From Terriglobia bacterium (GTDB lineage: Bacteria > Acidobacteriota > Terriglobia > Terriglobales > SCQP01): a DNA stretch of 64,000 bases. Positions 1 to 64,000 of the stretch are shown one piece after another. The stretch spans positions 1 to 64,000 of the forward strand of contig JAJPKR010000060.1 in the NCBI GenBank assembly GCA_021323595.1, written 5' to 3'. The notes beneath the pieces were generated by a model, which worked only from the letters and a program-made list of their open reading frames with translations, had not been told where the DNA came from and ran no database searches. The translations under genes were made by a program, and so were the position numbers. Within the stretch, counting starts at the first letter, position 1. The number at the start of each line of letters is the position of its first letter.

Positions 1-281
1 CGCGGAATGATGCGCTCGGAGAGGTTGCGGGCGTAGGCTTGCAGCGCTTCGAAGGTGCCCGACTCGAGCGCCTCGATGTAGTTGTCGTACACGGCGGTGG
101 CCTCGGCAAAAATCTCTTCCTTGCTCATGGCCGTGAGCAGTTCGGCCAGGGTGATGCGCCGCGCCCACTCCTCGCGCAAGACCGTGCGATTCTGCCGCAG
201 GTGCGCCACCAACTCCCGTAGCAGTTCCGTCGTGGCGACGGTGCCGCCCTGCCGAGCTCCCGGTTCAGTTGCCGTGGACAT
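1..281 (-). CDS. RsbR-like stressosome/STAS protein, N-terminal part (partial)
   Basis: At least 93 residues are open from an ATG preceded by an AGGAA ribosome-binding site six bases upstream; the frame runs off the left edge without a stop. The visible part is a helical domain with the pattern LREEWARRI, EEIFAEATAVYDNYIEALE and ARNLSERII. This resembles the RsbRD N-terminal globin-like domain found in front of STAS or kinase domains of stress-response regulators. By family knowledge such proteins sense signals and act on anti-sigma/phosphatase partners in the cytoplasm. The SpoIIE-type phosphatase about 11 kb away could belong to the same kind of network, but that is inference. The effector domain is outside the window, so STAS versus histidine kinase cannot be decided. 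Confidence 0.6.
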   Translation of the reverse strand, partial: MSTATEPGARQGGTVATTELLRELVAHLRQNRTVLREEWARRITLAELLTAMSKEEIFAEATAVYDNYIEALESGTFEALQAYARNLSERIIP

Positions 282-371
282 GTAAGTTCCTGTGTTGGCC
301 CCCCGGAGGCGAGCATCTATTATTGGACGCGGCCGTGCGCGAAACGTCAGGTGACTTCCTCAGCAGGAGAG

Positions 372-387
372 TCAGGTATTTACCTGA
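372..387. promoter_or_regulatory. Perfect 7-bp inverted repeat, operator-like
   Basis: TCAGGTA-TT-TACCTGA lies in the 240-bp space between the divergent RsbR-like and LuxR-HTH genes. A related half-site (GTCAGGTGAC) lies about 20 bp to the left. The symmetry suggests a dimeric regulator site; its protein is unknown. No convincing promoter was found beside it. Confidence 0.35.
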
Positions 388-521
388 TCCCGAAGGACCA
401 TCAGAGAAAACCAGGGGTTATGCGGACATTGCCGGAGGCGCCGATCCGAGAAAATTTGTATTGAGGTGCCTGAAAGCGGGATGCGTGATAACTAAGCCCG
501 AAAGTTGGAACGGGAGCGATT

Positions 522-1006
522 GTGGAAATCCCTGAAGACGTTGAGTTCAAGCTTTTGACACCGCGCCAACGGCAAGTGTGCGAGCTGCTCTTGGAGACCA
601 AAGCTGTTAAAGAAATCGCGCAAACGCTGCGAATGTCGCCGAATAGCGTCAAGGACCATGTCAAGCAGATCTATTTGAAAAGGTCGGTCCTTCGACGCGC
701 GAGCTCATGGCCCGACGGTTGGGAACGAAAGGCGGCGAGGAACAGGTGCGAATGCAGGAGTCGCTGTGGCGGCTGTTGCACGCAGCCAACGAGACCGAGG
801 CGCACGCGCTGGGCAAAGCGGCGCTGAAAGAATGGACGCAGGCGGCGGAAGCGGCGGATTGGCAGGCCATTCCGGACGGGCGCTGGGCCCGGGAAGAGAG
901 CGTGCCCCGTTTGCTTTCGCAAGCGCGGGAGCGGTTCGCAGTGCTCGTGGCAGACGGGGTCATCGCACGCGCGCTGCCGCGGATGGCTCGCCCGCCCCGA
1001 GCGTAG
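522..1006 (+). pseudogene. LuxR-type HTH protein with apparent frameshift
   Basis: A GTG start follows GGGAG by five bases. Residues 9-53 form a LuxR/NarL helix-turn-helix (LTPRQRQVCELLL, then KEIAQTLRMSPNSVKDHVKQIYLK). In the starting frame the reading becomes nonsense right after IYLK. One base upstream of the expected position, the other frame continues with VGPSTRELMARRLG, exactly the end of a LuxR HTH, then about 95 more residues to the stop. One extra A in the A-run at 678-681 would give IYLKKVGPSTRELMARR and a protein of about 161 residues. The C-terminal half (helical, with ESLWRLLHAANETEAHALG) was not recognised. This is either a sequencing error in a homopolymer or a true mutation. 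If intact it would be a small DNA-binding regulator with an N-terminal HTH, an unusual order for the family. Confidence 0.6.
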
Positions 1007-1254
1007 CTCGCATACCGAATCGCGGAAGGGCGGTTGCGGACCCGAAGCCGAGAGGATCGCGCAGATTCCCGCCTGCGTCGAGTGGCGGGCTGGCCGTTAA
1101 GTTCTCGCCGAAATCGGTGCAGGCGCGGTTGGCTATCCGCACGCAAGTCTCGCGGTCTTTTTGGGCCGGTCAGACTGGCCACGCCTCGCGAAGCCGGGCG
1201 GCAGCCCCGCTACGATTCGGCGACAGGCGATCTCCTCAAGCCCGGCCCGCCGAG

Positions 1255-2805
1255 TCAGAGGGGAATATTGCCATGCTTTTTGGGGGGATTGGAGGCGCGC
1301 TTATTGCGCAGCATTCGCAGAGAACCGATCAAGCGGCGGCGGGTCTCCGCGGGCTGGATGACAGCATCCAGATAGCCTCGTTCCAGCGCCAAGAAGGGAT
1401 TGGCGACACGGTCGCGGAATTCCTCCACTTTGGCTTGGCGCAGCGCAGCGGGGTCGGCGGCCTGCTCGATTTCGCGGCGGTAAACGACATTCACGGCGCC
1501 TTCCGGGCCCATGACGGCCAGCTCGGCGGTGGGCCAAGCGTAATTGACGTCGGTCCGGATGTGTTTCGACGACATGACGCAATAAGCGCCGCCATAGGCC
1601 TTGCGAGTGACGACCGTGATCTTGGGGACGGTGGCCTCGGCGAAGGCGTACAGTAATTTGGCGCCGTGGCGGATGATGCCGCCGAACTCCTGGCGCGTGC
1701 CGGGAAGAAAGCCGGGGACGTCTTCGAAGGTGACGAGGGGGATATTGAAGGCGTCGCAGAAGCGCACGAAGCGCGCGCCCTTGACGCTGGCGTCAATGTC
1801 GAGCACGCCGGCGAGATGAGCGGGCTGATTTGCGACGATGCCGACGCTGGCGCCGTCGAGCCGCCCGAAGCCGACGACCAGGTTGGCGGCGAAGTGCTCT
1901 TGGACTTCGAAGAAGTAGCCGTCATCGACGACGGCATGAATCACGTCGCGCATGTCGTAGGGAAGATGCGAGGCGGCGGGCACGATGGAGTCGAGCGCGG
2001 GCGCGAGGCGGTCGGCGGGATCGGCGGTGGGCCGCAGCGGCGGATCGTCGAGGTTGTTGCTGGGCAGGAACGCGAGCAGTTCGCGAATGGCCTGCAAGCA
2101 CTCGGTGTCGTTGTGGGTGAGGAAATGGGCGACACCGCTGATTTGGTTGTGCGTGCGCGCGCCGCCCAATTCTTCCTTGGTGACTTCCTCATGGGTGACG
2201 GTTTTGATGACGTCGGGGCCGGTGACGAACATGTGCGCGGTGCCCTCGACCATGAAGATGAAGTCGGTGATGGCGGGGGAGTAGACGGCGCCGCCGGCGC
2301 ACGGGCCCATGATGGCGGAGATTTGCGGCACGACGCCGCTGGCGAGGGTATTGCGGAGAAAGATCTCGGCGTAGCCGGCGAGCGAGAGCACGCCCTCCTG
2401 AGTGCGGGCGCCGCCGCTGTCGTTGAGGCCGATGACGGGCGCGCCGACGCGCAACGCGGCATCCATGATCTTGCAGATCTTGTTGGCGTTGGTCTCCGAG
2501 AGCGAACCCCCGAGCACGGTGAAATCTTGGGCGAAGACGAAGACCAGGCGGCCGGCGATGCGGCCATGGCCGGTGACCAGGCCGTCGCCGGGAATGCGCA
2601 GGCGGTCCAGGCCGAAATCGGTGCCGCGATGGGTGACGAGTTGGTCGGTCTCTTCGAAGCTGCCTTCATCGAGCAGCAACTCGATGCGCTCGCGCGCCGA
2701 GAGCTTGCCTTGCTCGTGCTGCCGCTGCGTGCGCTGTGCGCCGCCGCCGGCGAGCGCGGCCGCTTGGCGGCGGCGCAATTCGGCCACGCGCTTATCCAGG
2801 GACAT
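1255..2805 (-). CDS. pccB: Acyl-CoA (propionyl-CoA) carboxylase, carboxyltransferase beta subunit
   Basis: The 516-residue protein matches the length and order of biotin-dependent carboxyltransferase beta chains. [16 protein letters not shown] is near residue 37, the first oxyanion-hole region SGGARTQEG at about 130-138, [12 protein letters not shown] at about 166-177, and the second half carries [12 protein letters not shown] and [12 protein letters not shown]. It transfers carboxyl from biotin to propionyl- or acetyl-CoA in the cytoplasm; substrate choice within the PccB/AccD5 group cannot be set from motifs alone. The start is nine bases after the stop of the DedA gene, preceded by GGGGA, so it is probably the last gene of the gatB-led operon. 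The biotinylated alpha chain is not in the window. Confidence 0.93.
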
Positions 2806-2814
2806 TCCCCTACG

Positions 2815-3477
2815 CTACAGCGGATAGGCGATCAACGCCAGGCTGGCCAGGGTGAGAGCGATCTCGGCGGCGGTGGTCCAGCGGCTGCGGGACTCGAGGC
2901 GGGCGAGCAGCCGCAGGATGCGGCCGCGAAATTTCTTGCCGAGCAGGGCATAACCGCCCACCCAGAAGACGCTGGAAGTCAGCGACACGTAAAGCAGGTG
3001 CTCGAGGCGCCCGCCTTGGAAACCATAAAGGACGAACGCGGCACTGCGCAACGGCGGGATGAATTTGGCGACCATGAGATCCAGGCCGCTGAGATGAAAA
3101 TGCGGATGCGGCAAATGGATGAACTGCAAGGCCACGCCCCGCGCCACACGGCTGAGGGAATAGAGGGCCAGGTCGTTGATCAGCATGCCGGCGACGGCGG
3201 CGGCGCCGACCTCGAGCCAAGACCACAACTGGCTCGCGCCGCGCGAAAGCCATTGCGCGGCGGCGGTGGCGATGAGGACCTCGCCCGGCAGGGCGATCCA
3301 GGCCTCGATCGCCAAGCCACAGATCAGGCCGATGAGAGCGTTTTTGCGCAGAAGGCGAAGAAACAAGGCAGATGCTTCCCCTTGGCGTGGAGCGCCGCTC
3401 CCGCCCGCCGCCAATTGGTTGGAGATTCTCTTCTCGCGCCAGGATGGACGTGAGCTCTTTCTTTTACTGTACGTCAT
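2815..3477 (-). CDS. DedA-family (SNARE-associated/VTT) membrane protein
   Basis: A 220-residue protein with a basic N-terminus (MTYSKRKSSRPSWREKR) and several hydrophobic segments. The DedA/VTT signature is recognisable as ARGVALQF, then KFIPPLRSAAFVLYG and SSVFWVGGYALLG: the conserved F-P-x-x-R reentrant-loop pattern followed by the last membrane helices. Family members are inner-membrane proteins linked to lipid (undecaprenyl phosphate or phosphatidylethanolamine) flipping. The frame stays open further upstream into the NUDIX gene, but that part is a shadow, so I chose the internal ATG. A GTTTC/GAAAC inverted repeat sits just before the start. It lies between the NUDIX and pccB genes on the same strand. 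Confidence 0.75.
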   Translation of the reverse strand: MTYSKRKSSRPSWREKRISNQLAAGGSGAPRQGEASALFLRLLRKNALIGLICGLAIEAWIALPGEVLIATAAAQWLSRGASQLWSWLEVGAAAVAGMLINDLALYSLSRVARGVALQFIHLPHPHFHLSGLDLMVAKFIPPLRSAAFVLYGFQGGRLEHLLYVSLTSSVFWVGGYALLGKKFRGRILRLLARLESRSRWTTAAEIALTLASLALIAYPL

Positions 3478-3558
3478 TTTTTCGGCTGAAGTTTCGATAA
3501 AGAAACCGGCCGGGATTGCGCGCCCGCGGGAAAATTGCACCACGCTGACCGCCGCGCG

Positions 3559-3570
3559 CTCGCATGCGAG
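3559..3570. repeat. Perfect 12-bp palindrome
   Basis: CTCGCATGCGAG is its own reverse complement and lies between the NUDIX stop and the DedA start. It could be an operator, part of a transcript hairpin or chance; nothing else supports a role. Confidence 0.25.
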
Positions 3571-3574
3571 TACG

Positions 3575-4111
3575 CTAGAATAGCGGGCCTTCGCGCGGGC
3601 TCTCGGTTGCGGGCGGTTGGGCATCCACCGCGTGGCTTGACAGCAGGCCGTCGGCTTGGAGGCGCGCCACGGCGTGGGCATGGCACGCGAAGATGCGCGA
3701 AAAGAGCTGCTCCGGCGCGACCCAGACCGGGATGCCTTCCCAGGAGGGGCGGGGCGTGCCTTCGGCCTCGATCCAGTACACGCTGATGAGCGAAGGCACG
3801 TGCGCTTCGTCGTTGTACCGGAACAGAAGACGCGAGCGGGCCACCGTGAGCCCCGTCTCTTCGGTGAACTCGCGGCGCAAGGCGGCTTCATCGGACTCCC
3901 AGGGCATGGCGAGGCCGCCCGGCAATCCCAGGCCGAGGCGGTCGCTGCGTTCGATCATAAGCAGACGGCCGTCGCGCCAAAGCACGCCGGCGGAGCTGCG
4001 CAACCGGCCGAAGAGCGGCAGCAGACGATAGCCGGCGACGCAGATGCGGGAACAGAGCAAGAAAGCACGCTGCTTCCAGCTCCAGCCCGCCGGGTTCGGC
4101 GCGGCCTTCAT
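3575..4111 (-). CDS. NUDIX hydrolase
   Basis: The Nudix box is complete at residues 66-88: G-LAMPW-E-SDEAALR-REF-T-EE-T-G-L fits GX5EX7REUXEEXGU exactly. Family members hydrolyse a nucleoside diphosphate linked to another group, using Mg bound by the box glutamates; the substrate cannot be inferred. At 178 residues it has an N-terminal extension of about 40 residues with a hydrophobic stretch (AFLLCSRICVAGYRLLPLF), which might associate with membrane. Its ATG overlaps the stop of the upstream small gene (ATGA), so translation is likely coupled. Confidence 0.85.
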   Translation of the reverse strand: MKAAPNPAGWSWKQRAFLLCSRICVAGYRLLPLFGRLRSSAGVLWRDGRLLMIERSDRLGLGLPGGLAMPWESDEAALRREFTEETGLTVARSRLLFRYNDEAHVPSLISVYWIEAEGTPRPSWEGIPVWVAPEQLFSRIFACHAHAVARLQADGLLSSHAVDAQPPATESPREGPLF

Positions 4112-4395
4112 GAGGATGGCGCGCGCGGCCCCGGCGCCGCCGCTTCCGTGATCGTGACTTGCTCGCCGGGCAGCAAGTAGGACTTGCGCCGAAACCAGTC
4201 TTGCAGGGCGTCCCGCAGTTGCGCCACGGATACGCGGCGGCTGGCCTCGAGCAAGCCGTCGTCCACGGGCAAGGTCTCGTCGAAGCGGGACTCGCCGGTG
4301 AAGCTGCGCATGGCGAAGCTATCGAGGTATTTCAAGGGGCAGGCGCGGGTGCCGCTCGCCGATTGCAAGGTGACGGTCAGGCGGCGAGCGAACAT
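4108..4395 (-). CDS. Small conserved-type hypothetical protein
   Basis: A 95-residue protein I do not recognise. It is soluble by composition, with a segment VSVAQLRDALQDWFRRKSYLLPG that looks like an amphipathic helix followed by a turn. It starts 17 bases after gatB and overlaps the NUDIX start by four bases, which supports it being a real gene of the gatB operon. No catalytic motif or signal peptide was seen. Confidence 0.55.
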   Translation of the reverse strand: MFARRLTVTLQSASGTRACPLKYLDSFAMRSFTGESRFDETLPVDDGLLEASRRVSVAQLRDALQDWFRRKSYLLPGEQVTITEAAAPGPRAPSS

Positions 4396-4412
4396 GGCGT
4401 GCCAGCCGGCGG

Positions 4413-5909
4413 CTAGGCCAAGGCCTCTTGCAAGAGCTGGTTGACCAGCGCCGGATTGGCCTGGCCGCGGGATGCTTTCATGACCTGGCCGACAAAGAAT
4501 CCCAGCAGCGCCGTCTTGCCGGCGCGGTATTGCGCGGCCTGCTGCGGATGGGCGGCGAGCACTTGGGCGACGAGCGCGCGCAGGGCGGCGGGATCGCTCT
4601 CTTGCTTGAGGCCGAGCGCCGCGACGGCGGCGGCGGGGGGCTCGCCGGTGGCCGCCATGCGGGCGAAGACTTCCTTGGCCATCTTGCCGGAGATCGTGCC
4701 CTCGGCGATCAGGGCGGCGAGTTGGGCGACATGCGCGGGCTGAATCTTGATGGTCGCGAGGGTCTCGCCGGTGGCGTTCATGTGAGCCGCCAGCTCGCCC
4801 ATGATCCAGTTGGCGACGGCCTTGGGGTGGGCCGAGCCGGTCGCGGCGGCTTCAAAATAATCGGCGAGCGCTTGCGTCGCGGTCAGCACTTCGGCGTCAT
4901 AGGCGGCGAGGCCGTATTGCGCCATCAGGCGCTCGCGCTTGGCGCGCGGCAGCTCCGGCATCTTGGCCGCGATCTCCTCCCGCGCGGCCGCGCTGACGAC
5001 CAGAGGAGGAAGGTCGGGCTCGGGGAAGTAGCGGTAGTCGTGCGCCTCTTCTTTCGAACGCATCGAGTAGGTGCGGCCTTCGGCGGCGTTATACAGGCGG
5101 GTTTCCTGCACGACGCGGCCGCCACTCTCGAGGATTTCCGCCTGGCGCAGGATCTCGAACTCGAGCGCCCGCTGCAAGAAGCGGAACGAGTTGAGATTCT
5201 TGATTTCGGCCTTGGTGCCGAAGCGTTCGCTGCCGCGCAAGCGCAAGCTGACGTTGGCATCGCAGCGCAGGCTGCCTTCCTCCATGTTGCAGTCGCTGAC
5301 ATCGAGGTAGAGCATGATCTGCTTGAGGCGAGTCACATATTCGTGCGCCTCTTCCGGCGACCGCATATCGGGCTCGCTCACGATCTCGATCAACGGCACG
5401 CCGGAACGGTTGAGATCGACGTAGGAGAACGTTTCGCTGTCCGGAAAGCCCTCGTGCAGGCTCTTGCCCGCATCTTCTTCGAGATGCAGCCGGGTGATGC
5501 CGATCGTCTTGGTGCCGCCGGTGGGCCGCCCATGAGCGTCGCGCGCGTCCACGAAGAGCGAGCCGTGCTCGGCCAGGGGGCGATCGTATTGGCTGATCTG
5601 ATAGCCCTTGGGGAGGTCGGGATAGAAATAATTCTTGCGGGCGAAGATCGAGACCTCATTCACGGTGCAGCCCAGGCCGAGCGCGGCCAGCACTGCCTTG
5701 CGCACGGCCTCGCGATTGAGCACGGGCAACGCGCCCGGCAGGCCCAGGCAGACGGGGCAGGTTTGGCTGTTGGGAGGCGCGCCGAAAGCAGTCGGACATC
5801 CGCAGAAAATCTTGGTGGCGGTGTTGAGCTGGACGTGGACTTCGAGACCGATGACCGGCTCGTATTTGGCGGCCTGTTGGGCGAGTTCGGCGGCGGAAAG
5901 AGTAGCCAT
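4413..5909 (-). CDS. gatB: Aspartyl/glutamyl-tRNA(Asn/Gln) amidotransferase subunit B
   Basis: A 498-residue protein starting MATLSAAELAQ and then YEPVIGLEVHVQLNT, the conserved GatB opening. It continues with zinc-binding cysteines (FCGCP and TCPVCLGLPG), YFYPDLPKGYQISQYDRPL and EEDAGKS, and ends with the GatB/YqeY tail (GKTALLGFFVGQVMKASRGQANP). With GatA and GatC it converts Glu-tRNA(Gln) or Asp-tRNA(Asn) to the amidated form in the cytoplasm. Some 42 upstream in-frame residues are low-complexity and lack family similarity, so I take the ATG directly before ATLSAAELAQ. gatA and gatC are not nearby in this window. Confidence 0.95.
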   Translation of the reverse strand: MATLSAAELAQQAAKYEPVIGLEVHVQLNTATKIFCGCPTAFGAPPNSQTCPVCLGLPGALPVLNREAVRKAVLAALGLGCTVNEVSIFARKNYFYPDLPKGYQISQYDRPLAEHGSLFVDARDAHGRPTGGTKTIGITRLHLEEDAGKSLHEGFPDSETFSYVDLNRSGVPLIEIVSEPDMRSPEEAHEYVTRLKQIMLYLDVSDCNMEEGSLRCDANVSLRLRGSERFGTKAEIKNLNSFRFLQRALEFEILRQAEILESGGRVVQETRLYNAAEGRTYSMRSKEEAHDYRYFPEPDLPPLVVSAAAREEIAAKMPELPRAKRERLMAQYGLAAYDAEVLTATQALADYFEAAATGSAHPKAVANWIMGELAAHMNATGETLATIKIQPAHVAQLAALIAEGTISGKMAKEVFARMAATGEPPAAAVAALGLKQESDPAALRALVAQVLAAHPQQAAQYRAGKTALLGFFVGQVMKASRGQANPALVNQLLQEALA

Positions 5910-6086
5910 GAGCGGCGGGGCCTTTTCTAGTTTAGGGCGAGAAGCGGCGCGATAGGCACACGTGAAAGGGGCTGCCGCCGGTGGCGGGGCAGCGCAACTG
6001 CGGCCGCCCTCCCGGCCGAAGCGCTTCCGGGGCATTCCCGGCGCGCGCGGCGCCGGAGTGGCTTGGTGGACGACCGTTGCGGGCGA

Positions 6087-7031
6087 CTAGCGCCGGGCGG
6101 GCTCGAGGGACTCCACCGGAGTCAGCCAGCCGTGCTGGTCGGGGCGTTTGCCGGTCACGAGATCGAAGAAGCGGCGCTGCAAGGCTGCGGTGATCTCTCC
6201 CCGGCCGCCCCTGCCGATGGAGATGCGATCCACCGAGCGAATGGGGGTGATTTCCACGGCCGTGCCGCTGAAGAAGAGCTCGTCGGCTAAATAGAGCGCC
6301 TCGCGGGCGATCGGCTCTTCGCGGGTGGGGATGCCGAGATCGGCCCCGAGTTGGAGAATCGTATCGCGGGTGATGCCCGGCAGCACGCTATTGGTGAGCG
6401 GCGGCGTGACCAGCACGCCCTTGCGCACGAGAAAGAGGTTCTCCCCGCTTCCCTCGCTGACCAGGCCCTGGGCGTCCAAGGCAATGGCTTCCACATAGCC
6501 GTTGGCGGCGGCTTCCATCTTCATCAACTGCGAATTCATGTAATTGGCCGCGGCCTTGGCCATGGCCGGGAGGGTATCGGGCGCCATCCGTCGCCAACTG
6601 GAAACGCAGACGTCCACGCCCAGGTCTTGCGCTTCTTGACCCAGATAGCGCCCCCAGTCCCAGGCGGCGATGAAGACCTCGATGGGGTTGTCCGAGGGCA
6701 TCACGCCCATGCCGCCGAAGCCGCGCAGAACGATGGGGCGCAAGTAGGCCGCGGCCATGCGATTTTCGCGGACCAGATCGATGCAACCTTGGGCCAAGTC
6801 GGCATGGCTGAAGCCGACGTCGATGCGGTAGATCTTGCAGGAATTCAGCAGACGCTCAATGTGATCGCCGAGACGAAACACTGCCGGGCCCGCGCCGGTC
6901 TGATAGCAACGGATGCCTTCGAAGAGCGACGAGCCATAACTCACCACGTGGGCGAGCACATGGATGCGCGCTTCGTCGAAGGGAATGAATTTGCCGTTGT
7001 GCCAGATCTTTTCCGTTTTGGCCAATGCCAT
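6087..7031 (-). CDS. ilvE: Branched-chain amino acid aminotransferase
   Basis: A 314-residue class IV PLP aminotransferase of normal IlvE length. KIWHNGKFIPFDEARIHV opens the protein, SSLFEGIRCYQT follows near residue 34, and the PLP lysine is K159 in AMAKAAANYMNSQL. Next come EAIALDAQGLVSEGSGENLFLV and LFFSGTAVEITPI, all typical of IlvE. It catalyses the last step of leucine, isoleucine and valine synthesis (reversible) in the cytoplasm. I chose the ATG giving MALAKTEKIW; upstream in-frame sequence overlaps the preceding gene. It lies 61 bases after the glycosidase-like gene on the same strand. Confidence 0.93.
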   Translation of the reverse strand: MALAKTEKIWHNGKFIPFDEARIHVLAHVVSYGSSLFEGIRCYQTGAGPAVFRLGDHIERLLNSCKIYRIDVGFSHADLAQGCIDLVRENRMAAAYLRPIVLRGFGGMGVMPSDNPIEVFIAAWDWGRYLGQEAQDLGVDVCVSSWRRMAPDTLPAMAKAAANYMNSQLMKMEAAANGYVEAIALDAQGLVSEGSGENLFLVRKGVLVTPPLTNSVLPGITRDTILQLGADLGIPTREEPIAREALYLADELFFSGTAVEITPIRSVDRISIGRGGRGEITAALQRRFFDLVTGKRPDQHGWLTPVESLEPARR

Positions 7032-7092
7032 GGGTCGACTCCGAGCGTCCCTATCGATTATAGGCGGCGTTGGCGCCGATGCGGTCTGTATC

Positions 7093-8292
7093 CTAGCGGC
7101 CCACGGCCGGCGCGCGCAAGGAATTGGCGGCCGCCGCCACCGGATAGGGATAGCCGCCCTGGAAGTAGATTGCCGGCTGCGCCACCATGGCCGGCATGGC
7201 CTCTTCGGCCGCTCCGTAGCGGTTGCCGGCGTTCCAGAGCAGGAAGCCAAGGGCGCCTTCCTCGCGCGCCGAGCGCACCTGAATGCGGATGTACTCGGGC
7301 CCGAAGGTCTTCGCGTGCCAGGCAAAGGCCTGGAGCCAGGGGCGGATGACGACGCCGGTGTCGCGCGTATCGGCGGCGAAGCGAGCCAGCGATCGGGTGA
7401 TGAAATGGGCCGGCGCGTCGCCGGGATCGGCGATGCCGTCGAAGTCGTTGAAGAAATGCGAGGGATAGATCATCGGCGAAATCACGTCGCAGAAATACGA
7501 CAGCGCCAGGATGTCCTGGCCGGTCGCATCGAGATCCACGGGACGCGCCCAAGCCATCACGCCGAACACATCAATGGATAGGTGCACGCCGGTGGGCGCC
7601 AGCGCCTGCTGGGCGCGATGTAGAAAATCGGTGATGACGTCGGCGCGGGTGGCAGCCGGATCGGCGGTTTGGAAATGAAATACCGCGTCCTTCTGATTGC
7701 CCTCGGTCGGAAAGCGAATGTAATCGAACTGGATCTCATCGGCGCCCGCCGCCGCAGCCGCGAGCGCGAGTTGGATGTCGTACTGCTGCACCGCGGGCAG
7801 CGATGGGTCAGCCCAAGCGGGAGTTCCATGCTCGCTCCAGAGCTTGCCGGTGGAACGCGAGTGAACGGCCAGCTCGGGATGGGTTTCGACCAAGTGCGAG
7901 TCCTTAAAACAGGCGATACGGGCGATCGCGTACAGTCCGTGATCGTGCAGCCAGGCAATCCAGGCGGGCAGATCGTGAATATAGGGATGCTTGCGCGTGC
8001 CGGCCAGCGCCAGGCCGGAGTTGAAGCTGACGACGCCGTCCGCATCCTTGATGTCGAAGACCACGGCGTTGCCGCCGCTACGGCGCCAAGCGGCGGCGAT
8101 CTGCTTGCCGTGCTCGCTGCCGGCCATCAGGCCGGTGAAATAGATGCCGCGAATCTCATTCGTTTTGGCGGTCGGCCGCCGGTCGGCGATGCCGGAAGGC
8201 AAAATGGCGGCCGATGACACCGCACCCAGGCATAAGCCGAGCACCAAACCGTTGGAGAGGCGGCGCAGAAGGACAGGAGTGGGAGCGAACAT
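7093..8292 (-). CDS. Putative glycoside hydrolase (DUF4015/GHL13-type), secreted
   Basis: A 399-residue protein with an N-terminal signal-like segment (LSNGLVLGLCLGAVSSAA), then a TIM-barrel-like domain. IRGIYFTG, NAVVFDIKDADG, YAIARIACFKD, DEIQFDYIRFPTEG and DVFGVMAW follow the order seen in the DUF4015 putative glycosyl hydrolase family. The acidic residues in EIQFDYIRFPTE are plausible catalytic positions by analogy. The substrate is unknown; family members are proposed to act on extracellular or cell-wall polysaccharides. The start was placed at MFAPTPVLL, where the signal peptide begins. The 60 bases upstream contain no clear SD. Confidence 0.72.
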   Translation of the reverse strand: MFAPTPVLLRRLSNGLVLGLCLGAVSSAAILPSGIADRRPTAKTNEIRGIYFTGLMAGSEHGKQIAAAWRRSGGNAVVFDIKDADGVVSFNSGLALAGTRKHPYIHDLPAWIAWLHDHGLYAIARIACFKDSHLVETHPELAVHSRSTGKLWSEHGTPAWADPSLPAVQQYDIQLALAAAAAGADEIQFDYIRFPTEGNQKDAVFHFQTADPAATRADVITDFLHRAQQALAPTGVHLSIDVFGVMAWARPVDLDATGQDILALSYFCDVISPMIYPSHFFNDFDGIADPGDAPAHFITRSLARFAADTRDTGVVIRPWLQAFAWHAKTFGPEYIRIQVRSAREEGALGFLLWNAGNRYGAAEEAMPAMVAQPAIYFQGGYPYPVAAAANSLRAPAVGR

Positions 8293-8472
8293 GGGATTCA
8301 GAGAACTCTGATTTCGAATGTAGCACCCCAGCTCGACTTCGCGAGCGGGAGGTATGCGGCAAGTCAGCCGTCCCAAAGGACAAGGTCGCCATGGACTTTA
8401 GCGCCCCCCCCCAAAAGGGCAACGAGGCAACGTCGGCGCTGGTGACCCCATCGTAATTTGTGGTGGGGATTT

Positions 8473-8518
8473 AAGCACCACCGGCCCAGGTAGGATTGCG
8501 GCTAGGAAGAAGCACCAC
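8473..8518. promoter_or_regulatory. Direct repeats AAGCACCAC x2 with overlapping inverted repeat
   Basis: AAGCACCAC occurs at 8473-8481 and again at 8510-8518. The first copy is also the right arm of GTGGTG-N10-CACCAC (8460-8481). Both lie just upstream of the small protein/ClpB-like/M48 operon. They may be binding sites for its regulator. They do not match the CIRCE or HAIR heat-shock operators. Confidence 0.3.
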
Positions 8519-8543
8519 AAGCCAGAGGGGAGGGGGAAGCGCG

Positions 8544-8987
8544 ATGGCCTTTGTCCGCAAGAAGGGGAAGTCGTTTTACCTGGTGCACAACGTCCGCGAA
8601 GACGGGCGCGTCCGCCAAGTCCATCTGGCCTGCCTGGGGAACCGGCCGCGGATCAGCGACGAGGTTATCGAGCAGGTGAGGAACGAACATCCGGGCTTGG
8701 AGATCGATTGGGGGGCGGTGCGCAAACGAGCGAGCGAGACCTTCGCTTCGCCCTTTGCCGATGTGGAGGGGGTCCGGCAACTAAGCCGCAGCATCCGTGC
8801 GTTAACGCTGGACTTGAAGGAATTGGATTTGCGGGAACTAGGGCGGCAACCGGAGCAGACACGCTCGGAACTGATGAGCGAGCTGCACGGATTGCGGGAC
8901 GCGCTCGAGGAAAAGTTCAACCAAGGAACGGCACCGGAGAGCGCACAGGCCGGGCGCGAGGAGGAGGCACGCAAATCCGGCACCTGA
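8544..8987 (+). CDS. Small protein with N-terminal beta-hairpin motif, function unknown
   Basis: A 147-residue protein preceded by a strong AGGGGGAAG ribosome site. The N-terminus (FVRKKGKSFYLVHNVREDGRVRQVHLACLG) resembles the short beta-rich opening of IS1634-type transposases and related small orphan proteins. The rest (SRSIRALTLDLKELDLRELG, then SELMSELHGLRDALEEKF) is helical and probably coiled coil. No transposase catalytic residues are present, so I do not call it a transposase. It ends 19 bases before the ClpB-like ATPase, suggesting co-translation and a possible role as partner or adaptor of that ATPase (inference). Confidence 0.65.
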   Translation: MAFVRKKGKSFYLVHNVREDGRVRQVHLACLGNRPRISDEVIEQVRNEHPGLEIDWGAVRKRASETFASPFADVEGVRQLSRSIRALTLDLKELDLRELGRQPEQTRSELMSELHGLRDALEEKFNQGTAPESAQAGREEEARKSGT

Positions 8988-9006
8988 AGGACTCGAAAAC
9001 GGGGGG

Positions 9007-10179
9007 ATGAACATCATGGGGAAGGCGCCGGGAGTGAGGCCGACACGGGAAGTCCTGGATCCATCGCGGCGGAGCGAGCAGGCACGGCAATTCGAAGTGA
9101 CCATGCGCTCGCTGGTGGTGGGGCAGGACTCGGCGCTCGATGCGCTGGCGGAGTTGTACCAGACGTTTCTCGCGGGGTTGCAGCCGCCGGGACGGCCGAT
9201 CGCCAATTTGCTGTTTCTGGGGCCCACGGGCGCGGGCAAGACCCGGACGGTGGAAGCGATGGCGGAAGCGCTCTTCGGCGACGGCCGGGCGGTGATCAAG
9301 GTCGATTGCGCGGAGTTCCAGCACAGCCACGAGATCGCGAAACTGATCGGCTCGCCACCGGGCTATTTGGGGCACCGCGAGACGCATCCGGTGCTGACGC
9401 AGGAGGCGCTGAACCAATGGCACACGGACCGCTGCCGGCTGAGTTTGGTGCTGTTCGACGAAATCGAGAAAGCTTCCGACGCGCTGTGGCAGCTCTTGCT
9501 GGGAATCCTGGATCGCGCCACGCTGACGCTCGGCGATAACCGCCGCGTGGACTTTGGACAGGCGGTGATCTTCATGACGAGCAATCTCGGCGCGGCCGAG
9601 ATGGCGAATCTGGTGGAAGGCGGCATGGGCTTCAGCCATGCCGTGCTCGAGCCGGGCGCCTGGCTGGACCGGAAAGTGGACCGGGTGGCGGTGGAGGCGG
9701 CGCGGCGCAAGTTCTCGCCGGAATTCATGAACCGCATCGACAAAACGGTGGTGTTTCGCAACTTGCGCAGCGAGGATTTGAGCGCGATCTTGGAGATCGA
9801 ATTGGGCCGCGTGCAGCAGCGCATCTTGGCCGCGAACAGCGCCCACCCGTTTCTGTTCCAGTGCACGCCGGCCGCCAAGAGCTATTTGCTGGCCGAAGGC
9901 TACGACCCCAAATACGGCGCGCGGCACCTGAAACGCTCGATCGAGCGCAATGTCGTGGCACCGCTCGCGAAGCTCATGGCGACGAACCAGGTCAAGCTGG
10001 GCGATATGGTGCGCGTAGATCTTGATCCCGCCGGGCACATGACCTTCACGCGGGAAGCCGAAGGGGTGCTGACGCCGATCTATCGCGACACCGGTCCCGA
10101 GCCCGCCCCGGCGCCGGTGAACCGGCGGGGAGCGTCGGCGCGCCGGCTGGACCTGCCGATGGCGGCGGATTCCAAATGA
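9007..10179 (+). CDS. ClpB/ClpA D2-like single-domain AAA+ ATPase
   Basis: A 390-residue AAA+ protein of the Clp second-domain type. Walker A is GPTGAGKT (72-79), a Clp-type loop GSPPGYLGH lies near 114-122, Walker B is LVLFDEIEKA (146-154), sensor-1 is FMTSNLG and the arginine-finger region is PEFMNRIDKTVVF. A small C-terminal domain (ILEIELGRVQQRI and YGARHLKRSIER) follows. Unlike ClpB, ClpA or ClpC there is no N-domain, no D1 and no middle domain. By family it would hydrolyse ATP as a ring to unfold or remodel proteins. The tight link to the small upstream protein and a downstream M48 protease suggests a protein-quality-control operon. Confidence 0.85.
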   Translation: MNIMGKAPGVRPTREVLDPSRRSEQARQFEVTMRSLVVGQDSALDALAELYQTFLAGLQPPGRPIANLLFLGPTGAGKTRTVEAMAEALFGDGRAVIKVDCAEFQHSHEIAKLIGSPPGYLGHRETHPVLTQEALNQWHTDRCRLSLVLFDEIEKASDALWQLLLGILDRATLTLGDNRRVDFGQAVIFMTSNLGAAEMANLVEGGMGFSHAVLEPGAWLDRKVDRVAVEAARRKFSPEFMNRIDKTVVFRNLRSEDLSAILEIELGRVQQRILAANSAHPFLFQCTPAAKSYLLAEGYDPKYGARHLKRSIERNVVAPLAKLMATNQVKLGDMVRVDLDPAGHMTFTREAEGVLTPIYRDTGPEPAPAPVNRRGASARRLDLPMAADSK

Positions 10180-10212
10180 CCGCTTCGCTCTCCCCGGCTG
10201 GAAAATGGAAGC

Positions 10213-11025
10213 ATGGTACCGAGCCGCTCCCTGCTCATGGCGCTGGTGCTTGCCGCCCTGTCGTGCGGGGCGGCGGCGCAACAGGCGCGGTTTTACAACC
10301 CGGGATACAACTTCTTCACGCCGCAGCAAGATGTGCAAGTCGGCAAGCAAGCCGAGGCGCAAGAGTTGAGCAAGCTGCCGATCCTGCGCGATCCCCAGGC
10401 CGAGCAATACATCACGGGCCTCGGCGACCAACTGGCGGCGCACATGCCGGGGCCGAAGTTCCCCTATCGGTTTCACATCGTGAATTCGAACGACATCAAC
10501 GCCTTCGCCTTGCCCGGGGGCCCGATCTTCGTCAACAAAGGGGCGATTTGCGCGGCCGACACTGAAGCGCAACTGGCGGGCGTGGTCGCGCACGAGGAGT
10601 CGCACGTGGCGCTGCGGCACTCGACGCATATGGCGTCGCAGCAGGAGCTGTACGCGATTCCGCTGCAGCTCTTCGGCGCCGCACTCGGCACCGGCACGGC
10701 GGCGACGGTGGCGCGAGTGGCGGCGCAGATCGGCGTGCAGGCGATGTTCCTGAAGTATTCGCGAACGGATGAGAGCCAAGCCGATGCGCTGGGCGCGCAA
10801 GTGATGTCCAGCGCGGGCTTCGATCCCCGGCAGATGGCGGTCTTCTTTCAGAAGCTGGAGGCGCAGCCGGGCAGCTCGACGCTCCAATTTCTGAGCGATC
10901 ATCCCAATCCCGGCAACCGCATGGCGGCAATCGAGCGTGAGATTCCGGAGCTGGGCCCGCATCCGCCCTATCGGCCGAGTTCGCCGCAATTCACCCAGGT
11001 TCACGCCCGGCTTTGCGGGCATTGA
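10213..11025 (+). CDS. M48-family metalloprotease (BepA-like), exported
   Basis: A 270-residue protein with a signal peptide (LLMALVLAALSCGAAAQQ) and a zinc protease core. HEESH at 127-131 matches HEXXH, and the distal glutamate lies in SRTDESQADALGAQVM, as in BepA/LoiP periplasmic proteases. LPGGPIFVNKGAI precedes the active site as usual for M48C. It lacks the C-terminal TPR domain of full BepA. It probably degrades misfolded envelope proteins. It starts 33 bases after the ClpB-like gene and is likely its operon mate. Confidence 0.85.
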   Translation: MVPSRSLLMALVLAALSCGAAAQQARFYNPGYNFFTPQQDVQVGKQAEAQELSKLPILRDPQAEQYITGLGDQLAAHMPGPKFPYRFHIVNSNDINAFALPGGPIFVNKGAICAADTEAQLAGVVAHEESHVALRHSTHMASQQELYAIPLQLFGAALGTGTAATVARVAAQIGVQAMFLKYSRTDESQADALGAQVMSSAGFDPRQMAVFFQKLEAQPGSSTLQFLSDHPNPGNRMAAIEREIPELGPHPPYRPSSPQFTQVHARLCGH

Positions 11026-11163
11026 CGCCGGAGCAAGGCTAGGGACGAGCGCCGGCGGTGCACGGCGCGCAGCCTTCCCAACTTGGGCCGTGCGCCGCTG
11101 CCCCGGTTTTCTCGCATGGGCATGCTGCCCCCGGACCCGTCGAGGGACAGGTTTGCGGCACGA

Positions 11164-11169
11164 TAGAAT
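11164..11169 (+). promoter_or_regulatory. Probable -10 element for a leaderless transcript
   Basis: TAGAAT ends six bases before the ATG of the SpoIIE-phosphatase gene, so transcription would begin at or next to the start codon. No SD is present there and no good -35 is visible at 16-18 bp. This arrangement fits leaderless mRNA promoters. Confidence 0.4.
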
Positions 11170-11175
11170 GCCCCA

Positions 11176-13806
11176 ATGCGATGGTCGGCGCGAAGCCGTG
11201 GGTTCCTGCTGCTTACGGGCCTATTCGTGATGTCCGTATTGTGCGGCCAGGGCATTTTTCCGCGCTTCGCGGACCTGCATTTCGACGTTGCGGACGAGCA
11301 TGGCCGAGTGGTAGTGCGGAGCGTGGCGCCGGCGAGCGCCGAAGCGGCGGCTGGCCTGATTCCAGGCATGCAATTGCTCGCCATCAATGGCCGCAAGATC
11401 ACAAATCTCGCCCAAGTGCAGCAGAGCCAGATCTATTGGCTGTGGGGCGGCGGGCCGGTACGGCTTTCCGTGAAGAGCGGGGTCGGCTCGCGGCTGCTCG
11501 TCTTCCGGGCTGAGCCTGGGTCGGTACCCTGGGGCCGCTGGGTCTTCATCGTCGTTCTCGCCCTTTACTTTTTCTGCGGGGTTTACATCCTGCTCCAGCG
11601 GTGGGATACGCCGAGCGCATTTTGGTTCGGCTGGACGATGGCGTTGATCGGGCTGCTGGAAGCCCAAGTTGCAGTGCCGCGGTGGATCGCGATGTGGACG
11701 GCCGGCGGCCGCCCGCTGGCGACGATGTTTTGGCTTCTGGGAACCGCAGCGACCGGGTTATTGCTGCCGGTGGTGGTGTATTTCATCTTCCGCGCTATGG
11801 GCGCAATGTTCAGCGGGGATGAAGGGCAGTTGCGGCCAAGCCGCTGGGCGGTAGCGTATCTGGTGCTGCTGGCGGTAACGGCGGCGTGCAACGAGACGGC
11901 GTATTTCAGCCCGAGTTTTCCCAACAGCGCGGCAGCCGACGCGGCGGCGATTTTGATTGGCGTGTGTTTCTTGACCGCGTTGTTCGGAGGGCGGCTCCTG
12001 TATCGCTGCGCGGACGGCTTGCGCCGCGACGTGCGAACGCAGCGCTTGCTGACGATTTTGCGGTGGGCGGCGTGGGTCTCTTTTGTGCCGCCGCTGCTGG
12101 CGGAAACGGCCCGCGCGTTGATCGGCGCGGCGCCGCCATCGCATCTCGGATCCATCATCGAATTCTTGCCGCTCACGCTGGCCATCTACCCGCTCGTCGT
12201 GGCGTGGGCGATCCGCCGCCAGCGGCTCTTCGGCATTCAAGGGCTGCTGCGGCGCTCTCTGCAATACGCGTTTCTCAGCGGCGGGTTGGGAGTTGCATAT
12301 TACGTGCCCCTCGCCGCATTTGCCTTCATGATCGGCAACGCCGGCGCGGGGACGGGCCGGCTGGCCGGCGGCATCACTGGGATGGCGGTGACGATCGTGG
12401 GCGGAAGGCTCACGCGGCGGCGGCTGCACACCGCCCTGGATCGGCGATTTTTCCGCGAGGCCTATGAGGCGGAGCAGGTGCTCGGCAATCTGGGCTCGCA
12501 AATGGGACGCTTTTGGGAGCGAGGCGCGCTCGAAGCCTTCGTTTTGGAGCAGATGGACGCGGCGCTGCATTTGAGCTGGGCGGGGGTGTATGAAAGCGGC
12601 GCGCCGGATGCGCCCGCTCAGCTCGGCCAGTATCGCGTTGCCGGGGAGGGCGCTTCCGGGCGAAAGCAGAGGGCGCTTCCTCCGCCGCAGATCCTGACGC
12701 CGCCGCCGGAGGCGGGCGGCGCGGCGGCGAGTGAAAAAACGCCGGTGTATCAGCCGGCGCCCGCGTCCCGGGGCGGCCCCGGCATGCGGTCCGGGAACGA
12801 GGCTTGGAATGGGGCCGAGGCTGCCGTGGGCCTGCGCTCTCACGAGACCTGGTTCGGTTGGATGCTGCTAGGTCCGAAGCTCTCGGAAGAACCGTTTACC
12901 AAGCGCGATTTGGGACTGATCGCGGCAGTCGCGAGCCAGCTTGCCGCCGCTCTGGCCAATGCGGAGCTGGTGGCGGAAGTGCGCAAGCGCGACCGCATCA
13001 GCCAAGAACTATTGATGGCGCGCGAGGTGCAACAGCGCCTGCTGCCGCAGGAACTGCCCGCCGTGGAAGGATTGGACCTGGCGGTCGAATATGCCCCGGC
13101 ACGCGAAGTGGGCGGCGACTATTACGATGTCTTCGAACTCGAGCCGGGGGTGGTGACGCTGGTGGTCGCCGACGTGGCGGGCAAGGGATTTTCCGCGGCC
13201 TTGCTCATGGCCAATTTGCAGGCGTTGGTGCGGGGTGCGCAAGCCCGCTCGGCGCCGCTCGAGGAGCGGGTGGCGCGCATCAACCAACAACTGGCGCGCT
13301 CGGTCCTGCCAGGACAATTCGCCACGCTGTTCATAGCGGAGATGGATGCGATCCGCGGCATAGTGACGTATTGCAATGCCGGGCACGAGCCGCCGCTGTA
13401 CGCGCGCGCGCAGGCGCGCAGGGAGGTGGCTCTCCAGGCAGTGACGGCGAGAGGTCCCACGGGCGCGAGCCATGCGCGTGCTACTGCGGACGAGCCAATG
13501 GAGACACTGGACGCGGGCGGGATTCCCCTGGGGCTGTTTCCGGAGGCGAGCTATGAGTCGGGCACGGTGGCGTACGGGCCGGGCGACCTGCTGCTGGTGT
13601 TTACCGACGGCGCGACCGACGCGATGAACGCGGGGGATGAATCGTTCACCCGGGAGCGGCTGGGAGCGGAATTGGCGCAAGGCGTAGCGCAGGAGTGGGA
13701 CGCGGCGCAGCTGGTGCGCCATTTGCGCGCGGCGATCGAGCGCTTCACCGGCGCGCGGCCGCAGTTCGACGACCTCACGCTGCTCGCCGCGCGGCGGCGC
13801 TGGTGA
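11176..13806 (+). CDS. Membrane PDZ/GAF-like/SpoIIE serine phosphatase (RsbU-type)
   Basis: An 876-residue multi-domain protein. A first membrane helix (FLLLTGLFVMSVLCG) is followed by a PDZ-like domain (residues about 30-110: VRSVAPASAEAAAGLIPGMQLLAINGRKI). About seven to eight membrane helices follow to about residue 410, then a GAF-like region with a low-complexity insert. The C-terminal PP2C/SpoIIE domain (from about 610: REVQQRLLPQELP, AREVGGDYYDVFEL, VVADVAGKGFSAALLMA, TYCNAGHEPPL, LLLVFTDGATDA) keeps the metal-binding aspartates. By family it dephosphorylates an anti-anti-sigma STAS protein at the inner membrane in response to stress. Its TGA overlaps the GTG of the next gene, so the two are coupled. 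Confidence 0.88.
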   Translation: MRWSARSRGFLLLTGLFVMSVLCGQGIFPRFADLHFDVADEHGRVVVRSVAPASAEAAAGLIPGMQLLAINGRKITNLAQVQQSQIYWLWGGGPVRLSVKSGVGSRLLVFRAEPGSVPWGRWVFIVVLALYFFCGVYILLQRWDTPSAFWFGWTMALIGLLEAQVAVPRWIAMWTAGGRPLATMFWLLGTAATGLLLPVVVYFIFRAMGAMFSGDEGQLRPSRWAVAYLVLLAVTAACNETAYFSPSFPNSAAADAAAILIGVCFLTALFGGRLLYRCADGLRRDVRTQRLLTILRWAAWVSFVPPLLAETARALIGAAPPSHLGSIIEFLPLTLAIYPLVVAWAIRRQRLFGIQGLLRRSLQYAFLSGGLGVAYYVPLAAFAFMIGNAGAGTGRLAGGITGMAVTIVGGRLTRRRLHTALDRRFFREAYEAEQVLGNLGSQMGRFWERGALEAFVLEQMDAALHLSWAGVYESGAPDAPAQLGQYRVAGEGASGRKQRALPPPQILTPPPEAGGAAASEKTPVYQPAPASRGGPGMRSGNEAWNGAEAAVGLRSHETWFGWMLLGPKLSEEPFTKRDLGLIAAVASQLAAALANAELVAEVRKRDRISQELLMAREVQQRLLPQELPAVEGLDLAVEYAPAREVGGDYYDVFELEPGVVTLVVADVAGKGFSAALLMANLQALVRGAQARSAPLEERVARINQQLARSVLPGQFATLFIAEMDAIRGIVTYCNAGHEPPLYARAQARREVALQAVTARGPTGASHARATADEPMETLDAGGIPLGLFPEASYESGTVAYGPGDLLLVFTDGATDAMNAGDESFTRERLGAELAQGVAQEWDAAQLVRHLRAAIERFTGARPQFDDLTLLAARRRW

Positions 13807-15137
13807 CGGCGCCGGCGGCAGGTGAGGGCACGGCGGCGGCGGCCAGCCGCCGGCGGCTGGTGCATGCCGCGATGGTGGCGTGGGCGCTGCTGCTGCGCTG
13901 GCTGTCGGCGCCGCAAGCGGCCGCGCTCGCGGCGGCGGCGCTGATCTTCAACACCGCCGTCTTGCCCCGGCTCAACCTCGATCTTTCCAAGCGATCGGCA
14001 ACCGGCGAGCGCGCGGCCGCGTGGCGCGGCATCCGCCTGTATCCGTTTACGGTGCTGGTGTTGATTGCGCTGTTTCCGCATCAACTCTACGCCGTGGCGG
14101 CGGGCTGGGCGGTTTTGGCGCTGGGAGATCCCGCCGCGTCGTGGTGGGGCGAAACACATCCCGGCGCACAACGCTGGCCCGGAAGTTCGAAGACGCTCGG
14201 CGGCTCGCTCTGCTACGGGCTGGCCGGCGCGGCGGGAGCGCTGGCGTTCTTGGCGTACTTGCAGGTGCCGGCGGCGCCCAGGGAGATGGTCACCGTCGCC
14301 GTTCTCGCCGCAGCGGCGGCGGCGGGCGTGGAAGCCTTGCCTTTGGGCTTGGACGACAATTTTTTGCCGCCGCTGGCGGCAGCGGGGATCGCGGCGCTGG
14401 CGCTCGCTCATCCGGCGGCGCCGCGGCCGCCGGCACACCTGATCGAAGGTTTCGCGGTCTGCGGCGGGCTGGCGGTGGCGGCGTATGGTTTGCGGCTGGT
14501 GACTCTCGGGGCGGCCCTATCCGGCTGGGCGCTGGCGGTGGCGATTTACGGCGGCTTGGGGCGCGGCGGCTTCGCGTGCCTGCTGGCGTTCTTCGTGCTG
14601 GGAGCCGGGGCCACCAAGTTGGGTTATGAGCGCAAGCGCCGCCGCGGCGCCGCGGAAGCTCGCGGCGGCCAGCGCGACGCGACGCAGGTGCTGGCGAATG
14701 GGCTGGCGCCCGCGGCGGCGGCGGCGCTGGGATGGCTCGCGGGCGCCCCCGCGCCCGCGGCGCTGGCCGCCGTCGCGGCGCTGGCGGCGGCCACCTCCGA
14801 TACGCTGGCGAGCGAGATCGGCCAAGCCTGGGGGCGGGAGCCGGTTCTGATCTTCGGCGGGCAGCGCGTCGCGGTCGGCAGCGACGGCGGGATTTCCGCC
14901 GTAGGAACCGCCGCCGGCTTGGCCGGAGCGGCCCTGCTGGGGATCTGCGCCGCCGCGGTCGGGCTCGTGCCCTGGCCCACCGCGGCTTGGCTGGCGGGAC
15001 TGGGCTTCGCGGGAAACCTTTGGGACTCAGTCTTGGGCGCGGTTTGGGAACGGCGCGGCGAACTGAGTAACGACGAGGTGAACTTTCTGGCTACGCTGGC
15101 CGCCGCCCTGGCGGCGGTACTGCTCGGCCGCCTTTAA
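13803..15137 (+). CDS. Fused polyprenol/phytol kinase-like and DUF92 (VTE6-type) membrane protein
   Basis: A 444-residue polytopic protein starting at a GTG that overlaps the previous stop. The N-terminal half has the dolichol/phytol kinase signature: LALGDPAASWWGE, GSSKTLGGSLC and later EALPLGLDDNFLPPL. The C-terminal half (from about residue 275) is DUF92: GYERKRRRG, GGQRDATQVLANG, ATSDTLASEIG, VAVGSDGGISAVGTAAG and GNLWDSVLGAVWE. In plants and cyanobacteria these are separate proteins, VTE5 (phytol to phytyl phosphate) and VTE6 (phytyl phosphate to diphosphate). The fusion would perform successive phosphorylations of an isoprenoid alcohol; the substrate here is unknown. Both halves look intact. 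Confidence 0.8.
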   Translation: MTAPAAGEGTAAAASRRRLVHAAMVAWALLLRWLSAPQAAALAAAALIFNTAVLPRLNLDLSKRSATGERAAAWRGIRLYPFTVLVLIALFPHQLYAVAAGWAVLALGDPAASWWGETHPGAQRWPGSSKTLGGSLCYGLAGAAGALAFLAYLQVPAAPREMVTVAVLAAAAAAGVEALPLGLDDNFLPPLAAAGIAALALAHPAAPRPPAHLIEGFAVCGGLAVAAYGLRLVTLGAALSGWALAVAIYGGLGRGGFACLLAFFVLGAGATKLGYERKRRRGAAEARGGQRDATQVLANGLAPAAAAALGWLAGAPAPAALAAVAALAAATSDTLASEIGQAWGREPVLIFGGQRVAVGSDGGISAVGTAAGLAGAALLGICAAAVGLVPWPTAAWLAGLGFAGNLWDSVLGAVWERRGELSNDEVNFLATLAAALAAVLLGRL

Positions 15138-15841
15138 GGCATGTTGGGCGGATTCTGGAACCAAAGCACGATCAGATCGGCGCGGCGGCGCACGGAAAAC
15201 TTCGCGAGCAGATTGGAGACGTGAAACTTAGCAGTGCGCTCGGAGATGTGCAGCCGCTGCGCGATCTCCTTGTTGGAGACGTTTTCGAGCAGCAGGTCGA
15301 GCACTTCTTTTTCCCGGCGGCTGAGACGGGTATTGCCGCTGGCGAATTGCCGGCTGCCTAATCCGCTGATCACCGAATCTACGAAGCGCGAAAGCAGCGG
15401 CCGGGGCACCCAATAGCCGCCGTTGGCTACCGCATCCAGCGCTTGCGGCACCTGGGCCGGTGCCTGCGCGTAAGTGATCAGCCCTTTCGCGCCCAGACGC
15501 AGCAGCGGAAAGGCGTTGTTTTCGTTGAACTCATCGGCGAGGGCGATCACCCGGGCCTGGGGAAAACGAGAAAAAATCGCCGCCACCACGCTGTCCGTCA
15601 CCGGCCGGGGAGAATGCGTGTCCACAACATACACGTCGGCTTCCGGCAGTTTGCTCGCATCGACGGCGCCGCCGGCGCCGAGTTCGGGCCGGTGTGTTTG
15701 CAGCACGAAACGCGCCGGATCAAGGCGCTGATCGAATTCCGACGACACCAGCGGATGCGAAGGAAACAGGCAAACGGCCAGGCGGCGTGCCGGGCCGGGT
15801 TTGGGCGCCGTAGCGGAGGGTGTTGTGCGAAGCGGAGGCAT
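15134..15841 (-). CDS. NarL/FixJ-type LuxR response regulator with weak receiver
   Basis: A 235-residue protein. The first 130 residues look like a degenerate receiver: LAVCLFPSHPLVSSEF, then VYVVDTHSPRP with the likely phospho-acceptor Asp, VIALADEFNENNAFPLLRLGAKGLITY, and a long linker. Residues about 170-232 are a LuxR HTH (LSRREKEVLDLLLENVSNKEIAQRLHISERTAKFHVSNLLAKF). It binds DNA as a dimer. A TTG start 69 bases upstream with a GGGAAAGG ribosome site is an alternative, giving 258 residues. Its stop codon overlaps that of the convergent DUF92 gene. No partner kinase is adjacent. Confidence 0.82.
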   Translation of the reverse strand: MPPLRTTPSATAPKPGPARRLAVCLFPSHPLVSSEFDQRLDPARFVLQTHRPELGAGGAVDASKLPEADVYVVDTHSPRPVTDSVVAAIFSRFPQARVIALADEFNENNAFPLLRLGAKGLITYAQAPAQVPQALDAVANGGYWVPRPLLSRFVDSVISGLGSRQFASGNTRLSRREKEVLDLLLENVSNKEIAQRLHISERTAKFHVSNLLAKFSVRRRADLIVLWFQNPPNMP

Positions 15842-15967
15842 GAAAAGAGAAGCTATGCGATGCAATACTTTACCGCAAGTGGATTTTAACCCGAAAGGCC
15901 TTTTGGCCAAGCCTTTCCCTTACCGGTCAGGGGTAGCGAGACAGGTGCTATGGCCGCAAGGACAGGT

Positions 15968-16183
15968 TCAGTGGCGATGAGCGCGAAACAGCGAGCCGAT
16001 GAGCAGGAAGGCGGCGCCGGCCATCGCAAGTTCGAACGAGTTCTCGCCGGCGGCCCCGGCCAGCGCGAATGCGCCGCGATCTTCCACCGGCGCTGGCTTG
16101 ACCGATTGGCCCGACGCCCCCAACACGATCGCAAAAACTATGAGTTGCAAGCCGCCTCTAAGGCGGCGGTTCCGCTTTGACAC
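15968..16183 (-). CDS. Small two-helix membrane protein, possibly C-terminally sorted
   Basis: A 71-residue ORF from a GTG. It has a basic start (MSKRNRRLRGG), a hydrophobic export-like segment (LQLIVFAIVLGASG), a short polar middle, then FELAMAGAAFLLIGSLF followed by RAHRH. The hydrophobic helix plus basic tail resembles PEP-CTERM-type sorting tails, but the PEP motif is missing. The amino-acid pattern looks real while the other frames do not. The ribosome site is weak (GGAC). Function is unknown and it may be a chance ORF. Confidence 0.4.
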   Translation of the reverse strand: MSKRNRRLRGGLQLIVFAIVLGASGQSVKPAPVEDRGAFALAGAAGENSFELAMAGAAFLLIGSLFRAHRH

Positions 16184-16213
16184 GCGTCCGACGGGGGCAG
16201 TTTGAGGGCCGTT

Positions 16214-16240
16214 CTAGGTAGCGCGGCAAACGCGCCCTAG
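16214..16240. terminator. Strong hairpin, possible factor-dependent terminator
   Basis: CTAGG-TA-GCGCG-GCAAA-CGCGC-CCTAG forms two stacked 5-bp stems with a 2-nt bulge and a GCAAA loop. It lies 18 bases past the stop of the tiny ORF behind ribF. No U-tract follows on either strand. Confidence 0.35.
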
Positions 16241-16257
16241 GTCCAGCCTTCGCGTTA

Positions 16258-16350
16258 TCACCTCCCTTTGGGCGGGTGCCGGCAGCTGCCCAAGCCGAGA
16301 ATGGCGATGCCCAAAATGAGCGGGGGAAGGGCTGCCGCCGCGCGCGTCAA
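16258..16350 (-). CDS. Tiny lipoprotein-like ORF coupled to ribF
   Basis: A 30-residue ORF whose TTG start overlaps the ribF TGA (TTGA). It encodes a hydrophobic stretch, LPPLILGIAILGLG, ending in a lipobox-like LGSC, then RHPPKGR and stop. If the cysteine were lipidated, the mature peptide would be only about eight residues long. Such very small lipoproteins exist in other bacteria, but the start codon is weak and comparative evidence is needed. Confidence 0.35.
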   Translation of the reverse strand: MTRAAAALPPLILGIAILGLGSCRHPPKGR

Positions 16351-17288
16351 GAGCCGGCGACGGCTTGGCAGCGGCGCCAATAGGCCTGCGCCCGGCGCAC
16401 GTCGCGTCCGATCTGCGCATTCAGCTCTGCCGGAGAATCGAACTTGCGCTCATCGCGCAAGCGATAACGAAAGGCGATTTCGACTTCGCGTGCCGCGACC
16501 GGCTCGAAATTGAGCAGGTGCGACTCGACGACGAGCTCGCCGCCCCCAAACGTGGGGCGGACGCCGACGTTGGTCACGGAAGGAAAGCGGCGGCCGGCGA
16601 GGATGGATTCGGTGACATAGACGCCGCGTTTCGGCAGCAGTTCGGAATAACGCTCGAGATTCAGCGTGGGCACGGTGAGGCGGCGGCCGATGCCCTGGCC
16701 GCCGACAATGGCGCCGCGCACGGAAAAACAACGCCCCAGCAGGCGGCCGGCGCGGTCCACGCGGCCCTGGGCGATCCACTCGCGGATGCGCGAGCTGGAA
16801 ACCACTTCGCCCCGAATCGTGACCGGGGGATGCACGCGAACGCCGAACCCGTATTCCTCGCCCAGGCGTTGCAACGTGGCGATATCGCCGGCGTGGCGAT
16901 GGCCGAAGCGAAAGTTTTCGCCCTCATGGACCTCGCTGACGCCGAGCCCGTCATGAAGAACTTTCGCCACGAATTCGCGCGGCGAAAGCAGCGACAGGTC
17001 GCGGGAAAAGGGCAAAACCAAGAGCAGATCGATGCCGGTCTCTTGCACCAGGCGAATCTTTTCCGGCAGCGGGGTGATCAGCGGAGGAGCGCTGTCGGGA
17101 CGCAAAATGCGCGTGGGGTGGGGATCGAACGTGAGCGCCGCGGCGATGTGGCCGGAACGCCGCGCGCTGTCGACCACGGCCGCCAACAGGGCGCGATGGC
17201 CGAGATGCACCCCGTCGAAATTGCCGATGGCGAGGTGCGCGCCGCGGGGGGCGGAAGCGAGTTCCTCGATCGATCGCAGGATGCGCAT
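16347..17288 (-). CDS. ribF: Bifunctional riboflavin kinase/FAD synthetase
   Basis: A 313-residue protein of normal RibF length. The adenylyltransferase domain starts with LAIGNFDGVHLGHRALL (about 20-36) and includes TFDPHP and LLVLPFSRDLSLLSPREFVAKVL, then GENFRFGHRHAGD. The riboflavin kinase domain follows SSRIREWIAQGRVDRAGRLLGR, then GGQGIGRRLTVPTLNL, a slightly altered form of the usual GxxxGRxxGxPTxN motif, then GVYVT and TNVGVRPTFGGG and VESHLLNF. It makes FMN and FAD in the cytoplasm. It begins eight bases after the MBL hydrolase stop, in an operon with DUF1844. Confidence 0.95.
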   Translation of the reverse strand: MRILRSIEELASAPRGAHLAIGNFDGVHLGHRALLAAVVDSARRSGHIAAALTFDPHPTRILRPDSAPPLITPLPEKIRLVQETGIDLLLVLPFSRDLSLLSPREFVAKVLHDGLGVSEVHEGENFRFGHRHAGDIATLQRLGEEYGFGVRVHPPVTIRGEVVSSSRIREWIAQGRVDRAGRLLGRCFSVRGAIVGGQGIGRRLTVPTLNLERYSELLPKRGVYVTESILAGRRFPSVTNVGVRPTFGGGELVVESHLLNFEPVAAREVEIAFRYRLRDERKFDSPAELNAQIGRDVRRAQAYWRRCQAVAGS

Positions 17289-17296
17289 GAGAGGGC

Positions 17297-18133
17297 CTAA
17301 ATCTCCACATCGAGTTCCAGGCCGTCATACGCGAGACGCACGTGCGCGGGGAGCGCGCGCTCGGTTTCGGCGTGGAGCAGGTCGTGGGAGATGTGGGTGA
17401 AGAAGGCGCGGCGCGGCGCCAGGGTTTCGACCAAGCGGAGGGAATTAGCGACCGTGGAATGGGTTGGATGGGGGCGGTGGCGGAGCGCATCCAGGATCAA
17501 GACGTCCAGGTTGCGCAGGCGCTCGAGCGCAGGCGCGGGGATTTCACTGAAATCGGTGACGTAGGCATTGGCGCCGAAGCGATACGCCAAAATCGGCAAA
17601 TCGCCGTGCATCACGCCGAGCGGCTCGAAGATCGTTCCCGCCACGGTGATCGGGTCCGGCGGCACGATGACGTGGGCGGCGATGCGCGGGATGGCGCTGT
17701 GGGGATAGTTGTCGTCAAAGACATAGCGGAAGACACGGCGCAGGTCTGCGACCGTGCTCTCGTTGGCATAGACGGGGATGGGGCCGGCGTGGGCGGAATT
17801 CAATTGGCGCAGGTCGTCCATGCCGAAGATATGGTCGGCATGGCCGTGGGTGTAGAACACCGCGTCCAAGCGGTCGAGCCCGGCGGCGAGGGCTTGCGCG
17901 CGGAAGTCGGGGCTGGTGTCGATCAAAATGCCGGCCGGGGAACTCTCGGCACCGTAGCGAGAAGCAGGGGCCGGTGGCGCCGGCTCGGGCGGAGCCGGGA
18001 AGCGCAGCAGGATGCTGGGGCGCGTACGCCGGTCGCGCGGATCCGTCGACGTGCAAACCCGGCAACGACAGCCCAGCATGGGCACGCCGGTCGAGGTTCC
18101 GGATCCTAGGACGCTGAGGCGCGCAGTCGGCAT
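17297..18133 (-). CDS. MBL-fold metallo-hydrolase (PhnP-like)
   Basis: A 278-residue protein with SVLGSGTSTGVPMLGCRCRVC at the N-terminus, typical of the PhnP/cyclic phosphodiesterase branch. The cysteines around residues 22-28 may bind a structural zinc. The catalytic motif FYTHGHADHIFGMDDLR (about 93-109) supplies the HxHxDH ligands, and later HIVPPD-like and VLILDALRHRPHPTHST segments give the remaining ligands. Substrate is unknown; related enzymes cleave phosphodiesters or lipoyl-related esters. It sits between DUF1844 (11-base gap) and ribF (8-base gap). Confidence 0.85.
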   Translation of the reverse strand: MPTARLSVLGSGTSTGVPMLGCRCRVCTSTDPRDRRTRPSILLRFPAPPEPAPPAPASRYGAESSPAGILIDTSPDFRAQALAAGLDRLDAVFYTHGHADHIFGMDDLRQLNSAHAGPIPVYANESTVADLRRVFRYVFDDNYPHSAIPRIAAHVIVPPDPITVAGTIFEPLGVMHGDLPILAYRFGANAYVTDFSEIPAPALERLRNLDVLILDALRHRPHPTHSTVANSLRLVETLAPRRAFFTHISHDLLHAETERALPAHVRLAYDGLELDVEI

Positions 18134-18144
18134 TGCGGGCCGGG

Positions 18145-18678
18145 TTAGCGCGCCCTTTTTTGGGTCAACTGTACATAGACCATGCGCAGTTCGTAGAGGA
18201 TTTCCTCGAGCGCTTGCTGTTCGGTGGGGGTCAGGTTGCCCTTCGTCTTTTGCTGGAGCAGGCCGAGGATGTCGATCGTCTGGCGCGCGCCCTCGAAATC
18301 GGGTTCGGGACGAGAAAGTTGGCCGGGAGCGGCGGCGCCCAACTGCATCATGGCGGAGGCGTACAGGCTCTCGAGGAAGGCCAGAAAATTCACCGGTCCG
18401 CCCGGCTCGGGCTCTTCGGACTCGGCGTCGCTGGACGCCGGCTGCGCCGGCGAAGGGGCGGCGGGCTGGGGCGCGCCTTTGGGCGCTTTGCCTTTGGCCG
18501 GCGCGGCCTGGGAAGCGCCGGCAGCGGCAGAGGACGCCGCCTTGCCGGCGCCGATCTCCACCACCTCGGCGGGAGTGGAAACTTCTTCCGGCACGTCCGG
18601 CCGGCGCTCGCCGCTGGGCGTGAAATGCCGCCGGTCGGTGACGACAAAGCTTGGTTCGTTGGCTTCAGCGGAGGCCAT
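18145..18678 (-). CDS. DUF1844 domain protein
   Basis: A 177-residue protein. The N-terminus has FVVTDRRHFTPSGE, followed by a long Ala/Pro-rich linker. The C-terminal DUF1844 domain has NFLAFLESLYASAMMQLG, then ARQTIDILGLLQQKTKGNLTPTEQQALEEILYELRMVYVQL. The domain is common in Acidobacteriota and Deltaproteobacteria; its role is not known. A second ATG four codons upstream is possible. It is the first gene of the operon with the MBL hydrolase and ribF. Confidence 0.82.
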   Translation of the reverse strand: MASAEANEPSFVVTDRRHFTPSGERRPDVPEEVSTPAEVVEIGAGKAASSAAAGASQAAPAKGKAPKGAPQPAAPSPAQPASSDAESEEPEPGGPVNFLAFLESLYASAMMQLGAAAPGQLSRPEPDFEGARQTIDILGLLQQKTKGNLTPTEQQALEEILYELRMVYVQLTQKRAR

Positions 18679-18763
18679 ACGTGCTGCCATCGAGTATAAA
18701 ACGGCACTCGCCGCGAGCGAAACGGCATAGGGAGGGGCGCGCCGCGACGCGGGCGCGGCGGCG

Positions 18764-19189
18764 TTAGGCCGCGCGCGATTTCCGGGCCGGGCGCGGGCGG
18801 CGGCGCGCGGCCGTGCCGCGAGCCGGACGGCGGCCGGCCGCCGGTTGGACCCCGCGGCTGCCTTCGCGCTTGACCGCGCGAGAAGCGGCACGGGAGCGCC
18901 GGCCGGAGGGCGCGCGCTTGTGGCTTTGCGCGCCGCGGGCCCGGTCGCGCTGCGCTTGGCGGCGGGTGCGAGGCTTGGCCCGGCCCGGCCGCGGCGGCTT
19001 CAGCTTGACGCCTGCGCGCCGCGCCTTCGCTAAGCCGATCGCGATCGCTTGTTGCGGCGAACGAGCGTCGTGCTTGCCGCGGCGGACGTGCTCGAATTCC
19101 TCGCGCACGAATTCACCGGCTTGAGTGCTGGGCGATTGTCCCTCGCGCCGGTCGCGGCGCGCGCGTTCCAGGGTCTTCTTCTCCGGCAT
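18764..19189 (-). CDS. Basic protein, DUF6496-like with histone-H1-like tail
   Basis: A 141-residue protein. The first 70 residues (MPEKKTLERARRDRREGQSP, then AGEFVREEFEHVRRGKHDARSPQQAIAIGLAKARRAGVKL) match a small family that I recall being named DUF6496. The tail is almost entirely Arg, Ala, Pro and Gly with SGRRSRAASRAVKREGSRG, resembling H1-like nucleoid proteins. DNA binding is inferred from composition only. The longer frame upstream is a shadow; the ATG chosen starts the conserved part. Confidence 0.68.
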   Translation of the reverse strand: MPEKKTLERARRDRREGQSPSTQAGEFVREEFEHVRRGKHDARSPQQAIAIGLAKARRAGVKLKPPRPGRAKPRTRRQAQRDRARGAQSHKRAPSGRRSRAASRAVKREGSRGVQPAAGRRPARGTAARRRPRPARKSRAA

Positions 19190-19224
19190 GGGCCTGGCCT
19201 CCCGACCTTGGGATGCACGGCCTG

Positions 19225-20190
19225 CTAGCGCAGCAGCTTCCGCAATTGCCCCCAGCGCACCCATCGGACGTTCTCGGCCGCCAGCAAACGGCGCATCGCC
19301 GGACTGGTAAAGGCATCGTAATCGGATTGCCGCCATGCCGCGCCGTAAGCGCCATTGCCCATGGCGGCGCGCAATTCCGGCGTGTCGAAGCCGGGATGAA
19401 TGATGATTTCGGTCAATTGGCCCGGTTTGAGGCGGCGAATGACAGCGGCATAGCGGGCCGGAAACGTCGCGACCGGGCCCGCGGCGAACTGCACGATCTC
19501 GCTCAGGAACACGTTGGGATTATTCGCGAGCAGCGGCACCAGTCGCTGGTAGCCCGGAGGATCGGCAGGCACGATCGGGCGCAGGAGCAACGGGCAGTGG
19601 TATTCGCGGCCCAAAGCCAAATAGATTTTTGCCAACGCGGGGGTGGCCAAGACCGCGCCCATATGGGTGTCCAAGTGCGTAAACGGCACGCCGAACGCGC
19701 GCGCCCGCTCAACTTGGGCGCGCAGCTCGCGCTCCACTTGGGCCGGCACGGCGTGCGCGGCCACATCGGATACGCTCTGCCAGAGGAAGCCTTGATCGTC
19801 GAGCAAGGATGGGATTTGGTCTTGCGGGCTGACGCCGCGCCAGCGCAAATAGCGCCACTCGGAGGTCAAGTCGAGGTGGACCCCGAAGTCGTCTTGGGGA
19901 TGGGATTTGGCGAAAGCCGCAATTTCGGGAAACCAAGGCGCGGTCACGAGAATGGAGGAGGAGGAAATGGCCCCGCGCGCGAAGGCGGCCTCGATGGCGG
20001 AATCGACTGAATGCGTGACCCCGGCATCGTCGCCGTGCACGATCAGCAATTTGGTTTGCGGCGGGTACCCGAGGCGGGCGGCCAGCGTGGCGGGAGGCGA
20101 CGGCTTGCTTGCGGCGCCAGGCCGGGCGGCGGCCAGGAGCAGCGCTCCGGCGCAGAGAGCCGCGGCATTTCCGAGCCGGCGGCGCGTCAC
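19225..20190 (-). CDS. YdjC/ChbG-HpnK-type carbohydrate deacetylase, exported
   Basis: A 321-residue protein with an N-terminal signal (AAALCAGALLLAAARPGAAS). The YdjC fold is marked by LLIVHGDDAGVTHSVDSA (metal-binding Asp pair), SSSILVTAPWFPEIAAF, DFGVHLDLTSEW (His) and THLDTHMGAV (His and Asp), ending with EIIIHPGFD. Family enzymes remove acetyl groups from chitooligosaccharides or hopanoid sugars. It overlaps the end of cpoB by four bases, so the two are transcribed together; an envelope sugar substrate is a reasonable guess. Confidence 0.85.
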   Translation of the reverse strand: MTRRRLGNAAALCAGALLLAAARPGAASKPSPPATLAARLGYPPQTKLLIVHGDDAGVTHSVDSAIEAAFARGAISSSSILVTAPWFPEIAAFAKSHPQDDFGVHLDLTSEWRYLRWRGVSPQDQIPSLLDDQGFLWQSVSDVAAHAVPAQVERELRAQVERARAFGVPFTHLDTHMGAVLATPALAKIYLALGREYHCPLLLRPIVPADPPGYQRLVPLLANNPNVFLSEIVQFAAGPVATFPARYAAVIRRLKPGQLTEIIIHPGFDTPELRAAMGNGAYGAAWRQSDYDAFTSPAMRRLLAAENVRWVRWGQLRKLLR

Positions 20191-21077
20191 TCGGTGCGTA
20201 CGCGTACGCCCAGCGCCGCCAGCTCGTCGTGGGCCTGCTGCGCCTCTTGGGAGCGCGGGTAGTGGTCGATCAGGCTGCGAAATTCCCGAATTCCCGCGGC
20301 GCGCTCCTTCAGCGCGATCAACGAAAAGCCCTTCTTCAACTGCGCTCCCGGCGCGATCTTGCCGTTGTCGGGGAAGCGATTCAAGACGGTATCGAAGGTC
20401 TTGATGGCTTCGTTGTACTTCTGCTCCTTCATGTAAATGTCACCAAGATAATACGTGGCTTCGCCGACGTGACCGTCATTGGGATACGCGGTGATGAATT
20501 GCTGGAATTCGCTGGCCGCCAGTGGATAGGAGCCGTGCACGTAATCGCTGAGCGCGTTTTGATAGAGCTGATCGGGCGGCAACACCGGCGGTGTATTCGC
20601 GGCGGCGGGCGGCGCGCCGGAAGACGGCGCGGCGGCGCCGGGGTTGGCGGGCGCCGTGCCCGTGGCGTTGGCGGGCGCCGATTGCGGCGCCGGCAGCGTC
20701 TGCTGCGCCTGCTGGATTTGGCCGACGATTTCAGTGATCTTGTTGACCCGGGCTTGCAGATCGCTGATGGCGTCCGATAGGTTCTGGAATTCCTGGCTGA
20801 TTTGATTCTGGTTTTGGCCGCTATTGGCCGCTTGCGCGCTCACGGTCTGCTGCAAGGATTTGAGCGCGGTTTGCACGGCGCTGATGGCGTCGGCGTTCTG
20901 GCCGACGAGAGTCTTCAAGACGGCGGAGTTGGCGGTAACGCTTTTCTGGAGATCCTGCATTTGCGCCATCAGCAGCGCCACTTGCTGCTGCAGGGCGATG
21001 ATCTCTTTGGGCACGGCCCAAGCCGGCGCGGTCAGCAAAGCCACGAAGATCAGCGAGGCCAACAACTTCTTGGTCAT
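20187..21077 (-). CDS. cpoB: Tol-Pal cell division coordinator, YbgF/CpoB
   Basis: A 296-residue periplasmic protein. It has a signal peptide (LLASLIFVALLTAPAWA), then a coiled coil with Gln-rich heptads (IALQQQVALLMAQMQDLQKSV, continuing to about residue 125). A Pro/Ala linker is followed by C-terminal TPR repeats (YQNALSDYVHGSYPLAASEFQQFITAYP, then EATYYLGDIYMKEQKYNEAIKTFDTVLNRFPD). This is the CpoB layout; it links Tol-Pal to septal peptidoglycan synthesis. It lies downstream of a strong terminator behind pal, so it is probably expressed partly from its own promoter. Confidence 0.9.
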   Translation of the reverse strand: MTKKLLASLIFVALLTAPAWAVPKEIIALQQQVALLMAQMQDLQKSVTANSAVLKTLVGQNADAISAVQTALKSLQQTVSAQAANSGQNQNQISQEFQNLSDAISDLQARVNKITEIVGQIQQAQQTLPAPQSAPANATGTAPANPGAAAPSSGAPPAAANTPPVLPPDQLYQNALSDYVHGSYPLAASEFQQFITAYPNDGHVGEATYYLGDIYMKEQKYNEAIKTFDTVLNRFPDNGKIAPGAQLKKGFSLIALKERAAGIREFRSLIDHYPRSQEAQQAHDELAALGVRVRTE

Positions 21078-21156
21078 AGTGAGCTTATTTTACGGCCAGC
21101 GGCGGGGAACGAACGAGTCCTGACGGCCAGGGGCAAGTGGTGACAATGGTACGGGC

Positions 21157-21189
21157 AAAAAAAGAGCGCGGGCGAAAGCGCCCGCGCTC
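21157..21189 (-). terminator. Rho-independent terminator after pal
   Basis: On the minus strand GAGCGCGGGCG-CTTT-CGCCCGCGCTC is followed by seven U. It lies 23 bases after the pal stop and upstream of cpoB, an 11-bp perfect stem. Confidence 0.9.
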
Positions 21190-21212
21190 GAAAGGCTGGC
21201 TGCCGGAGCGAT

Positions 21213-21968
21213 CTACTGCGCCGGCGTGGCCAAAACCAGATGGCCGACCCGGTTCTTCTGCCAGCAGGCCTCGGTATGCTCGGTGCAGAAGGGCTTTTCC
21301 TTGCCGTAGCTGATGGTGCGGATGCGGGATCCGTCCACCCCCAGTTGGACCAGGTAGTCCTTCACTGCGTTGGCGCGACGATCGCCCAGGCCCATGTTGT
21401 ACTCGGCGCTGCCGCGCTCGTCGCAGTGGCCCTCGATGATGAAGTCCACGTCGGGATGCTGCTTCAGGAACTCGGCGTCGGCCTGCAGGGCCTCCTGGGC
21501 ATCGGGACGAATATTCGACTTGTCGAAGTCGAAATAGGCATCCTTGATGTTTTGGTTCCACAGATCCTGAATGCTGGGCTGCGGCGCCGGCGCAGGTGCG
21601 GGCGGCGGCGGCGGCTGCGTGACGGTGACGTGGGCGCTGGCGCTGGCGGTTTGCCCGTTGGCGCCGTAGGCGACCGCCTCATAGTCGGTGGATTCGGTCG
21701 GCGAAACTGACTGCGAACCGTTGAGATCCACGCTGGCGCCGTTCAGCTCGACCTTGGTCGCGTTCTGGGAGCTCCAGGTCAAGGTTGAGCTCTGGCCGGC
21801 CTGAATCGAGGTCGGGTCGGCGTTGAGCGTAATCGTCGGAGCGGGCGCGGGCGCGGGCGGCGGAGTCGGCGGGGCGGGTGCGGGTTTGTGTCTGCAACCG
21901 GCCAACGCGATCATCACTGCAAACGCTCCCATGACGGTGCACAGGTAGCGAAGACGAGAATGAGACAT
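21213..21968 (-). CDS. pal: Peptidoglycan-associated lipoprotein Pal
   Basis: A 251-residue lipoprotein preceded by GGGAGGAAAAG. The signal ends in a lipobox LAGC at about residue 25, followed by a Pro/Ala linker and an Ig-like segment (ITLNADPTSIQAGQSSTLTWSS) that is an addition to the standard Pal. The C-terminal OmpA domain has AYFDFDKSNIRPDA, IEGHCDERGSAEYNMGLGDRRANAVKDYL and ISYGKEKPFC, which bind peptidoglycan diaminopimelate. It anchors the outer membrane to the wall as part of Tol-Pal. It follows tolB on the same strand. Confidence 0.95.
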   Translation of the reverse strand: MSHSRLRYLCTVMGAFAVMIALAGCRHKPAPAPPTPPPAPAPAPTITLNADPTSIQAGQSSTLTWSSQNATKVELNGASVDLNGSQSVSPTESTDYEAVAYGANGQTASASAHVTVTQPPPPPAPAPAPQPSIQDLWNQNIKDAYFDFDKSNIRPDAQEALQADAEFLKQHPDVDFIIEGHCDERGSAEYNMGLGDRRANAVKDYLVQLGVDGSRIRTISYGKEKPFCTEHTEACWQKNRVGHLVLATPAQ

Positions 21969-22021
21969 TCTTTTCCTCCCTGATGAAGACTGCCTGAATG
22001 AGCTGCGATTAGCCATTTGGA

Positions 22022-23377
22022 TCAGTGCCATGACCAATTCGGCATGGTGTTGCTGCCGGCGGTGGTGAGCTTGGCCGGGCTCGTGCCATCCGCCAAAATC
22101 GTAAATAGCTGCCAGGACTCGTTCTCGCCCACGGCGAAGACGAGGTGGCGACCATCGGGCGCCCAACTAGGAAAGTCGTTGCGCTCCCCATTATGTGTCA
22201 ATTGGAGATAGTTGCGGTTGGCCAAGTACCAGATGTAGATGTCGTAGGCGCCGCCGTTGCCTTCGCCGCCGCCGGTGCGGCGCCAGGAAAAGGCCAGGGC
22301 CTCCCCGTTCGGCGACCAGGAGGGGCTGACCGCATAGCCGCTCATGGTGAGGCGCTGCTGGTTGGTGCCGTCCGCGTCCATGACATAGATCTGCGGCAGG
22401 CCGGTGCGGTCGCTTTCAAAGGCGATTTGGGCGCCGGTCTTGGGATTCCAGACGGGGGCGATATCCACGCCCGGCGAATAGGTCAGCCGGCGCAAACCGG
22501 TGCCGTTGGCGTTGATGGTGTAAATCTCCATGTCGCCGGTGCGCGAACTGGAGAAGGCGAGCTTGGAACCGTCCGGCGACCAGGCCGGGGTGGCGTTGGT
22601 GCCGCCCAGGCGGGGAAAGCGCGCATAGCGATGGGTGAGCAAATCGAGGACGCGAATCCGCGAGCCGGCGGAGCTCAACTCCATGAAAGCGACTTTGGAG
22701 CCGTCGGGAGAAAGGCGCGGCGAATAGCAGATGGCGTCCAGGTGGGTCAATTGCTGCTGGTTGGCGCCGTCGTAGTCCATCATCCACACCTCCTTGTGGC
22801 CGGTGCGGTCGCTGATGAATACGATCTTGCTTTCCGCGATGCCCGGGCCGCCGCCCAAGGCGGCGATGATAGCGTCGGCGAATTCATGGGCGATCACCCG
22901 GGCGGCCGCGGGGGTCGGTTGATCGGTATAGCGCTTGCCGAGCACGAAAGGCTTGTTGGGCTGGGTCAGGTCGTATAGGTAGCCCTCGACCTGCAGCGCT
23001 CCGTTGCCCACCACGACATTGCCGAACACTAGCCGCTGGGCGGTCGTGGGCGCCGCGGACCAGGCCGCTAGCGCTCCGCCTCCCAGATCCGTGGGAGTGC
23101 CCGGCTGCTGCAGCGGGTAAAAGCTTTTGCTGACCATCTCGACCAAGCCGGATTGGTACAAATCGTTCCAGAGCACGCCATCGAACGTTTGCGCCAGGCT
23201 GTTCGCCGCTGGGTCGGCGGAGCCAATCTTGAAGTCCGGCAAGGCCAGGCGCAGTTTCTTGGCGCCGGTGATCGGAATGTAGACCGACTGCTGCGCCGAA
23301 ACCGGAAAGGGCGCCAGCCCCAGGGCGAGAGCGCAGAGAACCAGCCATACGCGGCGGCGAAAAGTTCGGGAAATCAT
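22022..23377 (-). CDS. tolB: Tol-Pal translocation protein TolB
   Basis: A 451-residue periplasmic protein with a signal peptide (VWLVLCALALGLAPFPVSAQ). The N-terminal TolB domain (LALPDFKIGSADPAANSLAQ) is followed by a six-bladed WD40-like propeller with repeated SPDGSKVAFMEL, WSPDGSKLAFSSSRTGDMEIY, AQIAFESDRTGLPQIYVMD and WSPNGEALAFSWRR. It shuttles between TolA and Pal. The ATG overlaps the stop of the TonB/TolA-like gene (ATGA), so the two are coupled. Confidence 0.95.
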   Translation of the reverse strand: MISRTFRRRVWLVLCALALGLAPFPVSAQQSVYIPITGAKKLRLALPDFKIGSADPAANSLAQTFDGVLWNDLYQSGLVEMVSKSFYPLQQPGTPTDLGGGALAAWSAAPTTAQRLVFGNVVVGNGALQVEGYLYDLTQPNKPFVLGKRYTDQPTPAAARVIAHEFADAIIAALGGGPGIAESKIVFISDRTGHKEVWMMDYDGANQQQLTHLDAICYSPRLSPDGSKVAFMELSSAGSRIRVLDLLTHRYARFPRLGGTNATPAWSPDGSKLAFSSSRTGDMEIYTINANGTGLRRLTYSPGVDIAPVWNPKTGAQIAFESDRTGLPQIYVMDADGTNQQRLTMSGYAVSPSWSPNGEALAFSWRRTGGGEGNGGAYDIYIWYLANRNYLQLTHNGERNDFPSWAPDGRHLVFAVGENESWQLFTILADGTSPAKLTTAGSNTMPNWSWH

Positions 23378-24213
23378 TGCAGTTCGAAGGAGACGCGCAC
23401 GTCGAGCGTCGAATGAGGATAACCGGCGGGCAAGGGATCGGTCTCGCTGGCCGCCATTTGTTGCACGGCGTGCAGCGCCATGCTGTCGAGGGCTGGAATA
23501 TTGCTGCGCTCGACGAAAACGATGTTGCTGAGATGGCCGCTGCGGTCCACCGTGAATTGAATGTATACCAAGCGGCCGACGGGCACGGCGGGATCGCGAT
23601 ATTGTTGCGCCCAATAGAAAGTCAGGCGGTCGCGCAGGTGATTTACCCAAGCGGCATATTGCGATCCGAAGGCGGCGTCGCCGAAGGCCAGGCTTCCGCC
23701 GCCGCCGACGCCGGGCGTCATGCTGTAGCTGAACGAGGCCGGGCCCCCGGCGCCATAATCAGCGCGGGTATCGGGCTGCTTGGGAACGTCGGCCCGGGCC
23801 AAGCGATCGAGCTCATGCTGGGCTTGCTCCATGGCCAGATCCTTGGGCGTGAAAGGGCGGCGGCGCGCAGGCAGTCGGATGGCGTCGGGCGGGGGCTTGG
23901 GGGCGCGGACCGGGCGGCTCACGGCCATGCCGGGATTGTTGTTGGCCAGGCGGTTCTTGGTGATGGTGTCGGTGGGCGAGGGCATGGGGATGGCGCCGCC
24001 GGGCACGGAGGAAACCAGATTGGCCTGAATCGTCCCTTGCCCCGCGCCGCCGGGGTGCTGGCCCCCGAGGAACAGGTGCGGAAACAGCCGCGCCCCGAAG
24101 AAAATTAGGCCGATCAACGCGGCATGGCCGAGCGCGCTCAGCAGCAGACTGCCGCCCCAGCGCTCGGGAGGCGCGGAGGGCATCGCGTCGGCGGGCTGGA
24201 GCGAACGGGACAT
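23374..24213 (-). CDS. TonB-C-terminal energy transducer in the TolA position
   Basis: A 279-residue protein with one N-terminal membrane helix (LLLSALGHAALIGLIFFG), a Pro-rich periplasmic middle, and a C-terminal TonB-like domain (GSQYAAWVNHLRDRLTFYW, VGRLVYIQFTVDRSGHLSNIVFVERSNIPALDSMALHAVQQM). It lies exactly where tolA would be in a tol operon, between tolR and tolB, and probably plays that role. Sequence alone does not separate TolA from TonB here. Confidence 0.85.
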   Translation of the reverse strand: MSRSLQPADAMPSAPPERWGGSLLLSALGHAALIGLIFFGARLFPHLFLGGQHPGGAGQGTIQANLVSSVPGGAIPMPSPTDTITKNRLANNNPGMAVSRPVRAPKPPPDAIRLPARRRPFTPKDLAMEQAQHELDRLARADVPKQPDTRADYGAGGPASFSYSMTPGVGGGGSLAFGDAAFGSQYAAWVNHLRDRLTFYWAQQYRDPAVPVGRLVYIQFTVDRSGHLSNIVFVERSNIPALDSMALHAVQQMAASETDPLPAGYPHSTLDVRVSFELQ

Positions 24214-24218
24214 CGCCT

Positions 24219-24632
24219 TTATTTGTCGTAGGGTTGGGTCACCAGGCTGACGCGCTTCAAGCCGCCCGCCTGGATGGCATCCATCACCTGCGCCAGTTGC
24301 CCCCAGGGAAGGTGCTCATCGGCGCGCACATAAATATCCTGCCGTGATGGATCTGGCATCTTGGCGCGCAGGCTGGCGGCAAGGTTATGGATGTTCACCA
24401 GTTGATCCCCTTCATAGACGTTGCCGGAGCGATCGACGGTTACGACGATTCGCTCCTGGGTCAGCACCTGCACGTTGCGGGTATGCGGGACGGTCACGTC
24501 GATGCCGGACTGGATCACCGGCGCGGTGATCATGAAGATCACCAGCAGCACGAGCATCACATCCACCAGCGGCGTGATGTTGATATCGGCCAGCGAGCTG
24601 TGGGTGCGGCCATCGGAAGCGGTGAATGCCAT
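24219..24632 (-). CDS. tolR: ExbD/TolR biopolymer transport protein
   Basis: A 137-residue protein. The single membrane helix, DINITPLVDVMLVLLVIFMITAPV, carries the conserved Asp that carries protons, and the C-terminal periplasmic domain has VTVPHTRNVQV and EGDQLVNIHNLAASLRAKMPDP. It works with TolQ as the proton-driven motor. It begins 18 bases after tolQ. The name tolR rather than exbD rests on the neighbouring tolB and pal. Confidence 0.92.
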   Translation of the reverse strand: MAFTASDGRTHSSLADINITPLVDVMLVLLVIFMITAPVIQSGIDVTVPHTRNVQVLTQERIVVTVDRSGNVYEGDQLVNIHNLAASLRAKMPDPSRQDIYVRADEHLPWGQLAQVMDAIQAGGLKRVSLVTQPYDK

Positions 24633-24650
24633 GACAGACTCCTCGATTGC

Positions 24651-25379
24651 CTAGAGCGCCGGCTTGCCCGCCATCTGCGGCACGGGCCGGTTGCCGGCCG
24701 CCGCGGTCGCCTCCGCGCGATTGAGGAACTCCAGCGCGAACTCGTCCGTGCCGGCGGAGAATTCCTTGATCTGGTTGACGTAGGCGTTATACGCGATCAA
24801 GGCGGGGATGGCGGCGGCCAGGCCGGCGGCGGTGGTGATGAGCGCCTCGGCGATGCCCGGAGCCACCGCGCGCAGCGTGGCCGCGCCTTCGGTGCCGAGA
24901 CTGTGAAAGGCGTCAATGATGCCCCACACCGTGCCGAAGAGGCCGATAAAGGGACACGCTGCGGCGGTGGTCGCCAGCCAGCCCAGGCGCCGCTCGAGCA
25001 GGGTAATCTGCGCCGTTCCCTCGGCCTTGAGCGCGCGATTGACGGCCTCGAGATTGCGTCCCGTTCCCGCCGTGTATTGGCGCGTGAATTCCTCGTAGCC
25101 CGATTCGAAGACCTCGACCAGCGGACACGGACGAAACGAATCGCTAGAGGCGTTGAGTTCGGGCAGTTGCGACTTGCGAAAGGCGCGCAAAAATTTGCGC
25201 ATCTGCGCACGCGCCCGCCGGAAGCTGCCCCACTTTTGGAAGATGATGGCCCAGGAAAAAAGCGAAAAAAGGGCCAAGATTACCAAGACGATGCGGACAA
25301 CAGGGCCGGAGGTCTGGATCATCTCCGGCACTGCGCCGCCTCCGATCTGCCAAAACACTAGGAGAGCCGCGAGCGTCAA
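24651..25379 (-). CDS. tolQ: MotA/TolQ/ExbB proton channel
   Basis: A 242-residue protein with three membrane helices: IVLVILALFSLFSWAIIF, AACPFIGLFGTVWGIIDAF and ALITTAAGLAAAIPALIAYNAYV, the last two carrying the MotA/TolQ/ExbB signature. The start taken is a TTG preceded by AGGAG five bases away; an internal ATG giving MIQTSGPVV would be closer to standard TolQ length. It forms the inner-membrane stator of Tol-Pal and is first in the cluster. Confidence 0.92.
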   Translation of the reverse strand: MTLAALLVFWQIGGGAVPEMIQTSGPVVRIVLVILALFSLFSWAIIFQKWGSFRRARAQMRKFLRAFRKSQLPELNASSDSFRPCPLVEVFESGYEEFTRQYTAGTGRNLEAVNRALKAEGTAQITLLERRLGWLATTAAACPFIGLFGTVWGIIDAFHSLGTEGAATLRAVAPGIAEALITTAAGLAAAIPALIAYNAYVNQIKEFSAGTDEFALEFLNRAEATAAAGNRPVPQMAGKPAL

Positions 25380-25899
25380 ATCAACTCCTATCTATTGAAG
25401 ATTCAGGAACTTAAAGTACCACATCGCGAGGCCGCCCGCGCGCCGAGGTTACCCACAAGGCACCATCGCGCCACCGGTGGCCCGCACCCGCCGTGAACAT
25501 GGTTCGACGTGGGTACGTTTTTTTACGTTTCCGGAGTTTTCGGACAACACGTCTCGGTGGGCTGGACTAGGCGGACGACAACGATGTCGCTGGCGCCAGC
25601 GAAAAGCGCCGGCAAGCAGCGCCGATTGCCGGCCGCAATGGACAGCCGCCATCGCCGCCAGGCGTGCCGGCCCGCGAGCCCAACCCTAAATTTTCGTGAT
25701 CGGGACGCGCCGGAAGTCCGTGCGCTGAGCGAACCTCGAGGATTCGACCGCGAACGCGAAGGTCAACCGCAGTGGACGATTACGGTCGCCCAGCAACGTG
25801 CGACCCATCACGCCTTGATCGAATTTCGAGTGACGTGGCGCAGCTCCGCGAGTCTCTTGTACATACCTGTTCCTGGTGTGCGAGCAGGCGGAGGAAACG
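25380..25899. other. 520-bp intergenic region, no gene supported
   Basis: This stretch separates the divergent tolQ cluster and a metalloprotease gene. Possible ORFs in all frames are rich in Arg/Ala/Pro and lack family patterns or good ribosome sites. A T-rich direct repeat (TACGTTT twice) occurs near 25513-25530. It presumably contains both promoters; a TACTTT -10-like box lies near the tolQ side. Confidence 0.5.
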
Positions 25900-26481
25900 A
25901 TGCACGCACGCCGTTTCGTCGGCGTAATTTTCGGCACCCTGGCGCTGGGGCTTGCCAGTCACGCGGCAAAAATCCAGGTCGCCGTTTACGATTACGCCGG
26001 CCTAACCACGGCGGAATTGCGCGCCGCCGAAGCCGAGGCCGGCCGTTATTACCGCCCCGAAGGGATCGAGTTCGACTGGACGCGCTGCGGAGCGCATGGC
26101 TGGCGCGAGATCACGTGCGCGAAGGTCGTGCGCCCGCAGGCGCTGATCATCAACCTGCTGCCGCAGAAAATGGCGGCCAGGGCGACGCGCGACGCCGATG
26201 CCTTGGGTTTCGCCTGGAGCGGAACGCACATCGCCGGCGTGCTCTGCGCGAGGGCGACGGAACTGGCCGAGGAGGCGCGAATGCCGCGCCCGCAGGTCCT
26301 GGGCATGGTGATGGCGCACGAACTCGGCCATTTGCTGCTCGGCGCGGGCGCGCATGAGCACCGCGGCATCATGGTCGCGCATTGGACGGCGGATCGGGTG
26401 GTGCTGCTGCGGGCACAGCCGTTTTTCGTGGCGAACGCACGACGGCGGCTGGAGCAAGAGGCGGCGCAAATCGCCGGCTAG
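25900..26481 (+). CDS. Putative secreted zinc metalloprotease with HELGH motif
   Basis: A 193-residue protein preceded by GCGGAGGAAACG. It has an N-terminal signal (FVGVIFGTLALGLASHA) and the motif VMAHELGHLLLGAGAHEHRGIM near residue 140. HELGH gives two zinc ligands and the catalytic Glu, and the following His in GAH may be the third ligand. Proteins with HELGHLLLG-x-x-AH-x3-GIM recur in Acidobacteriota without a clear function. This may be an archaemetzincin-like or reprolysin-like fold; that is not certain. It stands alone. Confidence 0.68.
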   Translation: MHARRFVGVIFGTLALGLASHAAKIQVAVYDYAGLTTAELRAAEAEAGRYYRPEGIEFDWTRCGAHGWREITCAKVVRPQALIINLLPQKMAARATRDADALGFAWSGTHIAGVLCARATELAEEARMPRPQVLGMVMAHELGHLLLGAGAHEHRGIMVAHWTADRVVLLRAQPFFVANARRRLEQEAAQIAG

Positions 26482-26543
26482 CGCCGGGCAAAACCGGCGC
26501 TGCGGCGGTCGTGCGCGCCGTCCTGTCCCGCCGCTACGGTGAA

Positions 26544-27946
26544 TTAACGCGCGGCGAGGCGGCGCACGACCTCAAAGAGCACGGGCGGGCCGGAACGGAG
26601 CTCGGCGATGCCGATGCGTTCGTTGTCGCCATGCTCGGTGTCGCTCTCGGCCTCGGTCACCGCATACGGGCTGAAGCCGTAGCACTCGATGCCCAAGCGG
26701 CGGTACATTTCACTCTCGGTAAAGCCGCTGAGCAATTTGGGCACGACCGGCGCGCCGGGGAAGGCGCGCGCGGAGACTTCGCGAATGATGCGGTAAAGCT
26801 CGGAATCGGTGGGCGAGGAGTTCGGCGGGCGGAACGTGGAGAGCTGCGAAACCTCGATTTCGGGATCGGCGATGACGTGTTCGATCTCGTGCCTGAAGAC
26901 GGCGGGATCGGTGCCGGGCAAGAGCCGAACGTCGAGGTTGGCCCAGGCTTCGCTGGGAATGACGTTGGTTTGTTGCGCACCGTGGAGCATAGTCAGGCTG
27001 ACGGTATCGCGCAGCATATAGTCGTAATCGCTCTGCGCGGAGATCCAGCGCACGAACGCGGGGTCGGCCAGCGCCTGGCGGATGTCAGCGAACTGCGAGC
27101 GGCGCGGCTCGGCCTGCTCCGGCGCGATGGCGCGAAAGAACTCCTCCACTTGCGGCAGCAGGCGCAGCGGCGGCTGCCAGGCGGTGATGCGCGCCAAAGC
27201 ATGGATCAGGCGGTTGGGGGCGCTATCCGGAATGGGACGGGAGGCGTGGCCGGGCGTGCCATGGGCCACGAGATGCAGCCAGTAGGGCGCTTTCTCGGCG
27301 ACATCCACGCCGACGTACTCGACCCGGCCATCGGCGCCGCGAATCGTATCGCCGCCCTCGGTGAGCAGGTACTGCGCATTGCGCAGCGCACCGCGCTCGT
27401 GGGCGATCATGTAGGCGGAGCCGAGATCGTCGACCTCTTCGTCGCCGGTGGCAAGAAAGATGACGTCGCGCTTGAGTGGCATGTGCTCGCGCTTGAGCAC
27501 GATCATGACTATCGCTTGCGCCAGGCCCTCGTTCTTCATGTCTCGCTGCCGCGGCCGTACAGCTCGCCGTCGCGGATGGCGCCGGAAAACGGCGGTTCCT
27601 GCCAGCGCGAGGCCACGGAGGTGACGACGTCTTCGTGATTCAGAGGGATCAGCGGGCGGGCCGAGCCATCCCCGTGCAAGATGGCGAGAATATTGCCGCG
27701 TCCCGGCGCGAACTCGTAGATGTGATTCTCGATGCCTTCGCGGTCGAAGACATTTTTCCAAAACGCGACCGCGCGCATTTCGTTGCCCGGGGGATTCGAG
27801 GTATCCACCCGCAGGTACTGCTGCATGAGCGATTGCGCGAGGTCTTGGTACGGGCCCCAGGCGATCCGCGGCGCAGGGGCCTGGGCGGCGAGGGCAACGG
27901 CCCAGCACGTTGCCGCCAGAAACGCGAGGAAGGGACGCGGGCTCAT
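26544..27946 (-). pseudogene. M20 zinc peptidase interrupted by a frameshift
   Basis: The first 136 residues run from a signal peptide (FLAFLAATCWAVALAAQ) through LNHEDVV (metal His) to GELYGRGSET and a TGA. The protein continues one frame over with DMKNEGLAQAIVMIVLK, TGDEEVDDLGSAYM, EGGDTI and HGTPGHASRPIP to the C-terminus. The canonical motif would be GRGSEDMKNEG, so one G is missing near 27541-27544. With it the gene would encode 467 residues, normal for secreted M20 carboxypeptidases. As read, the product lacks most of the active site. It begins two bases after the M28 peptidase gene. A sequencing error is as likely as a true mutation. Confidence 0.75.
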
Positions 27947-27948
27947 GA

Positions 27949-29322
27949 TCAATGGGCGGCCGGCGCGGCGGGGCGGCGGCGGAAGGGCGGGAGCGAGGGC
28001 AGGGTGGGCGGGCTCTCCAGGCCGCCGGCGCCCACGGCGGCGATGCCGATGAAATAGTTGTCCTTCGACTCGTCGAGGTGCGCTTGCGTGCCGTGCACGG
28101 TGCGGCGCTCGGTCCATTGCGGAGCGGCCGTGGGCCGCAGCAGGATGCGGTAGGCCACGGCGCCGGGTACGGCGTCCCAGCGCAGCGAAGTGCCGGTCTC
28201 CAAGCGCGGCAGGAAATACGCGTGGGCGGGCGCGGGCGGCGCCAGCGCCAGCGCCGCCAGCGCCAGCGCATTGACGCGCGCCACGTCGGCGGTGTAGCTC
28301 GGAGTGGTGAACTGCGGCAGATCGCCGTACTGAACGCCGTTGGCCACGCGCACCGTCTGGTGCTGGTGGTTGTAGTTTTCGAAAAAGTCGGTGAAGCGAA
28401 CGGCGGGATAGCCGGCGTCGTTGAAGGAAATGTGATCGCCGCCGCGGAGGTAGCGGTCGCGCCGGTACTCGAGCACCACATGGAAGTCCGGCAGGTAGCT
28501 GGCGGCGAGGGCGGAGGCGAAGCGGGCGATCTCGCGCGAGGGCGAATCGTCTTCGCCGCCGGTGGCGGCGAGGCGGCGCAGGCCTGCGGCGTCGATCGCG
28601 GGAGAGACGCCCTCGCTGAAGACGCGCAGGCGGTCGGTGTTGGCGTGGCCGGGCGTGTTGTCGCCGCCGACGATGTCGTTGTTGAGCATGGCGACGATCT
28701 CTTGCCCCGCCTGCTTGGCCTCTTGGGCGGCATGCCGGCTGCCGTCGAGCCCCTGCTCCTCGCCTTCGAAGGCGATGAACTCGATGGTGGCGGGGAAGCG
28801 GTATTGGCTGAGCACGCGCGCGCACTCGAGAACGACGCTGGTGCCGCTGCCGTCGTCGTTGGCACCGGGGGCGGCGACCGTGGGGTCGAGGATGTTGCTG
28901 GCGCGGGAGTCGTAATGGCCGCCGACGACGAAGATCCGATGATCGTTGGGATCGGTGCCGGGCAGCACGGCGATGACGTCGCTCATGGTCGTAGCCTGCG
29001 GCACGCGCGGCCCCGGCGGCTGGGTGAAAGCGTCGAGGCGCACTTGCAGCCGGCCGCCGTCCGCCCGGCGGTCGGCGCGGAACTGCGCCGCGATCCAGTC
29101 GCGCGCGGCGCCGACACCGCGGCCGTTGGCGCCCGAAGGATCCGAAAGGCTGCTGCGGGTGCCGAAACCGACCAGATGGTGAATGTCGGCGCGGATGCGC
29201 GCGGCCGAGATGCCGCGGGCAATGGCGCGCAACTCGGCGTTGCCGCTATCCAGGGATTGCGCCGAAGCGAGACCGACCGTGAGCGCGAACGTGATCAAAC
29301 CGAAGAGCCAGCGACGAGTCAT
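27949..29322 (-). CDS. M28 zinc aminopeptidase with C-terminal Fn3-like domain, exported
   Basis: A 457-residue protein with a signal peptide (WLFGLITFALTVGLASAQ). The M28 core includes FVVGGHYDSRASN (His), PGANDDGSGTSVVLE (bridging Asp), FEGEEQGLDGS (catalytic Glu-Glu) and NNDIVGGDN, then GGDHISFNDAGYPAVRF. The last 90 residues (LETGTSLRWDAVPGAVAYRILLRP) look like a fibronectin-III-type domain. It would release N-terminal amino acids outside the cell and is co-transcribed with the M20 gene. Confidence 0.88.
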   Translation of the reverse strand: MTRRWLFGLITFALTVGLASAQSLDSGNAELRAIARGISAARIRADIHHLVGFGTRSSLSDPSGANGRGVGAARDWIAAQFRADRRADGGRLQVRLDAFTQPPGPRVPQATTMSDVIAVLPGTDPNDHRIFVVGGHYDSRASNILDPTVAAPGANDDGSGTSVVLECARVLSQYRFPATIEFIAFEGEEQGLDGSRHAAQEAKQAGQEIVAMLNNDIVGGDNTPGHANTDRLRVFSEGVSPAIDAAGLRRLAATGGEDDSPSREIARFASALAASYLPDFHVVLEYRRDRYLRGGDHISFNDAGYPAVRFTDFFENYNHQHQTVRVANGVQYGDLPQFTTPSYTADVARVNALALAALALAPPAPAHAYFLPRLETGTSLRWDAVPGAVAYRILLRPTAAPQWTERRTVHGTQAHLDESKDNYFIGIAAVGAGGLESPPTLPSLPPFRRRPAAPAAH

Positions 29323-29554
29323 GGGGAAGGGCCATGGTAGCGCATTCGGAGAGCCGAAGGCGCCGCTCTCGCGCACCCTAAGGCCGCGACGAGCCGGCGG
29401 AGCCGCGCGCGTTCCCAGACGCGCCCGGATGGGAATGGGCGGTCTTACTTTGGCGCATAGCTCCGGTGGCGAGAGGCGCGCCTGCCGCCGGCAAGCCGCG
29501 CGTAGTTGCGTGGATCCTTACGGCGTGGGCCGCCGCTTCCGGCAGTCCCAGGAA

Positions 29555-29584
29555 TAAAAAAGGGCCGGAACGAATCCGGCCCTT
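29555..29584 (-). terminator. Rho-independent terminator after the TonB receptor
   Basis: On the minus strand AAGGGCCGGA-TTCGT-TCCGGCCCTT is followed by a U-tract. The 10-bp perfect stem begins 23 bases after the receptor stop codon. Confidence 0.92.
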
Positions 29585-29607
29585 ATGGATTGATCTCCCG
29601 GGACGAG

Positions 29608-32600
29608 CTACCAGGTGACGCGGACACCGACTTGCACCAAGCGGTTGTCCGTCCCGTCGCTGCGGCTCTGCCGTCCGCGGATGCCGTTGAGGTCCACGGC
29701 CTGCGCCGGATTGTTGTAGTCCCGCAGCCAGCCCCCGGGCGCGCTTGTGAACGGTCCCGTGGAACCGGAGCCGAAATAACCGCCGAACCCGGTGTGATTG
29801 AAGACGTTGAAGATGTCCAGGAAAGGTGCGACGGTCATACGCTCGGTGCCGGGGTGAAATGGGCGCTCGACGCGCACATCGGCATTGTAGTACCACTGCA
29901 TCGGCCAAGGGTTCGTGGTGACTACGAGCGGAACCGGCTGCACGGTTGCGCCCAGCGCCGCCATCTGTGCGGCGGTGAACAAGCCCGCGTTGACAAGCTG
30001 CTGGCCGGCAGGAGTCAAGTGGCCCGCATAGGCGGCATTGAAGCTCTGGATGGCGGCGTTGACGTCGTTCCAATTTTTTACTTTGCGATCGAATCCACCG
30101 ACGCCGATACCGGGGATGAAATAGCCCGTGGGCGCGCCGGAGCCGCTGCCGCCATCGCCCAGGATGTCGAGCGTAAATAGGCGATTGGAGGACGCGCCGA
30201 CGCTGTTCAACTGCGGAATCATGATGGTGGCCGGCGAGGGCGAGTGCACGGACATCAGCCAGTTCGTCTCCAGGCCGCCGAAGGTGGTTAGCTGGATTCC
30301 CGCATTGATCCAGTGCGTGTGATCGAGGGCCGTATAGCCAAAGCTGTTGCGATCGTTCGGATTGAAATCGTTGAAAGGCCCGCAAATGAACTCGATGCGC
30401 TGGCAGCCCGTAGAGGACTGATCCTTGCTCCAGGCCCACGATATGGAGTAGCCCAAAGCCCGCTCGAATCCGTTCAGGTGCGGCGTGGCCACACGGCCCA
30501 CCAGACGCGCTTGCAGACCGGAGTACAGGCTGAAGCCGTTCTCCAAGAAGCGCACCCGGCTGAAGTTTGTGGTCTGAGTGATGCCCGTGGAGTTCGGATC
30601 GGGCGTGCGGCCTTGGAAGACGCTGTCATTGGCCAAGCTGAACGCGCCGATATTGGCGGCTGCGGGCGCACCCCCGGGGGGCGCCATCATGCACGCGATC
30701 TGCTGTTGAGCGGCGGCCAGCGGCGTGGCTGCGCCGACGCCGGCGTTGGCGCAAGGCGACCCCTGCTTGGAATCGAAGGCAGCCGCGTCGGCGGCGATTT
30801 GCGCCTCCGCGGCATTTAGGTTGAACGTGTTCGCCCAGCGGCGGTGCTCCATCTCCTGATCGATGAAGGGCTCACCGACGCCCTTGAGCCGGATGTAATC
30901 CATCGTCAGCATCGTATTGGCGTTGAACTGATGCTGGAAGCCGATGTTCATCTGAATGGAGTAGGGGATGTGGAGATTGTTACCGGGTACCACGGCGCCG
31001 AAGAGCGGCCCGCCGTTGGTCTGCTGGATCAGCGACGCGCCATTGCTGGCGCTGAATTTCGAAGAGTTGGTGTTGTAGCCGCTGAGCATGGCCTGGTCGA
31101 TTTCGGCAATAACCGGCAACACGTCGCCGATGCGCTGGCCGACGAGGCAGGTATAATTGCCTGCTTGCACTTGCGCGGCGGTGCAGCCGAAATTTTCCGC
31201 GTCGGTGACGACCACGGGATGCAGCTGGCCATCGCTGCCCAGACTCAAGACGCTGGTCTGATCGTAGGAGTCGGGCCCGATGCCCGGCGGAATGAGTTGG
31301 TACTGGTCGAAGATCAGATTGTTGTAAATATTCATGTCGTAAGCCATATAGGCTCCGGCACGAACCACCGTCTTGCCGCTGCCGGTCACATCCCAGGCGA
31401 AGCCGGCTTGCGGTCCGAATTTGGTATAGGGCATTTTCGGGTGCTGCGAGGCGCCCGCCTGGAAGTAGTCGAGGAACGCAGGCCGGGTGATGCCCTGCTC
31501 GTTGTTGAAAAAGCCGCTGTCGTATTCCCAGCGGGTGCCGAAATTGACGGTCAAATTAGACGTGGCGTGGAAGCTGTCGCCGATATAGAAGGCCGTGCGC
31601 CAATTCTGGTGGCCGCCGTGTGGCAGGCCCAGCCCGGGAGCTACGGTGAAATACCCGGAATTGGGGCCCATGCTGAAGCTGTTGAAAATGTGATTCATCG
31701 GGTCGCTGAAGGGACCGCCGATGGTGTTGGTGGTGCCGTCGTCGCTGACCGCGAGCGGGCCGGCAAAGTTGGCGAAACCGCCGAGGTTGATGTCGTTTTC
31801 TTCGAACCCAAAGCGGAGATTGTGGCGGCCAACGAGCCAGGATCCGTCGTACTTAAATTGCTTATCCACTTGATCGGTGCGCTGCGGCGCGAGGCCGTTT
31901 GGGCCCCAGGAGAGGTTGCTGGCGTTGACCTGCACGGGAACGCCATTGACGCGATCGAAGGGAATGGTCAACTCCTGGCTGACGATGCGGTTGTGAAATT
32001 TGAGGTATCCCGCGCGAATGCTGTGCGTCAGACTCCCGCGCGCGTAATCGAGGCCCCAGATGTTGAGATTGGTCCAGTCCACATTTTGGAATGGGCTGAG
32101 GACGTCGCCGCCGGTGGAGAGGTCGTCGTCGTAATTAAAGCGGTAGAAAGCGCGCAACGCGGGCGTGAGGTTCCAGTCCAGGCGGGTGGTGAAAAGGTTG
32201 ATCGGGCTAGGCAGTTGCGCCGCCTTGCCGGCGAATTGCGGATAATCGATTGCGGTCAGCCCCGAGGGATTTACGACAGATTCAGTCGCTTGCGCGTCAT
32301 GCTCATAGCTGCCGGTGAGGAAGATCTTGTCCTTGACCAGCGCACCTCCCAAGCTTCCGCCGGTTTGCGCGCGGTGGAACGGAAAGGCGTTGGCATACCC
32401 CTGCGGGCAGTCGGCCGCGGCGGAGCAGTCGAAGCCCTGACGCGCTCCCATGGACTGGTTGCGGTACTGATAGAAGCCGTCGCCGTGCAGGTCGTTGGTG
32501 CCGGTTTTGCCGAGGATGCTCACGGCGCCCGAAGACGTCAGCGAGGTGGACATGTCGAGCGAGGAACGAGTAAGCTGAAATTCGCTGACGGAGTCCTGGG

Positions 32601-33252
32601 GGATATTGGCGGTCGTGGTGCCGACGGTTTCATCCGTGATGTCAATGCCGTCCACCTGGATCCGGGTGGATGTGCCGGAACGCCCGTCCACGCCGACCGT
32701 GCGATAGGCGTTAGATTTGGTGGGGTCGATCGTACCGCCGTCGCGCACGTTCACGCCCGGCAGCAGCGCGGCGGTGTCGAGGAAATTGCGCTGCTCGAGC
32801 GGCATCGCGTTGATGGTGCTCGTGTGGACCACGTCGTCGACGGTCTGCCGCACGGTATCCACCTGCAGAGCAGCCGCGGAGACCTCGACTTTCTCAGCCT
32901 GCGTGCCGACCTTGAGCTTGACACTGCCGTTGAAAATTTGTCCGGCACTGACGGTAATGTTGTTCAGCGTGGCGGGTGCGAAGCCCTTGGCGGCGATGCT
33001 GATGTTGTACACGCTCGGCAGCAGCGCGTCAATGACATAGAGACCGGCGGAATTGGAAACGGCGTGGATCGTACGGCCGGTGGCGACTTCCGTGATTACG
33101 ATTTGCGCGCCGGGTATCACCGCGCCCGATGCGTCGGTCACGGTTCCCGAGATACCGCCAGTCGGAGCTTGCGCCCAGGCAGGCAAGAGCCCGGAAAACG
33201 CCGCCGCCGCAAAAACGAACAGCACCATACGGCCTATACGAAAGTTCGACAT
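29608..33252 (-). CDS. TonB-dependent receptor, Oar-like with carboxypeptidase-regulatory domain
   Basis: A 1214-residue outer-membrane protein. A signal peptide (MVLFVFAAAAFSGLLPAWAQ) is followed by a carboxypeptidase-regulatory Ig-like domain (GGISGTVTDASGAVIPGAQI, then SNSAGLYVIDALLPSVYNIS) at about 32-115. A plug domain follows (NFLDTAALLPGVNVRDGG), then a long beta-barrel ending in GVRVTW, the aromatic C-terminus typical of outer-membrane barrels. Family members import large carbohydrates or peptides or act in adhesion. AGAGGAA lies upstream of the ATG. It is monocistronic, bounded by a terminator. Confidence 0.9.
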   Translation of the reverse strand: MSNFRIGRMVLFVFAAAAFSGLLPAWAQAPTGGISGTVTDASGAVIPGAQIVITEVATGRTIHAVSNSAGLYVIDALLPSVYNISIAAKGFAPATLNNITVSAGQIFNGSVKLKVGTQAEKVEVSAAALQVDTVRQTVDDVVHTSTINAMPLEQRNFLDTAALLPGVNVRDGGTIDPTKSNAYRTVGVDGRSGTSTRIQVDGIDITDETVGTTTANIPQDSVSEFQLTRSSLDMSTSLTSSGAVSILGKTGTNDLHGDGFYQYRNQSMGARQGFDCSAAADCPQGYANAFPFHRAQTGGSLGGALVKDKIFLTGSYEHDAQATESVVNPSGLTAIDYPQFAGKAAQLPSPINLFTTRLDWNLTPALRAFYRFNYDDDLSTGGDVLSPFQNVDWTNLNIWGLDYARGSLTHSIRAGYLKFHNRIVSQELTIPFDRVNGVPVQVNASNLSWGPNGLAPQRTDQVDKQFKYDGSWLVGRHNLRFGFEENDINLGGFANFAGPLAVSDDGTTNTIGGPFSDPMNHIFNSFSMGPNSGYFTVAPGLGLPHGGHQNWRTAFYIGDSFHATSNLTVNFGTRWEYDSGFFNNEQGITRPAFLDYFQAGASQHPKMPYTKFGPQAGFAWDVTGSGKTVVRAGAYMAYDMNIYNNLIFDQYQLIPPGIGPDSYDQTSVLSLGSDGQLHPVVVTDAENFGCTAAQVQAGNYTCLVGQRIGDVLPVIAEIDQAMLSGYNTNSSKFSASNGASLIQQTNGGPLFGAVVPGNNLHIPYSIQMNIGFQHQFNANTMLTMDYIRLKGVGEPFIDQEMEHRRWANTFNLNAAEAQIAADAAAFDSKQGSPCANAGVGAATPLAAAQQQIACMMAPPGGAPAAANIGAFSLANDSVFQGRTPDPNSTGITQTTNFSRVRFLENGFSLYSGLQARLVGRVATPHLNGFERALGYSISWAWSKDQSSTGCQRIEFICGPFNDFNPNDRNSFGYTALDHTHWINAGIQLTTFGGLETNWLMSVHSPSPATIMIPQLNSVGASSNRLFTLDILGDGGSGSGAPTGYFIPGIGVGGFDRKVKNWNDVNAAIQSFNAAYAGHLTPAGQQLVNAGLFTAAQMAALGATVQPVPLVVTTNPWPMQWYYNADVRVERPFHPGTERMTVAPFLDIFNVFNHTGFGGYFGSGSTGPFTSAPGGWLRDYNNPAQAVDLNGIRGRQSRSDGTDNRLVQVGVRVTW

Positions 33253-33582
33253 AATCCATTCCTCTCCGGTCGCAGGTAGGCCCCTCACGTTGCCGGGCCC
33301 CTCAGAAGTATGTCAGCGCACCACGACCTTGGGGACAGACACTACCACAGCCGGGGTCGTCAGGGGAATAGAAAATGTCACTCGCCCGGTCTTCCTGGCC
33401 AGCGGCTAGAAATTCGCGGGAAGCCCAGCGGAAAAGCGGACCGAGAGTCGAAGTGGCTTCCATAACTGGAAGGAAATGACAGCGATTCTCTCGTTTTCGG
33501 GATTCGTCGGGTCTGCATGGTGCAGCCGCCTGCTGCTCTGGCGGCGCGAGGCGCTCGCCGAAAACATCCCGGTTGCGGCGCG
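33253..33582. other. 330-bp intergenic region
   Basis: It lies between the TonB receptor start and the end of the TlpA-like gene, both on the minus strand, so it should contain the receptor promoter. I saw no convincing gene, RNA or consensus promoter in it. Confidence 0.5.
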
Positions 33583-34368
33583 CTAATGGCTCTTGCCGGC
33601 GGCGATTTCAGCGAGGATGTGTTTGCCTTCGGGAAGGCTGAATCCGCAAGCGGGGTCCTGCACGCGGCAACTGGCGATCGAAAGGTTGCAGCCGCAGGGA
33701 CAGCTCTCGTTGTTCAAGCGGGCGAGCGCCTGTTGTCGTTGCGCCGGCGTCAGGCGCTTGAAATCGTCAATCAGGCCGGGAATGCGCGTCGTTCCCACGG
33801 CGCCGTGCGGCGACATTTGATCCACGCGCACGATATGGCCGTGAAACGGCAGGCCGGAAAGCGCGCGAATCTCGCTGTCCCAAGTCGAAAGCGGATAGAC
33901 GCCTGATTGCCGCTGGACGATCTCGCCGTTTTGATCCACCACCACCGTCGTCGGCACGGCGGGGATAGCGCCAAATTTCCCTTGAATCGCGTCGCTCGCC
34001 ATCACGACCGGGTAGTTGATCTTCATTTGGCGCGCGAAGGCCGCGACTTCGGCGGCGGGGGCATCGTCCACCGAGAGGCCGATGATTTGCAGCCGCCCGG
34101 CATATTCCTGCTGCAGCTTCTCGAACTCGGGAATTTCCATCCGGCAAGGTCCGCACCAGGTAGCCCAGAAGTTCAGGAAAACGATCTTGCCGCGCAGCGC
34201 CTGGACGTCAATCGTCTGGCCGTCAAGGGTCGTGAGGCGGAGGGCAGGCGCGGGCTTAAGGTCTTTGAAGAAAACGACGTCGTCGCCCCGCAAGATGCCG
34301 GCGGAAAGGCTGATCACGGCGGCAAGGGCAAGGAAGGTGGCGAGGAGGGAGGGCTGGCGGCTCCGCAT
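33583..34368 (-). CDS. TlpA/ResA-type thioredoxin with Cys-rich C-terminal extension
   Basis: A 261-residue exported protein. A signal segment (LLATFLALAAVISLSAGI) is followed by a thioredoxin fold with the active site FWATWCGPCRMEIPEF at about residue 70 and cis-Pro in AIPAVPTTVVVD. After the usual end, about 60 extra residues follow: LTPAQRQQALARLNNESCPCGCNLSIASCRVQDPACGF. This has five cysteines in a compact CPCGC...C...C pattern that could bind metal or be a redox partner. It would reduce disulfides outside the cytoplasmic membrane. It is divergent from the FecR-like gene by 79 bp. Confidence 0.85.
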   Translation of the reverse strand: MRSRQPSLLATFLALAAVISLSAGILRGDDVVFFKDLKPAPALRLTTLDGQTIDVQALRGKIVFLNFWATWCGPCRMEIPEFEKLQQEYAGRLQIIGLSVDDAPAAEVAAFARQMKINYPVVMASDAIQGKFGAIPAVPTTVVVDQNGEIVQRQSGVYPLSTWDSEIRALSGLPFHGHIVRVDQMSPHGAVGTTRIPGLIDDFKRLTPAQRQQALARLNNESCPCGCNLSIASCRVQDPACGFSLPEGKHILAEIAAGKSH

Positions 34369-34420
34369 ACGCTCACATTATGATTCCATTTTGGCGCACG
34401 ACCAGGGAGGCGTGGAGGGA

Positions 34421-34426
34421 TATACT
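34421..34426 (+). promoter_or_regulatory. Likely -10 box of the FecR-like gene
   Basis: TATACT (five of six consensus bases) lies 21 bases before the ATG, with GGAGGGAGG between. No clear -35 box is visible. Confidence 0.45.
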
Positions 34427-34447
34427 CGGAACAGGAGGGAGGTAGCC

Positions 34448-35842
34448 ATGGTTTGCCTCCGTCGCGTTCTCCTCTTTTTGCTGGCGTCGGCTGTGGGCTT
34501 GTTGGCGCAGGCTCCGCAACTCAATTCCCACGCCCTCAAGTCCAAGCAATTCAAGTCTGCCGTAGAGAGCGCGCATCTCTCGCACGTGCGCATCGTGCGC
34601 GTGAGCTTGGCGCAAGGGCCGGTGCAGATCAACCAAGACGGCCGGGGCTGGCAACGGCTGAACCTTAACGCGCCGATCTCGGAAGGCGACGAGGTGCGCA
34701 CGGGCGATGCCGGCCGGGCGGTGATCGAGCTCGAGGGCGGCTCGACCGTCAAGCTCATTCCGAATAGCGAGGCGGTTTTCCAGCGGCTGGCGCTCGACGG
34801 CACAGGCACGCGGCTGAGCGATGTCGCGATCACCCAGGGCACGGCGTACTTCAGCCTGGCGAACAAGGACGCCGCGGGCTTTCGCGCCCTGTTCCCCGAA
34901 GGCGTGGTCACGACCGATGGCAGCGCGGAGTTTCGCGTCGCCGTGAATGGCGCTCAGGGACAGGTGACCGGGCTGGGCGGCCAAGCGGAAGTGGCGACGG
35001 CCAACGACTCCTATTTGCTGAAGAAGAACGACCAGTTGCAGGTCTCGCAGGCGGCGCCGGCGGCGTTGGCGAAGTCCAAAACCCGCGATACGTGGGATCA
35101 ATGGAGCGCGTCGCTGGATCAGCAGGCGCGCGCTTCGAACCTAAAGACGGAGTTGGATCCCTACGGCACCTGGCGGGGCAATTGGTGGTATCCCTCGATC
35201 GCGATGGCGGGCTGGAACCCGTTCATGAACGGCACGTGGTTCTTCGATCCCACGATGGGTTATGTCTGGGACTCGTTCTATCCCTGGGGCTGGGATCCTT
35301 TCCATTTCGGGATGTGGTGGGATTCGCCGCTGGGGTGGGCGTGGTCGCCATTCGGCGGCGATCTCTTCGCCGGGGCGCCGATGTTCTGGGCCAATGGCGT
35401 GCTGGAGCCGGGTTGGATGGCGCCGCCGATGCCGCCACCGCCGCCGGCGCCGACGCCGCACCACCCGATCGGCATCCTCGCCATCCGCAGCGGCGGCGCG
35501 GTGGCGCCCGCTCGCGTGGTCGGAACCCAGGACTGGTATCGTGCGCGAGCGCTGGGACGCTTCGACCGGGCGGGGATTTCCGGCCGCGCGGCCATGCGCA
35601 CCACGTTAAATGCGGAGCAGATGGCGGCAATGCGGCGGGCGCGCTCGAGCTTCGCGCATGACCGCGAGCGAATCATGGGCCCGAGGATTATGCGCGAGAC
35701 GCCCATGGGCGGGTGGCAGCGAGCCGGCGTGGCCGCCTCGTCCGGGCTGCCGCCTTCCGCTCGCCCGGCGGCGACGATGCCGGGCCCGGTCGCGGCGCCG
35801 AGTCCGGCGCCGCGCGTTGCCGCGCCGCGCATACCCAAGTAG
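34448..35842 (+). CDS. FecR-domain protein with tryptophan-rich region
   Basis: A 464-residue exported protein. It has a signal peptide (VLLFLLASAVGLLAQ), a FecR-like domain at about 50-200 (GPVQINQDGRGWQRLNLNAP, EGDEVRTGDAGRAVIELEGG, STVKLIPNSEAVF), then an exceptionally aromatic region at about 235-310 (GTWRGNWWYPSIAMAGWNPF, continuing WDSFYPWGWDPFHFGMWWDS). A Pro/Ala/Arg-rich tail follows. The FecR domain suggests a periplasmic or surface structural role, not a sigma regulator, as there is no anti-sigma part. The aromatic part resembles YXXW repeats in uncharacterised acidobacterial proteins. A GGAGG ribosome site supports the start. Confidence 0.75.
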   Translation: MVCLRRVLLFLLASAVGLLAQAPQLNSHALKSKQFKSAVESAHLSHVRIVRVSLAQGPVQINQDGRGWQRLNLNAPISEGDEVRTGDAGRAVIELEGGSTVKLIPNSEAVFQRLALDGTGTRLSDVAITQGTAYFSLANKDAAGFRALFPEGVVTTDGSAEFRVAVNGAQGQVTGLGGQAEVATANDSYLLKKNDQLQVSQAAPAALAKSKTRDTWDQWSASLDQQARASNLKTELDPYGTWRGNWWYPSIAMAGWNPFMNGTWFFDPTMGYVWDSFYPWGWDPFHFGMWWDSPLGWAWSPFGGDLFAGAPMFWANGVLEPGWMAPPMPPPPPAPTPHHPIGILAIRSGGAVAPARVVGTQDWYRARALGRFDRAGISGRAAMRTTLNAEQMAAMRRARSSFAHDRERIMGPRIMRETPMGGWQRAGVAASSGLPPSARPAATMPGPVAAPSPAPRVAAPRIPK

Positions 35843-35918
35843 CGACCAGCGGCCGGCGTTCACGGATGTTCCGGGAATTTCCTGGCGCTGGCCGGGGAGC
35901 GCCGTCTCCGAGAGTGTT

Positions 35919-36698
35919 TCAAGAGCGAAGGCGCAATTCGACCCGCTCGATCCGGATTGCCCGGCGGCCGTCGGTTTCGACGTACGTGGCGCAGAGGCGG
36001 ACGTCGCCGGCAGCAGGCTCGAGGCGGTTGGGCAGTCCCGTAAGCATGCGTTCGATGACCTCCTGCGGGCGGCTGCCGATGACCCCGGCGTAGGCGCCCG
36101 TCATCCCGACATCCGTCTGAAAGGCAGTGCCTTGCGGCAAGAGGCGCTCATCCGCGGTGGGAACGTGCGTATGGGTGCCGAGGACGGCGCTGACGCGTCC
36201 ATCGAGGTACCAGCCCATGGCTTGCTTTTCGCTGGCGGCTTCCGCATGCATATCCACGACGACGGGACCTAGATCGGCCGGCAGGGACGCGAGCAGTTCA
36301 TCGGCTTTGCGAAAGGGACAGTCGAGCGCCGGCATGAAGACACGCCCCTGGAGGTTCATGACCGCATAGGGCTCGCCGCCGCGCGTCGCGCCGCAGTAGA
36401 GGCCGGCGCCGGGAACGCCGGCGGGGAAGTTGGCGGGACGCAACAGGCGCGGCGTGCTGGCGATGAAGGGCAGAATCTCCTTGCGATCCCAAGCGTGATT
36501 GCCGGTCGTTAAAATGTCGATGCCGAGCGCGAAAAGCTCTTCGGCCAGGGCCGGCGTGATGCCGAAGCCGCCGGCGGCATTTTCGGCGTTGGCGATGAGC
36601 AGGTCCACGCTGCGCTGCGCGGCGAGGTCGGCGAGATGATCCCGCACGACGGCGCGGCCGGGACTGGCGTAGATGTCACCAACAAAGAGAATCCGCAA
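35919..36698 (-). CDS. YmdB-family metallophosphoesterase
   Basis: A 259-residue protein matching the YmdB/TIGR00282 family across its length. It has LFVGDIYASPGRAVVRDHL, LLIANAENAAGGFGI, TTGNHAWDRKEIL, VVVDMHAEAASEKQAMGWYLDG, VLGTHTHVPTADERLLPQG and TDVGMTGAYAGVIGS, which supply the binuclear metal ligands. Characterised relatives are 2',3'-cyclic nucleotide phosphodiesterases influencing RNA turnover and biofilm choice. It follows zapA and the possible 6S RNA on the same strand. Confidence 0.9.
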   Translation of the reverse strand: MRILFVGDIYASPGRAVVRDHLADLAAQRSVDLLIANAENAAGGFGITPALAEELFALGIDILTTGNHAWDRKEILPFIASTPRLLRPANFPAGVPGAGLYCGATRGGEPYAVMNLQGRVFMPALDCPFRKADELLASLPADLGPVVVDMHAEAASEKQAMGWYLDGRVSAVLGTHTHVPTADERLLPQGTAFQTDVGMTGAYAGVIGSRPQEVIERMLTGLPNRLEPAAGDVRLCATYVETDGRRAIRIERVELRLRS

Positions 36699-36699
36699 A

Positions 36700-36850
36700 G
36701 AACAGGGTAGCAGGGGTCAAGGAGCGGTTGCCCCGGGGCTCCGAATCGTGGATCAGGCGCCAAAGCGCGCGGGCGGCGCAGGGCGCCACCGGAAGCGCCG
36801 CGCGGTGCGCGTCCCAGGCGCTGGCGATCCGGAAGCCGGCGGGAGTTGCG
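36700..36850 (-). ncRNA. Possible 6S RNA (ssrS) downstream of zapA
   Basis: The 150 bp between the zapA stop and ymdB have no ORF of note. On the minus strand they fold as one long interrupted rod: CCGGATCG (36825-36832) pairs with CGATTCGG (36741-36748), inside it GCGCC (36817-36821) pairs with GGCGC (36757-36761), and outside it GGCT pairs with AGCC. A rod with internal bulges directly downstream of zapA is the known setting of 6S RNA in many bacteria. The conserved 6S central bubble was not positively identified, so this is a hypothesis. Confidence 0.35.
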
Positions 36851-37132
36851 TCAAGAGGCGATAGCGCCGTCGAGCAAGTCGTGGTAGTGGCCGCTGCGCT
36901 CGGCGACGGTCGCTTCCAGGCGGCGAATCTTGTCGCGCAGCATCTCGTTTTCATCGGCGAGGTTGATCGCGGCCAAGACCGCCAGGCGTAAGGAGTCCAC
37001 CACGCGGGTCTGCCGGGCGATCATGCGCATGGCGGAGTCGACGCGGGCGCCGAGGCGCTGCAGATGCGCCTCGTCGGGACCGGAGAGGCGGTAGAGCTGA
37101 TCGTAGATCTCGACTTGAGTGCTGGGATTCAT
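36851..37132 (-). CDS. zapA: Cell division protein ZapA
   Basis: A 93-residue protein. VEIYDQLYRLSG opens the N-terminal ZapA domain, followed by HLQRLGARVDSAMRMIARQT, then RLAVLAAINLADENEMLRDKIRRLEATV, a C-terminal coiled coil. ZapA bundles FtsZ filaments at the division ring. The ATG giving MNPSTQVEI fits family length; an in-frame start 12 codons upstream is less likely. It lies 64 bases after a coiled-coil gene that probably serves as its partner. Confidence 0.88.
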   Translation of the reverse strand: MNPSTQVEIYDQLYRLSGPDEAHLQRLGARVDSAMRMIARQTRVVDSLRLAVLAAINLADENEMLRDKIRRLEATVAERSGHYHDLLDGAIAS

Positions 37133-37196
37133 GAGGCTCCGTTCGATCTCGGTGCAGGCAAGCTGCACGGCGCCGCTCTCGCCGTTTAGGGTTCGT

Positions 37197-37484
37197 TTAT
37201 TCGGCTCGCAAGGCGTCCAACTGGCCGATGAGCTTTTCCACGCGCCGGCGAATCTCGTCGCGCTCCTTGCGCAGCGCGATCATCTCCTTTTCGGCGCGCG
37301 CGAATTCGTGCTTCAACTCGTTGTACTTGGCCTTGATTTCGGCGGCTTCGCGCTCGGCCGCGAGACGCTGCTCGCGCGCCGCCCGCAGCGCGTCGGCAAC
37401 GCCTACGATCTTTTCTTCGAGGCGCAGAAAATCTTCCAGGCCGCCGGGGACAAGCGCGGGTTGCAGTTGAGGTTCGCTAGCCAT
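37197..37484 (-). CDS. Coiled-coil (ZapB-like) protein
   Basis: A 95-residue protein that is nearly all coiled coil: LEDFLRLEEKIVGVADALRA, then KAKYNELKHEFARAEKEMIALRKERDEIRRRVEKLIGQLDAL. Such genes commonly precede zapA in Acidobacteriota and Deltaproteobacteria and are thought to act like ZapB at the division site. The assignment rests on position and coiled-coil nature, not on detectable homology. Confidence 0.72.
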   Translation of the reverse strand: MASEPQLQPALVPGGLEDFLRLEEKIVGVADALRAAREQRLAAEREAAEIKAKYNELKHEFARAEKEMIALRKERDEIRRRVEKLIGQLDALRAE

Positions 37485-37493
37485 AACCGAGAA

Positions 37494-38156
37494 CTAGTGT
37501 GCGATGTCCGGCGGCGCGGTGCCAAGATTTTTTTGCGGGCGCGGTGCACGACGCGGCCCCGATACGGCGGGCGACTCGGGAAGAAAAAAGCGCAAGGGCA
37601 ACTCGCGCGCCTTGGTGATGCCGACGCGGGGCGAGGCCGCGATCGCGGGATGGCCGCGGCCGGGCGCGCGCGCCAGATACAGCGGGCCGCGGCGGGTCAG
37701 GTCATGCCCGTTGAGCGCGCGCGTGATGCCGAGCGCGCGCGCCAGGCGGCCGGGGCCGCTGAGCAGGCGCGCGGGACGGGAGGTCGGAGCGCGGCGTTGC
37801 AAGGCGGCTTCGATGCCGGCGGGCTGGCCGGGCCATAGCTCCAACGCGCGGAATAGGACCCCGCCGGCGCGGCCGGCGGGGAGCGTCGAGACGTTCAAAC
37901 AGTCGTGAATGCCGTAGCTGAGATAAATGTACGCATGGCCCGGCGGGCCGAAGAGCACCGCGTTGCGGCGGGTCGGGCCGGCGTAGGCATGCGCGGCGGG
38001 GTCGTCTTCGCCCAGGTAGGCTTCGACCTCGACGATACGGGCGAGCACGCGGCCTTCCGGCAGTTCGCGCACCAGGAGGTGCCCGAGCAGGTCGCGGGCG
38101 ACCGGCACGGGCGGGCGCACGAAGAATCGCCGCGGTAGCGGCGCCGGCGCGGTCAC
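37494..38156 (-). CDS. mpg: DNA-3-methyladenine glycosylase (Mpg/AAG family)
   Basis: A 220-residue protein. VARDLLGHLLVRELPEG, ARIVEVEAYLGEDDPAAHAYAGPTRRNAVLFGPPGHAYIYLSYG and CLNVST reproduce the AAG active site, including the catalytic Glu in VEVEAY and the intercalating Tyr region. It excises alkylated purines, starting base-excision repair. The GTG start overlaps the galU stop (GTGA), so the two are coupled. Confidence 0.93.
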   Translation of the reverse strand: MTAPAPLPRRFFVRPPVPVARDLLGHLLVRELPEGRVLARIVEVEAYLGEDDPAAHAYAGPTRRNAVLFGPPGHAYIYLSYGIHDCLNVSTLPAGRAGGVLFRALELWPGQPAGIEAALQRRAPTSRPARLLSGPGRLARALGITRALNGHDLTRRGPLYLARAPGRGHPAIAASPRVGITKARELPLRFFLPESPAVSGPRRAPRPQKNLGTAPPDIAH

Positions 38157-39052
38157 GGCTTCAGCGCGCGCAGGTAGGCTCGGAACGGCTCGCCGAGGTC
38201 GGCGCGCTTCAAGGCCAGTTCCACCGTGGCTTGCAGGAAGCCCAGCTTGTCGCCGGTGTCGTGGCGGCGGCCGGCCAAGGTGAGCGCGTACATCGGCTCG
38301 CGGCGGGCCAGCATGCGCAGCGCGTCGGTCAGCTGGATCTCGCCGCCGGCGCCGCGCTGCGTGCGCTCCAAGCAGTCGAAGATAGCGGGGGTGAGCACGT
38401 AGCGGCCGACCACAGCCAGGTCGGAGGGCGCGTCCGCGGGCCGGGGCTTCTCGACCAGGTCGGCGATCCGCGCGATCGGACCCGCGAAGCGGCCCGCGGG
38501 GGCTTGGTCCGGCGACGGGTTGATGACGCCATAGCTGGAGATGACCTCGCGCGGCACCGGCTGCACGGCGATCACGGAGGCGCCGGTGGCCTCGTAAACG
38601 TCCAGCATCTGCCGCAGCGCGGGCACCGGCGCGTCAATGACGTCGTCGGCCAGCAGAACCGCGAAGGGTTCCTCGCCCACCAGTTCGCGGGCGGTGAGCA
38701 CGGCGTGACCCAGGCCGAGCGCCTCTTTCTGGCGGATGTAGGAGACGTGGATCATGTCGCTGATCTCGCGAACGACTTGCAGCAGGTCGGTCTTGCCCTT
38801 TTCCTCGAGGATCTTTTCCAGCTCGTAGCTGACGTCGAAATGATCTTCGATCGCGTTCTTGCCGCGGCCCGTGACGATGATGATGTTGTCGATTCCCGAG
38901 GCCAGGGCTTCCTCGACTCCGTATTGGATGATCGGCTTGTCCACCAGCGCCAGCATCTCTTTCGGCTGGGCCTTGGTGGCGGGAAGAAAGCGCGTGCCGA
39001 GACCGGCGGCGGGAAAGACGGCCTTGCGAACGCGAGGCGGCATGAGGTTCAT
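38153..39052 (-). CDS. galU: UTP-glucose-1-phosphate uridylyltransferase
   Basis: A 299-residue GalU-length protein. KAVFPAAGLGTRFLPATKAQ (nucleotide-binding), KEMLALVDKPIIQYGVEEAL, YIRQKEALGLGHAVLTA, FAVLLADDVI (metal-binding Asp), ISSYGVI, LVEKP and VVGRYVLTPAIFD are all characteristic. It makes UDP-glucose for glycans. A second ATG three codons on (MPPRVRK) is possible. It is divergent from selD. Confidence 0.95.
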   Translation of the reverse strand: MNLMPPRVRKAVFPAAGLGTRFLPATKAQPKEMLALVDKPIIQYGVEEALASGIDNIIIVTGRGKNAIEDHFDVSYELEKILEEKGKTDLLQVVREISDMIHVSYIRQKEALGLGHAVLTARELVGEEPFAVLLADDVIDAPVPALRQMLDVYEATGASVIAVQPVPREVISSYGVINPSPDQAPAGRFAGPIARIADLVEKPRPADAPSDLAVVGRYVLTPAIFDCLERTQRGAGGEIQLTDALRMLARREPMYALTLAGRRHDTGDKLGFLQATVELALKRADLGEPFRAYLRALKP

Positions 39053-39103
39053 CTTACAGGGATCGGCGTTGGGGGATAACGGGGTCCGAGAGCGGCGCCG
39101 CAC

Positions 39104-39109
39104 TATAAT
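39104..39109 (+). promoter_or_regulatory. Consensus -10 box of selD
   Basis: A perfect TATAAT lies 17 bases before the selD ATG, with AGGAGG in between. No matching -35 is seen at the usual spacing; the leader would be about 11 bases. Confidence 0.55.
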
Positions 39110-39126
39110 CGCGGCCAGGAGGCGCA

Positions 39127-40188
39127 ATGGCGGAAACACACGTCCGGCGGTTGACGGAGATGTCGAAGGCCGCCGGTTGAGCGAGCAAGCTGAGTCCATC
39201 GGTTTTGGACCAGGTGCTGGCGCAGTTGGCGCGATCGTCGGATCCCAATCTTCTGGTCGGCTTTGAACATGCCGACGACGCCGGGGTGTACCTCATCGCG
39301 CCGGATCTGGCGCTGGTGCAAACCGTGGACTTTTTCACCCCCATCGTGGATGATCCCTTCGCCTTCGGCCAGATCGCCGCCGCCAACGCGCTCAGCGACG
39401 TCTACGCCATGGGGGGCGAGCCGCGCACCGCGCTCAACATCGCGGCCATTCCCGACGACGTGCCGGCCGCGATCGTCGGCGAGATCGCGCGCGGCGGGCT
39501 GAGCAAGCTGGAGGAGGCCGGTTGCACGCTGGTGGGCGGCCACAGCGTGCGCGACGCGGAGCTGAAGTTCGGCTATGCGATCACCGGCCTGGTGCGGCCG
39601 GGCGAAACGCTGACCAATGCCGGCGCGCGCGCCGGCGACGCGCTGGTGCTGAGCAAGGCGCTGGGAACGGGCGTGATCGCGACGGCGCTGAAACGCGGCC
39701 AGGCGCGCGATGCCGACGTTGCCGCCGCCGTGGCCTCGATGACCACGCTCAACCGCGACGCCGCGCGGGCGCTCGCCGGCCTGGAAGCGCACGCGGCCAC
39801 CGACGTCACCGGCTTCGGGCTGCTCGGCCATGCGCGCGAGATGGCGGCGGCGAGCGCGGCGCGCCTGACGATCTTCGCCGAGGCGGTGCCGCTGCTGCCG
39901 GGCGCGCTGGCTTACGCCGCCCATTTCCGGCCGCGCGGCCTGAACGACAATCGCGACTTCGCCGCCTGCGCGGTCGCCTTCGACGCCGCTATCGGAGACG
40001 ACCTGCAAGCGCTGCTGTTCGATCCCCAAACCTCGGGCGGAATGCTGGTGGCCTTGCCGGCGGAGCGCGCGCCGGAGCTGCTCCGGCGCTGGCGCAATTT
40101 GGGTCTGGCGGCGGCGGCGATCGGCCGCGTCGAGCCCCCCGCGCCAGACCAGCGGCCGCTCGCCGTCGTGCCGGGTTCCGGACAATAG
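39127..40188 (+). CDS. selD: Selenide, water dikinase, selenocysteine-containing (UGA read through)
   Basis: The ATG follows AGGAGG. Codons 1-17 encode RLTEMSKAAG at the end, codon 18 is TGA, and the frame goes on with ASKLSPSVLDQVLAQLARSS and a full SelD: HADDAGVYLIAPDLALVQTVDFFTPIVDDP, ANALSDVYAMGG, GGHSVRDAELKFG, TDVTGFGLLGHARE and LLFDPQTSGGMLVAL. Family alignment by eye puts TGA at the catalytic Cys17 of E. coli SelD (AGCGCK) with the essential Lys kept. Many SelD proteins carry Sec there. The 353-residue length is normal only if TGA is read as Sec. It makes selenophosphate for Sec and selenouridine. A start after the TGA would delete the catalytic loop. Confidence 0.9.
39178..39210 (+). 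promoter_or_regulatory. UGA codon and SECIS-like hairpin of selD
   Basis: UGA at 39178-39180 is followed after 13 bases by GUCCA-UCGGUUU-UGGAC (39194-39210), a 5-bp stem whose loop contains GGU. Spacing and loop agree with bacterial SECIS elements (E. coli fdhF hairpin starts 11 bases after its UGA). Confidence 0.72.
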
Positions 40189-40259
40189 CCTGAAACCGCC
40201 GAGGCCGCCGGCCCTCGGGGCGCAAAGCCTGGCGGACGTCCCAGAAGGCGGGCCGCGCC

Positions 40260-41165
40260 GTGGCTGGACGCGCGCGGTACACTGCGGAGGTGCCGAGCGA
40301 GGCGATCATCGAAATCGCAGGCGAGGCGGCCGGCGCCGCCTGGGCGCGCCTCTTGGCGGCGCCGCCGGAGCAGGGCGCACGGCTGCGGCGCGGCGGCGAC
40401 GGCGTGCCGCGCGACGCTTTGCGGGTGATGAGCGAGCGCATGGCGCCGCGCGGCTGGGATCAGGAGGCCGTCGCAGCGGCCCTTACTACGCCGCCGCTGG
40501 CGGCGATGGCGCGCTTGCTGGCGGGCGCAACCTCCGCCGTGATTTTCGTGGGCGACGAGACGGAAGCGCGGCAGGCCTGGCGGTGGCTGGAACCGGCGCG
40601 CGGCGCGGCGCTGGCGCCGATCCGTTTGGGACAAAGCCGCGGCGAGGCCGCTGCCAGCTTCGCTTGGTACGAGCCGGCCGCGGGCGCGCCGCCGGCGGCG
40701 GGCATGGGATCGGCGGCGGCGTGGCTGAGCCAAGCGCTCGAGCGGCCGGTGGCGGCGGCGGTGGTGGCCTTCGAGGGCGGCGGCCCGTCGCAGCGCGGTG
40801 CCTGGCGCGAAGTGTGGCGTGCGCTGCGGGCGCGCGCGGAAGCGGCGGCGCGGCCGCTGCCGCCCCCAGCCTGGGTCGAATTGTATAGCCCGTTGTATTA
40901 CGCCCAAGGGCGCTTGCAAGCGGAGGCGCTGGTGACCGCCATCGGCCAACGCACGGCGCCGGCGGGGGCGCTGGTTTGGGCGCCGCGCGTCGGGACGCGG
41001 GAACTGGCCGCGGCGCTCGAGAGCGAAGGCGGCGCGCTGTCGGGAGTCATCCTGGCCGGAGCCGAGCGCCCGGTGGCGTGGGTGGAGGCCGGCGCCGGCG
41101 CCGCCGCGATCGAATTGACCGTGGCGGCCCTGCGCGCCGCCCTTCGCGGCGAACGGCAGCGCTAG
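40260..41165 (+). CDS. Unknown Ala-rich protein downstream of selD
   Basis: A 301-residue protein I do not recognise. It begins with EAIIEIAGEAAGAAWARLLA and contains AVIFVGDETEARQAWRWLEPA, WVELYSPLYYAQGRLQAEALVTAIG and ALVWAPRVGTRELAAALESE. It is soluble, with no signal peptide or clear catalytic motif. Position biases favour a real gene (third-position GC, no stop), but its start (GTG here, another GTG ten codons later) is uncertain. It follows selD by 71 bases on the same strand; it is too short and dissimilar to be SelA. Confidence 0.55.
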   Translation: MAGRARYTAEVPSEAIIEIAGEAAGAAWARLLAAPPEQGARLRRGGDGVPRDALRVMSERMAPRGWDQEAVAAALTTPPLAAMARLLAGATSAVIFVGDETEARQAWRWLEPARGAALAPIRLGQSRGEAAASFAWYEPAAGAPPAAGMGSAAAWLSQALERPVAAAVVAFEGGGPSQRGAWREVWRALRARAEAAARPLPPPAWVELYSPLYYAQGRLQAEALVTAIGQRTAPAGALVWAPRVGTRELAAALESEGGALSGVILAGAERPVAWVEAGAGAAAIELTVAALRAALRGERQR

Positions 41166-41176
41166 ACTCGGTGCGG

Positions 41177-42028
41177 TCAGCCGCGCGCCGCGCGCCCTGC
41201 GCGGCGCAAGCGCAGAAAAATATGATGCGGCGGCGCCACGTGCACGCTGATCAAACGCTCCCAGGGCGCGGATTCCGGGCGGAAGGAAAGCTGATCGTAC
41301 GCGGTGGGGCGCGCCGGCGCGGGCGGCGCGGCCACGCCGGCGACCTGCAGCGCGATGGTGCGGAATTCCTCATCCACCAGGCCCGCCGCGAAGAACTGCG
41401 CGTAGAGCGTCGGGCCGCTCTCGCACAGCACCCGATTCACGCCTTGCCCGCGCAGCCAGCGCAATAGCTCGGCCGGGGCGAGCAAGCCGCGGCCGAGCGC
41501 GACGATGCGCGGCGGCACGGGCGGGGCCGTTTGGCGTTGCAGCCGGCGCGCCCCGGTCGCAGTGGTCAGAATCCAGGTTTCCGTCGCGGGAGCTGCGAAG
41601 AGCCGCGTCCCGAGATCGAGGTCGCCCGAGGCGGTGAGGATGATCACCAAGCTGCGCTCGCGGCCGAGAACGCGGCGGCGATACGCGCGCCAACCCGGGG
41701 CCAGGCGCCCGTAATCGTAGCCGCGGCCGTCGCGGGCGGGCTCCTCGCGCAGGGTGCCGGCGCCGAGCAGCAGCGCGTCGTGATGGGCGCGCAGCAGTTG
41801 CGCCACCCAGCGATCTTCGGCGCTGCCGCCGCTGATCTCGCGGGCGGTGCCCCGGCCGGGCAGGTCGCGGTAAGAGACGATGCCGTCGAGCGTCTGCACG
41901 AAATTGGAGCTGCAATAGCTGCGCCGCGCCGGCAGGGCGGGGAAGCCGAAGCGCCCGTAGCAGCGGCGCGCGAGCGCGGGCAGCGGGAATTGATCTTCGC
42001 TCTCGTTGCGCAGCGGGATCAGCGGCAT
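41177..42028 (-). CDS. RibD C-terminal-type (dihydrofolate reductase fold) reductase
   Basis: A 283-residue protein. SYCSSNFVQTLDGIVSY, RDLPGRGTAREISGGSAEDRWVAQLLRAHHDALLLGAGTLREE and GVNRVLCESGPTLYAQFFAAGLVDEEFRTIA match the RibD-C/DHFR-like fold, binding NADPH. Without a deaminase domain it is not a complete RibD; stand-alone members reduce riboflavin precursors or other compounds. It is divergent from tatD by 87 bp and not close to rib genes other than ribF 24 kb away. Confidence 0.82.
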   Translation of the reverse strand: MPLIPLRNESEDQFPLPALARRCYGRFGFPALPARRSYCSSNFVQTLDGIVSYRDLPGRGTAREISGGSAEDRWVAQLLRAHHDALLLGAGTLREEPARDGRGYDYGRLAPGWRAYRRRVLGRERSLVIILTASGDLDLGTRLFAAPATETWILTTATGARRLQRQTAPPVPPRIVALGRGLLAPAELLRWLRGQGVNRVLCESGPTLYAQFFAAGLVDEEFRTIALQVAGVAAPPAPARPTAYDQLSFRPESAPWERLISVHVAPPHHIFLRLRRAGRAARG

Positions 42029-42115
42029 ACGACAAGACTACCGGGCCCGGCGCGGGGATGCGGCGCGCGCGGCGGGTGCGGCAGAGCTCGCCTCTCCGGT
42101 AGCATCGAAGATTCG

Positions 42116-42916
42116 ATGATCGATTCGCATTGTCATCCCGATATGCCCGAGTTCGCCGGTGATCGCGCGGCGATGCTGGAGCGCGAGCTGGCGGCGGGCG
42201 TGACCGAGATCGCGGCCATTGGCGGCGGCGCGGCGCCGGGCACCCTGGACGTGGCCCTGCGCTGGCAGGCGGAGCTGCCCGCGCAGGCGCCGCTGCCGCG
42301 CATTTGGGCCACCGCCGGCATCCATCCCCACGAGGCGAGCGGGGCGACGGCGGCGAGTTTTGACGAGTTGGAGGGGCTGGCTTCCGATCCCCGGATCATC
42401 GCCATTGGGGAGATCGGCCTCGATTACCACTATGACCATTCGCCGCGCGAGACTCAGCGCGAGGTGTTTGCGCGGCAGCTGGCGATCGCGGCGGGGCTGG
42501 ATTTGCCGGTTGCCATCCACACGCGGGAGGCTTGGGCCGACACGGTGGCCGCAATCCGCGCGGCGCAGGCGGCGGCGCCGGGGCGCATTCGCGGCGTCTT
42601 TCATTGTTTCTCCGGCGACCGCGCCCAGGCGGCGGAGGCGCTGGAGCTCGGATTTTATCTTTCGTTCTCCGGCATCTTGACGTTTCCGCGCGCGGACGAA
42701 CTGCGCGCCGTGGCCGCCGCCGCGCCGCCCGACCGCATCCTCGTCGAGACCGATGCGCCGTTTCTGGCGCCCGTGCCCCACCGGGGAAAGCGGAACGAGC
42801 CGGCCTATGTCGCAGCCACGCTCGCAGCCCTGGCCCGGCTCCGCGGCTGGGAACGAAAAGAGGCCGACCACGTAACCACCGCCAACTTTCGCCGCGCATT
42901 TCCGCGCGCACAGTGA
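42116..42916 (+). CDS. tatD: TatD-family DNase
   Basis: A 266-residue metal hydrolase of usual TatD length. MIDSHCHPDMPEF (HxH ligands), GIHPHEAS, IGEIGLDYHYDHSPRETQREVF, LPVAIHTREAW, FHCFSGD, and ILVETDAPFLAPVPHRGKRNEPAYV are all present. It has 3'-5' exonuclease activity in related species. A TAGCAT box lies ten bases before the ATG, giving a very short leader. It has no obvious operon partners. Confidence 0.92.
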   Translation: MIDSHCHPDMPEFAGDRAAMLERELAAGVTEIAAIGGGAAPGTLDVALRWQAELPAQAPLPRIWATAGIHPHEASGATAASFDELEGLASDPRIIAIGEIGLDYHYDHSPRETQREVFARQLAIAAGLDLPVAIHTREAWADTVAAIRAAQAAAPGRIRGVFHCFSGDRAQAAEALELGFYLSFSGILTFPRADELRAVAAAAPPDRILVETDAPFLAPVPHRGKRNEPAYVAATLAALARLRGWERKEADHVTTANFRRAFPRAQ

Positions 42917-43042
42917 CTAGGCGCGCGGCGCCCCGCGGTCTGCTTCTTGCGCCTCGCGTGCAGCGCCCCGCGCAAGTAGAATCCTGCATACGTCCCCGCG
43001 AAGCCGGCAGGCGAGGTTCGGGGTGCGGTAAAGGAGCGAGCG

Positions 43043-46000
43043 ATGATGCGGCGGCGATGGGCGGCGGGTGCGGCATGGGCGTTGGCATGCTTGCTGGCGG
43101 CGGCGGCGGCGACGGCGGCGACGCAGCCGCGCGGGCGGGCGGCAAGCCGGGCGGTGCTAGCGCGGACGGCGCGCCCGCCCGCGCCTCCGGCTGCGGCCGC
43201 GAGCCCGTTGGCCCGCGCCTTCGCGGCCGGCTGGATGCTCCAAGACACGAACGGCAATGGCATCGCCGATGCCATTCGCGGCACGATCGTGGTGCCGGCG
43301 CGGCCGACCGCGGCGGAAAACGCCGCCGCCGCCAATTTGGCGGCGCGTTTGGCCTACGGTTCCACCGGCCTCACGCTGCCGCTGGTCGTGGCAATGCCGC
43401 CCGCAGGGGCGGGGCCGCGCATCTTCGTGGGGCGCGCCGCCACGCCGCCGGACTTGTGGCATGGCGTTGCGCCGATGGCCGAGCGCTTGGCGCCGGGCGA
43501 GGGCGGGGTGTTCGCGGCCGGCAACGATCTGATCATCGCCGGCGGCGACGATCAGGGGCTCGCGGCGGCGGCGGCCGGCTTCGCTGCGCACGCGCCGTAC
43601 ATTTGGGATGTTCCTGGCGCCAAGCTCGAAGCCGTCGCCTCCGAGGTGGCCGGCGCCCGCGTCGAGCTCGCCGGTTTGGTGTACCGGACGCGAGGGAGCG
43701 GCGTTGCGCGCGCCTATTTGCGCGGCGCCGCGACGGCCCGCTCCCTAAGCCGGGCTCTGGCGCAGCCCGCGCTCAAACAGCTCGCGGAGTTGGCCGTCAT
43801 CGACGGTGACCGCGTGATCAGCGTGCGCCGGCCCGGCGCCGCGACCGCAAGAAAAGAAGGCGCGGGCGCCGCCAAGTCGAATGCGGATCAAGCGTCGGCC
43901 GATGCCGAGCCGGGGCCGTCGCGTCGTCTCGATCTCGCCACGCTCTACACCGGGAAGGGCCTCTTCAATCCCGGAAAGAAAGTCCCGGTGCCCGCGAGTC
44001 TTGATGCGCAACTCTGCGTGCCGGCCGGCCCCGCCGGCGTGGCGATGGCCAATTTGGCCGCGCGCCTGGGTCTCGAGACCACCGGCATCGAGATTCCGCT
44101 GGCGATCCCCGCGCCGGGTGCGGATGCGGTGAAGCTGAAGACGCAAGCCGTCGTCGCCGGCAACTCGCCGCTGGCGCGGCAGGCTTGGGCGGCCTGGCAG
44201 CGCCAAACCGCCGCGGCGATGCGAGCGGCGCCGCTCGGCGTCGGCGAGGGCGCGGCGGTGATTGTGGATGACGTGTTTCCGGTCCGCAGGCCGGAACGCG
44301 CCGCCGGAACGGGCACGAATGCGGCCGATGGGGGCGAACCCCGGGGCGAGCACGGCGCGGTGCTGATTCGCGGCGATCAGGCTGGGCAGGCGGCGGTGCT
44401 GAAGCTGCTGGCCGGCCGCTTCCCGAACCTTTGGGATGTGGGCAAGCAGTACCTGTCGCTTGAGGAGATTCGCTACGACTTGCACCGCTTTTTTTCGCTG
44501 CGGTCGGCGGCGGGTCAGGCATCGGCTGCGCTCTATCACTTGGATCAGTGGCTGCGGGCGATTCCCGCGAACGAGCAGCCCCGCGACGTCAAGGCGGAGA
44601 TTTACGTGGACTTGGCCGACCCGCAGCTCGCCGCCTTCGCGCGGCGGATGATCGAGCGCGACTTGCGCGTCACCGATGCGCAGGCCGTCGCGGAGAGCTT
44701 GCGCGCCGGTACCCGCTGCTGCGCCTCCGACCCTGGCTTGCACTATCAAAATCCCGATTTTCCCTTTCATCAGGCGCGGCCGACGTTCGCCGAAGATCTG
44801 ACCATTCCGTGGGAAGGCCGAAGGCTGATCGAGGCGGTGCGGGGCGTGGTGCGCCAGATCCCGCGGGGCGAGCCAGTGAGCCTGGTCGCGCGCGTGAGCG
44901 AAGGGCCGGCGGAGCGGGAGCGGCTGACGCGGGAGTTGCGGGGCCTGCTGATCGCGGCGGGCGCCGATCCGCAGCGCACGCGAGTCGAAGTGCTCTGCGC
45001 GTACAAGCAAGGCTATAGCTGGCTCATGGATGAGATCGCGCCCGAGCTCGCCCGCCTGCCGGTGCGGCGCATCCAGATCGATTTCGCGCGTGACGTGGAT
45101 CCCACGGGAGTGCGGGTCATGTATTCCCCGGCGCGATGGGTGCAGGAGTTATATCCGGTGGATGAGATGCTGGCGCGCAAGCTGAACTTGCCGCTAAGTG
45201 CCATCGCGCTGCGCGAGATGCCGCCCTCCGGCGTCGCGCCGGTTCGTCAATCGGATTCCACCGAACCCGGGCCGCTCTTCGCGTCGCCGATTCCGGGCAC
45301 AGCCTACGCGGGCAATCCCACCTATCGCGTTCACGCCTACGATGCCGCCGGCCGGGAAATCTTCGACCGCTCCTTCACCGTCACCACCGCCATGCAGCCC
45401 TACAACGGCGTGATGCCGCGTTACGAGCAGGTGCAGGTCGAGACGGGATGGGTGACGATGACGGCGGGGCCGGCGATCGTGCTCGACAAACGCATCCCCA
45501 CCGACCTGGAAATGTTCTGGGATCACTATCAGAACGTCACGCTCCCGCGCGTGTACCGCATCGTGATGACGCAGGCGCACGGCTGGCTGCGGCCGGAATT
45601 TCAGCCGCCCTTCGATACGCTCAAGCTCGACATTCGCATGAGCGAGCCGGATTACGATCTCGGCCTCGACCACGAGCGCATTTCCTCGCTCGAGGCGCTG
45701 CAAGAAGACGCCTTCTATTCGACGCAAGCCTTTGTGCACATGATGGGCGACCTCGAGGCCGGGCGGCCGCTCGATTACACGGGCCGCATCGTGCCGGTGG
45801 TGCATCCCTCGGCCGATGGCGAGGACGGACGGGTGCGGATCGAGTTCTACGCCAAGGCAGCGGCGAATCCGCTGGTGCGGCTGAGCTGGCGTGACGGGAG
45901 CGGGGCGCTGCACGTGGAGGAGCGCAACTTGCCGCCGATCGGCGGCGCGATGGAGCCGCGGCTGATCGGGGTGCGAGTGCGCGCCGGCGCCGATGGCGTC

Positions 46001-47617
46001 GAGCGGCTGACGTGGTCGCTGCCGGCGGATTTCCTCGGCGACGATTATGCCGCCTGGCTCAAGGTCGAAGGCCAAGACCAGGTGGACCGCACCATTTTCT
46101 CCGTAGCGCAGGCCGAGGGGCAGATGCGCTGGCTGGCGGCTATGCACGCGGCCGGGCTCTATCCGGATGCGATCGCGTATCCGCATCTCCGGCAACTCGG
46201 CTTCGAGTTCGTGCTGCCCCGCCCGATCCGCGCGGCCTATGCGGCGCCGGCGGATGCCAACGTCGTCGTAGCCGCGGCCGGCGGCGATCCGCCGGGCGGT
46301 GCGCTGCCGCCGGCGCCGCGCGCCTTCGCCCTGCTGGCGGTGCCGGCGCCGAAGCATCCGCGGCCGATGATCGCCGCTTTCGCGCGGCCCGGCGCGGGCG
46401 CGCCGATCGTGTCTTGGGACGAGCCGATCGGCAATGGCGCCAACGCGGCGATCTTGGCGCGGCTGGCGCGCTTCCCGGGCGTCACCGTCTACTGGATGGG
46501 CCGCAGCTATTTGGGCAACGACATCTGGGCGGCCGATATCCTGCTGCCTTCGCCGTCGCGGCTGCGCTCCTGGGCCAAGGAGACGACGCTCAAGGCGACG
46601 ATCATCTATAGCGGGCGGCAGCACGCCAATGAAGTCTCGAGCACGAGCCACATCGACAAGCTCGGGGAGTTGCTGGTCGCCGATCCGGCGATACGGGCGC
46701 GGTTGCGCCGGGTCAACGTCGTGCTTCATCCGATCGACAACCCCGACGGCACGGCGCTTTCCATGCTGCTCGCGCGCATCACGCCGGAGAACCTGCTGCA
46801 TCCCGGCTATCACGGCGCGCTGGCCGCCGACGTCGCCGAGGGCCAGGGCGAAACCGACCCGGTATATCCCGAGTCGCGCACGCGCCGGCAGTTGTTGGCG
46901 GCCTGGCTGCCGGATGCGTTCCTCAATCCGCATGGCTATCCGTCGCACGAATGGGTGCAGCCCTTCAGCGAATACACCGGCTGGGTGCAGAGTCGCGAGA
47001 GCGCGAATCCGGGCCGGGCGTGGTGGATTCCGCGCGGCTGGTTCACGAGTCTGGGCTACCTGCGCGATCCGCAGCATCCTTATGCCGAGCAGATCGCGTA
47101 CGCGCTGCGCGACCGCATCGCCTCCGCCGAGCGCGCGGTGCCGGGACTGTTGCCGCTGGAGGCGCGCATGAACGATCGCTACCAGCGCTTTGGGCAGCGC
47201 TTTCAGCCGCGCGATATGTTCCAGCCGATCGTGGATGGCATTCGGGTTTACATGGCGCTGAAGGGCTCGGCGCCGCGCAACGGCGGCGTCGGCGGCCTCT
47301 CGCCCGATGTCACCTGGGACTCGGGCTACACCGAAGCGCCGGATGAGACCGCGCGCGGTCCCTATTTGCACCTGCTCGCCTCCGCCGGCTTGGCCTTCGA
47401 CATGGTGCATTTGGATTTGTTGGCCGATGGCAAGCTGCGCATTCACCGCCGGGAGAGCCCGGATCAAGACAAGGTGAAGTTCACGCTCGAGCGGCGGCGG
47501 CCCATCCTGCCGGATTCCGAGCCGCCTTTGTCCGCTGCCGTGGCCGCCGTCCAGCAGGCGCTGGCGGCCGCGGTTTCCGGGCAGCTTGCCGCCGCCCCGT
47601 CCAGTGCGAGCAAGTAG
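43043..47617 (+). CDS. Large secreted M14 zinc carboxypeptidase-like protein
   Basis: A 1524-residue protein preceded by AAGGAG. A signal peptide (AAGAAWALACLLAAAAATAAT) comes first. Two related N-terminal units follow: VPARPTAAENAAAANLAARLAYGSTGLTLPLVV near residue 93 and GVAMANLAARLGLETTGIEIPLAI near 333. The catalytic M14 domain (about 1180-1480) has TIIYSGRQHANEVSSTSHIDKL (HxxE zinc ligands) and LHPIDNPDGTALS, with a later acidic region. The C-terminus is FTLERRRPILPDSEPPL. It probably trims peptides outside the cell or acts on the wall. The size is unusual for M14; the role of the N-terminal repeats is unknown. Confidence 0.8.
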   Translation: MMRRRWAAGAAWALACLLAAAAATAATQPRGRAASRAVLARTARPPAPPAAAASPLARAFAAGWMLQDTNGNGIADAIRGTIVVPARPTAAENAAAANLAARLAYGSTGLTLPLVVAMPPAGAGPRIFVGRAATPPDLWHGVAPMAERLAPGEGGVFAAGNDLIIAGGDDQGLAAAAAGFAAHAPYIWDVPGAKLEAVASEVAGARVELAGLVYRTRGSGVARAYLRGAATARSLSRALAQPALKQLAELAVIDGDRVISVRRPGAATARKEGAGAAKSNADQASADAEPGPSRRLDLATLYTGKGLFNPGKKVPVPASLDAQLCVPAGPAGVAMANLAARLGLETTGIEIPLAIPAPGADAVKLKTQAVVAGNSPLARQAWAAWQRQTAAAMRAAPLGVGEGAAVIVDDVFPVRRPERAAGTGTNAADGGEPRGEHGAVLIRGDQAGQAAVLKLLAGRFPNLWDVGKQYLSLEEIRYDLHRFFSLRSAAGQASAALYHLDQWLRAIPANEQPRDVKAEIYVDLADPQLAAFARRMIERDLRVTDAQAVAESLRAGTRCCASDPGLHYQNPDFPFHQARPTFAEDLTIPWEGRRLIEAVRGVVRQIPRGEPVSLVARVSEGPAERERLTRELRGLLIAAGADPQRTRVEVLCAYKQGYSWLMDEIAPELARLPVRRIQIDFARDVDPTGVRVMYSPARWVQELYPVDEMLARKLNLPLSAIALREMPPSGVAPVRQSDSTEPGPLFASPIPGTAYAGNPTYRVHAYDAAGREIFDRSFTVTTAMQPYNGVMPRYEQVQVETGWVTMTAGPAIVLDKRIPTDLEMFWDHYQNVTLPRVYRIVMTQAHGWLRPEFQPPFDTLKLDIRMSEPDYDLGLDHERISSLEALQEDAFYSTQAFVHMMGDLEAGRPLDYTGRIVPVVHPSADGEDGRVRIEFYAKAAANPLVRLSWRDGSGALHVEERNLPPIGGAMEPRLIGVRVRAGADGVERLTWSLPADFLGDDYAAWLKVEGQDQVDRTIFSVAQAEGQMRWLAAMHAAGLYPDAIAYPHLRQLGFEFVLPRPIRAAYAAPADANVVVAAAGGDPPGGALPPAPRAFALLAVPAPKHPRPMIAAFARPGAGAPIVSWDEPIGNGANAAILARLARFPGVTVYWMGRSYLGNDIWAADILLPSPSRLRSWAKETTLKATIIYSGRQHANEVSSTSHIDKLGELLVADPAIRARLRRVNVVLHPIDNPDGTALSMLLARITPENLLHPGYHGALAADVAEGQGETDPVYPESRTRRQLLAAWLPDAFLNPHGYPSHEWVQPFSEYTGWVQSRESANPGRAWWIPRGWFTSLGYLRDPQHPYAEQIAYALRDRIASAERAVPGLLPLEARMNDRYQRFGQRFQPRDMFQPIVDGIRVYMALKGSAPRNGGVGGLSPDVTWDSGYTEAPDETARGPYLHLLASAGLAFDMVHLDLLADGKLRIHRRESPDQDKVKFTLERRRPILPDSEPPLSAAVAAVQQALAAAVSGQLAAAPSSASK

Positions 47618-47721
47618 CGCGGGCTGCCGGCGCGCCGAGGGCTCGCGGGGCGGCATGCGCACTTGCGCCGGAAACCGCAAGAATCCGCGGTAACCAGGCG
47701 ATTCGCCTCCTCGCATCGCTT

Positions 47722-47741
47722 GCCGTCGCCCTCGCGACGGC
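47722..47741. terminator. Hairpin between the M14 and imuA genes
   Basis: GCCGTCGC-CCTC-GCGACGGC is a perfect 8-bp stem about 105 bases after the M14 stop and just before the imuA promoter. No U-tract follows, so terminator function is uncertain. Confidence 0.4.
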
Positions 47742-47760
47742 TTGCCCCTAGAGCGCTGCC

Positions 47761-47789
47761 TTGACGGGCGGCGGGCGCGGACCTAAACT
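47761..47789 (+). promoter_or_regulatory. Sigma-70-type promoter of the imuA-imuB-dnaE2 operon
   Basis: TTGACG (47761-47766), exactly 17 bp spacer, TAAACT (47784-47789). This is the best promoter match in the window; transcription would begin near 47796. Confidence 0.7.
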
Positions 47790-47813
47790 ACAAGGCGAAG
47801 AAAAAGCGAAAAT

Positions 47814-47829
47814 GTGAGTGCCTGCTCAC
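47814..47829. promoter_or_regulatory. Inverted repeat GTGAG-N6-CTCAC, candidate SOS operator
   Basis: The 5-bp perfect arms lie about 20-35 bases after the predicted transcription start and 12 bases before the imuA ATG. Such cassettes are usually repressed by LexA in other phyla; the LexA motif for this organism is unknown to me, so the assignment is a hypothesis. Confidence 0.4.
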
Positions 47830-47841
47830 GGGGGCTTTTTC

Positions 47842-48567
47842 ATGTCGGCCAAGTTGGAACTGGAACGCATGCTGGCGGCGCGCGGCTTCGGCGCGACGCT
47901 GCCGGGTCCGGAGCGAACGTCCCCCGCCCGTGGCGGGGCGCCGGTGCCCGCGGGCGGCATCACCGAGCTGACGCCGTCCCATCCGGCGGCGGAGGGCGCG
48001 GGCGCAACGACCTGCGCCCTGCGCTGGGCGGCGGAGATGCTGCGCGCCCGGCCGGAAGCGGCGGAAACCGGCGCCCTGCCGCCGGCGCTGGCCTGGGTGG
48101 ATGCCGCCGGCGCCTTCGATCCGGAATCGGCGGCGCGCGCCGGTCTCGAGCTCGCGCGCTTGTTCTGGCTGCGCGGCGCGGCCACGCCCGTGCCCGCCTT
48201 GCTCGAAGCCGCGCATTGGCTGATCCATTCCGGCTCGTTTCTTCTGGTCGTGCTCGATCTGCTGGATCGCGGCGAAGCCGAGCTGCGCCCGCCGCCGGCG
48301 GCGTGGTTTCGCTTGCAGCGGGCGCTCGACCGCTGCCGGCGCACGGCGCTGCTGGTGCTGGCGCCGCGGCCGCTGTGCGGCACCTCCGCCGATCGTGCGT
48401 GGAGCGTTACCCGCGAAGCGGTGCTGTGGGACGAGCGGGCGATGCCGCTGCTGGCGGGCGCGCGCCTGCGGCTCGAATCCCGGCATGCGCGGCGCGACGG
48501 GGAGGGCGCACGGCGGCCGCCGGCGCGCGCTTGGGAGGCGCGGCTGGAGTGGGAGGAGACGGCGTGA
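47842..48567 (+). CDS. imuA: ImuA-like RecA-fold protein of the mutagenesis cassette
   Basis: A 241-residue protein in the ImuA position. It has a RecA-like beta pattern: GGITELTPSHPAAEGAGATT where RecA has its P-loop, then LAWVDAAGAFDPESAARAGLELARLFWLR, FLLVVLDLLDRGEAEL, RRTALLVLAPRPLC and RLRLESRHARR. The P-loop Lys is missing, so ATP binding is unlikely. In other bacteria ImuA supports error-prone synthesis with ImuB and DnaE2 after DNA damage. Its TGA overlaps the GTG of imuB. Confidence 0.75.
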   Translation: MSAKLELERMLAARGFGATLPGPERTSPARGGAPVPAGGITELTPSHPAAEGAGATTCALRWAAEMLRARPEAAETGALPPALAWVDAAGAFDPESAARAGLELARLFWLRGAATPVPALLEAAHWLIHSGSFLLVVLDLLDRGEAELRPPPAAWFRLQRALDRCRRTALLVLAPRPLCGTSADRAWSVTREAVLWDERAMPLLAGARLRLESRHARRDGEGARRPPARAWEARLEWEETA

Positions 48568-50216
48568 ACGAATTCCTCGCCGCCTGGTTGCCGGTGTTTT
48601 CGTTGCAGGCGGCGGCGCGGCCCGCGCCGCCGCCGGCGGCGCCGGCGGCCGCCATCGAGCTCGACGGCCCGCTGCGCCGCATCGCCGCCGCCAACCACGC
48701 CGCCCGCGCCGCCGGCGTGGCGGCCGGGCTGTCGCTCTCGCAAGCGCTGGCGCGGGAGCCGCGCCTGACCGCATTCCCGCGCGATGAGGCGGCCGAAGGC
48801 GAGCTGCAGGCGCGCTTGCTGGCGGCGGCCGGCGAGCTCTCGCCGCGCGTCGAAGCCGTCGGTGACGACGCCGCCGTGCTCGACTTGACCGGCCTGCGGC
48901 GGCTCTTCGGTCCCGCCGAGGCCATCGCCGCGCGGCTGCTCGCGATGCTCGCGGCGGCGGGCCTGCACGCGCACGCGGGTCTGGCGGCGCAGCCGGCGCT
49001 GGCGCTGCTCGGCGCCCGCAGCGTCGGCCTGGCGGCGCAACCGGCGACCGGCGCCGCGGCGTGCCTGCATGTGCCGGATTGCCCGGCGCCGGCGCTGGCG
49101 CGCCTGCCGCCGGGCGGGGAAGCGGCGTTTCTGGCGCCGCTGCCGGTCGCGTTTTTGGCCGAGATCGGCGCGCTCACGCCGGTGCCGCCGGAACCGCTGG
49201 CGGAGCTGCTCGAATTGCTGGGGCGCTGGGGCGTCGCCACGCTCGGCGATTTGGCGGCGCTGCCGCCGTGCGCCTTGCGGCAGCGGCTGGGCGAAGCCGG
49301 GCTGGCCCTCCGGCGCTTGGCGCGGGGCGAAGCCGGCGGCGTGCTGGCCCCGCCGCCGCTGCCGCGCGACCGCCGCCGCCGCACGCTCGCGTTCGAACCG
49401 CCGCTCGCCGATGGCGAGCGCTTGCGACAGGCGCTGGCGGCGGAACTGGAGGCGCTGGCGCGCGAGTTGGAGCGGGAAGATCGCATGGTCGAGGCCGCGG
49501 AACTGCGGCTCGAGCGTGAAGGTGCGGCGGCTCAGGTTCGCGCGCGCCGTTTTCTCACGCCCACCCGCAGCCCGCGCGATCTGCTGGCCCAGCTCGCGCC
49601 GCTCGCCGTCGCGCCGGCCCCGCTGCCGCCAGGAGCCCGCGCCGGGGTGGTGGCGCTGGCGCTGGAGTGCCGCGTGGCCAGCCCGCGGCGGCTGCAGCCG
49701 CGGCTCTTCGCCGCTGCCGCGCCCGATCCCGCGCGCTGGCCCAAGGTGCTGGCGCGGGTGAGCGAACTGGCCGGTCCCGCCGCCCGCGCCGGCTCGCCGC
49801 AGCCGCTCGACTCGCATCGTCCCGGCGCCTTCCGCCTGGCGGCGTTTCAGCCGCCGCCCGCCGGGGCCGCCGCGCCCGCGCCCGCGCCCGCCGGGCTGGC
49901 GTTGCGCCGCTACCGCCCGCCGCGGCCGGTGCAGGTGCAACGCGCCAACGATGACGAGCTCACGCTCGTGGGCGCCAAGCTGCAACTGCCGCCGCGCCGG
50001 GGCGAGAGCGGGGCGCGGCAATGGCTGGTGACGCGCGCCGCCGGGCCCTGGCGCGCCGATGGCCAATGGTGGGGAACGGAGCCATGGGATTGCGAAGACT
50101 GGGAGATCGAGGTGGCGCCCTGGCGCCGCGCGGGGGAGGCGGGCGCAACGAGCATTCGGCGGCTGCGCCATGACCGGCGCAGCGGCGTCTGGCAGCTCAT
50201 CGGCTACTACGACTAA
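48564..50216 (+). CDS. imuB: ImuB, catalytically inactive Y-family polymerase-like protein
   Basis: A 550-residue protein. The order fits ImuB: FLAAWLPVFSLQ at the start, NHAARAAGVAAGLSLSQALA, LTGLRRLFGPAEAIAARLLA, HAGLAAQPALALLGAR, LLELLGRWGVATLGDLAALPP (helix-hairpin-helix) and the little-finger region RRRTLAFEPPLADGERL. The acidic catalytic residues of active Y-family enzymes are absent at the N-terminus. ImuB normally bridges the sliding clamp, ImuA and DnaE2. Overlapping GTGA links it to imuA; dnaE2 follows after nine bases. Confidence 0.85.
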   Translation: MNEFLAAWLPVFSLQAAARPAPPPAAPAAAIELDGPLRRIAAANHAARAAGVAAGLSLSQALAREPRLTAFPRDEAAEGELQARLLAAAGELSPRVEAVGDDAAVLDLTGLRRLFGPAEAIAARLLAMLAAAGLHAHAGLAAQPALALLGARSVGLAAQPATGAAACLHVPDCPAPALARLPPGGEAAFLAPLPVAFLAEIGALTPVPPEPLAELLELLGRWGVATLGDLAALPPCALRQRLGEAGLALRRLARGEAGGVLAPPPLPRDRRRRTLAFEPPLADGERLRQALAAELEALARELEREDRMVEAAELRLEREGAAAQVRARRFLTPTRSPRDLLAQLAPLAVAPAPLPPGARAGVVALALECRVASPRRLQPRLFAAAAPDPARWPKVLARVSELAGPAARAGSPQPLDSHRPGAFRLAAFQPPPAGAAAPAPAPAGLALRRYRPPRPVQVQRANDDELTLVGAKLQLPPRRGESGARQWLVTRAAGPWRADGQWWGTEPWDCEDWEIEVAPWRRAGEAGATSIRRLRHDRRSGVWQLIGYYD

Positions 50217-50225
50217 GAGGCCGCG

Positions 50226-53200
50226 ATGGAGCCGTACGTCGAATTGCGCTGCCGCAGCGCCTTCAGCTTTCTCGAGGGCGCCTCGCTGCCCGAAGCGCTG
50301 GCGCAAACCGCCGCGCGGCTGGGAATGCCGGCGCTGGCGCTTACCGATCGCGGCGGCGTATATGGCGCGCCGCGGCTGCACCAAGCGGCGCGCCGCGCCG
50401 GCATCGCCGCCATCGTAGGCGCGGAAGTGCCGCTGGTGGGAGGCGCGCGGCTGCCCTTGCTGGTGGAGACGCGCGCCGGCTACCAGAATCTCTGCCGGCT
50501 GCTGACCCGCATGCATCTGCGCGCGCCCAAGGGCGAAGGCTGCGCCGGCTGGGGCGATCTGGAGGAGTTCGCCGGCGGCCTGGTTTGCCTTACCGGCGCC
50601 GATTCCGGCCCGCTGGCGGCGGCGCTGCGCGATCGCCGCGGCGGCGAGCGCGAAGCACGGCGCGTGCTCGAGCGCCTGGCGGGCATGTTCGGGCGCGAGA
50701 ACGTGCTCGTCGAAATCCAGCGCCACTTTCGCCGCGGCGAAGAGGCGCTCAATCGCGCCTTTCTGTGCCTGGCCGCGGCCACCGGCCTGCCGCCGATCGC
50801 CACCAACGGCGTCGCTTATGCCACCGCCGCCGAGCGGCCCATTGCCGACGTTTTCACTTGCTTGCGCCATCACTGCACCCTCGATACCGCCGGACGCTTG
50901 CTCGCCCCCAATGCCGAGCGCGCGCTCAAGCCGCCCGCGGCCATGGCCCGCCTCTTTGCCGACGTGCCCGGTGCGGTCGCCGCCAGCGGCGCCTTGGCGG
51001 CGCGGCTGGGTTTTCGCCTCGACGACCTGGGCTACGAGTTCCCGCGCGCTCCCGTGCCGCCCGGCCACACCATGACCTCCTATTTGCGCGAGCTGACCGT
51101 GGCCGGCGCGCTCCGCCGCTACGGCGCGCCGGGAACCGCCGCCACCCCCGCCCGCCGCGCGCTGGCGCGCCGCGCCTGGCGGCAGATCGAGCACGAGCTG
51201 GCGCTGATCGCCAAGCTGCGCTTGGAAGGGTATTTCCTCATCGTTTACGACATCATTCGTTACTGCCGCGAACAGGGCATCTTGGCGCAAGGGCGCGGCT
51301 CGGCGGCCAACAGCGCGGTGTGCTACAGCCTCGGCATCACCGCCGTCGATCCGGTGGGCATGGAACTGCTCTTCGAGCGCTTCCTCAGCGAGGAGCGGGG
51401 CGAATGGCCCGATATTGACATTGACCTGCCGAGCGGGGAGCGCCGCGAGCGCGTCATCCAGTACCTGTATCGCGCCTACGGCGAGAGCGGCGCCGCGATG
51501 ACCGCCAACGTCATCACCTACCGCGGCCGGGCCGCGGCGCGCGAGGTGGGCAAAGTGCTCGATTTTCCGCCCGCGGCGGTGGAGCGGCTGGCGCACGCGC
51601 TGGGCGCGACCCATCCCGCCGCCCCCGGACCCGTCGCGCCGCCGCACGAGCGCTTGCGGCGCGGCGGCTTCGAAACCCGGCATCCCCGCATAGAGCATTT
51701 CTTGCGCCTGCACGCCGGGCTGGAAGGCCTGCCCCGCCATCTCGGCCAGCACTCGGGCGGCATGGTGATCTGCCAGGGCCGCCTCGACCAGGTCGTGCCG
51801 CTCGAAAACGCCAGCATGCCCGGCCGCGTCGTCGTGCAGTGGGATAAAGACGATTGCGCCGACTTGGGCATCATCAAGGTGGATCTGCTGGGGCTGGGCA
51901 TGATGGCGGTGCTCGAGGACGCGCTGCACCTGCTCGATGCGCGCTCGCCGGCGCGGGAATCGCTCGCCACCCTCGACCTCGCCCGCTTTCCCCCCGGCGA
52001 CGCCAAGGTCTATCGCATGCTGCGCGCCGCCGACACCATCGGCGTCTTTCAAGTCGAGAGCCGCGCGCAGATGGCGACGCTGCCGCGGCTGCGGCCGGAG
52101 ACGTTCTATGACTTGGTGGTCGAGGTGGGGTTGATTCGGCCCGGGCCGATCGTGGGCCAGATGGTGCATCCCTATCTCCAGCGGCGCGCCGGCCGCGAGC
52201 CGGTGAGCTATCCGCATCCCTCGCTCGAGCCCATTTTGAAGCGCACGCTGGGCGTGCCGCTGTTCCAAGAGCAGCTGCTGCGGATGGCCATGGCCGCGGC
52301 TGGCTTCAGCGGCGGCGAGGCGGAGGAGCTGCGGCGCATCATGACCCACAAGCGCCCCGGCGCGCGCATGAGCGAGGTCGAGGGGAAGCTGCGGCAGGGC
52401 ATGGCCGAACGCGGCATCACCGGCGCCGCCGCCGAGGCCATCGCGCAGGCGATCGCCTCGTTCGCCCTCTACGGCTTTCCCGAATCGCACGCGGCCAGCT
52501 TCGCGCTGCTGGTTTACGCCAGCGCCTATCTCAAGGCGCATCACCCGGCGGAGTTCTACGCGGCGCTGCTCAACAATCAGCCGATGGGCTTTTACCATCC
52601 CGCGACGCTGATTCAGGACGCGCGCCGCCACGACGTCGCCGTGCTGCCGATCGCCGTGGCCGAATCCGATTGGGACTGCGCCGTGCTGCCCGGCGCGGAG
52701 CCGGGCGTGCGGCTGGGACTGCGCTATGCCTCCGGGCTGCGGGAAGAGGTCGGCCGACGCATGGTGGCGGAGCGCCGGCGGGCGCCTTTCCGCTCGCTCG
52801 ACGATCTGCGCCGCCGCACCGGACTCAATCGCGGCGAGGCGCGCTTGCTGGCCGAAATCGGCGCGCTGCCCGACTTCGACGAAGCGGCGGCGCCGGAGCT
52901 CACCGCCGGCCTGGAATCGCCGGCGGCGCGGCGTGCCGCGCTGTGGCAAGTGGAGCGGGCGTGGCGGCCGGCCGGGGCGCTCTACGAAGACAGCGAAGCC
53001 GCCGCCGCGCAGGACGCCGAACTCAGCCCGCTGCGCGAAATGAACGCCGAGGAACGCATGCTGGCCGACTATCGCGGCAGCGGCGTCACGCTCGGCCCGC
53101 ATCCCTTCGCGTTGCGGCGCGCGGAACTGCGCGCCCGCGGCATCTTGACCGCCGCCGAATTGCGCCGCGTTCCCGACGGGCGCCGCGCCAGCGTCGCCGG

Positions 53201-53462
53201 CTTGGTGATCGCCCGCCAGCGGCCGGAAACCGCGCGCGGCATCGTCTTCCTCAGCTTGGAAGACGAGACCGGTATCGCCAATATCATCGTGCCCGCCGCC
53301 ACCTTCGAACGCCAGCGCCTGGTCTGCGCCGCGGAATCGGCGCTGTGGATCGAGGGCGTGCTGCAGAACCGCGAAGGCGTGGTGCACTTACGCGCCGAGC
53401 GCATTCGGCCGGCGGGACCGGCGGGGGCGGAGGCGCTGGTGCCGACCTACGACTTCCGGTGA
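50226..53462 (+). CDS. dnaE2: Error-prone DNA polymerase DnaE2
   Basis: A 1078-residue C-family polymerase of DnaE2 length. PHP domain: [20 protein letters not shown] and [13 protein letters not shown]. Palm: [18 protein letters not shown] and [20 protein letters not shown] at about 395-414, with two catalytic Asp there, and a third in the later [19 protein letters not shown]. HhH and OB domains near the end ([33 protein letters not shown]). It lacks the tau-binding tail of DnaE1. It extends DNA past lesions with ImuA and ImuB and is damage-induced in known systems. Confidence 0.95.
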   Translation: [1078 protein letters not shown]

Positions 53463-53534
53463 CGCGCGCGGGGAGCGGTGCGCCGCGCACCAGAAACCGC
53501 GGCGGGCATGATGGCGCCCGCCGAGACGCAGATG

Positions 53535-53556
53535 GTTGACATCCGTCAACGATGTC
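53535..53556. repeat. Two overlapping inverted repeats
   Basis: GTTGAC-ATCC-GTCAAC (53535-53550) overlaps GACATC-N7-GATGTC (53538-53556), so only one can form at a time. They lie in the 139-bp space between the convergent dnaE2 and TolC genes. No U-tract is present; a bidirectional terminator or a protein site is possible. Confidence 0.35.
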
Positions 53557-53601
53557 TGCCGGCGCGGCGGCCGGAAGGCGCCCCCGAGGCCGCCGCCGGC
53601 C

Positions 53602-55545
53602 CTAGCGCGTCTCCCAGTGCGGCATCTGGTTCACATGGCCGCTTTCCGCGTCCTGGAGGGAGATGCGGTCGGCGGCGAGAGTCCGGCCGGTGAGCTCGTT
53701 CAACTGCACGCGCGCGATCTGGTAGTTCGAGAGCGCCGCGACCAGCGTTTGCCGCGCCGCCGCCAGCGTGGTTTCGTCGGTGACCACCGTCTGGATCACG
53801 CCCGCCCCCAGCGCCAGCCGCTTGCGATCCGCGGCCAGCGTCTGTTCGTCGAGGCTGACCGCCTGCCGCGCCGCCGCCACTGCCGCCCGGTCCTGCTGCA
53901 AGGCGAACTGGGCGTTGCGCACTTCGAGCACGATCTGATTGATCGACTGCTGGTATTGCGCTTGCGATTGCCGGTATTCGAGCTGCGCGCGAATGGCGTC
54001 GGCCTGCGCGCCCCGGTTGCGGATGGGAATTTGCAGCGAAAGCCCGACGGCGTAGGTGGGAAAGTCGCCGCGCATCAACGCGCCGAAGTTGCTGCCGAAG
54101 CCCGACGCGCCCGGCCGGAACCCCGGCGGCAGAGTGACGAAGAACGGCAGCGAAGTCGGCGAGGCCGCCACGCCCGCCAAGGCGTTGGCGCCATAGGAGG
54201 CGTTCAGGTTCAACGAGGGCAGCAGCTCGTTGTCGATGGCCTTGATCGAAAGCCGCTCGTTGTTGAGATTGATGCGGGAGATGGCCAGTTCCGGCCGGTG
54301 CTCGATCGCCTGCTGCACGAGATCCGCGAGCGGCTGGATGGCCTCCTGCGCCGGCAGCGTGATCTCGTCGGTGGGTTCGACATCGGCGTTGAGCAGCACC
54401 GGATCGGTCATGTTCTTGGTGACGGCGTTGAGGAGCAGCAGCTTCTGGTACTCGTAGTTGGTTTGCGCGGCGGTGAGCGTCTGCTGATCGTTGGCGACGA
54501 CCGATTGCTGCTTCATCACGTCGAGGGGAATCATCGTGCCGATCTCGAGCTGCTTGCGGTCGTCGCCGAGGATCTGCTGCGCCTCCTGCAGCGATTGTTG
54601 CGCCACCGCCGCCGAGTTGCGCGCGCTCACCGCGTCCCAGTAAATCTCTTCGACCTGCGTCACCGTGGCTTCCACTTGGTGGCGAAAGGCGATGTCGGAG
54701 ATCTCGCGGTCGTTGCGGGCGAGCGTGAGGTTGCGGCCGTTGACCGTGGTGCCGAAGCCCAATAGCAGCGGCTGCGTCAGCGTGACCGTCATGCCGGAAT
54801 TGAGAGTGGGATTGAACAGATTGTAGATGTCGTTGTTGCTCTCGCGGGTGTTGGTGAAGCTGACATCGAGTTTCGTGCCCGGCGTCCAGGCCTGGTCGTA
54901 GCTGAAATTGACGGTGCCGCTGTGCGAAATCAGCTTGGTGGTGCCGGTGATGAAGCTGACCGACTGCGGCGTGGTCTGGTCTTGGGCGGAGATCGAGGTG
55001 GTGAAGGTGGGGTCGAAGTTAGGCGCGGGCGGCCCGCCGCCGAGGGTCGAGGTGACGATGCCGGCGACACCGGCGCCCGCGCCGCCCGGCGAGGGGATCG
55101 TGCCGCCCGACCCGGCGCCGCCCGCGCCCGCGCCGCTGGTGGTGGCGGCGCCGCCGCCGGGCGTGCCGCTGACCAGGCCGGTGGAGACGCCGTGCGGCGC
55201 CTGGCCCGCGCGCGCCCGCAAAATATCGGTGTCGGCGATGGGCAAGTTATAGCGCTGGATGACGATGTCGAGGTTGTTTTCGAGTGCCAGGGCGATGGCG
55301 TCATCCAGGCTCAGCCGCAGCTTGCCGCCGTGCAGCAGCGCATACTCGCGCGCGCTGTTGCGCAGATCCGCCGCCGGCACCGGCACCGGCTGCTGGCCGA
55401 AGAACGTGCTCCACCAGCCGCGCCCGCGCGAGTAATTGATGCCGCCGGGGTTGTAATCAATCGCACGGTTCTGCGCCGGCAGCGCCAGTGCGGCCAAGAG
55501 CGCCGCCAGCATGGCGCCAAGAACGAAGCGGAAGCGGTGGGTCAT
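53602..55545 (-). CDS. TolC-family outer membrane efflux protein
   Basis: A 647-residue exported protein (signal FVLGAMLAALLAALALPAQ). LSLDDAIALALENNLDIVIQRYN starts the first OEP repeat. After a Gly/Ala/Pro-rich insert of about 50 residues come GMTVTLTQPLLLGFGTTVNGRNL, QVEEIYWDAVSARNSAAVAQQSLQEAQQIL, EHRPELAISRINLNNERLSI, VGLSLQIPIRNRGAQADAI, and the final helical repeat to VALSNYQIARVQLNEL. It forms the outer-membrane channel of an efflux or secretion system. No inner-membrane pump is adjacent. A TGTTTCATC tandem repeat lies about 45 bases upstream. Confidence 0.92.
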   Translation of the reverse strand: MTHRFRFVLGAMLAALLAALALPAQNRAIDYNPGGINYSRGRGWWSTFFGQQPVPVPAADLRNSAREYALLHGGKLRLSLDDAIALALENNLDIVIQRYNLPIADTDILRARAGQAPHGVSTGLVSGTPGGGAATTSGAGAGGAGSGGTIPSPGGAGAGVAGIVTSTLGGGPPAPNFDPTFTTSISAQDQTTPQSVSFITGTTKLISHSGTVNFSYDQAWTPGTKLDVSFTNTRESNNDIYNLFNPTLNSGMTVTLTQPLLLGFGTTVNGRNLTLARNDREISDIAFRHQVEATVTQVEEIYWDAVSARNSAAVAQQSLQEAQQILGDDRKQLEIGTMIPLDVMKQQSVVANDQQTLTAAQTNYEYQKLLLLNAVTKNMTDPVLLNADVEPTDEITLPAQEAIQPLADLVQQAIEHRPELAISRINLNNERLSIKAIDNELLPSLNLNASYGANALAGVAASPTSLPFFVTLPPGFRPGASGFGSNFGALMRGDFPTYAVGLSLQIPIRNRGAQADAIRAQLEYRQSQAQYQQSINQIVLEVRNAQFALQQDRAAVAAARQAVSLDEQTLAADRKRLALGAGVIQTVVTDETTLAAARQTLVAALSNYQIARVQLNELTGRTLAADRISLQDAESGHVNQMPHWETR

Positions 55546-55733
55546 AGTGAATCGTCCAGTACTCTGGTTGAATACTGACCGGCCGCCGACAATGTTTCAT
55601 CTGTTTCATCGCCCCGCCGCCTTCGTGGGGCGCGCCAGGCTCGCGGTGCCGTGACTGGGCGAATTTCACCCGCCGCTTCCCGTCCCATAGCCGGGCCGGG
55701 AGCCAGGGGCCGCGTCGATCGGCCCAGCCCGGA

Positions 55734-56831
55734 TTACTCGAGCACGATGGTTTTCAGAAACGCGGCAGACTTGCGCACGCCGACGATGGGCTCGGTCGTG
55801 GGGTCCTCGTGCTCGATGGAAAGCGTGTAATCGTAGCCGACGTTCTTGAGGGCGGAGGCGATGCGTTTCCAATAGAGCGTGTCGTGGCCATAGCCGACGA
55901 TGGCGTAGCTCCAGGAGCGGTGCAGCACGTCGGTGTAGGGCGTGAGGTCGAGAAAGCCGTTGATGGCGTAGTTTTCCGGGTCGAGCACCGCATCCTTGGC
56001 GTGGAAATGAAAGAGCGCGCCGGCCTCGCCCAGTTTCTTGATCACCGCGGGACCGTCCACGCCCTGCGCGAACATGTTGCTCAAATCCAGGTTGCAGCCG
56101 ATGTTGTCGCCGACGGCGTCGCGCAGCTTCAGCAGGGAAGCGACGTTATACACGGAATAGCCGGGGTCGAACTCCAGCGCGACCCGGCGCCCATGGCGGC
56201 GCGCCGCCGCCGCCGCTTCGCGCCAATAGGGGATGACGCGCTCGCGCCATTGCCAGTCCAGCAGGGCCACGTACTCGGGCCGCTCCAAGCTGGTCACCCA
56301 ATTGGGACGTTGACCGCCGCGATCGTCGCCGGGACAGCCGCTGAAGCAGACCACCACCGGCACTTCCATCATCTCCGCCAAGCGCAGGGTCTTGAGGAAG
56401 ACGTCGTTCGTAGCGCGGGCGGCGGCCGTGTCGGGATCGAGCGGGTTGCCATGGCAGCTGAAGGCGCTGATGCCGAGCCCATGGTCGTGGAACTGGCGCA
56501 AATATTCGCGCCGCCGGCCGGCGTCGGCGAGGAGCGCATCCACTGGGCAATGCGCCGCGCCGGGATCGTTGCCGGTGCCGATCTCGAGCATCTGCAAATT
56601 CAACTCGCGGGCATAATCGAGCACCCATGCCAGCGGCTTGTCGTTGAACGGCCAGGTGAACAGGCCCAGCCGCAAATGCGACAGATAGCGCGGATCGGCC
56701 GGCAATCGCGCGGCATCGGCGCTCGTTGCGGGCGAGCCGAGATCGCGTCCGCTGGCGGGGAGACCGGAGGCGGCCGCGGCGGTAGCGGCGGCGGAAGCCG
56801 CCAGAAAGCGTCGCCGGTTGAAGGAGCTCAT
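55734..56831 (-). CDS. Sugar phosphate isomerase/epimerase (TIM barrel), Tat-exported
   Basis: A 365-residue protein with a twin-arginine signal (NRRRFLAASAAATAAAASG). The xylose-isomerase-like barrel is seen in LRLGLFTWPFNDKPLAWVLD, QMLEIGTGNDPGAAHCPVD, ISAFSCHGNPLD, VVVCFSGCPG, VALEFDPGYSVYN, IGCNLDLSNMFAQG, LFHFHAKDAV and LSIEHEDP; Glu, Asp and His at these strands would bind metal. It isomerises or epimerises a sugar in the periplasm; the substrate is unknown. An ATG five codons upstream is an alternative start. It is divergent from the CRTAC1 gene. Confidence 0.88.
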   Translation of the reverse strand: MSSFNRRRFLAASAAATAAAASGLPASGRDLGSPATSADAARLPADPRYLSHLRLGLFTWPFNDKPLAWVLDYARELNLQMLEIGTGNDPGAAHCPVDALLADAGRRREYLRQFHDHGLGISAFSCHGNPLDPDTAAARATNDVFLKTLRLAEMMEVPVVVCFSGCPGDDRGGQRPNWVTSLERPEYVALLDWQWRERVIPYWREAAAAARRHGRRVALEFDPGYSVYNVASLLKLRDAVGDNIGCNLDLSNMFAQGVDGPAVIKKLGEAGALFHFHAKDAVLDPENYAINGFLDLTPYTDVLHRSWSYAIVGYGHDTLYWKRIASALKNVGYDYTLSIEHEDPTTEPIVGVRKSAAFLKTIVLE

Positions 56832-56936
56832 GACAGCGTGGCTCATGATAGCGCACGCCCGCGGCGGCGGTCTCCGGCCGCGGGCGCCCCCGCCGCGGCG
56901 CGGGCCCTGCGCCGGAAGTTTTCGCCCGCCGAATCC

Positions 56937-56945
56937 TGCTATATT
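56937..56945 (+). promoter_or_regulatory. Extended -10 promoter of the CRTAC1 gene
   Basis: TGC-TATATT is an extended -10 (TGnTATAAT type) ending 12 bases before the GTG start, so the transcript leader would be about six bases or none. No SD precedes the GTG. Confidence 0.5.
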
Positions 56946-56957
56946 GAAAACCTCTCC

Positions 56958-58694
56958 GTGCCATTCTCGCGTTCCCGCCGTCACTTTCTGCGCCAGGCCG
57001 GCGCCGCCAGCCTGGCGCTTGCCGGCTGGCGCTACGCCGACGGCCTCTGGCTGCCCCCCGCGCCGCCCGCGCCCATCTTCACCGACTTGCCGCCTGCGGC
57101 GACGGGGATCACCTGGGTGCACGACAATGCCATGTCCTCGCAGCATTACCTGCCGGAGAGCATGTGCTCGGGCTGCGCCTTCTTGGATTTCGACAATGAC
57201 GGCTGGATGGACATCTTTCTCGTCAACACCGGCCGCTGCGATTTCTTCCATCCCGCCGACCCGCCGCACAACGCCTTGTATAAGAACAATCGCGACGGCA
57301 CCTTCACCGACGTCACCGCCAAGGCGGGGCTGCTCGGCGGCGTCACCTTCGGCGAAGGCGTGGCGGTGGGCGACTATGACGGCGACGGCTGGCCCGATCT
57401 TTACATTACCGGCTACGGCGGCAATCTGCTCTATCACAACAACGGCGACGGCACCTTCACCGACGTGACCGAGAAGGCGGGCTTGGCCGATCCCAATTGG
57501 TCCACCTCGGCGGCGTGGTTCGACTATGACAACGATGGGCGGCTGGATCTGTTCGTCTGTTCCTTCGTCGAATACGGCCCCGCCCACCGCGTCAGTTGCG
57601 GCACCAACGCCGTGGGCAAGCATTACTACTGCATTCCCCGCATCTTCCCGCCGCGGCTCAGCAAGCTCTACCACAACAACGGCGACGGCACCTTCACCGA
57701 GACCGGCCATCTCAGCGACATCGGCAAGAATCCCGGCAAGTCGCACGGCGTCGTCGCCACCGACATCAACAACGACGGCTGGCTGGATCTGTTCGTCTCC
57801 AACGACACCTCGCCCAACTTCCTCTTCCTCAACCGCGGCGGCGGCAAGTTCGAGGAGATCGGCTTCAGCGCCGGCGTAGCCTACAGCGATCAGGGCATGC
57901 CGCGCTCGGGCATGGGCCTGGACTCGGCCGATTACGACAACGACGGCTGGATGGATCTCTACGTCGCTAACATCGATCACGAACGCTTCTCGATCTATCA
58001 CAACAATCACGACGAGACCTTCACCGACCAGGCCTCGCGCGACGGCCTCGGCGCGGCGACGTTCCTGAAGAGCGGCTGGGGCGTGCGCTTTTTCGACTAC
58101 GATAACGACGGCGAGCTCGACCTGATCCAGGCCAACGGCCACCCCGACGACATGATCGAGCAATACGACCGCGGCGTGTATTGGCGCGAGAAGCCGATGC
58201 TCTTCCAGGGCGACGGCCAGGGCGGCTTCCGCGACGTCAGCGCCATCGCGGGACCGGTTTTCCAGCAGCGCTGGGGCGCGCGCGGTCTGGCTACCGGCGA
58301 CTTCAACAACGACGGCGGCGTGGACGTGCTGATCAGCAACAACGGCCAGCGTCCGCTGCTGCTCCGCAACGAGGTCGGGCGGCGGCAGCATTGGCTGGGC
58401 GTCTTCCTGGTGGGCGTGCACTGCAATCGCGACGCCGTGGGCGCGCGCGTCACTTGGAACTTCGCCGGGCGCACGCGCAGCCGCATGAAGGTGGGCGGCG
58501 GCAGCTATCTCTCCTCGCACGATCCGCGCCTGGTGCTGGGGATCGGCGCGGCCGAGAGCATCGCCTGGCTGGAAGTGCGCTGGCCGCAGCCTTCCGGACG
58601 CGTCGAGCGCATCGAGCATCCGCCGCTCGACCGCTACGTCACCCTCGTCGAAGGCCAGGGAATTCAGCCTTACCCGTTTCGCGGGAAGCGCTGA
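56958..58694 (+). CDS. CRTAC1/ASPIC-UnbV protein with FG-GAP repeats, Tat-exported
   Basis: A 578-residue protein from a GTG. A Tat-type signal (RSRRHFLRQAGAASLALAGW) is followed by repeated FG-GAP/VCBS calcium-binding segments (CAFLDFDNDGWMDIFLVN, VGDYDGDGWPDLYITGYG, FDYDNDGRLDLFVCSF, TDINNDGWLDLFVSND, YDNDGWMDLYVAN, FDYDNDGELDLIQANG). The C-terminal ASPIC/UnbV domain is GARVTWNFAGRTRSRMKVGG, then SSHDPRLVLGIGAAESIAWLEVRW. Probably a beta-propeller at the cell surface or periplasm; no enzyme activity is established for the family. Confidence 0.93.
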   Translation: MPFSRSRRHFLRQAGAASLALAGWRYADGLWLPPAPPAPIFTDLPPAATGITWVHDNAMSSQHYLPESMCSGCAFLDFDNDGWMDIFLVNTGRCDFFHPADPPHNALYKNNRDGTFTDVTAKAGLLGGVTFGEGVAVGDYDGDGWPDLYITGYGGNLLYHNNGDGTFTDVTEKAGLADPNWSTSAAWFDYDNDGRLDLFVCSFVEYGPAHRVSCGTNAVGKHYYCIPRIFPPRLSKLYHNNGDGTFTETGHLSDIGKNPGKSHGVVATDINNDGWLDLFVSNDTSPNFLFLNRGGGKFEEIGFSAGVAYSDQGMPRSGMGLDSADYDNDGWMDLYVANIDHERFSIYHNNHDETFTDQASRDGLGAATFLKSGWGVRFFDYDNDGELDLIQANGHPDDMIEQYDRGVYWREKPMLFQGDGQGGFRDVSAIAGPVFQQRWGARGLATGDFNNDGGVDVLISNNGQRPLLLRNEVGRRQHWLGVFLVGVHCNRDAVGARVTWNFAGRTRSRMKVGGGSYLSSHDPRLVLGIGAAESIAWLEVRWPQPSGRVERIEHPPLDRYVTLVEGQGIQPYPFRGKR

Positions 58695-58740
58695 CGCGCG
58701 CGCCGGCCGCGGCCGGCGCGGGGAAGCCGCGCCGCGGCGG

Positions 58741-60498
58741 CTACTTGGCGGCGAGCGCCTGGCGCTGGATGCGAATCTCGCCCGCCTCCACGGCGGCGAC
58801 GAAGGCCTCGACCACCGCCGGCGAATAGCGCACGCCCGAGGCGCCGGTGATGATGCCGACGACTTTCTCGATGTCGAACGCCTGCTGATAGGGGCGCTCG
58901 GTGGTCATGGCGTCGAAGGTGTCGGCGACGGCGATGATTTTGGCGACCAGCGGAATTTGCTCGTCGCGCAGCCCATAGGGATAGCCGCTGCCGTTCACCG
59001 CCTCGTGGTGCAGCTCGATGCCGGGAATCGTGTCGTGCAGCGCCTCGACTTGGCGGACGATATTGGCGCCCTTGATCGTGTGCTGCTTCATGATCAAGTA
59101 CTCTTCGTTCGACAGCGCGCCCGGCTTCTTGAGAATGCGGTCGTCGATGCCGATCTTCCCGACGTCGTGCAATTGCGCGGCGATGCGCACGTTCTCGATT
59201 TCCTCCTCCGGCAAGTTGAGACGGCGGGCGATGGCCACGGCGTAGCGCGTGACGCGGTCGGAGTGGCCGCGGGTGTACGGATCTTTCATGTCCACCGCCT
59301 GCGCCAGCAGCCGGATCGAGCCCAAAAACAGCTCGCGATTTTTGGCGGCGGCGATCTTGAGGTCGTTGACGTAACGCTCGATCTCCTCCGCCATGCGGTT
59401 GAAGTTTTGCGCCAGGTCGCCGATCTCGGTCTTGCTCTTGACGGCCACGCGGCCGACGAACTCGCGCCGCGCCAGCGCCTGCGCTTGGTCGCGCAGCATC
59501 TGCAGCGGCTTGGTCAGGCGGGCGGAGAACAAGACCCCGAGCTCGACGCTGATGATGAGGATCGCCAGCATCAGCAGATAGCCCTCGCGCACCAACTGCT
59601 GCGCGGAGGCGAAGGCCAGCCGCTCGGGGCGCTGCGCCACCACCGCCCAATGCAGGTCGGGGATGGCGGAGTAGGTCGCCAGCATGGCGATCGCCCCGTG
59701 CGCGCCCTGCTGCGTGTACGAAGTGGTCTCGGAGGCCAAGGGATTGCCGTGCCAGGAAAGCAGCCGGCGGACGATCTCCAGGCGGCTGAGATCCTGGCCC
59801 AAGATTGCCCCATCCTTGCCGTTGGCGGAGCCGGCGGCGATGAGCTTGCCCTGCTGGTCCACGACGTAGGATTCCAGGCCCGTGCCCGCCATTTCGTCCA
59901 GCCGCGCTTGCACCGGTGCGAAGCTCTCGACCTGCAGAATGACGCCGATGACCGTGCCGCCGGCTTGCAGCGGGAGGCTGCGCAGCATCACCGTCATTTT
60001 GTGATCGCCGGAGGCGATCTCGACCGGCACGTACGTGCTCTGGCCCGTGCGCGACACCAGATAGGCGCGCTCCATGGCGCGGCCGAGAAACGGATCGATC
60101 CCCGGCAGGCGCGAGGCGGTCACCCCTTGCGTCTGGTTATTGATGATCGAGATGTAGAGCAGCCCCGGGGCGGTGCTCAGCGCCTGTTGCAACAGACCGC
60201 GTACCTCGGGCAGGTTAACGCGCATGCCGCTCAAATCGCCGTTCGTCAGCACGACCACCGCGGCCGCCAAATGCTGCAACGCCACGCCGCCCATCTGGTA
60301 ATAGAGGCCGACCTCGTCGGCCAGCGAGCGGGTGGTGGCGGTCTGAAATTCGCGTTCCTTGGTGCGCAAGGCGTCGCGATTCAACGAGATGACCCGCGTG
60401 CCGTAGAAAAACAGCGGGGCCACGCCGACCAAGATCAAGGTCAGCACGATCAAGTACGAGAGTTTGAGACGCGGACGCACGAGTGCTTCGTCCGCCAC
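58741..60498 (-). CDS. Membrane HD-GYP c-di-GMP phosphodiesterase with Cache and HAMP
   Basis: A 585-residue protein. Helix one (LSYLIVLTLILVGVAPLFFYG), a periplasmic dCache-like sensor of about 270 residues, helix two (LLMLAILIISVELGVLFSA), a HAMP domain (LTKPLQMLRDQAQALARREF), then HD-GYP: RGHSDRVTRYAVAIARRLNL, LHDVGKIGIDDRILKKPG, ELHHEAVNGSGYPYGLRDEQIP and VADTFDAMTTERPY. The HD metal ligands are present; the GYP motif reads GSGYPYG. It would degrade cyclic di-GMP in response to an external ligand. It starts with GTG and has its own promoter. Confidence 0.92.
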   Translation of the reverse strand: MADEALVRPRLKLSYLIVLTLILVGVAPLFFYGTRVISLNRDALRTKEREFQTATTRSLADEVGLYYQMGGVALQHLAAAVVVLTNGDLSGMRVNLPEVRGLLQQALSTAPGLLYISIINNQTQGVTASRLPGIDPFLGRAMERAYLVSRTGQSTYVPVEIASGDHKMTVMLRSLPLQAGGTVIGVILQVESFAPVQARLDEMAGTGLESYVVDQQGKLIAAGSANGKDGAILGQDLSRLEIVRRLLSWHGNPLASETTSYTQQGAHGAIAMLATYSAIPDLHWAVVAQRPERLAFASAQQLVREGYLLMLAILIISVELGVLFSARLTKPLQMLRDQAQALARREFVGRVAVKSKTEIGDLAQNFNRMAEEIERYVNDLKIAAAKNRELFLGSIRLLAQAVDMKDPYTRGHSDRVTRYAVAIARRLNLPEEEIENVRIAAQLHDVGKIGIDDRILKKPGALSNEEYLIMKQHTIKGANIVRQVEALHDTIPGIELHHEAVNGSGYPYGLRDEQIPLVAKIIAVADTFDAMTTERPYQQAFDIEKVVGIITGASGVRYSPAVVEAFVAAVEAGEIRIQRQALAAK

Positions 60499-60575
60499 TG
60501 CGCGGACTCGGCCGAGGGGAATGCGCTGATGATAAGAGTTCCTTTAGCCCGGAAACAACTGTCTCCATGGGGCCA

Positions 60576-60605
60576 GGTATCGAAAATCGAACGCCTCGCT
60601 GTCAA
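60576..60605 (-). promoter_or_regulatory. Promoter of the HD-GYP gene
   Basis: On the minus strand a perfect TTGACA (60600-60605), 18 bp spacer, then GATACC (60576-60581). The leader to the GTG would be about 70 bases. Confidence 0.5.
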
Positions 60606-60642
60606 GCAAGCGCCCGGTCGCCGGGCCGCCCTGCGCGCGCCG

Positions 60643-61101
60643 CTAGGCCACGCCGAGCGCCTCCAGCACCTCCCGGGCATGGCCTTCCGGCTTTACGCGA
60701 TTGAAAACGTGGGTGATACGTCCCTTGCCATCAATCACGAAGGTGGTGCGCTCCACGCCCAGGAACTTGCGTCCGTACATGCTCTTTTCTTTGAGGACGC
60801 CGTAGGCGGCGGCCAGCTCGCGATCGCGGTCCGCGAGCAGGGGGAAGGGAATGCGCTCCTTGGTCTTGAACTTTTTCTCTTCCTCGGGAGGGTCGGGACT
60901 GGCGCCGAGCACGACGATGCCGGCGCGCTCGAATTTTGCATAGGCGTCGCGAAACTCGCGAGCTTCCACGATTCAACCCGGCGTGTTGGCGCGAGGAAAG
61001 AAATAGAGGGCCACAGTGCGCCCGCGAAACTGGCGCAGCGTCACCGGCCGGCCGTCTTCGTCGGACACTTGAAAGTCAGGAGCGGCGTCGCCAACTTGCA
61101 T
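60643..61101 (-). CDS. Selenocysteine peroxiredoxin, Bcp/PrxQ type (UGA read through)
   Basis: From the ATG (MQVGDAAPDFQVSDEDG) the frame reads VALYFFPRANTPG, then codon 43 is TGA, then IVEAREFRDAYAKFERAGIV, LGASPD, FKTKERIPFPLLADRDRELA and GVERTTFVIDGKGRI. In Bcp/PrxQ the position after TPG is the peroxidatic Cys, so TGA fills precisely that place. The 152-residue length is normal for the family. There is no other Cys in the whole protein, so it would be a 1-Sec enzyme without a resolving Cys. Sec-containing Prx of this type are known in other bacteria. It reduces peroxides with a thiol donor. A GTG right after the TGA would yield an inactive fragment. Confidence 0.85.
60947..60975 (-). promoter_or_regulatory. 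UGA codon and SECIS-like hairpin of the peroxiredoxin
   Basis: On the minus strand UGA (60975-60973) is followed after 11 bases by UCGCGA-GUU-UCGCGA (60961-60947), a six-bp stem with GU in its loop. The 11-base spacing equals that of the E. coli fdhF element. Confidence 0.75.
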
Positions 61102-61226
61102 TTCGATCAGGCTAGCGCAAATCCGCGGTCCTGGCGCGGATCGCCTGCTGGGAACTGGCCCGCGCAGCGTTCGGCCGCATCCTGCCGTCGATCCGGTTCC
61201 CCTCGCCTTGAGTCGGTGACTGTGGT

Positions 61227-61240
61227 AACCTCCGCAGGTT
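61227..61240. promoter_or_regulatory. Inverted repeat AACCT-CCGC-AGGTT
   Basis: It lies in the space between the divergent peroxiredoxin and amidohydrolase genes, 51 bases before the amidohydrolase ATG. Operator function is only suggested by symmetry. Confidence 0.25.
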
Positions 61241-61290
61241 CGCAACCGTACGGAGTCATTTTCCAGGAGTGAGTGAAGTCGGGAGGACGC

Positions 61291-62685
61291 ATGCGTCTCG
61301 CAAGACTGCTCGGCTATTTCGTGCTTGCGTCGGGGCTGGCGGCATTGCCGGCGGCAGCGGAATGTCCGGCGGGCGCGTTCGCGATTCGCGGCGCGCGGGT
61401 CATCACGGTCAGCGGGCCGACGCTGCCCAGCGCCACGGTCGTGATTTGCCAGGGCGTGATCACGGCGGTGGGCGCCGATGTGACGGCGCCGCCGGAGGCG
61501 GAGGTGCTGGACGGCCATGGCCTGACGGTCTATCCCGGGCTGATTGACGCCTACAGCCAGGACGGCCTGCCGCCGGCGGCGCGGCCGGCGCGGCCGATGC
61601 CGGCGGCGCAGCCCGGAGGGCCGCAGCCCCTACCGCCGCTGGACGCGATTCCCGTCAACTCCTATCGGAACTATCTCGACCCGCCGCCCGGCGGCGTGAC
61701 GCCGGCGCGGCGGGCGGCGGATCTGATTCGGCCGCTGGGCGCGCTGGCGGCGGTGCGGGCGACGGGCATTACCACCGCCCTCAGCGCCCCGCTCGGCGGC
61801 GTGTTGGTCGGCCGGGCGGCCTTGATCGAGCTGCGCGGGCCGACGGCCGGCGACATGATCGTGAATCCCGACGCCGGTCTGGTAGTCGAGTTGCGGCCGG
61901 AGCGGGGCTTCGGCGGCGGCTATCCGTCGTCGGTGATGGGCGCGGTCGCCGTGTTTCGGCAGGCATTCTTGGACGCGCGGCGCTATCAGGAGTCCGAAGC
62001 CATCTACCGCCAGGCGGGCGAGCGCGGCCTGCCGCGGCCGGTGTACGACCGCCAGATCGTTTCCTTGCTGCCCGCGCTGAACGGCCAGGAGCCGGTCATC
62101 TTTATCGCCAACGATCAAGACGCCATCTTGCGCGCCTTGGCGGCGGCGGCGGAGTTTCATCTGACGCCGATCATCGCCGGCGGCGCCGAGGCCTGGAAGC
62201 AGACGGCAGCGCTGGCGGCCGCGCACGCGCCGGTGCTGGCGACCCTGCAATTCAAGCCCGCCGATGCCGACAGCCTGGGTCCGGACGAGCGGAAGAAGGA
62301 AGAGGATGAGAACGCCTCCAATCCGGCGGCGCTGGCCAAGGCCGGCATTCCTTTCGCCCTCACCAGCCAGGGTCTCACCGCCAAAGACGACTTTTTCGCG
62401 CAGGTGCGCGACGCGATGAGCCATGGCTTGAGCGCCGACGATGCGCTCAAGGCGACCACGCTGTGGCCGGCGCGCATCCTCGGCGCCGAGGCGCAGCTCG
62501 GCTCGGTGGACGCGGGCAAGATTGCCGATCTCGTGGTCGCGACCGGCGATCCGTTCGCGCCCGCGGCGCAGGTAAAGTACTTGTTCATTGACGGGCGCTT
62601 GATTTTCGTGCATCCCGAGCAGCGCCCGCATCGGCCCGGTGCGCGGCCCGGCGCGCGGCCGGCGGAGACGGAGGCGGGACGATGA
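61291..62685 (+). CDS. Amidohydrolase-like protein lacking metal ligands, exported
   Basis: A 464-residue protein from an ATG behind GGGAGGA. Signal: LLGYFVLASGLAALPAAAE. The amidohydrolase fold is evident (FAIRGARVITVSG, VYPGLIDAYSQDG, PIIAGGAEAWK, DALKATTLWPARILGAEAQLGSVDAGKIADLVVATGDPF). However, the HxH after PGLIDA is YSQ, and the next expected His is replaced in FIANDQDA. It is therefore probably a catalytically dead subunit. Its stop overlaps the ATG of an intact paralogue, suggesting a heteromeric complex. Confidence 0.85.
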   Translation: MRLARLLGYFVLASGLAALPAAAECPAGAFAIRGARVITVSGPTLPSATVVICQGVITAVGADVTAPPEAEVLDGHGLTVYPGLIDAYSQDGLPPAARPARPMPAAQPGGPQPLPPLDAIPVNSYRNYLDPPPGGVTPARRAADLIRPLGALAAVRATGITTALSAPLGGVLVGRAALIELRGPTAGDMIVNPDAGLVVELRPERGFGGGYPSSVMGAVAVFRQAFLDARRYQESEAIYRQAGERGLPRPVYDRQIVSLLPALNGQEPVIFIANDQDAILRALAAAAEFHLTPIIAGGAEAWKQTAALAAAHAPVLATLQFKPADADSLGPDERKKEEDENASNPAALAKAGIPFALTSQGLTAKDDFFAQVRDAMSHGLSADDALKATTLWPARILGAEAQLGSVDAGKIADLVVATGDPFAPAAQVKYLFIDGRLIFVHPEQRPHRPGARPGARPAETEAGR

Positions 62686-64000
62686 AGCGCGCGATCTACT
62701 TCGTGCTGGCAGTCGCGGCGGCCTGGGCGTGCGCGCCCGCGCCGGCGGCGGCGCAGACCGGCAGCCTGTTCATTCACGACGCGACGGTGATGACCGCCAC
62801 GCACGGCACCCTCGACCACACCTCCATCCTGGTGCGCGACGGCAAGATCGTGGCCATCGGCGAACGCCTCACCGCGCCGGCGGGCGTGCCGGTCCTTGAT
62901 GGGGCGGGCAAGTACGTCATCCCCGGCATCATCGACGAGCACTCGCACACCATGATCGACGGGGGCGTCAACGAAGGTGCGCCCTCGGTCAGCGCCATGG
63001 CGCACATCAAGGACGTGCTCAACCCGCACGACATCAACCTCTACCGGCAACTGGCGGGCGGCGTGACCATCATCCACGTGCTGCACGGCTCGGCCAACCC
63101 GATCGGCGGCCTGGACGCGGTGGTGCGGCTCAAGTGGGGCCAGCCGATCGCCAACATGCTCTATCCCGACGCGCCGCAGGGGATCAAGATGGCGCTCGGG
63201 GAAAATCCCAAGCGCAGCAACCGCTTCCCCGGCGAGACCGGGCCGCAGCGCTATCCGGCGACGCGGCAAGGGGTGGAAAACGTCCTTTTCACCGCCTTCA
63301 CCCGCGCGCGCGAGTACCAGCATCGCTGGGCCGACTACCGCGCCGCCGTCGCCCGCGGCGAGCACCCCATGCCGCCGCGCGACAACCTGGATCTGGACCC
63401 GCTGGTGCAGATTCTGGAGGGCAAGATTCTGATTCATGCCCACTCGTATCGCAACGACGAGATGCTGATGCTGCTCGACTTGGCCGATCACTTCGGCTTC
63501 AAGATCCGCACCTTCGAGCACGGCCTGGAGGGCTACAAGATCTGGCCCGAGATCAAGGCCCATGACGTCGGCGTCTCCACTTTCGCCGATATGTGGGAGT
63601 ACAAGAACGAGGCCAGCGAAGCGATCGCCTACGCGCCCGCGCTGCTGGCCAAGAAGGGCGTCCGCGTCGCCGTGAACTCCGACAGCGACGAGCGGGCGCG
63701 GCGGCTGTATCAAGAAGCGGCCAAGGCCGTGCATTACGGCGGGGCGACCGAGCAGCAGGCGCTCGACATGATCACCCTCAATCCCGCCTGGATGCTGGGC
63801 ATTGACCGCACCACCGGCTCGATCGACGTGGGCAAGGACGCCGACTTCGCCATCTTCAACGGCCATCCCTTCGCTCCCGCGTCGCACGTGGAGATGACCA
63901 TCGTGGACGGCATCGTGTACTTCGACCGCGCCAAGGACCTCGCGTCGCGCCATGACGCGCCCTGGTACGAGCGCAATTACAAGGGCGGGCGCGGGTTTTT
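62682..64000 (+). CDS. Amidohydrolase, exported (partial, cut by right edge)
   Basis: At least 439 residues. Signal peptide IYFVLAVAAAWACAPAPAAAQ, then SLFIHDATVMTATHGTLDHT, PGIIDEHSHTMIDGG (HxH metal ligands), GVTIIHVLHGSANPIGG, ILIHAHSYRNDEML (two His), FEHGLEGYKIWPEI and VAVNSDSDE (Asp), and the terminal TLNPAWMLGIDRTTGSIDVGKDADFAIFNGHPF. All metal ligands are present, unlike in the preceding gene. It probably hydrolyses a peptide-like or cyclic amide bond in the periplasm. ATGA overlap couples it to the upstream gene. The end is outside the window. Confidence 0.88.
   Translation, partial: MKRAIYFVLAVAAAWACAPAPAAAQTGSLFIHDATVMTATHGTLDHTSILVRDGKIVAIGERLTAPAGVPVLDGAGKYVIPGIIDEHSHTMIDGGVNEGAPSVSAMAHIKDVLNPHDINLYRQLAGGVTIIHVLHGSANPIGGLDAVVRLKWGQPIANMLYPDAPQGIKMALGENPKRSNRFPGETGPQRYPATRQGVENVLFTAFTRAREYQHRWADYRAAVARGEHPMPPRDNLDLDPLVQILEGKILIHAHSYRNDEMLMLLDLADHFGFKIRTFEHGLEGYKIWPEIKAHDVGVSTFADMWEYKNEASEAIAYAPALLAKKGVRVAVNSDSDERARRLYQEAAKAVHYGGATEQQALDMITLNPAWMLGIDRTTGSIDVGKDADFAIFNGHPFAPASHVEMTIVDGIVYFDRAKDLASRHDAPWYERNYKGGRGF

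Follow-up and report, generated by a model that had tools for sequence, protein, structure and literature searches.

What does a TGA codon stand for when it interrupts an otherwise intact peroxiredoxin gene exactly at the catalytic position? This question is raised by a gene found on the minus strand (60643..61101) of the window, that is, the whole stretch of 64,000 nucleotides analysed here from contig JAJPKR010000060.1 of a Terriglobia bacterium, a soil-type acidobacterium. The frame runs for 152 codons from 61101 to 60643, beginning with MQVGDAAPDF and ending with LGVA and a TAG, and it is open except for a TGA at codon 43 (60973..60975, minus strand). As already claimed in the initial annotation, this codon falls in the column of the peroxidatic Cys of Bcp/PrxQ enzymes, within the motif PRANTPG-U (P36-R-A-N-T40-P-G-U43). 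Our reading, which we hold with high confidence, is that of a PrxQ/Bcp peroxiredoxin whose UGA43 would be decoded as selenocysteine (Sec) by means of SelB, Sec-tRNA and a SECIS element, with Sec43 attacking peroxide and an external reductant restoring the selenol.

The family assignment comes from both profile models and single residues. Scored with C for U, the window protein matches NCBIfam PRK09437 (Bcp/PrxQ) over its full length with 147.4 bits, above the curated cut-off of 140, and it reaches 130.8 bits with Pfam AhpC-TSA. The signature PxxxTxxU (P36, T40, U43) is complete and is accompanied by G42 and the active-site Arg R118; a Gly just before the peroxidatic residue is a hallmark of PrxQ, in which the location of the resolving Cys is not consistent (PMC5302317). 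Among solved structures the closest are PrxQ/Bcp enzymes, with 5enu as the best match (125.6 bits), and the genome holds a single PrxQ gene at this similarity, the next best matches being redoxins with 27-39% identity. With the Cys-type PrxQ/Bcp enzymes (PRK09437; 5enu, 5iiz, 3gkk) the window protein shares the fold family as judged by sequence, the PxxxTPG-C framework, the Gly before the peroxidatic residue (CP) and the Arg of the ERTTF motif, but it differs from them in having Sec for CP and Arg48 instead of Cys at CP+5. Its Lys79 occupies the site of the second Cys in the Bcp of 5iox. The translated protein of 152 residues contains no Cys anywhere, the resolving Cys of PrxQ included. A resolving Cys occurs in many, not all, PrxQ, and family membership does not require it. 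PrxU of Eubacterium acidaminophilum (NF040737) and Prx-SUH (NF045827) are also selenocysteine peroxiredoxins of the same superfamily; membership in both was rejected, with 41.9 bits against a cut-off of 270 and 42.5 bits against a cut-off of 298.

The Cys-free composition bears directly on how such an enzyme could work. Sec is the only chalcogen nucleophile besides Met, and the enzyme must therefore be of the 1-Sec type; since no internal resolving thiol is available, an external reductant is needed, as had been reasoned before and as follows from the sequence. SelB and Sec-tRNA would decode UGA43 as Sec, aided by the SECIS hairpin, with its loop 17 nt past the UGA. T40 and R118 would activate Sec43, as in the standard peroxiredoxin active site, and Sec43 would attack the peroxide to give a selenenic acid, which an external thiol would bring back to the selenol. 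Thioredoxin and thioredoxin reductase are the usual partners of PrxQ. Both are encoded in the genome of the window (122.6 and 370.7 bits, each above its cut-off), and we infer that this pair is the likeliest reductant, other thiols being possible.

Such a protein might also serve mainly as a redox regulator or peroxide sensor, relaying oxidation to partner proteins instead of acting as a peroxidase. A Cys-free 1-Sec protein cannot make an internal Se-S bond and would be expected to react with external thiols, which is consistent with that role, but the score lies above the curated cut-off of a thioredoxin-dependent thiol peroxidase, PxxxTxxU and R118 are kept, and nothing specific to signalling is seen, so that we regard a mainly regulatory function as unlikely.

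The reading as a Sec peroxidase can be followed through the orthologues. Our set comprises 70 genes, 45 with TGA at the active-site codon (that of the window included) and 25 with TGC or TGT; L083, L084 and L096, one interrupted by a stop and two duplicates, were excluded from the counts. Thus, 44 orthologues in other genomes of the order share the TGA, which aligns with the Cys of the homologues and has conserved protein on either side. Within the family, TGA was found at this codon in five further genomes and TGC in three; among 200 genomes of the order, many more have TGA. Two observations had been named in advance as arguments against Sec, that is, decay past the TGA in close relatives and reads with TGC or TGT at this site. 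The relatives keep both the protein and the TGA; TGC or TGT belongs to ordinary Cys homologues of other species. Among the matches listed, internal stops other than TGA amount to one TAG and one TAA. Sec PrxQ is widespread in this bacterial order; in the rest of the phylum, TGA forms turn up seldom and in scattered genomes (G497, G331, G393, G345 and G338). TGA at the PrxQ active site was also observed in L140, L099 and L134, on contigs labelled Latescibacterota, Chloroflexi and Anaerolineae, but these genes do not have the 8-bp hairpin of the acidobacteria at the same register.

Folding and comparison revealed a SECIS-like hairpin behind the TGA of the window gene (60944..60963, minus strand). 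It is composed of the arm GCUCGCGA (60963-60956), a GUU loop (60955-60953) and the arm UCGCGACGC (60952-60944), in which one C is bulged. Six contiguous pairs (TCGCGA/TCGCGA) start 11 bases past the TGA, and beneath them lie a one-base bulge and two further G-C pairs; the initial annotation had described a hairpin at this distance with a GU-containing loop, which we read as GUU. The bSECIS model specifies a loop of 3-9 nt with a G in its first two positions, an upper stem of 4-16 bp, a distance of 16-37 nt from the UGA and a minimum free energy of at most -7.5 kcal/mol (PMC13188914). The window hairpin agrees with all four constraints of that model, with a 3-nt loop opened by G, an upper stem of 6 bp, a spacing of 17 nt between UGA and loop and an energy of -9.8 kcal/mol. 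Taken alone, its folding energy is unremarkable (70 nt, z = +0.81), 16% of the synonymous recodings of the local segment fold as well, and an Rfam search near the gene gave no match above gathering. When the window gene is recoded synonymously, an 8-bp stem with a GUU loop remains just 1.9% of the time. As the fold energy by itself is not significant, the case for the hairpin rests on its conservation in relatives.

In the Sec genes the hairpin is maintained at the RNA level. Its shared form has an arm of eight bases, a GUU loop, an arm of nine with one bulged base and 17 nt from UGA to loop. A perfect 8-bp stem was found in 31 of the 45 Sec genes against two of the 25 Cys genes, and the GUU loop in 42 of the 45 Sec genes. 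The perfect stem is present in 19 of 33 distinct Sec sequences. Synonymous recoding, done 1,000 times, left it in 4.0 sequences on average and never in more than 10; 1,000 column shuffles averaged 11.9, with 17 as the highest value. Both tests ignore kinship. The innermost pair of the stem covaries (G-C 16, A-U 8, G-U 2), and the bulge shifts among positions 27-30 across genes with the number of pairs kept. Because the bulge sits at these differing positions, a fixed-register count gave only 79% paired cells and was dropped; a bulge-tolerant count gave the clear result. Codon choice in the stem region differs as well, in counts that again ignore kinship, the tree showing Sec and Cys forms interleaved: Gly49 is encoded by GGG in 34/37 Sec genes, 2/9 Cys genes and 83 of the 535 Gly codons elsewhere in the same genes, Asp52 by GAC in 41/45 Sec genes against 13/24 Cys genes, and Ala47 by GCG or GCT in 41/44 against 7/24. 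In L038, L064 and L075, all of them Sec PrxQ genes from the genus g36, the common register gives six pairs and a CUU loop; these three genes fold a different, longer hairpin, and their SECIS form may differ.

The genome of the window (3.55 Mb, 65 contigs, 97.6% complete) carries selA (521 bits), selB (346 bits) and selD (351.5 bits), all above the curated cut-offs, together with a tRNA-Sec of anticodon tca (RF01852, 69.7 bits, above cut-off), on which ARAGORN concurs. A lack of selA, selB or selC, which had been held to speak against Sec, is thus not observed. The selD gene, encoding selenophosphate synthetase, lies in the window itself (39127..40188, plus strand) and supplies the selenium donor. 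It has its own in-frame TGA near the start (AAGUASK), matching TIGR00476 with 351.5 bits with one TGA and 357.6 bits for the protein, which makes it a second selenoprotein gene within the same window as PrxQ. Across the orthologue set, selA was matched in 44 of the 45 Sec-PrxQ genomes (one match partial) and in 23 of the 25 Cys-PrxQ genomes, and six additional Cys genomes belonging to other genera all stayed below its cut-off. This distribution indicates that species lacking the Sec machinery rely on Cys and those that have it use either; as many machinery-bearing relatives use Cys, Sec is not indispensable to the function of the fold. Four genomes from the family of the window genome (G001-G004) have selA, but no PrxQ match reached the threshold applied to them.

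These data also bear on a selenium-free reading of the codon, in which UGA is translated as Cys or Trp through an altered code or readthrough. The frame is continuous whatever sense reading UGA is given, but a tRNA-Sec with UCA anticodon is present along with selA, selB and selD, TGA terminates orthologues within the same family (L027-L030), and the hairpin accompanies TGA and is mostly missing with TGC, which renders this reading very improbable. A pseudogene or sequencing error, by which a recent change from TGC or TGT to TGA wrecked an ordinary Cys peroxiredoxin, is hardly credible and is already refuted by the conservation of the TGA across genera and two families: the codons are one base apart and the assembly, in 65 contigs, is a draft, but the 44 orthologues of other genomes have TGA at the same codon with the protein conserved past it, the hairpin is under RNA-level constraint and the Sec machinery is complete. 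From these sequence comparisons, the prediction that UGA43 encodes Sec, and is not a product of decay, is well supported.

Codon 48 of the window gene (60958..60960, minus strand) is Arg and, in the orthologue alignment, lies at CP+5, the resolving-Cys site of most Cys relatives. Cys occupies CP+5 in 21 of the 25 Cys genes, and in the 45 Sec genes we found Cys in 24, Arg in 12 and Ser in nine. Apart from position 43, Cys is absent from 16 of the 45 Sec genes, that of the window included, and from one of the 25 Cys genes (L036). The raw counts associate Sec with loss of Cys48 (Fisher p 0.018). Of eight independent pairs on the tree, however, about four carry information; almost all of these point the same way, with a median p of 0.125. 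As too few independent pairs differ, a link between Sec and the loss of the resolving Cys is suggestive only.

A tree of the PrxQ genes made without the active-site columns needs 14 changes between Sec and Cys, of which at least eight are forced by well-supported branches. Together with L025 and L026, its closest relatives, the window gene forms a supported clade of Sec, Cys-free genes (100/90). The complete hairpin persists in two Cys genes: L036, with TGC and no further Cys, is sister to the Sec gene L054 (support 99/55), and L095, with TGT, is sister to the Sec gene L081 (97/86). Both are best read as recent Sec-to-Cys replacements that would have left a fossil SECIS. Fossil SECIS elements have been reported from other organisms, insects among them (PMC2500217). 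On balance, we lean slightly towards a history in which, within one acidobacterial order, PrxQ switched between Sec and Cys many times and left SECIS fossils in the recent reversals, Sec allowed repeated loss of the resolving Cys (from a 2-Cys type to a Cys-free 1-Sec type), and the need for a SECIS shaped codons and residues past the active site.

Sec-containing peroxiredoxins of COG1225/Bcp have been catalogued since 2005, and the window gene joins a known selenoprotein family. The TxxU form of COG1225 was described from 43 Sargasso Sea genes (PMC1088965), 12 proteins and five Cys-to-Sec events were counted in 2006 (PMC1794560) and 91 proteins in 2016 (PMC5029168), and a 2022 review places Sec-containing peroxiredoxins in Bcp (PMC9312934). 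The window gene is like these in its Bcp COG, its TxxU and its in-frame UGA followed by a bacterial SECIS; that it is without any Cys may set it apart from them. For Acidobacteriota, literature outside most subscription journals yielded only selenoprotein counts, that is, three families with four proteins in 2006 (PMC1794560) and three selenoprotein genes in Occallatibacter riparius (PMC12013277), and in the same literature no account of Cys-free PrxQ selenoproteins was found. The earlier view that a Cys-free Sec peroxiredoxin is little described needs two qualifications: Sec-containing Bcp/COG1225 peroxiredoxins are a catalogued family (PMC1088965, PMC9312934), and the Cys-free state is frequent in the order and not special to the window gene. 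Less well documented are the occurrence of the family across Acidobacteriota, the SECIS fossils and the suggested tie between Sec and loss of the resolving Cys.

Annotation blind to Sec PrxQ would yield two fragments without the active site. A call of 42 and 108 residues had been foreseen for the window gene; the downstream fragment of 108 aa (60643-60969) is indeed listed as an open reading frame, and the upstream one has 42 aa only from the ATG at 61101 and 181 aa if an automatic caller takes the ATG at 61518. Miscalls of this kind probably lead to an underestimate of both the antioxidant capacity of acidobacteria and their use of selenium. With Sec and Cys forms mixed in one order, SECIS fossils and a resolving Cys that varies, nature offers an experiment on the benefit of selenium to a peroxiredoxin and on how Sec is gained and lost.

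Elsewhere in the same genome, L002 1501-1896 (G000:C62:25851-26246) is another peroxiredoxin-like gene with TPG-U; its product has an N-terminus resembling a signal peptide and scores under the cut-off of every NCBIfam peroxiredoxin model matched. L003 1480-2034 (G000:C55:82465-82836) encodes a redoxin with the motif FYRGAW-U-PSC, in which an in-frame TGA stands at the first Cys of the motif, and is weakly related to SelL (37.5 bits against a cut-off of 120).
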